From assembly GCA_016283745.1 (NCBI GenBank), contig JAEENM010000005.1, positions 1 through 42,021 of the forward strand: a DNA stretch of 42,021 nt. Reading direction: 5' to 3'. Origin of the DNA: Bacteroidales bacterium. Lineage in GTDB: Bacteria; Bacteroidota; Bacteroidia; Bacteroidales; P3. A program made the position numbers and the translations under genes. The notes under the pieces are model-generated. The model was not told the origin of the DNA. It ran no database searches and worked only from the letters and a program-made list of their open reading frames with translations. Positions 1-42,021 of the stretch are shown here, piece after piece (positions within the stretch are counted from its first letter, which is position 1; each line of letters begins with the position of its first letter).

Positions 1-1
1 G

Positions 2-241
2 ATTTTCTTCGTGGAAGGGGTGCTGATTTCCGTCGTGGGGGTGTTTATAGGACTTGCCGTGGGATTTGTGGTGTGCTTTATGCAACAGCAGTTCGGCATA
101 GTGAAGATGGGCGACGGCAATTTCATCGTCGATGCCTTCCCTGTGGCGATGCACCTAATAGATTTCGTGGTCGTCTTTGCCCTTGTGATAGTGCTCTCGA
201 TGGCCTCGGTGTGGTTCACAGTACGTCGGGCGAAGTTCTGA
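2..241 (+). CDS. C-terminal fragment of FtsX/LolC-LolE-type ABC transporter permease (truncated by window start)
   Basis: Frame is open to the window edge (IFFVEGVLISVVGVFIGLAVGFVVCFMQQQFGIVKM...VVFALVIVLSMASVWFTVRRAKF); two TM segments in the typical C-terminal FtsX-permease arrangement. Confidence 0.7.
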   Translation: MFFVEGVLISVVGVFIGLAVGFVVCFMQQQFGIVKMGDGNFIVDAFPVAMHLIDFVVVFALVIVLSMASVWFTVRRAKF

Positions 242-335
242 TTCTTTCTCCTGCTCGCCTTCGCGTTTTTCTGTAAATCTTTTTTTTAGCTCCTGCTCGT
301 CTTCGCCGAGCGAAATCTATAAATCTTGTAAATAG

Positions 336-354
336 CTTTCGCCGAAGGCGAAAA
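336..354. terminator. Short inverted repeat TTTCGCC-GAA-GGCGAAA, possible terminator between convergent genes
   Basis: gctttcgccgaaggcgaaaact, downstream of the + gene ending at 241. Confidence 0.4.
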
Positions 355-363
355 CTATTCAAT

Positions 364-472
364 AACTATAAACTGTAAACTATAAATTATAAACTATCAA
401 TTCGTTCCGAGTTCCGAACTCCGAATTCCGAATTAACTGACCACTGAATACTGACAACCGACAACTAACAAC
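364..472. repeat. Heptad-periodic degenerate repeat array (about 15 units)
   Basis: AACTATA AACTGTA AACTATA AATTATA AACTATC AATTCGT TCCGAGT TCCGAAC TCCGAAT TCCGAAT TAACTGA CCACTGA ATACTGA CAACCGA CAACTAA, read directly in one 7-nt register. Confidence 0.85.
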
Positions 473-1882
473 CTACTCCTTAAATCCCGGTTCCAGAATC
501 TTGAAAATCTCTTCCAGCATCTTGGCGTCGATTTTCTTGGCAAGTATCTTCTTATCCTTGTCGAGCAGATAGATGACGGGGGTGGAAATGACATCGTACA
601 GCTCTTTCCAGTCCACATTGGCCACACCGCCGTTGTAGTTGTTCCAGTCGTACAGGTTCTTGTCCTTGATAAACTGCTGCCATTTGTCCTCCTCGTGGAT
701 GTCGGTGTTTATGGCGAAAGTGCCTATGTCGTAGGTCTTTGCATGTTTCTGGTAGAAATCGTGGAGGGCCGGAATTATCGTAGCGCAGTGTCCGCATGTC
801 GGCGACCAGAAAATAAGCAGGGTGTATTTGTTTTTGATGTCCGAAAGGTGGTGCCATTGGTCGTTGTAAAGCACACCGAACTCGGGAGCCGTCTCGCCCA
901 CGAGCAGTTTTTTCCATTTGGTGGCACGTTCCACCTCGGCGTCGATGTCGGAAGGTGAAGCCCAGAACGCCTCGCCGGTGGCGTAGTATTTCTCTATCAT
1001 GTGCACATACACCGCGTCGTGCGTCATAACGTTGCTGCGCAGGTATTTCTCCGCCAGGTAGTTAACAAGGTACTGGAACACATCCTTGGCGGGACGCGAT
1101 TTGTCTATCATCTTGTCGGCAAAGTCGCAGATAACGTCGGGCGAGGCCTGTCCCAGATACGTGTTGAAGAAACGTTCCACACGGTCGTAAAACACCGCCG
1201 AGGGGGTGCGCACCATGGCGTCGCAGTCGAGCGACATATTGTCGAAATAATGTTCGCCGTAATAGTCGGCGCGCTGTATTTTGGTAAGGGTGTCGCCTTT
1301 CTCGTCGGTTACAGGCACCACCACCTCTTTGGTGGCTTTAAGCATGCGGCAGAAAAGATATTCCGGATGGGCGGCGATAAGGCCTTCCTGTATGGTGTCA
1401 AGCTCACGGCGAAGGGCGAGCGAGCGTTTCTTTGCCAGCTCCTTGTCGGGAGTGTTCTTGGTTATGGAGTCGTGCATGCTATAATAATGCTGGTTGAGAC
1501 GCTGATAGTCGTAGAAAGCCTTGTTTTCGGGCGATCCGCTCACCTGCATGTTGGTAATCCAGTTGGCCTCGTCGGTCTTGAGGGTGAAAGTGGGTTTGTC
1601 GATGTTGACAATAAACTCGGCGTAGCGTCCCTGCGGGTTAGAGAAGAAATACACCCCCGGCTTCACCTCCTTGGTAGTGCTTTCAAAAACGAACTGACCT
1701 TTTTTGTTGATACGGGCGGTGTCCATTGCAGGAGTATATTTGCCGTAATAATAGCCCATATACAGCACTGTGTCCTTGGCGTTTTTTATCTGGACGGTTA
1801 TCTTGTATCCTTTCTTCGGTGCGGCGCTTACTACGCCAGCTATCAGTACCATTGCGGCCAGAGCCAAAATGTGTTTTCTCAT
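473..1882 (-). CDS. Secreted thioredoxin-like/TlpA-family protein with N-terminal extension
   Basis: Signal peptide MRKHILALAAMVLIAGVVSA; C-terminal LLIFWSPTCGHCATIIPAL thioredoxin motif (CGHC). Start placed at the MRKH methionine rather than the upstream ATG. Confidence 0.8.
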   Translation of the reverse strand: MRKHILALAAMVLIAGVVSAAPKKGYKITVQIKNAKDTVLYMGYYYGKYTPAMDTARINKKGQFVFESTTKEVKPGVYFFSNPQGRYAEFIVNIDKPTFTLKTDEANWITNMQVSGSPENKAFYDYQRLNQHYYSMHDSITKNTPDKELAKKRSLALRRELDTIQEGLIAAHPEYLFCRMLKATKEVVVPVTDEKGDTLTKIQRADYYGEHYFDNMSLDCDAMVRTPSAVFYDRVERFFNTYLGQASPDVICDFADKMIDKSRPAKDVFQYLVNYLAEKYLRSNVMTHDAVYVHMIEKYYATGEAFWASPSDIDAEVERATKWKKLLVGETAPEFGVLYNDQWHHLSDIKNKYTLLIFWSPTCGHCATIIPALHDFYQKHAKTYDIGTFAINTDIHEEDKWQQFIKDKNLYDWNNYNGGVANVDWKELYDVISTPVIYLLDKDKKILAKKIDAKMLEEIFKILEPGFKE

Positions 1883-2038
1883 AGGTATGTAGTTGTCGTT
1901 ATTGTTTAAACTATTAAAAACTGAAAAACTCAAAAATTATTGTATAGACACTTCAAAAGGTGTTTTTTTTACAAAAAGTGGGTGATTTTTGCAAAAAATC
2001 CAGCAATATCTATCGTAACGCACTACTCCAAAACCCGA

Positions 2039-2092
2039 TACAAACACCAATATCTCCATTACGCTTCGGAGCGTAACGCCGCGGAGCGTAAT
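2039..2092. repeat. 54-bp direct repeat copy 1, containing hairpin TTACGCT-TCGG-AGCGTAA
   Basis: tacaaacaccaatatctccattacgcttcggagcgtaacgccgcggagcgtaat; same as 4020..4073 apart from one base. Confidence 0.9.
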
Positions 2093-2154
2093 GGTATAAT
2101 AATTTGATAATGATTAAATTGCAAAATAAATTTGGTTATTTTGTATAAAAAATG

Positions 2155-2162
2155 TATCTTTG
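2155..2162 (+). promoter_or_regulatory. Bacteroidetes-type -7 element TATCTTTG (with TTTG near 2131)
   Basis: TAnnTTTG consensus and TTTG about 21 nt upstream, 25 nt before the ATPase ATG. Confidence 0.75.
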
Positions 2163-2186
2163 CAGAGCAATAAAAAAGTATTTGAT

Positions 2187-3311
2187 ATGAACCCTTTCAG
2201 TTTTGGAAATATAGTCCGTGGAGATGAGTTTTACGACAGAACTCGCGAGACCGAGTTGCTGGTTTCCACTCTCACTGGCGGCAACAATGTTGTGCTTTTC
2301 GCACCGAGGCGTTTTGGCAAAACCTCGCTTGTTTTCAAGGTTATGGAACAGCTGGAGTCGCAAGGTGTAGTTTGTGTGTATATAGATTTGATGGCGACCT
2401 ACTCGCTGGAAAGTCTTGTGGAGTCGTATGTCAATGCCGTGAAAGAAAAGCAGGGACGGATTGAGACATTCGCCAAAAATCTGTCAAAATGGGTGAAATC
2501 TATACGTCCGAAAGTGGATTTCGGTCCGGACGGTATGCCCTCGTTTTCGGTGGATTTTGAAAACGGCAAAGCCGATGCCGCTACAGTGGCCGAGGTTTTC
2601 GACCTACCTCAACACCTTGCACAAAAAGGCAAACGGGTTGTAGTAGTTATCGACGAGTTCCAAGAAATCACCCGTTTTCATAAATACGGGCTGGAGGGTG
2701 TTATGCGTTCCATAATTCAGCGTCAGAAGAACGTGAATTACATCTTTTTGGGCAGCAAGACTCACCTTATGATGCAGATGTTTGACAGTAAAAAACGTCC
2801 TTTCTACAACTCCGGCATACAGGTGCAGATAGGACCTCTCCCACAAGAAGACACCATTCGTTTCCTCCAGCAACGTTTTGCAAGCGACGGGATGGTAATT
2901 GGCGAGGAACAATGCAAGTATCTGATTGAGTGTGTCGGTGACATACCCTACTACATACAATTGTTGGCATCGGTGCTCTGGCAAAGGGTGGTAACAAACA
3001 AACATACAATAACAAACGACGATATTGACTTGTGTGTCGATGATATAATCGGACTTAAGGGGGATTACTACCAAGAGCAGTTCGACAAATATTCCGAACG
3101 CCAAAAAAGTCTGCTTAAGGCCATCGCCGTCGACGGATGTAACATATTTTCGTCCAGATATATACAGCTGCACAGACTAGCCCCCGCTTCGACAGTGCAG
3201 AAAAGTGTCGCCGTCCTAACCGAAGATGGCGTTATCGAAAAGGAAGGCGGCAACCATTTCATAAGCGACCCATTCCTGCGCCGATATATCATCGCAAAAT
3301 ACGGGTTGTGA
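2187..3311 (+). CDS. AAA/STAND-like ATPase (archaeal ATPase_2 family-like)
   Basis: Walker A APRRFGKTSL, Walker B VVVVIDEFQEI, C-terminal winged-helix-like region. ATG at 2187 (MNPFSFGNIV) preferred over TTG at 2160. Confidence 0.82.
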   Translation: MNPFSFGNIVRGDEFYDRTRETELLVSTLTGGNNVVLFAPRRFGKTSLVFKVMEQLESQGVVCVYIDLMATYSLESLVESYVNAVKEKQGRIETFAKNLSKWVKSIRPKVDFGPDGMPSFSVDFENGKADAATVAEVFDLPQHLAQKGKRVVVVIDEFQEITRFHKYGLEGVMRSIIQRQKNVNYIFLGSKTHLMMQMFDSKKRPFYNSGIQVQIGPLPQEDTIRFLQQRFASDGMVIGEEQCKYLIECVGDIPYYIQLLASVLWQRVVTNKHTITNDDIDLCVDDIIGLKGDYYQEQFDKYSERQKSLLKAIAVDGCNIFSSRYIQLHRLAPASTVQKSVAVLTEDGVIEKEGGNHFISDPFLRRYIIAKYGL

Positions 3312-3378
3312 TTATTATGTGTTACAGAATCCAAGTCATTCAAAAAAGACACTAGAACTTCTCAAACACGCTTAAGCC

Positions 3379-3972
3379 ATGAAAATCATCACAATAATAC
3401 GAAAAACCATTGGGATAATGGCTTTGGCATTATATATTGCCTCCATCCTATGCCATTTTTTTCTTGGCACGGACAAACATCTATTACATCAAACTGATGT
3501 ACATATTGTTTATGCCGCTATTATGATGACGGTCATTTATGGAATAGTCTGGCTTGTCATTGCAGTAAAAAGGCTTCATTGGGCGTTGAGAATGCTTATT
3601 GTTTTTGGCGCAATTATAAATATTATTATTGTTACATTTTTCGTCTATCACATAGGAATATTCGAACCAGATACAAAGATTTGGAGCGACAACCAGTTTG
3701 TCGTGTACCACGAAAGCAACAACGGAATCGAAGAAGGTCATTTCGTCTTGTACGAACGCGATGGTATTACAGAAAAACGATTATGTTCGTTAGGTACCAG
3801 CTGCAGTAATCCAATAAAAATCGAATACCACTTCAATAAAGAACAAAATTTGATAACAGAGGAATCCGATTGGGAATTCGACAACAGAAAATGGCACGAA
3901 ACAAAATACTACCGTCTTAGTGATGGGGAATTGTTGAATAAAGAGCAAAATAATCAAGATTTAGATGAGTAG
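3379..3972 (+). CDS. Hypothetical membrane protein (about 3 N-terminal TM segments plus polar C-terminal domain)
   Basis: Intact ORF with hydrophobic N-terminal segments, 67 nt downstream of the ATPase gene. Confidence 0.65.
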   Translation: MKIITIIRKTIGIMALALYIASILCHFFLGTDKHLLHQTDVHIVYAAIMMTVIYGIVWLVIAVKRLHWALRMLIVFGAIINIIIVTFFVYHIGIFEPDTKIWSDNQFVVYHESNNGIEEGHFVLYERDGITEKRLCSLGTSCSNPIKIEYHFNKEQNLITEESDWEFDNRKWHETKYYRLSDGELLNKEQNNQDLDE

Positions 3973-4019
3973 TCTCAACGGCACATTCAACATTCACAAC
4001 TTGCTATTTCTTAATTTAT

Positions 4020-4073
4020 TACAAACACCAATATCTCCATTACGCTTCGGAGCATAACGCCGCGGAGCGTAAT
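4020..4073. repeat. 54-bp direct repeat copy 2
   Basis: 53/54 identical to 2039..2092, direct orientation, offset 1981 bp. Confidence 0.9.
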
Positions 4074-4142
4074 AAAAAAACTCTCAACAATCTAGAACTG
4101 GCAAATAAATTTTAGTCACTAACAACCACCCTCAAAAAACTA

Positions 4143-4170
4143 TTCACAATTCACTAATCACAATTCACTA
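4143..4170. repeat. Heptad-periodic array (4 units)
   Basis: TTCACAA TTCACTA ATCACAA TTCACTA immediately upstream of a TATCTTTG promoter. Confidence 0.75.
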
Positions 4171-4178
4171 AAAATTCG

Positions 4179-4186
4179 TATCTTTG
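4179..4186 (+). promoter_or_regulatory. Bacteroidetes-type -7 element TATCTTTG
   Basis: cgTATCTTTGcaaacg, 25 nt upstream of ATG 4211. Confidence 0.7.
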
Positions 4187-4210
4187 CAAACGTAAAAACA
4201 ACAACTTGAT

Positions 4211-5377
4211 ATGATTAAAAAGCTATTTACCAAAGTCGTTCTCTTTGCCGCATTTCTTACGGCAGGCGGTTTTGCCAACGCACAAACAACGCTCTCCGAC
4301 AACGCTTTCGCCAGCCTTATCACCTGCGGTCCGGGCAACGACTATTACCTCGCTTTCGGCCACACCTCCATACGTGTGTGCGACCCCGCCAGCGGCATCG
4401 ACCGTGTGTATAACTACGGCACTTTCGATTTCGACACCCCCAACCTGTACTGGAATTTCGTCCGAGGGTACCTCAACTACTGCGTGTCGGCGTGCAGCTA
4501 CCGCAATTTCGTGCTGTCGTACCAATACGAGGGCCGCTCGCTCGTGGAGCAGCGTCTGCGCCTCACACCCGACGAGTGTCGCCGACTCTTCGATGCCTTG
4601 GAGGACAACTGCCTGCCCGACAAGCGTTTCTACCTCTACGACTTTTTCCGCGACAACTGCGCCACCCGCGCCCGCGACATGATTGTCAACGCCCTCGACA
4701 ACCCCTCGCTCTTTGTCAACCGCACCGCCGACTCTAACCGCACCTACCGCCAGATGATCTATCCCTACACGGGACGTCTCAAATGGTGGCAGTTCGGCGT
4801 GGACCTGCTGCTTGGCATGCGCTGCGACCGCCCCGTGTCCACCAACGACTATATGTTTATCCCCTTCGACCTGCACGACCAGCTCGACACCACCGTGGTT
4901 TCCGCCACAGGCAAGCCCCTTGCCGAGCCCTCAGTGCAGATACTTACCGAGACCAAACAGCCCAACCCCGAGAGCCTCTCGCCCGACCTTGTTTTCTGGC
5001 TATTTTTCCTTGTTGTGGCCGTGCTCACCGTTGCGGGAGTCGTAAGAGGATGGCGTCTGCGCTGGCTCGACATACCGCTGTTTTCGGTGGTGGGACTGCT
5101 GTCCATAGTCATTTTGGTGATGTGGTTCTTCACCATACACTGGTGTACCAAATGGAATCTCAACGTATTGTGGCTCAACCCGTTGTTTCTTTACATACTG
5201 TTCCGCTTGCGCAAAAGCAACCGCATAGTGCTATATGTCACAATGGGCTTTCTTGCAGTGGTTTTGATAGGCTTTGCGTGGCTGCCACAGCAGTTCAACA
5301 CAGCGGTGTTCCCGATAGTTCTTGCACTGATGGCCCGTCTGGCAAGCTACCTTATTCCTCAACACAACAACAAATAA
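4211..5377 (+). CDS. DUF4105 (Lnb-like) domain protein with C-terminal TM helices
   Basis: Signal peptide, LITCGPGNDYYLAFGHTSIRVCDPASGIDRVYNYGTFDFDTPNLYWNFVRGYLNY and FFRDNCATRARDMI motifs; C-terminal hydrophobic segments. Confidence 0.85.
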   Translation: MIKKLFTKVVLFAAFLTAGGFANAQTTLSDNAFASLITCGPGNDYYLAFGHTSIRVCDPASGIDRVYNYGTFDFDTPNLYWNFVRGYLNYCVSACSYRNFVLSYQYEGRSLVEQRLRLTPDECRRLFDALEDNCLPDKRFYLYDFFRDNCATRARDMIVNALDNPSLFVNRTADSNRTYRQMIYPYTGRLKWWQFGVDLLLGMRCDRPVSTNDYMFIPFDLHDQLDTTVVSATGKPLAEPSVQILTETKQPNPESLSPDLVFWLFFLVVAVLTVAGVVRGWRLRWLDIPLFSVVGLLSIVILVMWFFTIHWCTKWNLNVLWLNPLFLYILFRLRKSNRIVLYVTMGFLAVVLIGFAWLPQQFNTAVFPIVLALMARLASYLIPQHNNK

Positions 5378-5427
5378 TAAGGAACATCTAAAAACACGAA
5401 AAAAAATAAAAAAAATCATACCAATCA

Positions 5428-5490
5428 TTTCAACTTTCAATTTTCAACCTTCAATTTAAAGATTTCAATTTTCAACTTTCAACTTTCAAT
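5428..5490. repeat. Heptad-periodic array (9 units) ending 4 nt before a start codon
   Basis: TTTCAAC TTTCAAT TTTCAAC CTTCAAT TTAAAGA TTTCAAT TTTCAAC TTTCAAC TTTCAAT. Confidence 0.9.
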
Positions 5491-5494
5491 TTTT

Positions 5495-6106
5495 ATGAAC
5501 TACGACACATCTATTTTCTGGAAATGGTTTCAGGACAACGCCGAACAGCTGACCATGCTTTCGGAGTACGACGAAGCCACACAAGACCAGCTCCTCGACC
5601 AGATGCAGGCACAGCTGGAGAAATACTGTCCCGCCCTTACTTTCGACATGTCGGAACCCAACAGCGACGGCCGCCGTGTGGTGTTCTCCGCCGAGGGCGA
5701 CGTGGATTTCTTCGAGCCTCTGCTCAAACTCACCGACGAAGCCCCCGACCTCGACTGGTGGGAGTTCATCCCGTTCAAACAGCCCAGTGGCAAGGATGTG
5801 AAGGTGCGTTTCGACAAATATACTTTCGACACCAAGAAGATGTATTTCGAGCCCCTCGAAACTGCCGAGGAGCCCGACATCCTCGGCCTGCGCGTGGCTT
5901 TCGACGGCGCCGACAACGACAACGAGGACATGCTGGTGGGCACCTACTCCACCATCGAAGCACTTATCGGCGAGTTCGACTGCGCCACCCTGCTGGGATA
6001 TTTCGAAATATGCCCCGTGCCACAAACTCCGGAAAAAGAAGGCCTCAAACCGCTGGCCGAACTCCCTGCTTTTGTGGAGTGGTTCAAACGTCAGAGAGAG
6101 AAGTAG
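5495..6106 (+). CDS. Hypothetical acidic cytosolic protein
   Basis: Complete 203-aa ORF, acidic composition (MNYDTSIFWKWFQDNAEQLTML...); no family recognised. Confidence 0.75.
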   Translation: MNYDTSIFWKWFQDNAEQLTMLSEYDEATQDQLLDQMQAQLEKYCPALTFDMSEPNSDGRRVVFSAEGDVDFFEPLLKLTDEAPDLDWWEFIPFKQPSGKDVKVRFDKYTFDTKKMYFEPLETAEEPDILGLRVAFDGADNDNEDMLVGTYSTIEALIGEFDCATLLGYFEICPVPQTPEKEGLKPLAELPAFVEWFKRQREK

Positions 6107-6295
6107 TAACCTAAAGAAAATCAACGCATAACGAGTATTAACAACAAAAAACTAATATCTTTTGGCGATTTTTGTTTCAAAAGTCCGATAAAAATGGTAT
6201 TTTCGCAAGTTGGATTGACATTGCCAAACAATCGCCGTTTTGGCAGCAACGCATTGTCGATTAAATATTTACGCAGATAAAACAAATAAACATTT

Positions 6296-7588
6296 ATGAG
6301 TAAAGTTGATGTATTGCTGGGCCTGCAATGGGGCGACGAAGGAAAAGGAAAAGTGGTTGACGTGCTTACGCCTAACTACGATGTTGTTGCACGTTTTCAG
6401 GGCGGCCCCAACGCCGGACACACCCTCGAGTTCAACGGAATAAAACACGTGCTGCACATAATACCCTCGGGAGTTTTCCATCCCGACAAGAAAAACGTCA
6501 TAGGCAACGGAGTGCTGATAGACCCCGTTATCTTCGAACGCGAGATAGAAGGACTGTGGAAGAAAGACGTGGATGCCACCAAAAACCTGTTCATCTCAAA
6601 GAAAGCGCACCTGATACTGCCCACACACCGTCTGCTCGACGCCGCCAACGAACAAGCCAAAGGCAACGAGAAGATAGGCTCCACGCTGAAAGGCATAGGT
6701 CCGGCCTACACCGACAAGATTGCCCGTACCGGTCTGCGCGTGGGCGACATCCTCGAATTCGACTTCCGCGAGAGATTCGAGCTACAGAAATTCCAGCACA
6801 TACGCATCGCCGAGATGCTCGACTTCGACATCGACAGTTTCCGTATCGAAAATATGAGCCTGCAGGAATACGAGGACCGCTGGTTCGCCTCGCTCGACAC
6901 CCTGCGTAATTTCAAACTGATAAACAGCGAGTATTTCCTCAACGAATGTCTTGCCAACGGCCTCAACGTGCTGGCCGAGGGCGCCCAAGGCTCCATGCTC
7001 GACATCGATTTCGGTTCCTACCCCTTTGTGACTTCGTCAACCACAGTAACCGCCGGCGTTTGCTCCGGATTGGGCGTGGCTCCTTCGAAGATTGACAAGG
7101 TGTTCGGCATCACCAAAGCCTACTGCACCCGCGTGGGCAGCGGTCCCTTCCCCACTGAATTGTTTGACAACGACGGCGACATACTGCGCAACAAAGGCAA
7201 CGAGTTCGGCTCCACCACAGGCCGTCCGCGCCGCTGCGGCTGGATCGACATCCCCGCACTGAAATACGCCTGCATGCTCAACGGCGTCACCGACCTGCTG
7301 GTCACCAAAATCGACGTGCTCAACGACTTCGAGACCATCAAAATGTGCAACAAATACATAATCGGAGGAAAAGAAACCGAAGAAATACCCTTCGAGTTCA
7401 ACTCGGTGGAGATCAAGCCCGTACTGAACGAATACCCCGGCTGGCAATGCGAGCTGCAAGGCACTCCCTCGTTCGACCAACTGCCGAAAAACGCCCTCAG
7501 CTACCTTGCCGAGATTGAGAAAGCCGTACACACCCCCATCAAGGCCGTTTCCATCAGTCCCGACCGCAAAGACGTACTTTTCAGATAG
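6296..7588 (+). CDS. purA: Adenylosuccinate synthetase
   Basis: VDVLLGLQWGDEGKGKVVDVL, GPNAGHT, EGAQGSMLDIDFGSYPFVTSS motifs; 430 aa. Confidence 0.98.
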   Translation: MSKVDVLLGLQWGDEGKGKVVDVLTPNYDVVARFQGGPNAGHTLEFNGIKHVLHIIPSGVFHPDKKNVIGNGVLIDPVIFEREIEGLWKKDVDATKNLFISKKAHLILPTHRLLDAANEQAKGNEKIGSTLKGIGPAYTDKIARTGLRVGDILEFDFRERFELQKFQHIRIAEMLDFDIDSFRIENMSLQEYEDRWFASLDTLRNFKLINSEYFLNECLANGLNVLAEGAQGSMLDIDFGSYPFVTSSTTVTAGVCSGLGVAPSKIDKVFGITKAYCTRVGSGPFPTELFDNDGDILRNKGNEFGSTTGRPRRCGWIDIPALKYACMLNGVTDLLVTKIDVLNDFETIKMCNKYIIGGKETEEIPFEFNSVEIKPVLNEYPGWQCELQGTPSFDQLPKNALSYLAEIEKAVHTPIKAVSISPDRKDVLFR

Positions 7589-7675
7589 ACAATAAAAAAC
7601 AATTTTTAGCGTTTAAACGTAAAAATCAGAACAAAAAAGTTACCAAATAAAAACCAATTCAAAAAACTACATACA

Positions 7676-8734
7676 ATGAAAAGATTAGTTTTGGCCATAT
7701 TGGCAATGATAACGATAAGTGCGGGCCTCAACGCCCAAACCAAGGTAAAAGAGTCGCAGGTGCCGCGCGCCGTGCTTCTGGCAATGGAAAACACCTACAC
7801 CAGCTACTCCGTGAAAGCCTGGTTCGAGCAGCCCGGACAGTATGTGGCCGATTTCTCCACCGAAGGACAGAACGGCAAAGCCTATTTCACCGACGACGGC
7901 GAATGGCAGTACAGCGCCTTTGTTGTGGACATATCGGAATGCCCCACCATTATGAACACCTATTTTGTGGACAACTACCCCGGTTTCAAAATCCGTTCCA
8001 CCGAATATATCGAGGAGATGAGCGGCGACAACTACTACCGCATGATAATCACCCGCAAGGGCATCGGCTCCGATGATTTCGAACTGATTTTCGACACCCG
8101 TGGAAAGCTCACCAAGACCAACGCTCCCGACCCCGAAGTGGTGCGTCGCGACTTTATCGCCCGCAACAACCCCGAAGCCGACCTCTCGGAACGCGAAGGA
8201 CCCCAACCGCCGGAGAAAGCCGACAAAACAGCACGTAAGAAAAGACAACTCGAAATCGACGCCGAAATTGAGACCGTCACACCTCCCGACACTGTAAAGA
8301 AAAACTTCGAGAAACGCTACCCCACCACCCGTATCAAAGAGGGTCCCGAATGGGTAATGCGCGACGGCGAATACTATGTGGCTTACTTCACCAACAACCA
8401 GAGAGTGGATTTCGACGCAGTGCTGGCCGAAACAGGCACCATGATTATGGTAGGCACCAAGCTGGCTCCCGAACGCTACCCGCGTCCCATCCAGAAATAC
8501 CTTGCCGAAAAGCTGAAAGGCGAGAAATACGACATCGAGAAGATGGTTCGCTACGACTACGACTCCAAATACCGCAACGAAGAGGGCAAAAAACCCAAAC
8601 AATACTTCTATGTGGTTATCAGCCAAAAGGTTAAAGGCAAAAAAGGCAAGAAATTCACCCGTATGACTTTCGACAACGTGGGTAAATTCACCGGCCTGCT
8701 CGCCAATCCTCTCGACGAGAAAGATGTAAGATAA
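7676..8734 (+). CDS. Secreted PepSY-like (BLIP-like) domain protein
   Basis: Signal peptide MKRLVLAILAMITISAGLNAQ; repeated 'VKESQVPRAVLLAMENTY..YSVKAWFEQPGQYVADF' type PepSY-like units. Confidence 0.7.
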   Translation: MKRLVLAILAMITISAGLNAQTKVKESQVPRAVLLAMENTYTSYSVKAWFEQPGQYVADFSTEGQNGKAYFTDDGEWQYSAFVVDISECPTIMNTYFVDNYPGFKIRSTEYIEEMSGDNYYRMIITRKGIGSDDFELIFDTRGKLTKTNAPDPEVVRRDFIARNNPEADLSEREGPQPPEKADKTARKKRQLEIDAEIETVTPPDTVKKNFEKRYPTTRIKEGPEWVMRDGEYYVAYFTNNQRVDFDAVLAETGTMIMVGTKLAPERYPRPIQKYLAEKLKGEKYDIEKMVRYDYDSKYRNEEGKKPKQYFYVVISQKVKGKKGKKFTRMTFDNVGKFTGLLANPLDEKDVR

Positions 8735-8754
8735 CAGCTTAGGCTGAATACAAT

Positions 8755-8787
8755 AAAAAAAAGCGGCTTTGAAAGCCGCTTTTTTTT
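8755..8787. terminator. Bidirectional intrinsic terminator
   Basis: aaaaaaaagcggctt-tga-aagccgctttttttt between convergent genes 7676..8734 (+) and 8807..9397 (-). Confidence 0.93.
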
Positions 8788-8806
8788 GTGCAAATAGCCA
8801 ACCGTC

Positions 8807-9397
8807 TTACAGACGTGCCTCCACCACTTTCCAGTCCACAATCTGCCAAAGTGCGGCAAGATAGTCGGCACGGCGGTTCTGATAGTCGAGGTAATAGGCG
8901 TGTTCCCACACGTCGAAGGTAAGCAGGGGCCTAAGGCCGTCGGTAACGGGATTTTCGGCGTTTTTCTGCTGGGTTATCACCAAATTGCCGTCGGCATTGA
9001 GAGACAGCCATACCCAGCCGCTTCCGAACAGGGTGGCACCTTTCTGTTCAAATTCGGCTTTAAACTTGTTGAAAGAACCGAAAGTTTTGTCTATCAGCTC
9101 TTTGATACGTCCCACAGGTTCGTGGTTGGCGGAGCCGAACTGCTCGAAATACATAGCGTGGTTCAGCACCTGTCCGGCGTTGTTGAACAGTCCGCCTTGC
9201 GAGCGTTTCACAATCTCGGTAAGGGCAAGGCCTTCCAGTCCGCTGCCGGGCAGCAGTTTGTTGAGGTTGTCAACGTAGGCTTTCAGATGTTTACCGTGGT
9301 GGAACGAGAGTGTGGTCTCGCTGATAACGCCGTCCAACGCCTTGTATGGCAATGCCGGCAGTTCGAAAATTCCGTTGGTTGGGGTGATGTCGGTCAT
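8807..9397 (-). CDS. sodB: Fe/Mn superoxide dismutase
   Basis: FELPALPYKALDGVISETTLSFHHGKHLKAYVDNLN ... LLTFDVWEHAYYLDYQNRRADYL. Confidence 0.96.
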   Translation of the reverse strand: MTDITPTNGIFELPALPYKALDGVISETTLSFHHGKHLKAYVDNLNKLLPGSGLEGLALTEIVKRSQGGLFNNAGQVLNHAMYFEQFGSANHEPVGRIKELIDKTFGSFNKFKAEFEQKGATLFGSGWVWLSLNADGNLVITQQKNAENPVTDGLRPLLTFDVWEHAYYLDYQNRRADYLAALWQIVDWKVVEARL

Positions 9398-9437
9398 AAC
9401 TTTATTTTTTGATGAAAAAATGTGTGTTTATTTTTTG

Positions 9438-9445
9438 CAAAAATA
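9438..9445 (-). promoter_or_regulatory. Bacteroidetes -7 element (TATTTTTG on minus strand) upstream of sodB
   Basis: caaaaata on + strand. Confidence 0.5.
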
Positions 9446-9487
9446 CACAAAAAAAATGATTTTTTTATAGACATATAAAATTTTGAA

Positions 9488-9520
9488 CACGAATCACACA
9501 AATATTTGTGTTAATTCGTG
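9488..9520. repeat. Nested palindrome CACGAAT-ca-CACAAAT|ATTTGTG-tta-ATTCGTG
   Basis: Perfect 14-nt inner palindrome and 7-bp outer arms, in the pcm-sodB intergenic region. Confidence 0.7.
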
Positions 9521-9590
9521 CAATTCGTATTCTCTATTATTGAGGAAAATACGACTTTTTTGCGAAAAAGAGTCTGTCGGCGAAAAAAAA

Positions 9591-10253
9591 TCAGAGAAAC
9601 TTGTTGTTTCCGCCCTGTTTTTTCTCGAGCATGGGCACAAAACTGAAGTTGCCAAAGGTCTCCTCTTTCGTCTCGGTGTCGCTGAGCTTGGTAATGCGTC
9701 GCATCTCGTAGTTTTCGTCGCCCACGGGAATGACCATCATCCCCCCTATCTTGAGCTGTTTCAGCAAATCGGGAGGCACCATGGGTGCGCCGCAGGTGAT
9801 GATAATCTTGTCGAACGGCGCCGAAGTGGGGATGCCCTTGTAGCCGTCGCCGTGGTAACAGCGGACGAAGTACTTCAGCTGTACGATAAGACGTTGTGTC
9901 CTCTGGAAAAGCTCGTCGTGACGCTCGATGGAGAGCACCCTCGCCCCCATCGCGGCAAGAATACAGGCCTGATAGCCGGAACCCGTCCCCACTTCAAGGA
10001 TTTTGTCGTTCTGCTTCACCTCCAGCAGCTGCGACTGGAACGCCACGGTACTCGGGTGCGAAATCGTCTGTCCGCAGGCTATAGGCAACGCCCTGTCCTC
10101 GTAGGCAAGGGAGTCCAGCGAAGGGTCCATAAAGAAATGACGCGGCACCTTGCGCATCGCCTCCAAAACATTTTCGTCGGTGATGCCCTTGGCACGCATC
10201 TCCTCGCACATACGCTCGCGTAAACCCTTGTGTCTGAATGTGTCTTCCATCAT
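9591..10253 (-). CDS. pcm: Protein-L-isoaspartate O-methyltransferase
   Basis: QTISHPSTVAFQSQLLEVKQNDKILEVGTGSGYQACILAAMGARVLSIER. Confidence 0.95.
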   Translation of the reverse strand: MMEDTFRHKGLRERMCEEMRAKGITDENVLEAMRKVPRHFFMDPSLDSLAYEDRALPIACGQTISHPSTVAFQSQLLEVKQNDKILEVGTGSGYQACILAAMGARVLSIERHDELFQRTQRLIVQLKYFVRCYHGDGYKGIPTSAPFDKIIITCGAPMVPPDLLKQLKIGGMMVIPVGDENYEMRRITKLSDTETKEETFGNFSFVPMLEKKQGGNNKFL

Positions 10254-10284
10254 ACCAGTCTAAAATAACCGCTTTTACAGTTTG

Positions 10285-10292
10285 CAAAATTA
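10285..10292 (-). promoter_or_regulatory. Bacteroidetes -7 element (TAATTTTG) upstream of pcm
   Basis: caaaatta on + strand, 32 nt upstream of the pcm start. Confidence 0.5.
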
Positions 10293-10360
10293 CACTTTTT
10301 TCACCGACAATTAGGCACGGTTCATCGCAAACAATAAACAATTTGACGTGAATTTCATCA

Positions 10361-10397
10361 TAATGCGAGAGACGATGTACACATCGTCTCTACATTA
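10361..10397. repeat. REP-like palindrome TAATG(cg)AGAGACGATGT-AC-ACATCGTCTCT(a)CATTA
   Basis: About 16-bp near-perfect stem between two same-strand genes. Confidence 0.8.
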
Positions 10398-10420
10398 TTG
10401 GGTTCCATTGTGTTACGAAA

Positions 10421-11035
10421 TTACCATTGGGGATACTCCACCCCCATCAGCTTGCGGTAGGGACGTGTCTCCACATCCTTTTCTATGCCGAACTGCTCGA
10501 AAATCCCTGTTATGAAACGGTCTATCAGCTGCTGCAGGGCGGCTTCTTCGATGGCGGAGAGCGTGTCGGCGGAGTAAACGCCTTCTATCTCGAGGAAATG
10601 CTCGTCGTGGCCCTGTATCGGCACCGTGCAAAGCTCCAAATGGTACTCCACCTCGCCTTTATGCACAAACAGCCATTTGTCCTTATGCTTTGTGTACCAC
10701 GGCTTTGCGCCGAAGTCCTCCATCATCTCGACAAAACTCCGCAGGTCGGCTTCGTCGCGCAGTTCGAACTCGTGTTCCACGTTATTTTCGAGGTTGCCGA
10801 GGACGGTCTGTTTGCGTTTGGCGTTGGCCACGATGCTCTGCAGCTGAAGGGGGTCGCCGCCGTAGTTCTTGCGTATGCGGAAACGGTTTTTGTTTTCCTT
10901 GGCCGTCGGAGGCATGGCATAGTAGGTATCTTCGGCCACAATATGCTCCGGAAGGCCGTATATTTCGGTCATGCGGCGTTTTATTTCCTCGTACCTATGC
11001 TGCGGCACACGGGCCTTTTTTTCGACTTCTTTCAT
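10421..11035 (-). CDS. CYTH-domain protein (class IV adenylate cyclase/CyaB-like)
   Basis: N-terminal MKEVEKKARV, RFRIRKNYG, EHEFELRDEADL, EVEYHLELCTV, FLEIEG: charged beta-strand pattern of CYTH enzymes. Confidence 0.8.
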   Translation of the reverse strand: MKEVEKKARVPQHRYEEIKRRMTEIYGLPEHIVAEDTYYAMPPTAKENKNRFRIRKNYGGDPLQLQSIVANAKRKQTVLGNLENNVEHEFELRDEADLRSFVEMMEDFGAKPWYTKHKDKWLFVHKGEVEYHLELCTVPIQGHDEHFLEIEGVYSADTLSAIEEAALQQLIDRFITGIFEQFGIEKDVETRPYRKLMGVEYPQW

Positions 11036-11061
11036 GGGGTTTGGGGGTGTGTCTGAAAAAA

Positions 11062-11091
11062 ACGGTTTCTTCCCTTGCGGAAAGAAACCGT
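11062..11091 (-). terminator. Intrinsic terminator of the DUF3467 gene
   Basis: ACGGTTTCTT...AAGAAACCGT stem followed by TTTTTT on minus strand. Confidence 0.85.
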
Positions 11092-11117
11092 ATCATCAAC
11101 ATTTTAAACAAATTTAA

Positions 11118-11429
11118 TCATGCTTCTGCCAATGGCGACATATTGTTATAAGGTATGGTGGTGCCGTCGTCGTCTTTAATGCGACCGTGCACCGACTCGT
11201 ATCTTTCGATGTTGTCGGTAAGAGCTCTGAGCAGACGTTTGGCGTGCTGGGGTGTGAGTATTATCCGCGACTGCACCTTGGCTTTTGGCAGGCCGGGCAT
11301 CATACGGATAAAATCCACGATAAACTCCGAAGGCGAATGGGTTATCATTGCCAAGTTGGAGTAAATGCCGTCGGCCACCTCGGCCGGCAGGTCGATGTTT
11401 ATCGTCTGTTCGTTCTTTTTCTCTTCCAT
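11118..11429 (-). CDS. DUF3467 domain protein
   Basis: INIDLPAEVADGIYSNLAMITHSPSEFIVDFIRMMPGLPKAKVQSRIILTPQHAKRLLRALTDNI. Confidence 0.9.
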   Translation of the reverse strand: MEEKKNEQTINIDLPAEVADGIYSNLAMITHSPSEFIVDFIRMMPGLPKAKVQSRIILTPQHAKRLLRALTDNIERYESVHGRIKDDDGTTIPYNNMSPLAEA

Positions 11430-11446
11430 CTTGTGTTATAAAAAAG

Positions 11447-11474
11447 TGTCAGGCACAACTTGTTGTGCCTGACA
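11447..11474 (-). terminator. Intrinsic terminator after rpoC
   Basis: TGTCAGGCACAA-CTTG-TTGTGCCTGACA, perfect 12-bp stem, U-rich tail on minus strand. Confidence 0.92.
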
Positions 11475-11488
11475 GATATGTTTTACAT

Positions 11489-15766
<4,278 letters not shown>

Positions 15767-15802
15767 AATTCTTATCCTAAACTAATGAAAAACTATTCTT
15801 AA

Positions 15803-18800
15803 TTATTCGAAATCGAGTTCAAGACCCAATCCACGCAATTCGTGAACAAGCACATTGAACGATTCGGGTATTCCGGGTGTCGGCATGTTGTCGCCCTTCA
15901 CGATGGCCTCGTAGGTCTTCGATCTGCCGGGAACGTCGTCGGATTTCACCGTGAGTATCTCCTGCAGGATATGCGAAGCGCCGAAGGCTTCCAATGCCCA
16001 AACCTCCATTTCTCCAAAACGCTGTCCGCCGAATTGTGCCTTACCGCCAAGAGGCTGCTGAGTAATCAGCGAGTAAGGTCCTATCGAACGTGCGTGCATC
16101 TTGTCGTCGATCATGTGGTGCAGTTTCAGCATGTAGATATAACCCACAGTTGCCGGTTGGTCGAAACGGTCGCCCGTTTCGCCGTCGTAGAGGTAGGTGC
16201 GTCCGTTTTCGGGCAATCCTGCCTCACGCATATATCCGTTGATCTGTTCGAGGGTTGCACCGTCGAAGATAGGAGTCTGGTAGCGTTTGCCCAGTTTCTT
16301 GCCTGCCCATCCGAGAACGGTCTCATAGATTTGTCCGAGGTTCATACGCGAAGGCACACCCAGCGGGTTAAGAACTATGTCCACAGGGGTTCCGTCGGCG
16401 AGGAACGGCATATCCTCGGCACGTACAATCTTCGACACGATACCTTTGTTACCGTGACGACCGGCCATCTTATCGCCGATACGCAGTTTACGCTTGCTTG
16501 CCACATACACTTTGGCCATCTGCACAATGCCTTGCGGCAGGTCGTCGCCGACAGTCTTAACAAATTTCTCGCGTGTGTAGCGGCCGAATATCTCGCGATA
16601 TTTGATGTTGTAGTTGTTCAGCAGCTCCTTCACAAGGTCGTTGGCCTCCTTGTCGGTGGTCCACTTGTTGGGGTTAACTGTGGTATAGTCTATGTCCTTG
16701 AGTATCTTCTGGGTGAATTTGGTCTTTTTGGGGACCACTTCTTCCTTAACATTGGAATAAACGCCGTTGCACACCTTGCCGGTGAGTATGATCACCAGTT
16801 TGTCCACCAGCTTGCCTTTCAATTCCTCGGTCTCTTCGTTGAACTTGACATCGAGTTCGGCAATAACCTCCTTGTCGTGGGTGCGGTTCTTGGGACTCTT
16901 GGCGATGTGGCTGAATAGTTTCTTGTCGATAACCACGCCCTGTACCGAAGGCGGAACTTTGAACGAAGCGTCTTTCACGTCACCGGCCTTGTCGCCGAAG
17001 ATGGCTCTGAGCAGTTTCTCTTCGGGAGTTGGGTCCGATTCGCCTTTGGGGGTGATTTTTCCTATCAAGATATCGCCTTCCTTGACTTCAGCGCCGATAC
17101 GGATGATACCGTTCTCGTCGAGGTCCTTGGTGGCTTCGTTGCTCACGTTGGGTATGTCGCGTGTCAGTTCCTCGACACCGCGTTTTGTCTCTCTCACCTG
17201 TGTGGTGAACTCCTCAACGTGTACGGAAGTGAATATGTCTTCTTTAACAACTTTTTCGGAGATAACGATAGCATCCTCGTAGTTGTAACCTTTCCACGGC
17301 ATGAATGCCACCATGAGGTTACGACCGAGTGCCAGCTCTCCGTTCTGGGTAGCGTAGCCTTCGCAGAGCACCTGACCTTTTTTCACCTTGTCGCCCTTGC
17401 TAACAATAGGACGCAGGTTAATGGCGGTGCTGTGGTTGGTACGCTGATATTTTGTCAAAGGATAAACCTTAACGTCATCGTCGAAAGTAACAAGACGTTC
17501 GCGTTCGTCGCGCGAGTGGCGGATAACAATCTTGGTAGCATCCACAAATTCCACCACACCGTCGCCCACTGCGTTGAGCAGCACGCGGGAGTCTTCGGCC
17601 ACCGATTTCTCGATACCTGTTCCCACGATAGGAATCTCGGGGTTGAGCAGAGGCACAGCCTGACGCATCATGTTCGATCCCATCAGCGCACGGTTGGCGT
17701 CGTCGTGTTCAAGGAAGGGAATCAGCGATGCAGCTATGGAAGCAATCTGGTTCGATGCTATATCCATAAGGTTCACATCCTCGGGCGAAACAATGGGGAA
17801 ATCGGCCAAGTTACGGGCTTTCACTCTCTCGGTGGTGATGGTGCCATCCTCGCTCTGAGGAGTGGTGGCCTGAGCCACAATCTGGTTTTCTTCCTCTTCG
17901 GCAGTAAGGAATATCGGTTCCTCGTCGACCTGCACTTTGCCTTCCACCACTCTCTGGTAGGGAGTTTCGATAAAGCCGAGACGGTTTATCTTGGCGTAAA
18001 CGCACAGCGACGAAATAAGACCGATGTTCGGGCCTTCAGGGGTTTCGATGGTACACAAACGTCCGTAGTGTGTGTAGTGCACGTCACGCACCTCGAATCC
18101 GGCGCGTTCGCGCGACAGACCTCCGGGACCCAGTGCCGAGATACGGCGTTTGTGGGTGATTTCGGCCAGCGGGTTGGTCTGGTCCATAAACTGCGACAGC
18201 TGGTTGGTGCCGAAGAACGAGTTGATTACCGACGACAATGTCTTGGCGTTGATAAGGTCAACTATTCCGAACACCTCGTTGTCGCGCACGTTCATACGCT
18301 CGCGGATGGTGCGGGCCATACGTGCCAGACCCACGCTGAACTGTGCCGAAAGCTGTTCGCCTACGGTACGCACCCTACGGTTGCTCAGGTGGTCGATATC
18401 GTCAACCTCGGCCTTCGAGTTGATAAGCTCGATCAGATATTTGATGATTGAAGTGATGTCCTCGCGGGTAAGCACACGCACGTCGGAAGAAACGGTAAGG
18501 TTCAGCTTGGTGTTGATACGGTAGCGTCCCACATCGCCCAAGTCGTAACGTTTCTCGGAGAAGAACAGTTTTTCGATGATGCCTCGCGCGGTCTCCTCAT
18601 CGGGTGGGTCGGCGCTACGCAGCAGTCTGTAAATAAATTCTACAGCTTCCTTGGCATTGTGAGCTGTATCTTTATTCAAAGTATTGAAAATCACCGAATA
18701 ATCGAGAGTGTCGTCGGCCTCTTTGTGAACCAGGATAGATTTCACGCCGAGGTCCATGATCTTGTCGATATGCTCTTCGGTAAGTTCGGAGTCGCGTTCC

Positions 18801-19606
18801 ACGACGACCTCGTTACGTTCCATTGAAAGAACTTCACCGGTGTCCTCGTCGACGAAATCCTCAACCCACGAACGTTCAACACGTGCAGCCAGCTTGCGGC
18901 CTAAAACGCGTTGCAGGTTGGTGGGACTCACTTTAATCTCTTCGGAGAGGTTGAAAATATCAAGAATATCTTTATCCGTCTCAAAACCTATAGCGCGGAG
19001 CAAGGTTGTGATAGGAAGTTTTTTCTTACGGTCGATGTAGGCGTACATCACGTTGTTGATGTCCGTGGTGAACTCCATCCAGGAGCCGCGGAACGGGATG
19101 ATACGTGCGGAATACAGCTGGGTTCCGTTGGAGTGGAACTGTGTTCCGAAGAATACGCCGGGGGAGCGGTGCAGTTGTGACACAACCACACGTTCGGCTC
19201 CGTTTATCACGAATGTGGCTTTGGGAGTCATATAAGGAATCATTCCCAAGAACACATCGTCTATTTTGGTCTCGAACTCCTCGTGTTCGGGATCGGTGCA
19301 GGACAGGCGCAGCTTGGCCTTCAGAGGCACGCTATACGTAAGGCCGCGCTCGATACATTCCTCGATGGTGTACCGCGGCGGGTCGATGAAATAATCCAAA
19401 AATTCAAGCACGTAATTGTTGCGCGTATCCGTAATGGGGAAGTTTTCGTTGAAAACTTTGTACAACCCTTCGTTAAGATGGTTGTCGGGATTTGTCTCTA
19501 TCTGGAAAAAATCCCTGAACGATTTAAGCTGGATATCCAAAAAATCGGGGTAGTCGAATTTGCGAACTGTCGCGAAATTAACTACTTTTGAGTTATTATT
19601 TGCCAA
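15803..19606 (-). CDS. rpoB: DNA-directed RNA polymerase beta subunit
   Basis: 1267 aa; [52 protein letters not shown]. Confidence 0.99.
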
Positions 19607-19661
19607 GGTCTATGTGTTTTAATGATGTTTTCCGAAACTAAGAATTAACTAACAAACAAAC

Positions 19662-19701
19662 AAGGAATGGGCTCCCCGACTGCTCGGAAGCCCTATTCCT
19701 T
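19662..19701 (-). promoter_or_regulatory. Stable hairpin in the rplL-rpoB intergenic region (candidate attenuator or processing site)
   Basis: aaggaatgggctccccgactgctcggaagccctattcctt: about 14-bp stem with two bulges, followed on minus by TTGTTTGTTTGTTAG. Confidence 0.75.
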
Positions 19702-19722
19702 ATGGAACCAATAGGTGAAAAC

Positions 19723-20103
19723 CTATTTGATCTCAACTTCTGCGCCTGCTTCTTCGAGGGATTTCTTCAAAGCTTCAGCTTCGTCTTTGGAAACACCTTC
19801 TTTTACAGGCTTGGGAGCTGCGTCAACTAATTCTTTAGCTTCTTTCAGTCCGAGGCTAGCCAGATCCTTAACCAGTTTCACAACGGCCAGTTTCTGAGCG
19901 CCGGCGGCTTTCAGTATCACGTCGAAAGAGGTTTTCTCTTCAGCGGCGGCACCAGCGGCTGCGCCAGCGGCGGGAGCGGCTACTGCAACAGCTGCTGCAG
20001 CGGGTTCAATGCCGTATTCTTCTTTCAATACATCGGCCAATTCTTTTACTTCTTTTACTGTAAGATTTACTAATTGTTCAGCAATAGCTTTAATATCTGC
20101 CAT
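19723..20103 (-). CDS. rplL: 50S ribosomal protein L7/L12
   Basis: [49 protein letters not shown]. Confidence 0.99.
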
Positions 20104-20174
20104 GACTTTTTATTTTTAAATGTTTTACAATTTGTTTACTTTTTTTTTGTTTTTTTGATGTTCTCACATCGGGT

Positions 20175-20696
20175 TTATTCGGCTTTTTCCGACATAGTCT
20201 TCAAAACTCCGGTCAATGTGTTTGCGCCAGACTGCAACTGCGAAACCACGTTCTTGATGGGCGACTGCAGCAGAGCCACAACGTCGGCGATGAGTTCGTT
20301 CTTGGACTTGATGTTCACCAGGGTGTCCAAGTTTTCGTCGCCAATGTAGAAGGACTCTTCAACATAAGCACCTTTGAGGATGGGTTTAGCGTTCGTCGCA
20401 CGGAACTCTTTTATGAGTTTGGCGGGAGCGTTGTTGGAGTTCGAAAGCATTATCGAAGTCTCGCCTTTGATAACAGGGAACAGCTCGGAATAGTCGACCC
20501 CTGTCTTTTCCATTGCCTTGATGAGCAATGTGTTCTTGACAACCAACAGTTTCACCTCGCGGCGGAATGCCAGACGGCGCAACTTACTCGTCTGCACGGA
20601 GTTGAAGCCTCCAATGTCGGCAATGTACAGATGAGGATAGTTTTTGATTTCCTCGCAAAGTGAGTCTATCAGTTGGGCTTTCAGTTCTTTTCTCAT
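20175..20696 (-). CDS. rplJ: 50S ribosomal protein L10
   Basis: 173 aa; position and sequence (TSKLRRLAFRREVKLLVVKNTLLIKAMEKTG). Confidence 0.97.
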   Translation of the reverse strand: MRKELKAQLIDSLCEEIKNYPHLYIADIGGFNSVQTSKLRRLAFRREVKLLVVKNTLLIKAMEKTGVDYSELFPVIKGETSIMLSNSNNAPAKLIKEFRATNAKPILKGAYVEESFYIGDENLDTLVNIKSKNELIADVVALLQSPIKNVVSQLQSGANTLTGVLKTMSEKAE

Positions 20697-20724
20697 AATG
20701 TTTCGAAAGTTTACTAATTATTGA

Positions 20725-21420
20725 TTACAAGCTAATGGATTTGGTGTCGACTTTTACGCCCGGGCTCATTGTGCTGGACACGGTTACGCTTTTCACGTAT
20801 GTGCCTTTAGCGGCGGCGGGTTTCAGCTTGATGATAGCCTGCAGCACCTCGCGTGCGTTGTCCACTATTTTGTTAGGTTCGAACGACACTTTTGCCACTG
20901 CAGAGTGGATGATACCAAATTTGTCAACCTTGAAGTCGATTTTACCGGCCTTAGCTTCTGTAACTGCTTTGCCAACTTCCATAGTAACTGTGCCTGTTTT
21001 GGGGTTGGGCATGAGTCCGCGGGGACCCAGTATTTTTCCCAGCGCTCCTACTTTGGGCATTACGCTCGGCATGGTAATAATAACATCTACATCCGTCCAA
21101 CCGCCTTTTATTTTTGCGATATAGTCGTCTAATCCGTAATAATCGGCTCCGGCTGCCTTAGCTTCTTCTTCCTTGTCGGGGGTGCAGAGCACAAGCACGC
21201 GCACCTGTTTTCCGGTACCGTGGGGCAATGTAACGCTGCCGCGAACCATCTGGTTGGCTTTGCGGGGGTCAACGCCCAAGCGCACATCAAGATCCACGGA
21301 AGCGTCGAACTTGGTGTAGGTGATCTCCTTCACAACCGACACGGCTTCCTCCAAAGAGTAAACCTTAGTCTTGTCGAACTTTGCTAAAGCTTCTTTTTGT
21401 TTCTTAGATAGTTTTGCCAT
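20725..21420 (-). CDS. rplA: 50S ribosomal protein L1
   Basis: [25 protein letters not shown]. Confidence 0.99.
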
Positions 21421-21438
21421 GTTTTTTTAAACTTTAAT

Positions 21439-21882
21439 TTATTTAGCCAAGGGGTTCTCACCCGTAACAGTGATACCCATACTTCTTGCAGTACCTGCCA
21501 CCATGCTCATCGCTGATTCTATCGTGAAACAGTTCAGGTCGGGCATTTTGGCTTCTGCAATCTGACGCACCTGGTCCCAGGTTACGGAAGCCACCTTGTT
21601 GCGGTTGGGTTCTGCGGAACCGCTCTTCAACTTGGCCACTTCTTTCAGCTGGATTGCCACAGGGGTCGTCTTAATTACAAAATCAAAGGATTTGTCGGTG
21701 TAAACAGTGATGATGGCGGGAACGATCTTGCCTGCCATATCCTGGGTTCTGGCGTTGAACTGTTTGCAGAACTCCATGATGTTAACACCTTTAGCACCCA
21801 ATGCCGGACCTACCGGTGGGGCGGGGTTTGCCGCGCCTCCCTTGATCTGCAATTTAATCAATCCTGCAACTTCTTTTGCCAT
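21439..21882 (-). CDS. rplK: 50S ribosomal protein L11
   Basis: [37 protein letters not shown]. Confidence 0.99.
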
Positions 21883-21943
21883 TTTTGATAAATGCTAAAT
21901 TTGTTATTACTAATAAAATTGACTTTTTCGGCTCTGCCCTCGA

Positions 21944-22489
21944 CTACTCTTTCTCCACCTGTGCGAAATTCAGTTCCAGAGGTGTGCGGCGACCGAAAAT
22001 CTTGACCATTACGACCAGTTTTTTCTTGTCCTCCATAACCTCTTCCACAACTCCGCTGAAGCTGTTGAAAGGTCCGTCGATAACCTTTACATTCTCTCCC
22101 ACTATGAACGGGTCGGCGTAGCCCTCGCCCTTCTCGCGGTCGTCGTCAACCTTTCCTAAGATGCGGTTCACTTCGGCCTCGCGCATGGGGATGGGTTTGC
22201 CGTCCTTCTCACGCAGGAAATCGATAACATTTGGAATGTTCTGAATGATTTGTGCTATCTCGCCTGCCAGAGCCGCTTCAATCAACACATATCCCGGGAA
22301 GAAGTTACGCTCTTTCATCACCTTCTTGCCGTTGCGTATCGACCAAACCTTCTCGGTAGGGATGAGCACCTGCGAAACGTACTGCTGCAAGCCCAGGCGG
22401 TTCACCTCGTTGAGGATATACTCCCTGGCTTTGTTTTCCTTTCCGCTGATGGCTCTCACCACATACCATTTTTTCACTTGTTCTTCCAT
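21944..22489 (-). CDS. nusG: Transcription termination/antitermination protein NusG
   Basis: KKWYVVRAISGKENKAREYI...FFPGYVLIEA...VKVIDGPFNSFSGVVEEV. Confidence 0.98.
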   Translation of the reverse strand: MEEQVKKWYVVRAISGKENKAREYILNEVNRLGLQQYVSQVLIPTEKVWSIRNGKKVMKERNFFPGYVLIEAALAGEIAQIIQNIPNVIDFLREKDGKPIPMREAEVNRILGKVDDDREKGEGYADPFIVGENVKVIDGPFNSFSGVVEEVMEDKKKLVVMVKIFGRRTPLELNFAQVEKE

Positions 22490-22627
22490 ATACCGATTTT
22501 TGTTGTAAATTGTTGTGGCATCGCCACATACTTTATATTTTAATACTCTCCTGCTGCTTCTCGCCCTGCGGTTACAATAATGTATTGGGAAGCAAAAACC
22601 GCACGGCTATCTTCGTTGGAAGAAACT

Positions 22628-22843
22628 TTATTTGAATATTTCGTAAAAGTATCCTAATATTCCTTTCCACCAATCCCAATCTGTTTTAAATATGTTATCC
22701 ATAAAGAACACAATTAAAGCCAGAATAAATGCGGCAACAGCCACTACGATGGCGCTGCCCTGCAACTCTTGGAATGTGGGCCACGACGTTTTGTGTACCA
22801 GTTCGTCGTAGCTGCTTTTTACATAATCGCCTATTTTCGACAT
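22628..22843 (-). CDS. secE: Preprotein translocase subunit SecE
   Basis: MSKIGDYVKSSYDELVHKTSWPTFQELQGSAIVV, single TM; synteny with nusG. Start is the internal Met, because the upstream part of the ORF overlaps tRNA-Trp. Confidence 0.95.
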   Translation of the reverse strand: MSKIGDYVKSSYDELVHKTSWPTFQELQGSAIVVAVAAFILALIVFFMDNIFKTDWDWWKGILGYFYEIFK

Positions 22844-22861
22844 ATCATTTGCTTTATTTAG

Positions 22862-22932
22862 CAGGGGCTGAGAGAATCGAACTCCCATCTAAGGTTTTGG
22901 AGACCTCCATTCTGCCATTAAACTAAGCCCCT
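22862..22932 (-). tRNA. tRNA-Trp (CCA anticodon)
   Basis: Cloverleaf: AGGGGCT/AGCCCCT acceptor, anticodon loop CTCCAAA, T-loop TTCGATT. Confidence 0.97.
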
Positions 22933-22940
22933 TTCCGAAA

Positions 22941-22970
22941 AAAACGGGCGAGCTTCATCCCGCCCGTTTT
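22941..22970 (-). terminator. Intrinsic terminator after tuf
   Basis: AAAACGGGCG-agcttcatcc-CGCCCGTTTT, perfect 10-bp stem. Confidence 0.9.
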
Positions 22971-22992
22971 CATTTGTTATGAAACTAAAGTA

Positions 22993-24180
22993 TTAGTCTA
23001 ACAGTTTGGTTACCTGACCGGCGCCTACTGTACGACCGCCTTCGCGGATAGCGAAACGCAGGTTCTCGTTCAGAGCGATTTCGGAGATCAGGTCAACGGT
23101 GATCGTCAGGTTGTCGCCGGGCATTACCATCTCGCGGCCTTCGGGCAGGGAGATTTCGCCAGTAACGTCAGTTGTACGGAAGTAGAACTGAGGACGATAT
23201 TTGTTGTGGAACGGAGTGTGACGGCCACCTTCTTCTTTCTTCAGAACGTAAACCTCTGCCTGGAATTTCTTGTGAGGTTTGATGGAGCCGGGTTTTGCAA
23301 TAACCATACCACGACGGATTTCGTCTTTGTCGATACCGCGGAGCAGCAGACCTACGTTATCACCAGCTTCACCTTCGTCGAGGATCTTGCGGAACATCTC
23401 AACGCCGGTAACAACCGATTTCAGTTTTTCAGCGCCCATACCGATGATATCAACGGGGTCGGAGGTGTGGATAACACCAGTTTCGATACGACCGGTTGCA
23501 ACAGTACCACGACCGGTGATCGAGAACACGTCCTCGATAGGCATGAGGAAGTCTTTATCTTTGTCACGAACGGGCAGAGGAATCCAAGTGTCAACTGCGT
23601 TCATGAGTTCTTCGATAACGGGAACCCACTTCGGGTCGTCGTTAAGTCCACCAAGAGCGGAGCCGCGGATGATGGGGGTGTCGTCGCCTTCGAAACCGTA
23701 GAAGTTCAGGAGGTCGCGGATTTCCATCTCAACGAGGTCGAGAAGTTCGGGGTCGTCAACCAGGTCAACTTTGTTCATGAAAACAACCATTTTGGGCACG
23801 CCTACCTGTTTAGCCAGAAGGATGTGCTCACGGGTCTGGGGCATGGGACCGTCGGTGGCGGCTACCACGAGGATAGCACCGTCCATCTGTGCGGCACCAG
23901 TTACCATGTTCTTCACATAGTCAGCGTGACCCGGGCAGTCAACGTGTGCATAGTGACGGGTTTCGGTTTGGTATTCAACGTGTGCGGTGTTGATGGTGAT
24001 ACCTCTTTCTTTTTCTTCAGGAGCCGAGTCGATGGCGTCGAAAGTCTTTATCTCGGAAAGACCTTTGGTGGCCAGCACTTTGGTGATAGCGGCTGTCAGG
24101 GTTGTTTTACCATGGTCAACGTGGCCGATGGTACCAATGTTTACGTGAGGTTTTGAACGCTCAAATTTTTCTTTTGCCAT
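22993..24180 (-). CDS. tuf: Elongation factor Tu
   Basis: [32 protein letters not shown], 395 aa. Confidence 0.99.
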
Positions 24181-24288
24181 TGTGTTTCTGTATTAAACTG
24201 TTTATAAATATTTGATTTTATTGCACTACTCAATTCCCCACCCGAATCATCTTTTCTTTCAGATTATCCGCGATGAGGAACGTTTCAG

Positions 24289-24360
<72 letters not shown>

Positions 24361-24431
24361 TTGCGACAAAAACTCGTACACATCCGGGCTGGAACCCTTA
24401 TCGCATTCGAGCTTTGTTTTTTCTTTTCTTG

Positions 24432-24504
24432 AGCGGAAGACGGGGCTCGAACCCGCCACCTATAGCTTGGAAGGCTATCGCTCTACCAAATGAGCTACTT
24501 CCGC
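24432..24504 (-). tRNA. tRNA-Gly (TCC anticodon)
   Basis: GCGGAAG/CTTCCGC acceptor, anticodon loop CTTCCAA. Confidence 0.96.
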
Positions 24505-24512
24505 AAGGTGTG

Positions 24513-24594
24513 TGGGGAAGGGTGGACTCGAACCACCGAACTCTTCCGAGGACAGATTTACAGTCTGTTGCAATTGCCACTATGCGACTTCCCC
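24513..24594 (-). tRNA. tRNA-Tyr (GTA anticodon), long variable arm
   Basis: GGGGAAG/CTTCCCC acceptor, anticodon loop CTGTAAA, class II variable arm. Confidence 0.96.
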
Positions 24595-24630
24595 TTATTT
24601 TATTGCCACCCTACTTATTAAATAGAGCGG

Positions 24631-24704
24631 AGCCGATGGAGGGATTCGAACCCCCGACAGGCTGATTACAAATCAGCTACTCTGGCCAACTGAGTTACAT
24701 CGGC
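24631..24704 (-). tRNA. tRNA-Thr (TGT anticodon)
   Basis: GCCGATG/CATCGGC acceptor, anticodon loop TTTGTAA. Confidence 0.95.
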
Positions 24705-24750
24705 TTTTTATCTCATTGTTTCAAATAACTCGTCTCGTTTTTTGAGTGTG

Positions 24751-24758
24751 CAAAATTA
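24751..24758 (-). promoter_or_regulatory. Bacteroidetes -7 element (TAATTTTG) upstream of the tRNA-tuf operon
   Basis: caaaatta on + strand, 46 nt upstream of tRNA-Thr(TGT). Confidence 0.6.
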
Positions 24759-24972
24759 CACTTTTTTTCCGATATGACAAAACTTTTTTTTCTTTTTATT
24801 TCCTACCTAAACACAACTGTTTGATTTTGTGAATATTACCAAACAAACTTTTTTTGTTTACCCTGTCGGTTTTTCACTTTTTGTTGTTGATTTTTTGTCC
24901 ATTGCCCTCCTATTTTTTCAAAAACGCCGCTTGTTTTTTTTCATTTTTAGGGGTATGGCATGCGGACAAAAA

Positions 24973-25001
24973 AAACGCTCCCCTATTTGCGGGAAGCGTT
25001 T
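24973..25001 (-). terminator. Intrinsic terminator of the 27111..25022 operon
   Basis: AAACGCTcCCC...GGGaAGCGTTT stem followed by TTTTTTTT on minus strand. Confidence 0.85.
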
Positions 25002-25021
25002 AGTGTTTTTGCGGCCTCGGT

Positions 25022-25492
25022 CTATCTGTATTTCAGGATAGACACTTTGAAGTCGAGGTCTCCTTCGCGCGAGTAGCACTGGAAATCCGACGATTCTATC
25101 ACGAGGGTGAGCCTGCCTCTTTCGGCGAACCAGCGGTAGGTCTCCAACGTGTTGACGGGTGCGCTGGCGTAAGGCAGGATGTAGGGCAGCGGATGCTCCA
25201 CCAGGTTGTTGTTGTCGTCATAAAAGACGTACGACACCTGCATCATTCCGTTTTCGAGCACATACTGGCTGATTTCGCGGATTGACCATTCGGAGATGAG
25301 CACTGCTCCCTCGTTTCCCGGGGTTCCGTCGATCACCCACTGGTTGGGGTGCACGGTGATGGTTTTGGTAATCAACTCGAGGTCACCGTTGCCGGAGGTT
25401 CTGTCGTTGCTTGGCGATTCGTAAACGTCGCCGCCTATGCAGCTGGTTATCAGCATTGACAAGGCAATTAATGGTAAAATAAGTCTTTTCAT
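25022..25492 (-). CDS. Hypothetical lipoprotein
   Basis: Lipobox MKRLILPLIALSMLITSC; 156 aa. Confidence 0.75.
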   Translation of the reverse strand: MKRLILPLIALSMLITSCIGGDVYESPSNDRTSGNGDLELITKTITVHPNQWVIDGTPGNEGAVLISEWSIREISQYVLENGMMQVSYVFYDDNNNLVEHPLPYILPYASAPVNTLETYRWFAERGRLTLVIESSDFQCYSREGDLDFKVSILKYR

Positions 25493-25503
25493 GATATTCT
25501 ATT

Positions 25504-26232
25504 TTATTTAAGAGTTATGATGTTTTCATCGTCGAGCCGCCGGTCGGTGATGTTTTTCAGCTTGAAAAACAGCTTGGCGACGGTTACTGTGTCTTTTTCG
25601 CAGTATTTGGCTATGCGCGGCAGGTCGTTGTCTTTCCAGTACACGCCGTAAACCATACTGCCGTTGATGTCGTCCTTGGGTGTGGGTATTCCGAAAATGG
25701 TGGCGAGGAGTTCGAGGGATGTGTAGTGTTTGTAGTCGCCGAATTTCCACATGTCGAGGGTGTCGAGGTGGGGGTTCTCCCACGGACGCATGCCGGAGAT
25801 GTTGATGATTTTGGGGAGTTTCATCCCGTGGATGAGCATACGCCTTGCGATAAAGGGTATGTCGAATTCTTTGATGTTGTGTCCGCAGAAACGGCTGTTG
25901 GCGTCGTTGAAATAGGTCTCCACAATCTTGGCGAAGTCGGTGAGGATTTTTTTCTCGTCGTGACCTGCGAAGGAGTGGACGTAGAAATTCTCTTTCTTGA
26001 AAAAGCCCACGGAGATGCATATCACCTTACCGAATTCGGCGTAGATGCCGGCGCGGTCGTAGGTTTCGGCGGGCGAGCTTTCGGGACAGCTCTCGAAACG
26101 GACAAGGTTCTGATATTTCTTGTCCCACAGATAGCGTGTCCGCTCGTCGGCAGCGTCGTAAGTGGGATAGAGCGGCGCGGTTTCCACGTCGATGAAGAGA
26201 ATTTTGTCTAATATCAGGTCGCCGTTTTTCAT
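25504..26232 (-). CDS. 3'-5' exonuclease, PolB exonuclease-domain-like (DnaQ-like superfamily)
   Basis: ILFIDVETAPLYPTYD (ExoI-like), FCGHNIKEFDIPFIARRM (ExoII), YCEKDTVTVAKLF (ExoIII). Confidence 0.87.
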   Translation of the reverse strand: MKNGDLILDKILFIDVETAPLYPTYDAADERTRYLWDKKYQNLVRFESCPESSPAETYDRAGIYAEFGKVICISVGFFKKENFYVHSFAGHDEKKILTDFAKIVETYFNDANSRFCGHNIKEFDIPFIARRMLIHGMKLPKIINISGMRPWENPHLDTLDMWKFGDYKHYTSLELLATIFGIPTPKDDINGSMVYGVYWKDNDLPRIAKYCEKDTVTVAKLFFKLKNITDRRLDDENIITLK

Positions 26233-26241
26233 ACTGGTAGG

Positions 26242-26667
26242 TTATTTCACGTATTTGCCGAGCCAGGTGCGGAGCTCCTCTTTTGTCATATATCCCACGT
26301 TGCGGCCCACCTCAAGTCCGTTTTCGAAAAGCATGAAGCAGGGGGTGCCTTCGATTTTGTAACGGCGGGTTACGTCTTTCACCCAATCCTGGTTTATATC
26401 CACCGAGGCTGCAACTACCTTGTCGGCCAATTCGCCGGAAACGACAGCGAAATTGGATGCGACCATGTTGCTAGGGGTGTTGTTGGCATCCCAAAAATCG
26501 ACCAGAACGAACTTTTTCTTGTTGTCGATAGTTCCGTCGAAACTCTTGAGAGAGTAAACGTCTTTTACCTTACCATTGCCGCTTCCGCCCAAGATGCCGC
26601 AGGAGAACATAAGTCCGCCCACAAGAAGGGCCGCCAATACTACAACTATAAAACTGTTTCTTTTCAT
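26242..26667 (-). CDS. Membrane-anchored thioredoxin-fold protein lacking the CxxC active site
   Basis: FVLVDFWDANNTPSNMVASN aligns with FWASWCGPCRMIAPN of the neighbour; cis-Pro region and C-terminus (GYMTKEELRTWLxKYxK) conserved. Confidence 0.85.
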   Translation of the reverse strand: MKRNSFIVVVLAALLVGGLMFSCGILGGSGNGKVKDVYSLKSFDGTIDNKKKFVLVDFWDANNTPSNMVASNFAVVSGELADKVVAASVDINQDWVKDVTRRYKIEGTPCFMLFENGLEVGRNVGYMTKEELRTWLGKYVK

Positions 26668-26697
26668 TATAAGATTTAATACTTTAGTATTACCTGA

Positions 26698-27111
26698 TTA
26701 CTTAATATATTTTTTCAACCAAGTGCGCAGTTCTTCCTTGGTCATATATCCTAGGTTCCGTCCTGACTCCTTGCCTTTGTCGAAGAGTATCAGGCAGGGT
26801 ATTGCCTCAATTTTGTAGCGACTTACGATGGGATTGGCTCCGGCCTGTTCCAAGTCGAACTTGGCCACGGTGAGTTTGCCGCTCATCTCCTTGGCCACAG
26901 CCTCCACGTTGGGAGCAATCATCCTGCAGGGACCGCACCACGACGCCCAGAAATCGACCAGCACAGGTTTTTTGCTGTTTTTTATCGTCTTGTCGAACGA
27001 GGCGGCCTGTAATTCGATGATTTGCGCTTTGTTCTGGGAGCAGGCTTGCTGGAAAGGCATAACTAAAAATGCCGACACAAGCAGCACAAGTGCGAATGTG
27101 AATTTTCTCAT
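26698..27111 (-). CDS. Exported thioredoxin (WCGPC)
   Basis: Signal sequence plus VLVDFWASWCGPCRMIAPNVEAVAKEM; start at MRKFTF. Confidence 0.92.
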   Translation of the reverse strand: MRKFTFALVLLVSAFLVMPFQQACSQNKAQIIELQAASFDKTIKNSKKPVLVDFWASWCGPCRMIAPNVEAVAKEMSGKLTVAKFDLEQAGANPIVSRYKIEAIPCLILFDKGKESGRNLGYMTKEELRTWLKKYIK

Positions 27112-27180
27112 TTTTTTCGGTTTATACATTTAATATGTAAACGTATATGGGATTTTCTTATTGTTTATTTGAAAAAAAAA

Positions 27181-27205
27181 GCGAGCCTGAACATATCCGA
27201 CTCGC
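27181..27205 (-). terminator. Probable terminator after tRNA-Cys
   Basis: GCGAG...CTCGC stem followed by TTTTTTTTT on minus strand. Confidence 0.6.
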
Positions 27206-27217
27206 GCTCTTTACTTG

Positions 27218-27288
27218 AGGTCTCTTCCAGATTCGAACTGGAGTAAACGGTTTTGCAGACCGGTACCTAGCCACTCGGTCAAGAGACC
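27218..27288 (-). tRNA. tRNA-Cys (GCA anticodon)
   Basis: GGTCTCT/AGAGACC acceptor with U73, anticodon loop CTGCAAA. Confidence 0.95.
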
Positions 27289-27347
27289 TTTAGTTTGGAT
27301 TTGCAAAATTACAACTTTTTTTCCAAACCAGCAAATTTTTTTTCGGC

Positions 27348-28118
27348 TCAGCCGTACACTTTCACCTCAATTCCCTCATCACGAATAATTTGCGCATATT
27401 TTTCCAACTCCTCGACGGTGAGTTTCTCGAGCTTTTTTTCGGGTGTGGCGCGGTCGATGGCGTACAACATTACGTATTTTGGACCTATTTTTTTCACTAT
27501 TTCCACATATTTGGCAAACTCCTCGTCGGAGACGTTGGAGATGGTGTGGCCGTCGTTTTCACCACGCAGCAAGAGTGTCTGCACTATGCACCTGTTGCCG
27601 AAACGCACGAGGTTGTCGACAAGTTGCTCGAAAGTGTGCTCCGGCTTGTTGGGTTTGTTGATGGCGGTGCGCATGGCTGCTGTGCCGGCGTCGAGTTTCA
27701 GCACGGGGTTGTCGAGTTTCAGCACGGCGTCGAAGACTTCGGGGCGAGACAACTGTGTGGCATTGGTAAGGAGCGTAACCACGGCTTTGGGGTAGTACTT
27801 GTCGCGCATTTTCATAACAAAATCGGCCACCTGCGGGAACTGCGGGTGCAAAGTGGGTTCGCCGTTGCCGGCAAAAGTGAAGGAATCAACCGGAACACCC
27901 TGTGCCACAAGCTCTTGCAAACGTTTTTCGAGCAGCTCGGACACCTCTTCGAAGGTGGGGAGTTTTATGGCTTTATTCTCCGTTTCGCTGTTCCATCCGC
28001 ACTCGCAATAGATGCAGTCGTAGGTGCAGAGTTTGCGCTCCTGCGGGAGCAGATTTATGCCGAGCGACGAGCCGAGCCGACGGCTGTGTATGGGTCCTAC
28101 AATGGTTTCGAATAACAT
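27348..28118 (-). CDS. Radical SAM protein
   Basis: SSLGINLLPQERKLCTYDCIYCECG (CxxxCxxC), FAGNGEPTLHPQF. Confidence 0.9.
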   Translation of the reverse strand: MLFETIVGPIHSRRLGSSLGINLLPQERKLCTYDCIYCECGWNSETENKAIKLPTFEEVSELLEKRLQELVAQGVPVDSFTFAGNGEPTLHPQFPQVADFVMKMRDKYYPKAVVTLLTNATQLSRPEVFDAVLKLDNPVLKLDAGTAAMRTAINKPNKPEHTFEQLVDNLVRFGNRCIVQTLLLRGENDGHTISNVSDEEFAKYVEIVKKIGPKYVMLYAIDRATPEKKLEKLTVEELEKYAQIIRDEGIEVKVYG

Positions 28119-28126
28119 GGTTTTTG

Positions 28127-28154
28127 GTGATTAGTGATTAGTGATTGGTGAATT
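28127..28154. repeat. Heptad-periodic array (4 units) just upstream of the radical SAM start codon
   Basis: + strand GTGATTA GTGATTA GTGATTG GTGAATT; minus strand AATTCAC CAATCAC TAATCAC TAATCAC. Confidence 0.8.
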
Positions 28155-28159
28155 GATTT

Positions 28160-28630
28160 TTAAAACGAGAAGCGCAGGGGCAGCAGGCTGTCGATGCCGT
28201 CGAACACGAGGACGATGCCGCCTTCGCTGTAGAGTATTATCTGAAGATTCTGTCCGGCCACGTCTTGATATTCGGACATCACCTGACGGCAGGCTCCGCA
28301 GGGGGTGGCGGCGCAGAGCTCTCCCTGCTGGTTTTTGCCCACAATGGCGATTTTGCGCATGGGCACCTTGGGATAGCGGGCCGAGGCTGCAAACATGGCG
28401 GTGCGTTCAGCGCAGAGTCCCGACGGGTATGCCACATTTTCCTGATTGCTGCCGGTAACGATTTCGCCGTTGTCGAGCAGCACGGCGGCACCGACGCAGA
28501 AATGGGAATAGGGCGAATAAGCAGTGACAGTGGCTTCAATAGCCTTTTCCAGCACCTCGCGCTCGGCGGGGGGCAGAGCTTCTACCGAGGGGTACTCGGC
28601 ATATTTTATCTGTATTGTCTTTTCTTCCAT
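28160..28630 (-). CDS. cdd: Cytidine deaminase
   Basis: YSHFCVGAAVLLDNGEIVTGSNQENVAYPSGLCAERTA ... TPCGACRQVMSEY; start at MEEKTIQ. Confidence 0.95.
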   Translation of the reverse strand: MEEKTIQIKYAEYPSVEALPPAEREVLEKAIEATVTAYSPYSHFCVGAAVLLDNGEIVTGSNQENVAYPSGLCAERTAMFAASARYPKVPMRKIAIVGKNQQGELCAATPCGACRQVMSEYQDVAGQNLQIILYSEGGIVLVFDGIDSLLPLRFSF

Positions 28631-28702
28631 ACCTATTATATAATATGTGTCGGCCACCTTGACAAAGCGATTGGCGAAACCGGCCACACTGTTTCGGTTT
28701 TG

Positions 28703-28710
28703 CAAAGGTA
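28703..28710 (-). promoter_or_regulatory. Bacteroidetes -7 element (TACCTTTG) upstream of cdd
   Basis: caaaggta on + strand. Confidence 0.6.
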
Positions 28711-28764
28711 CGAAAAAAGTACGGAGTGGACAAATATTTTTTTGAGTTGTTGGCAAAAAAATTT

Positions 28765-28772
28765 TATCTTTG
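28765..28772 (+). promoter_or_regulatory. Bacteroidetes -7 element TATCTTTG
   Basis: attttatctttgcg, upstream of 28847. Confidence 0.7.
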
Positions 28773-28846
28773 CGAAACGAAAGTCGCCGAAGAGAAACAA
28801 GTTTTTACATTGGCACTCAATTATTTAACAATTCTGTCACTGAGAG

Positions 28847-31030
28847 ATGAGTCACAAGAAAAACAAAAAACAGGGCTATGTGAAGCAACGCTCCGACAAA
28901 GCCTCCACCCCACGCAAGACATCGAAACCCTCACAAGTTGAAACCGTTGCCCTAGACCCGAAACAGGAACGGCTTTGGAAGATTCTTTTCTGGAGTTTTG
29001 CCGCAGTGATACTGCTCTGTATGATGTTGGTGGCACCCAACACGGGCATCTCCGGCGATGAGTGTCTCGACGGACTCAACGGCAAATACTCGCTCGAATA
29101 CTACGCCAACGGCGACACCACTTTTGCCGACTACACCAAGGTCCCCGAGCTAAAATCGCACCCCCACCTGAAATACTACGGTTCCGGCTACGAAATAGTG
29201 CCTGCCATAGCACTTAAATACCTGCACCTGCCCGCTTCGCAGGAATTCGCCTTCAGGCACATACTATGCGCCCTGTTCGGTTTTATTCTGATGCTGTTCA
29301 CCGGCCTTATCGGTCGTCTGCTAGCCGACTGGAAACTGGGGTTGATTTCGTTGCTGATGATTGCACTTACGCCGGTGGTGTTCGGACTTTCGTTCCTCGA
29401 CACTAAGGACATACCTATGGCGGCGGGCTTTGCAATGTCCACCTACGGTTTTCTGGCACTCTTCAAAAGTCTGCCAAACTTCAAAATCAAGGACATCGTT
29501 TTTGCCACCGCAGGAATAACCATCGCGGTGAGCATACGTATAGGCGGATTGATGCTCCCACTGTATTTGGTGGCGGGTTTCGTGCTTTTGTTGCTGTTCA
29601 ACAAAGAGAAACGGCAACTGACATTCAATCCGATTAAAAATTTGTGGAAAACTCTCGGCATCGGAGTGCTAATAGTGGTTGTAGGTAGTTTGGCAGGATT
29701 GTGTTTCTATCCGAACTTCTTCCACGAAGGTCCCGTGGCTCACGTAAAGGGGGCCATGTCGCTGGTATCTAAATTTCCACAATACATAAAGATGGTTTTC
29801 GACGGCAAAATGATAAACTCTTTGCAACTGCCAGAATATTACCTTTTTAGAAGTTTTATCTACACTGTACCAATTTTTGTTTTAGTGGCTGCTACCCTAT
29901 TTGTTTTAAACATTTACAAAATTTTCAAGAGACACAGCGCTTTCGACGTGCTTTTCCTTCTGTTCACCGTACTCTTCCCCATTATTTACATTATCACTAA
30001 AGAATCCAACATATACAACGGATGGCGGCACGAGACCTTCGTCTATCCCGGATTTGTGGTGCTAGCATCGTTGGGGTTCTACGAAACGACGCTGTGGTTC
30101 CGCAAACAAAAATTTGCCAAGATATGGCGTTGGGCATGCCTCGTTGTCGCCTTAGCATGTGTCACCCCCACGATAATATGGATGGTACGCAACTATAAAT
30201 ACACATACAGCTATTATAATACATTTGTAGATGACCCATATCTGAACTACGACCTCGACTATTACGAATCGTCCGCCACGTTGGCCTACGACTGGTTCCG
30301 TGAAAACGAACTGCCCAAATGCATCGGCCCCGTTTCCATTTCGTCGAAGATACATACTCCCATTAACTATGCCATTGCCCTTGGCGATACAAACAAGGTG
30401 AAACCAGAACTATGCAAGTACATGGCCTACTCTGGTGCCGACTGCGACTACTCCATAGTGAACTACCAAGGCATAAACACAAAAGCCGTAAGAGACTTTT
30501 TCCCGCCAAAGGGCACCATACATATTGAATATGTGGACGGAAGCCCAATATGCGCATTGGTAAAACGCAACCATATCGATGCAAAAGGAGTCCAATTGTG
30601 TAGGGAGAACAAATTCGCAGAGGCTCTGGTGCTGCTCGACTCCGCATACCGATACGACCCCAACAACTTCGGCATCTGGTTTTGGATCGGACTTGCAAAC
30701 TACTATCTTAAAAACCATCAACAAGCATACGATTATATTTCTAAAGACCTCAATTTTCTTGTAGATGAAGACAGATATTGCATCGACAACACTTATCTTG
30801 GTATGATTCTATATGAGACAGGACGACACGACGAGGCCATACAAAAACTCAAAGAAGCCGAGATGCGTTGCAAGAACCCTCAAGTGCTGTCTATGTGCAA
30901 AAGCTTCCTCGGACTTGCATATTTCGACAAGAGAATGTACCGGGAGGCTCTGCCTTACCTCCGAGAAATGTCTCTCGCACATCCTGATCTCAAAGACAGA
31001 TACGAGTATTGCATGGCGATGTGCCAATAA
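28847..31030 (+). CDS. Multi-TM glycosyltransferase (GT39/PMT-like) with C-terminal TPR region
   Basis: GISGDECLDG near first TM, about 9-10 TM segments, then TPR-like ALVLLDSAYRYDPNNFGIWFWIGLANYYLKNHQQAYDYI and DEAIQKLKEAEMRC...FLGLAYFDKRMYREALPYL. Confidence 0.75.
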   Translation: MSHKKNKKQGYVKQRSDKASTPRKTSKPSQVETVALDPKQERLWKILFWSFAAVILLCMMLVAPNTGISGDECLDGLNGKYSLEYYANGDTTFADYTKVPELKSHPHLKYYGSGYEIVPAIALKYLHLPASQEFAFRHILCALFGFILMLFTGLIGRLLADWKLGLISLLMIALTPVVFGLSFLDTKDIPMAAGFAMSTYGFLALFKSLPNFKIKDIVFATAGITIAVSIRIGGLMLPLYLVAGFVLLLLFNKEKRQLTFNPIKNLWKTLGIGVLIVVVGSLAGLCFYPNFFHEGPVAHVKGAMSLVSKFPQYIKMVFDGKMINSLQLPEYYLFRSFIYTVPIFVLVAATLFVLNIYKIFKRHSAFDVLFLLFTVLFPIIYIITKESNIYNGWRHETFVYPGFVVLASLGFYETTLWFRKQKFAKIWRWACLVVALACVTPTIIWMVRNYKYTYSYYNTFVDDPYLNYDLDYYESSATLAYDWFRENELPKCIGPVSISSKIHTPINYAIALGDTNKVKPELCKYMAYSGADCDYSIVNYQGINTKAVRDFFPPKGTIHIEYVDGSPICALVKRNHIDAKGVQLCRENKFAEALVLLDSAYRYDPNNFGIWFWIGLANYYLKNHQQAYDYISKDLNFLVDEDRYCIDNTYLGMILYETGRHDEAIQKLKEAEMRCKNPQVLSMCKSFLGLAYFDKRMYREALPYLREMSLAHPDLKDRYEYCMAMCQ

Positions 31031-31347
31031 AAGTATTTTTTGAAATTTACCACAATTTGAAACAATAGAACAAATTGGTTTTGTCTCGTTTTTCATGGAC
31101 AAATCGCAAAACTAATTGTTTTCAATTTGGAATTTTATCAGATTATAATCAAATTAAAACTACAAATTTTTAGTCAATAAAAAACACATAAAATCCTTCA
31201 ACCATCCGCCAAGAATGCCTCCCGCAACTCAGATATCGCCATTGACCGCAGAAAAAAAACAATAAATTATATTGCTAAAAATCAATTAATTACAAAATAA
31301 TCAACAGGCAAATATTGAAAAAATATTGCCGTTTCAAAAAAAAGTCG

Positions 31348-31355
31348 TATCTTTG
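31348..31355 (+). promoter_or_regulatory. Bacteroidetes -7 element TATCTTTG upstream of rpmE2
   Basis: TTG at 31326 and TATCTTTG at 31348; about 80-nt leader to the ATG. Confidence 0.7.
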
Positions 31356-31431
31356 CAAACTCAAAAATAGAATAAAATCATTCACAAATCGTTTAAAAAA
31401 CCACTGTTTAAAACGGCAAAATTTTAATAAG

Positions 31432-31695
31432 ATGAAAAAAGGAATCCATCCCGAAAACTACAGACTGGTTGTGTTCAAAGACATGTCGAATGACAACATG
31501 ATCCTTACCCGCAGCTGCGCAGCAACCAAAGACACTGTTGTTTACACCGACGGCAACGAATATCCCGTTGTGAAACTTGAAATTTCGAACACTTCGCACC
31601 CCTTCTTCACAGGTAAACTGAAACTTGTGGACACAGCAGGACGCGTTGATAAGTTCATGAACAAGTACAAACGTCACTTCGAAAACAAGAAATAA
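31432..31695 (+). CDS. rpmE2: 50S ribosomal protein L31 type B
   Basis: [36 protein letters not shown]...[33 protein letters not shown]. Confidence 0.96.
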
Positions 31696-31720
31696 GTACT
31701 TTTCGGACAAAGAGAAAAAG

Positions 31721-31743
31721 GCAGGAGTCAGTACGATTCCTGC
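31721..31743 (+). terminator. Intrinsic terminator after rpmE2
   Basis: GCAGGA...TCCTGC followed by TTTTTTT. Confidence 0.8.
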
Positions 31744-31850
31744 TTTTTTTATTGCAACTCGTAATAAAACGTAAGACAAGAGCGAACTACTACTGAAGAT
31801 TCAAAAAAAACAAAACAGAAATTAAACTTGCCTAAATCATTTTTTTTTCG

Positions 31851-31858
31851 TATCTTTG
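31851..31858 (+). promoter_or_regulatory. Bacteroidetes -7 element TATCTTTG
   Basis: TTG at 31828 and TATCTTTG, upstream of 31946. Confidence 0.7.
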
Positions 31859-31945
31859 CAAGTTTGAAATATGCGTTTTTACGCTTAAAAAACGACACTT
31901 GAATCAAGTTATTTGTCTGCATACCAGATAATTATAAATTACGAT

Positions 31946-33022
31946 ATGGATAAAAACAACTATTGCATAATAATGGCGGGAGGTACCGGGAGCCGTTTTT
32001 GGCCCATGAGCACCGCCGACCACCCCAAGCAGTTCATCGATATTTTCGGCAACGGCGAGAGTCTGCTACAAACCACTTTCAAACGTTTCGAGAACATCTG
32101 TCCTCGCGAGAATATCATCATTGTTACCAACAACATCTACCGCGGTCTTGCCGAAAGTCAGATCGGCGGCCTGCGCAACTATCAGGTCATCTACGAGCCT
32201 ATGCGTCGCAACACCGCTCCCTGCGTGGCCTACGCCGCTTCCATCATCAGGTTTCTCAACCCCAAGGCCAACATCATCGTTTCGCCTTCGGACCACGCCA
32301 TTTTCGACAACGACAAGTTCACCCACACCATTCAGGAGGGCCTACGCGCCGCCGAGAGCCACGACTGGATTATCACCCTCGGCATAAAGCCCTTCAGTCC
32401 CAACACCAAATACGGCTACATACAGTACAACGAAAACAGCGTGGGCAACATCGACAAACTGCACGAGGTTATAACCTACACCGAGAAACCGCCCTACGAC
32501 ATGGCCGTGCAGTTCCTCAACAGCGGCGATTTTCTGTGGAACGCCGGTATCTTCATCTGGAGCCTGCCCACCCTCGAAAAGGCCTACCGCCGCTATCTGC
32601 CCGATGTGGCAACCTTTTTCGACAAGATAACCCCCGCCACTCCCTACGAGGAGGTGGAGCAAATCTACGCCACCTGCCAGCCCATCTCCGCCGACTACGG
32701 CATTATGGAAAAGACTGACAACGTGCACGTTATGGAGGCCGACTTCCGCTGGTCCGACGTGGAGACATGGCAGTCGCTATACGAATCGGTGGACAAGGAC
32801 GACAACCGCAATGTGGTGGTTGGCGACAACGTTTTCACCTACGACGTAAAAAACTGCATCATCAACCTGCCCAACGACAAGACTGTGGTACTGCAGGGCC
32901 TCGACGACTACATCATCGCCGGCGACGACAACACCGTGCTTATCTGCAAACGCAGCGAGGAACACCGCATTTTCAAGTTCGAAAGCGACATAGAAGTGCG
33001 TAAAAACAAACAGGAAAAATAA
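31946..33022 (+). CDS. Mannose-1-phosphate guanylyltransferase
   Basis: IIMAGGTGSRFWPMSTADHPKQF, ADFRWSDVETWQSLYE; start at MDKNNY. Confidence 0.93.
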   Translation: MDKNNYCIIMAGGTGSRFWPMSTADHPKQFIDIFGNGESLLQTTFKRFENICPRENIIIVTNNIYRGLAESQIGGLRNYQVIYEPMRRNTAPCVAYAASIIRFLNPKANIIVSPSDHAIFDNDKFTHTIQEGLRAAESHDWIITLGIKPFSPNTKYGYIQYNENSVGNIDKLHEVITYTEKPPYDMAVQFLNSGDFLWNAGIFIWSLPTLEKAYRRYLPDVATFFDKITPATPYEEVEQIYATCQPISADYGIMEKTDNVHVMEADFRWSDVETWQSLYESVDKDDNRNVVVGDNVFTYDVKNCIINLPNDKTVVLQGLDDYIIAGDDNTVLICKRSEEHRIFKFESDIEVRKNKQEK

Positions 33023-33051
33023 AGATTGAATTAATATCTAAAGTAACAATA

Positions 33052-34593
33052 ATGAAATATATAAAGGCGATAACGTTTTTTCTCTGTCTTGCGGCTTTTA
33101 CGCCTCTGCTGCAAGCCACAGAGCAATATCCCGACTACATCCTGTATGGTGGGAAGAAATATGAGTTGGCGGTGAGCTGGGGACATCCCTCGCCGCTACA
33201 GGTGCTGTATATCCGCACAAATACCGAGTCGCCCTTCCATGGTTGGAGCACTGCCAACTACCGCGGCCATATTGCCACCTGGCGTATCAGCGAAGGAAAT
33301 CTGTATCTGGTCAATGTCGACACCCGCCGCTATAGTGGCCGCACGGGCACCTATTGGCCTGACGAAGGGAAACGGATAGACACCGTTGCCGCTCCAGGCT
33401 ATTTCAACATCGCCCCACTGTCTGAACAACCCGCTACAAATGATGGTGCAGTGGTGGCCGACTGGTTCTCCGGTGTGCTGGAGATTAACCATGAGGTTAC
33501 AGAAGAGGGCAAGCGTGTAGAAATCGACGGAGTGCGTTATGTCTACATACGCTACGGCAAAGTGATAGATGACCAGCTGTTGACCGCCAAGGATTTAGAG
33601 CGGATGCAAAGCATCTCCGCCAAAGACACGTCTGACCATGCGTTCATGGACAAATATACTATTGCATACCTGAACCAATGCTATCTCTCTTTCTATCTCC
33701 AAAGCGGCGGAGGCCACGAAAAGGTGATGTATGACAGCCATGAGGGGCATTTTGCAACCTCCGACTTCCGCCCTCTGCTGATGTCGCTAATGGATTACGA
33801 CCCCATGCAGTTCCCCTTCAGCTGGGAAAACTTCCAACGCAACGGAGCCCCCATCTGTACATGGAGCATCAGCCACGACTCGCTGTTCATCAACAACATC
33901 ACCCTATGGTCAGGACTGGGATTCTTCGAGCATAACGAGGACACCGTTAGGCTGGACTGGATATTCAAGCCCGAACGGGTTATCGACGGCAAAGTGTTCG
34001 CCTTCTGGATGAACGGCGAACAAACGATAGAATACGGCGAGGAAAAAGAAGGTACTTTTGGAATGAAGGAGTTTCAGTTGGAGCGACAACAGCGCATCAT
34101 GCTCGACTCCGGCCGCATCGTGAGTTCCACTTGGACGCCGTCAGATTTCAATACCGTCGGCCCGGCCACAGCTTCCGCCGATTGCAACCCCGAGCATGTG
34201 TACCGCTGCGACCACTGGGGCGCCAGTGACCGCTATAAAGAACTGCCCGAGGCGGCCACCTTCCCTGCCTGGACCGAGGGCATGGAGGCTCTGCAGGCGT
34301 GGTTCGACGGCCATCCACTGACCGACCCGCGCGCCAAAGAGATGATGTTCCGCACAGTACTTCTCTTCAAGGTGAACTGCCACGGAGAAGCCAGCGAATG
34401 GGCCATCGCCTCGAAAGGGAAAGGGGTGCTGTTCGAGTTGTCGAACCAGGTGCTGGAGATTGCCAGACAGCTGCCCAACGGCTGGACTCCCGCCACCGAC
34501 GAGAACGGCAACGCCGTCGACTGCTGGCAGGTGATGTCGTTCAATGTCAATCAAGGAGAGCTGAAAAAATGCTACGTGCAGGAACAGAAGTAA
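33052..34593 (+). CDS. Hypothetical secreted protein with internal duplication and TonB-C-like C-terminus
   Basis: Signal peptide; repeated W-containing blocks; C-terminal VLLFKVNCHGEASEWAI...LSNQVLEIARQLPNGWTPAT resembles TonB C-terminal domain proteins. Confidence 0.65.
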   Translation: MKYIKAITFFLCLAAFTPLLQATEQYPDYILYGGKKYELAVSWGHPSPLQVLYIRTNTESPFHGWSTANYRGHIATWRISEGNLYLVNVDTRRYSGRTGTYWPDEGKRIDTVAAPGYFNIAPLSEQPATNDGAVVADWFSGVLEINHEVTEEGKRVEIDGVRYVYIRYGKVIDDQLLTAKDLERMQSISAKDTSDHAFMDKYTIAYLNQCYLSFYLQSGGGHEKVMYDSHEGHFATSDFRPLLMSLMDYDPMQFPFSWENFQRNGAPICTWSISHDSLFINNITLWSGLGFFEHNEDTVRLDWIFKPERVIDGKVFAFWMNGEQTIEYGEEKEGTFGMKEFQLERQQRIMLDSGRIVSSTWTPSDFNTVGPATASADCNPEHVYRCDHWGASDRYKELPEAATFPAWTEGMEALQAWFDGHPLTDPRAKEMMFRTVLLFKVNCHGEASEWAIASKGKGVLFELSNQVLEIARQLPNGWTPATDENGNAVDCWQVMSFNVNQGELKKCYVQEQK

Positions 34594-34614
34594 AACAATA
34601 AAACAATATAAACA

Positions 34615-36018
34615 ATGAAACGTTACGAGATTAAGTATCTGCTGAAAGAGGATGTGTCGGCGCTGATCGGCACCTCCATTTGTGTCAAAGGATGGGTCCG
34701 CACCAAACGCGGCAACAAGAATGTGGCCTTCATAGCCGTCAACGACGGAAGCATAATACACAACATACAAGTGGTGGCCGACCCCGCCAAATTTGAGGAA
34801 GAGCTGCGCCGCATAACCACGGGCGCCTGCATAGGCGTGGAAGGAAAACTGGTTGAGAGCCAAGGCTCCGGACAGGCAGTGGAGATTCAGGCCGAGAAGA
34901 TAGTGGTTTACGGCGAAGCCGACCCCGACAGCTATCCTTTGCAGAAAAAAGGTCACTCCATGGAGTTCCTGCGCGAGATAGGACACCTGCGTCTGCGTAC
35001 CAACACTTTCGGTGCCGTGATGCGTATGCGCCACGAGATGGCCTACGCCATACACACCTTCTTCCACGAACGCGGTTTCTTCTATTTCCACACCCCGCTC
35101 ATCACCGCCAGCGACTGCGAAGGTGCGGGCGAGATGTTCCACGTGTCCACCCTCGACCCCGAAAATCCGCCCCGCGACAAGGAAGGCAAGATAGACTGGG
35201 AACAGGACTTCTTCGGCAAGTTCACAGCCCTAACCGTAAGCGGACAGCTGGAAGGCGAGCTTGGCGCAACAGCACTTGGCAAAATCTATACCTTCGGCCC
35301 CACTTTCCGTGCCGAAAACAGCAACACCCCGCGCCACTTGGCCGAGTTCTGGATGATTGAACCGGAAATGGCTTTCTACGACCTCGACACCCTCACACAG
35401 CTCGAGGAAGAGTTTATCAAATACCTCGTACGCTGGGCTCTCGACCACTGCAAGGACGACCTTGAGTTCCTCAACAAGATGATCGACAACAGTCTTATTG
35501 AACGTCTGAAGAGCGTGGTGGACACCGATTTCGTTCGTCTGCCCTACACCGAAGGCATACGCATCCTCGAAGAGGCTGCCGCCAAAGGACATAAGTTCGA
35601 ATTCCCCGTGAGCTGGGGCGTAGACCTCGCTTCGGAACACGAGCGTTACCTTGTGGAACATCATTTCAAGAAACCCGTCATCATGGTGGACTACCCCAAG
35701 GAGATAAAGGCTTTCTATATGAAACAGAACGACGATGGCAAGACCGTTCAGGGCACCGACGTGCTTTTCCCACAGATTGGCGAGATAATAGGCGGCTCCG
35801 TGCGTGAGGAGAGCTACGACAAGCTGCTCCGCCGTATCGAAGAGCTTAACATACCCATGAAAGACATGTGGTGGTATCTCGACACCCGTCGTTTCGGCAC
35901 CTGTCCGCACGCAGGCTTCGGCCTCGGTTTCGAGCGTCTGATGCTTTTCGTAACAGGCATGGCCAACATCCGCGACGTGATACCATTCCCGCGTACTCCG
36001 GGCAACGCCAATTTCTAA
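34615..36018 (+). CDS. asnS: Asparaginyl-tRNA synthetase
   Basis: Class II aaRS motifs [62 protein letters not shown]. Confidence 0.97.
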
Positions 36019-36036
36019 ACCGCATCACTGTTTACG

Positions 36037-37665
36037 ATGAAAAGGATAAAAGTCTCCTTCGTGGCACTGTGGATAGCTGTGGCCACCGCCGTGGGAATAA
36101 TTATTGGCGTCGTTCTGGCTCCCGTGAGCAAGTACGACAATGTGATGGTACATTCCAACAGCGGCGACGGCTATTCGGCATCGTCGAAAATTTCCGACCT
36201 GCTGTATCTCATCAGCACCAAATATGTGGACACCGTGTCGTTCGACTCCCTTGTGGATGAGGCACTTGCAACGATACTCAACAACCTCGACCCGCACTCG
36301 GTATATATCCCCGCATCCACCCTTACGGCGGAGATGGAATCGCTAGAGGGCAATTTCGAGGGCATAGGCGTGATGTTCCGCCTCGACGAGGATACCATCC
36401 TTGTGATACAGACCATCAAAGGCGGTCCCGCCGAGAAAGCGGGCGTCATGGCCGGCGACCGTATCATTACCATCAACGACAGCGTGGTGGCTGGCAAAGG
36501 CATCACCAACGACGATGTCATTCATCAGCTCAAAGGCAAGAAAGGCACCAAGGTGCGCATAGGAGTGAAACGCTCCGGAGTGCCCAAACTGCTGAGCTAC
36601 ACCCTGAAACGCGATGTGATAGTGACAAACAGCGTCTCGTACAAAGGCATCCTCACTCCCGGAGTGGGCTACATCAAACTCGAGGAATTTTCGTCCGACT
36701 CCTATTCGGAATTTGTCAACGCCCTGTACTACCTGCAGGAGAGGGGTGCCAAAAAGCTGATTCTCGACCTGCGAGGCAATGCGGGCGGCTACCTCGACCA
36801 AGCGGTGGCCATCGTCGACGAGTTCCTTGCCAACAACAAAGACCTTATCGTTTACACCGAGGACCGCGACCGTCGCAAACACAAGTCGTTCGCCACCGCC
36901 AACGGCGATTTCACCACGGGAGCCCTTGTGGTGATGATCGACGAATTCTCCGCCTCGGCAAGCGAGATTGTGGCGGGTGCCATTCAGGACAACGACCGCG
37001 GCACCATAGTGGGACGGCGCTCTTTCGGCAAAGGTCTTGTGCAGGAGCAGTTCCAGCTGAAGGACGGCTCGGCGCTGCGACTCACCGTGGCACGCTACTA
37101 CACCCCTTCGGGCAGGTGCATACAACGTCCCTACGAAAAAGGCAGCGACGAGTACTATCAGGACTTCCTGTTGCGGCTCACCGCCGAACTCTCCGACTCG
37201 ATGAACTACAAGCCCAAAGACGACACCGTGAAATACTACACCAAAAACGGTCGCGTGGTTTACGGCGGCGGCGGCATACTGCCCGACATAATAATCCCTT
37301 ATCAGAAAGATGTAACGTATATCTATTACAACGCACTGATACGCAAGGGGTTGATACAGAAATACGCCTTCGAGTACATCGACCGTCACGGCAACGAGCT
37401 GAAAAAACAATACCCCTCCGCCGACGGCTTTGTGCAAAACTTCAACGTGGACAACGCCGGTCTGGAGACTTTTGTCCAATATACTGAAAAACACGGCGTT
37501 CCGCGCGACAAAGCCTCCATTGCGGCACACGGCAAAGAGCTGAAAACCTGCATCAAAGCCTATATGGCCGAACTGCTCTACGGACAAGACGCCTTCTACG
37601 AGATTTACCTCACCACCGACCCGGAGCTAGAAAAAGCCCTGAAAGTGGTTCAATCAATAAAATAA
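36037..37665 (+). CDS. S41 family C-terminal processing peptidase (PDZ plus protease)
   Basis: PDZ region GIGVMFRLDEDTILVIQTIKGGPAEKAGVMAGDRI; SASASEIVAGAIQDNDRGTIVGRRSFGKGLVQ catalytic region. Confidence 0.95.
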   Translation: MKRIKVSFVALWIAVATAVGIIIGVVLAPVSKYDNVMVHSNSGDGYSASSKISDLLYLISTKYVDTVSFDSLVDEALATILNNLDPHSVYIPASTLTAEMESLEGNFEGIGVMFRLDEDTILVIQTIKGGPAEKAGVMAGDRIITINDSVVAGKGITNDDVIHQLKGKKGTKVRIGVKRSGVPKLLSYTLKRDVIVTNSVSYKGILTPGVGYIKLEEFSSDSYSEFVNALYYLQERGAKKLILDLRGNAGGYLDQAVAIVDEFLANNKDLIVYTEDRDRRKHKSFATANGDFTTGALVVMIDEFSASASEIVAGAIQDNDRGTIVGRRSFGKGLVQEQFQLKDGSALRLTVARYYTPSGRCIQRPYEKGSDEYYQDFLLRLTAELSDSMNYKPKDDTVKYYTKNGRVVYGGGGILPDIIIPYQKDVTYIYYNALIRKGLIQKYAFEYIDRHGNELKKQYPSADGFVQNFNVDNAGLETFVQYTEKHGVPRDKASIAAHGKELKTCIKAYMAELLYGQDAFYEIYLTTDPELEKALKVVQSIK

Positions 37666-37668
37666 GAA

Positions 37669-39996
37669 ATGAAGAAAACGTTTCTGGGACTGCTGCCCGT
37701 CATTGTGGCAATGCTTTCATCCCACATCTCGGCACAGACCGCCGACTCTGTGGATGTGCTCAACTACCGCATCTGCCTCGATGTCAACCATAATGTTTCC
37801 CAAACCCTTGTCGGACATACCGACCTAAGTGTCAAGCTTTTACGTCAAGTACCTGCCTTCACCCTCGACCTAAAGGCCGCCACGGTGGATTCCGTTTTTG
37901 TGAACAACACCCGCAGTACGGTGAATTACGACAACCGTTACATCACAATCGGCGTGCCAAACGGAATTAGTGTTGGTGACACCCTTATGGTGCGTGTTTT
38001 CTACCACAGCACGGGCTATGTGGAGAACTACGGCATGGGCGGTTTCCATTTTGCGGGAAACATCATCTACAACCTCGGGGCGGTGTTCGAGGAGACGCCG
38101 CACACCTTCGGCAGAGCGTGGTTCCCTTGTCGCGACGTGTTTGCCGACAAAGCCACCTACCAATACTCCATAACGGTGCCACGCGGCTGGGAAGCCACCT
38201 GCAGCGGCATCCGCGATTCGGTGAGCGCCTACGCCTCCGACAGCAGCCGCACTTTCCACTACAGTGTGGCGCATCCCATCTCTACTTACCTCTCGTCGGT
38301 AACCATCGGCAATTTCCGTCTGCATAGCAAAAACATTAACAGCCCTTACGGGACTTACCCGCTCGAGGTGCGTTTCCTTTCCGGCGACAGCAACAACATT
38401 GCCAACACCTTTGCCATCCTCGACACCGTGGTGCCGATGTTCGAGCGTTGTTTCGGCCCCTACCGCTGGGGACGTGTGGGATATGTGGGCACTCCGCGCG
38501 GCTCGATGGAGCACGTGGCAAATATCTCATTGATAGGACAATGCATCGGCGACCGCAGCACCGTATGCCAGATGGTGGTGTGTCACGAGCTTTCCCACGC
38601 TTGGTTTGGCAACCTCGTTACCTGCGAAACACAGGCCGATATGTGGTTCAACGAAGGCGGTGCGTCGTTCTGCGAGGAGGTGGCTATGGAAGCGGCTTTC
38701 GGCAAAGAGGCTGCCACCGAATACTATCAGGACAACCTCGAAAAGGTGATACGTACCATGCACCATACCGACTCCACCTACCACTCCGTGGCCAACATCC
38801 CCGACCCGCTGACCTATTCTGGTACAGTGTATAACAAAGGAGCAACGGTTTGGCACTCGCTGCGCGGATATCTCGGCGACTCGGTGTTCTACGCCTCTAT
38901 GCGTCGGCTGTTCGCCAACCACGCCTTCGGCAGCCTCACCTCGGCACAGCTCCGCGACTCGCTGTCGCTCTATTCCGGTGTGGATTTGACAAAATTCTTC
39001 GACTTCCACGTCTTTACCCCCGGATTCACACATTTCTCCATCGACTCGATGCGGACAAACGGCACAGCTACAACAGTTTATATGCGCCAACGCACCGTGG
39101 GCACCACGCAGTTAGCCGACGGCAACCGTGTGCCAATAACCTTCTTCTCCGACACTTGGGACAGCGTTACAAAGATAATGGCTTTCGACGGGCAGTTTGG
39201 TAATCAGACCTTCGCGCTGCCTTTCGCACCCAAATTCGCCATCGTGGATTTCTACAACACCCTTTCCGACGCCATCACCACCGGCAGTGCAATTGCGAAA
39301 ACTCCCGGTAGCAGGCAGTTCACGTCGGCATATTTCACCGAACAGAATTTGATGGTGCGCGACAGCAATTTCCTGCACGTACAGCACCATTTCGTCGCTC
39401 CAGACGCAATGAAAAATCCCGACACGGCTGTAAAACGTATGGCCAACCGCTACTGGACAGTGAGTGGCGACCTGCGCAACCGTCTTACTGGCAAGTTCTT
39501 CTTCAGCCGACACACCTCGACCACAGCACCTTACGCATTCCTCGACGAGAATTTCCTTGAAGAAACGGCCTCGGTGGATTCGTTGGTGGTGCTCTATCGC
39601 GAGAACCCCGCCGACGACTGGCATTACATGGAATCGACTTTGGAAGGCTCCCGCACTCAGGGCTATCTCACCGTTTATCCGCTGAAAACCGGCGAATACA
39701 CCCTTGCCATAGCCGACACAGCAAATATCCGAGTTAGCCTCCCTGCCGACGTCATAGGCGGCTTTGTAATGATGTACCCCAATCCCGCAACCCAAACAGT
39801 GACGATTGAGTTCCCCGAGTTGGGCGGAAATGTCGATATGGCAATCTTCTCCCAAACTGGTGCTAAAGTGTTGGGAATAAAAAATATACATTCCGGCGAA
39901 AAAGTCAATGTCTCGAAACTGCCGTGCGGCACCTACACAGTGCGGCTCACCGTTGACGGAGAGACGTTTTTTACAGATAAACTTATTGTAAAATAG
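37669..39996 (+). CDS. M1 family metallopeptidase with C-terminal T9SS type A sorting domain
   Basis: HELSHAWFGNLVTCETQADMWFNEGGASF (HExxH-18-E); C-terminal MMYPNPATQTVTIEFPELGGNVDMAIFSQTGAKVL...LPCGTYTVRLTVDGETFFTDKLIVK. Confidence 0.93.
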   Translation: MKKTFLGLLPVIVAMLSSHISAQTADSVDVLNYRICLDVNHNVSQTLVGHTDLSVKLLRQVPAFTLDLKAATVDSVFVNNTRSTVNYDNRYITIGVPNGISVGDTLMVRVFYHSTGYVENYGMGGFHFAGNIIYNLGAVFEETPHTFGRAWFPCRDVFADKATYQYSITVPRGWEATCSGIRDSVSAYASDSSRTFHYSVAHPISTYLSSVTIGNFRLHSKNINSPYGTYPLEVRFLSGDSNNIANTFAILDTVVPMFERCFGPYRWGRVGYVGTPRGSMEHVANISLIGQCIGDRSTVCQMVVCHELSHAWFGNLVTCETQADMWFNEGGASFCEEVAMEAAFGKEAATEYYQDNLEKVIRTMHHTDSTYHSVANIPDPLTYSGTVYNKGATVWHSLRGYLGDSVFYASMRRLFANHAFGSLTSAQLRDSLSLYSGVDLTKFFDFHVFTPGFTHFSIDSMRTNGTATTVYMRQRTVGTTQLADGNRVPITFFSDTWDSVTKIMAFDGQFGNQTFALPFAPKFAIVDFYNTLSDAITTGSAIAKTPGSRQFTSAYFTEQNLMVRDSNFLHVQHHFVAPDAMKNPDTAVKRMANRYWTVSGDLRNRLTGKFFFSRHTSTTAPYAFLDENFLEETASVDSLVVLYRENPADDWHYMESTLEGSRTQGYLTVYPLKTGEYTLAIADTANIRVSLPADVIGGFVMMYPNPATQTVTIEFPELGGNVDMAIFSQTGAKVLGIKNIHSGEKVNVSKLPCGTYTVRLTVDGETFFTDKLIVK

Positions 39997-40002
39997 ATAG
40001 TT

Positions 40003-41271
40003 ATGAAGGTTTTTAAATTCGGTGGCGCTTCGGTGAACAGCGCTTCAGCGGTGAAAAACATGGCCCACATAGTGGAACAGTACTACGGCGAGCCCCTGCT
40101 GGTGGTGGTCTCCGCCATGGGCAAGACTACCAACCTGTTGGAAAAGCTTGTCCCTCAAGGGGATATGCAGCCGCCCGATTTCGACGAAAATTTCGCCAAA
40201 CTCACCGACTACCACACCGAGATAGCGCAGCAACTATTTGAAAACCAGTCGGAAGGGATAATAGCCAAGCTAAACCTCTTTTTCGAACAGATCCACGACC
40301 GCATCTGCAACGCCTCGTTCGACTACAACTACAACTACGACCAGATTGTGTCGTTCGGCGAGCTGATGTCCACCACCATAGTGAGCGAGTACCTCAACTT
40401 TAAAAACCTTGAAAACAAATGGTTTGACGTGCGTTCGGTAATCAAGACCGACGACCGTTACCGCGAAGGCAAAATCGACTGGCAGCTTACGCAGAGTGCT
40501 TCCGACAAACTGCTGAAACCCCTTTTCAACGTCCACAAAATGGTTGTAACCCAAGGTTTTATCGCCGGCTCGGCCATGGGCGCCACCACCACCCTCGGCC
40601 GCGAAGGCTCCGACTACTCCGCCTCGGTGCTCTCCTATTGTCTCGACGCCGAAGCGATGACCATCTGGAAAGACGTGCCCGGTTTCCTCAACGCCGACCC
40701 CAAATATTTCGAAAAGACCGTAAAAATAGAGCATATCCCCTACAACGAGGCCATCGAGCTGACCTATTTCGGTGCCTCCGTAATACACCCCAAAACTCTC
40801 AAACCACTGCAAAACAAGCATATACCATTGCTTGTAAAATCTTTCATCACTCCCGACGAGGAGGGCTCCACCATCGGCGATTTTAAGACCATCAAACCAC
40901 GCACACCGCTTTATATCTTCAAAAACAACCAGATACTGCTCTCCATCCTGCCCAAGGATTTCTCGTTCATAGCCGAGGACAACCTGCATGCCATCTTCGG
41001 CACTTTCGCACAGACAGGACTGAAAATCAATATGATGCAAAATTCCGCACTGAGTTTCTCCGTCTGCCTCGACAACAACGACATGATTTTCGAAAAACTG
41101 ATACCTTTGCTGAAAAAGTCGTTCAAAGTAAGATACAACACTGGTTTGCAATTGATTACCATACGTTACTACAACGATGACATAATTCGTTCCATCGTAG
41201 GGCAGCGCAACATACTGCTCGAGCAGCGCAGTCGCTCCACCGTGCAGATTCTGGTGGAAAACGCTCAATAA
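40003..41271 (+). CDS. lysC: Aspartate kinase
   Basis: MKVFKFGGASVNSASAVKNMA, TTLGREGSDYSASVLSYCLDAEAMTIWKDVPGFLNADP. Confidence 0.93.
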   Translation: MKVFKFGGASVNSASAVKNMAHIVEQYYGEPLLVVVSAMGKTTNLLEKLVPQGDMQPPDFDENFAKLTDYHTEIAQQLFENQSEGIIAKLNLFFEQIHDRICNASFDYNYNYDQIVSFGELMSTTIVSEYLNFKNLENKWFDVRSVIKTDDRYREGKIDWQLTQSASDKLLKPLFNVHKMVVTQGFIAGSAMGATTTLGREGSDYSASVLSYCLDAEAMTIWKDVPGFLNADPKYFEKTVKIEHIPYNEAIELTYFGASVIHPKTLKPLQNKHIPLLVKSFITPDEEGSTIGDFKTIKPRTPLYIFKNNQILLSILPKDFSFIAEDNLHAIFGTFAQTGLKINMMQNSALSFSVCLDNNDMIFEKLIPLLKKSFKVRYNTGLQLITIRYYNDDIIRSIVGQRNILLEQRSRSTVQILVENAQ

Positions 41272-41284
41272 CATCTGACACCCA

Positions 41285-42021
41285 ATGATATACAAAAGCA
41301 ACGAAATACTTATCGGCAACCTCGCCCTTGGCGGCGACAACCCCGTTCGCATACAGTCGATGACCAACACCGACACCATGGACACACGTGCCACCGTGGA
41401 CCAGACCATGGCTCTGGCCGACGCCGGATGCGAGATGGTGCGTATCACCGCCCCCGACGTGAAAGCCGCCGAAAATCTGTACAACATCAAAAACGAACTG
41501 CTTAAACGCAACTACAACGTCCCCCTTGTGGCCGACATACATTTCAACCCCAAGGCCGCCGAAGTGGCCGCCACCATTGTGGAGAAAGTGCGCGTGAACC
41601 CCGGCAACTACGTGGACCGCAACACGGGAAAGACCACCTTCACCGACCAAGAATACGCCGACGAGCTGAAACGCATTCAGGAACGTATGTCCGCCCTTGT
41701 GGAGATTTGCAAGAAACACGGCACCGCCATGCGCATTGGCGTAAACCACGGCTCGCTGTCGGAACGCATAATGAGCCGCTACGGCGACACCCCGCTGGGA
41801 ATGGCCACATCGGCGGTGGAATTTGCACAGATTTGTCGCAATATGGACTACCACAAGCTGGTGTTTTCGATGAAAGCCAGCAACGTCAAGGTGATGGTCT
41901 ATTCCACACGTCTGCTGGTGCAGAAAATGTTGCAAAACGGCATGAGCTACCCCATACATCTGGGTGTTACCGAGGCCGGCGACGCCGAGCAGGGACGCAT
42001 CAAGTCGGCGGCGGGCATAGG
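41285..42021 (+). CDS. ispG: 4-hydroxy-3-methylbut-2-enyl diphosphate synthase, N-terminal part (truncated by window end)
   Basis: GDNPVRIQSMTNTDTMDTRATVDQTMALADAGCEMVRITAPDVKAAENL ... VRVNPGNYVD ... MRIGVNHGSLSERI, open to window edge. Confidence 0.93.
   Translation, partial: MIYKSNEILIGNLALGGDNPVRIQSMTNTDTMDTRATVDQTMALADAGCEMVRITAPDVKAAENLYNIKNELLKRNYNVPLVADIHFNPKAAEVAATIVEKVRVNPGNYVDRNTGKTTFTDQEYADELKRIQERMSALVEICKKHGTAMRIGVNHGSLSERIMSRYGDTPLGMATSAVEFAQICRNMDYHKLVFSMKASNVKVMVYSTRLLVQKMLQNGMSYPIHLGVTEAGDAEQGRIKSAAGI

Follow-up and report, generated by a model that had tools for sequence, protein, structure and literature searches.

The cyanobacterial STRR, treated by Elhai in 2008, are said to have a period of 7, to lie in intergenic regions, to comprise several families per genome and to be linked to small dispersed elements. 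Direct repeats of the heptamer TAACTGA have been described in marine Beggiatoaceae, in Cyanobacteria and in five Bacteroidetes (MacGregor, 2015; PMC4679880). In the Beggiatoaceae these repeats immediately precede start codons and are oriented forward, and related heptamers are seldom repeated; one Flexibacter set is reversed behind a stop codon (PMC4679880). In Gramella and Elizabethkingia the intergenic regions concerned also contain other heptamer repeats and 'larger assemblages of heptamer repeats' (PMC4679880). The GGGAATC repeats of Xanthomonas are intergenic and heterogeneous, (GGGANTN)n, with positions 1-4 and 6 conserved (Rehm, 2015; PMC4692102). They lie 28 nt from the upstream gene compared to 160 nt to the next, occur in inverted pairs and occupy positions that are not common to sister species; they are G-rich and quadruplex-forming, and their strand orientations are about equal (30-35% each) (PMC4692102). 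The Nostoc heptamer GGGGA(C/T)T is listed together with them, and a GTGATTA repeat in Helicobacter is mentioned there by way of citation (PMC4692102).

We show here that a repeat array at a gene end of a Bacteroidales bacterium is one member of a noncoding class of heptad arrays that is genome-wide and Bacteroidota-wide and comprises hundreds of arrays. The window, that is the whole stretch of DNA analysed, has 42,021 nucleotides. It begins with the 3' end of an FtsX/MacB-like permease gene (1-241, forward strand) that is cut by the contig start; a full-length homologue on contig C15 (L002:151-1365) matches PF02687 and PF12704. The convergent gene on the reverse strand (473-1882, TAG stop at 473-475) encodes DUF4369 and thioredoxin-like/AhpC-TSA domains according to Pfam. 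Between the two genes, positions 364-472 have a lag-7 identity of 0.686, compared to 0.289 +/- 0.044 in dinucleotide shuffles (z = 9), and none of 20,000 such shuffles attains the value of the real array; at longer lags the identity is 0.589 (lag 14) and 0.443 (lag 21). The period-7 array that a first-pass annotation had noticed here is therefore real, and so is its placement between convergent genes, with the permease ending at 241 and the array adjoining the TAG.

Tandem repeats finder (TRF) analysis of the window divides the region into three period-7 arrays (364-397, 405-434 and 435-472), and each of the three corresponding blocks is significant separately in the shuffle test. Block A (364-402, forward strand), delimited by sequence, TRF and shuffle test, follows (AAYTRTH)n and reads AACTATA AACTGTA AACTATA AATTATA AACTATC AATT; its unit series is also present in L085, L102, L094 and L092. 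Block B (403-434, forward strand), delimited by sequence and TRF, belongs to the TTCCGAA family (CGTT CCG AGTT CCG AACT CCG AATT CCG AATT). Block C (435-472, forward strand), delimited by sequence, is of the NNACTGA/AACTGAC family (AACT GAC CACT GAA TACT GAC AACC GAC AACT AAC AAC), and its end directly adjoins the TAG stop at 473-475 on the reverse strand. The first-pass annotation had described one unbroken 7-nt register, which does not hold: the phase of the AAYT core modulo 7 is 0 at 364-399, 4 at 403-431 and 1 at 435-470. It moves by +4 at the A/B junction and by another +4 at the B/C junction, a displacement that is concealed when rows of seven letters are written from 364. At both junctions adjacent units match at chance level, with 2 of 7 positions at A/B (AATTCGT/TCCGAGT) and 1 of 7 at B/C (TCCGAAT/TAACTGA), indicating that A, B and C are separate arrays lying side by side (AATT/CGTT and AATT/AACT). 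We agree with the annotation that several motif families are concatenated here, AACTATA, TTCCGAA and AACTGAC by TRF and sequence, and that slippage of one unit is insufficient to explain them. The A-to-B junction with the identical +4 step occurs also in L004 and L005/L085 (AACTATCAACT/AATTCCGAACTCCG in L004 and L005), and block B is found after AACTATA arrays (L004, L005/L085) and twice after AATTGTT arrays in L101. A step of +4 is the commonest junction class in the sampled genome, yet it accounts for only 5 of 12 scored junctions and was dropped as a general rule. The window holds two further arrays of the same class, one of TTTCAAC/TTTCAATT at 5428-5493 (forward strand), whose AACT strand runs into the stop of a reverse-strand gene, and one of the GTGATTA/AATCACT family at 28118-28151 (reverse strand).

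The likeness to heptameric repeats known elsewhere, which had been proposed before, is borne out in several respects. With the TAACTGA repeats of MacGregor the locus shares the heptamer period, the intergenic position and a TAACTGA unit at 434-440 in block C; the other units of this block are CCACTGA, ATACTGA, CAACCGA and CAACTAA, and blocks A and B consist of motifs other than TAACTGA. With the Xanthomonas GGGAATC repeats it shares heterogeneous heptamers with conserved positions, intergenic location, proximity to the upstream gene, inverted pairs and positions that sister species do not have in common; a run of three G, as in the G-tracts of those quadruplex-forming repeats, is absent from both strands of 364-472. 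Rfam gave no covariance-model match up to E = 1 in window positions 1-2200, and a search for an intrinsic terminator at the array found none. The array sequence had no match among plasmids and one weak 30-nt match among phages, in searches where the low-complexity filter may mask matches.

Beside block A lies a dispersed element. Its REP-like hairpin (329-361, reverse strand, thus on the strand of the 473-1882 gene), recognised by its fold and its dispersed copies, has a 15-bp stem and is joined to AACTATA-type arrays. The remaining part of the element (284-327, no strand assigned), CTCCTGCTC..TTCGC..AAATCTATAAATCTTGTAAAT, contains a second, weaker hairpin at 287-319, and the reverse strand of the whole (fold of 284-363) reaches -30.1 kcal/mol (z = -4.9). 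Copies of the hairpin element are found at the unrelated loci L092, L080, L016, L027, L085 and L108 and in the sister species G003, and a search of 1.18 Mb from the two species gave 39 matches to either the hairpin or the tail. At unrelated loci several hairpin copies are followed by an identical tail, AATAACTATAAATTATAAACT, and among the copies the stem changes on both sides, from TTTCGCC/GGCGAAA to TTTTGCC/GGCAAAA. Written out, the dispersed REP-like element is CTCCTGCTC...CTTTCGCCTTCGGCGAAAG, and several copies bear an AACTATA tail. Hence, both the hairpin with its AACTATA tail and the A-plus-B block recur as combinations at unrelated loci. The hairpin at 329-361 is a short palindromic dispersed repeat and resembles REP/REPIN elements as extragenic palindromes do; the heptad arrays, unlike REP/REPIN, are not palindromes and are not covered by this description. 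The genome also has three Y1_Tnp (RAYT-like) genes (L031, L032, L033). Their flanks lack the hairpin palindrome of 329-361 and bear palindromes of the CCCCTTCGGGG type and its relatives instead, and mobilisation of the arrays by RAYT was rejected for this reason.

Abundance was assessed in 880 kb of the genome, in stretches of which some had been picked for containing matches, with genes called by a simple longest-ORF rule. In this sample the period is specifically 7: we find 125 noncoding arrays of period 7, 24 of period 8 and 0-4 for each other non-multiple period up to 13, compared to 0 in shuffles. Of the 406 intergenic regions that measure 60 bp or more, 88 contain a period-7 array, and the sister species G003 has 29 such arrays in 304 kb. 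Comparable arrays elsewhere, on which the first-pass annotation had made its claim depend, are thus abundant in the genome and its relatives and above shuffles, and with z = 9 at the locus and 125 noncoding arrays the feature belongs to the broad class of heptameric tandem repeats (LSSR/STRR-like). In G005, from another genus of the same family (L124-L143), noncoding periods of 7, 8 and 11 occur in similar numbers, and AACT is spaced by 7, 10, 11 and 22.

Pairs of AAYT that are 7 apart number 514, compared to 90 expected. When all 4-mers with one degenerate position are ranked by four copies spaced 7, AAYT (equivalent to ARTT) comes first with 188, the runner-up has 58 and shuffles have 0. After alignment on AAYT, positions 1, 2 and 4 are near-constant between arrays (A, A and T), which is partly built in because the alignment phase was chosen to maximise AAYT; the unbiased evidence for the anchor is the 4-mer ranking. 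Positions 5-7 vary between arrays (TTC, ATA, ACT, CCG, GAA, GTT, ATT, GAC, GCA and others) and are fairly uniform inside one. In most arrays, the usual unit therefore consists of a constant AAYT core and a triplet that stays uniform among the units of one block and changes from block to block. AAYT is found in at least half of the units in 82 of 121 arrays, and about one third are not AAYT-anchored.

Adjacency to a stop codon, a passing remark in the first-pass annotation, is a general polar property of the array class. The array start lies at most 10 nt from a stop codon or overlaps it in 63 of 102 cases, compared to 28 when arrays are placed at random within these regions (no more than 38 in any of 50 simulations), and the stop codon itself is often part of the array, for example GTT GAA AAT TGA AAATTGAAAG. 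Among 56 oriented arrays at most 30 nt from a stop, 49 point their AACT strand into the stop, antisense to the gene, and 7 are oriented the other way (binomial p = 7e-9); the ratio is 49:5 with arrays inside ORF ends included, and 15:1 for the 16 oriented arrays of sister species G003. Near start codons the orientation is 8:6 and without bias, so that the forward placement upstream of start codons that characterises the TAACTGA repeats is not seen here. Unlike in the Beggiatoaceae, many related families stand in joined blocks, at stops and antisense to the gene, and unlike the one family of Xanthomonas, with about equal strands, the many families described here are strongly one-way. The polarity holds in convergent pairs (18:3), where each of the two genes is followed by its own array in the expected orientation. 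The two ends of such pairs face opposite ways; replication direction alone can therefore not explain the polarity, and replication-strand bias as its sole cause was rejected. The G/C skew behind stops is -0.035 without arrays compared to +0.199 with arrays, and general 3' UTR composition was likewise rejected as the cause, since array-free sequence behind stops has no skew. A supply of stop codons was rejected by inspection, as GTCAGTT, TTCGGAA and TTTGCAG have no sense-strand stop. The polarity is 5:3 in G005 and the numbers in the distant genomes G059 and G122 are too small, and hence it is established for one genus only.

Comparison with a second version of the locus and with related genomes indicates fast turnover. 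The same two genes, 98.3% and 96.8% identical to the window, lie at the end of contig C15, with different intergenic sequence between them. As both contigs end in these genes, C15 most likely represents a second haplotype; the assembly is metagenome-like, and the C15 version may be a recent duplication rather than a strain variant. Over window positions 1-847 and C15:30748-31538 (L002) the two overlap at about 97%, again with different intergenic sequence. Block C is retained on C15 in 35 of 38 positions (3 differences), and different sequence, with GTTAATT units, stands where the window has blocks A and B and the hairpin. In G003 and G002 a TTTCAAC array abuts the orthologous stop of the 473-1882 gene, while the more distant G001 has no array at this stop, indicating either that the stop came first and the array was gained behind it, or that the array was lost again. 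Across 42 orthologous intergenic regions compared with G003, an array is present in both species in 7, only here in 3 and in neither in 32; because the window and L021 are two haplotypes of one locus, the independent number with an array in both is 6, not 7. Relative to G003, array families are switched at the window locus, L027:8000 and L090, and unit numbers are changed at L027:6840 and L088. An array of about 50 bp in L023 has no counterpart in the orthologous region of G003, and L004 differs from the G003 sequence L123, whose orthology was judged from shared flanks, by whole units. Units are gained and lost in 7-nt steps, and blocks differ in unit number or family from the alternative haplotype and the sister species. 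The boundary at the stop is constant while blocks are replaced between haplotypes and sister species. A test of unit order found 19 shared runs compared to 9.2 expected (p = 0.007), with a longest run that is not unusual (p = 0.3); support from unit order for block copying is moderate, and the copying rests on few recurrent combinations.

The pattern of five AAYT spaced 7 is found in 125 of 248 Bacteroidota genomes and 66 of 123 genera, with a patchy distribution of 0 to >100 matches per genome, in counts where overlapping matches within one array are counted repeatedly and some places are counted on both strands because AATT is its own reverse complement. The period-8 equivalent occurs in 41 genomes and 25 genera of the same sample. 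The four genomes of this genus have 74 to 208 matches to the AAYT pattern, and some genera prefer period 8 (AATTAGATAATT). In G200, G204, G252 and G055, which belong to another genus, AATT recurs every 8 bases (AATTAGATAATTTGACAATTAGATAATT), with the core kept and the spacing different. G028, of the same order and a different family, has the most matches of all genomes searched (259), mainly in palindromic AATTATG/AATTGTT units.

Taken together, we regard the feature as probably a composite 3'-end repeat, in which a dispersed REP-like hairpin element is followed by three abutting heptamer arrays, and as a probable polar 3'-UTR satellite that evolves by 7-nt slippage and block copying. Inside a block the triplets would be homogenised through slippage or unequal recombination, and new blocks would be copied in from other arrays via recombination between similar repeats. 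The array region would be transcribed as the 3' UTR of the gene and might be tolerated there because it is situated behind the stop codon. The AAYT core and the one-way orientation would be set by a process acting on the transcribed gene end. One candidate is selection, exerted on the mRNA tail with its ARUU every 7 nt or by a binding protein on the DNA; the other is strand-biased expansion in transcription or replication, in which R-loops or single strands exposed behind genes might take part. A possible but rather unlikely alternative makes the arrays binding platforms, either for an RNA-binding protein on ARUU every 7 nt or for a DNA-binding protein on AAYT every 7 bp, with effects on 3'-end formation, stability or termination. 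Core and spacing would then be under selection while the triplets drift and become homogenised, in line with the constant 4-nt core and free triplet, the fixed spacing, the orientation and start at the stop, and the presence of arrays in lineages across the phylum; a repeat-binding protein has also been proposed for the TAACTGA repeats (MacGregor, 2015; PMC4679880). However, arrays are present in only about one fifth of the long intergenic regions, they are lost in orthologues (L023, and the G001 orthologue of the 473-1882 gene), and the GACCTTT and TCCGAAA families lack the exact core. Similarly doubtful is that AAYT heptad arrays constitute a conserved Bacteroidota 3'-end system, in which a putative protein would read ARUU every 7 nt in the mRNA or AAYT every 7 bp in the DNA, and arrays would serve termination, stability or insulation at gene ends throughout the phylum in spite of their turnover inside a species.

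The gain and loss of whole units between species would also be expected of plain simple-sequence repeats, grown by slippage from random seeds with no privileged motif and located behind genes merely as free space, and in many bacteria long simple repeats are most often heptamers (Mrazek, 2007, cited by way of PMC4679880). However, random seeds would not let a small set of related heptamers arise dozens of times, with a single 4-mer leading by so wide a margin; pure slippage would privilege no 4-mer, and the AAYT excess thus argues against it. One orientation at stops is not expected either, and single-unit slippage makes no adjoining blocks of different motifs. This quite unlikely account is already contradicted by anchor and polarity. 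Alternatively, a RAYT-type transposase might move a REP-like element made up of a hairpin and a heptad array as its tail, which arrives one-way behind stops. The hairpin with a AACTATAAATTATAAACT tail at unrelated loci, the two-sided stem changes and the three Y1_Tnp (RAYT-like) genes speak for such an element, but the hairpin is absent beside most arrays, many hairpins have no array and the Y1_Tnp genes are flanked by other palindromes (CCCCTTCGGGG), making this origin very unlikely. Finally, an assembler may have joined repeat arrays into a chimera, as the window begins at a contig end and contigs C6 and C15 both end in the region, overlapping with different intergenic sequence. We give little credence to such an artefact: block A followed by block B is also seen in the interior of other contigs and in the independent assembly of the sister species (L004, L005/L085, L123), and both contigs have block C beside the stop.

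Heptamer arrays are already known, while the anchor and the stop-codon polarity appear to be new. In the literature searched, with subscription journals mostly outside its scope, we found neither the AAYT core nor the polarity described, and their novelty is therefore provisional. Heptameric repeats have been the subject of decades of piecemeal reports without a common rule. For a large group of gut, rumen and environmental bacteria three testable rules can now be stated: AAYT recurs as a fixed core at 7-base intervals, the array begins at the stop codon, and its direction relative to the gene is fixed. With them the question "why 7, why there" becomes directly testable. Given the fast block turnover, the sites are potentially strain markers and also a trap for assemblers. 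The array described here is thus not a one-off, and represents a class of fast-evolving gene-end DNA that has been little described.
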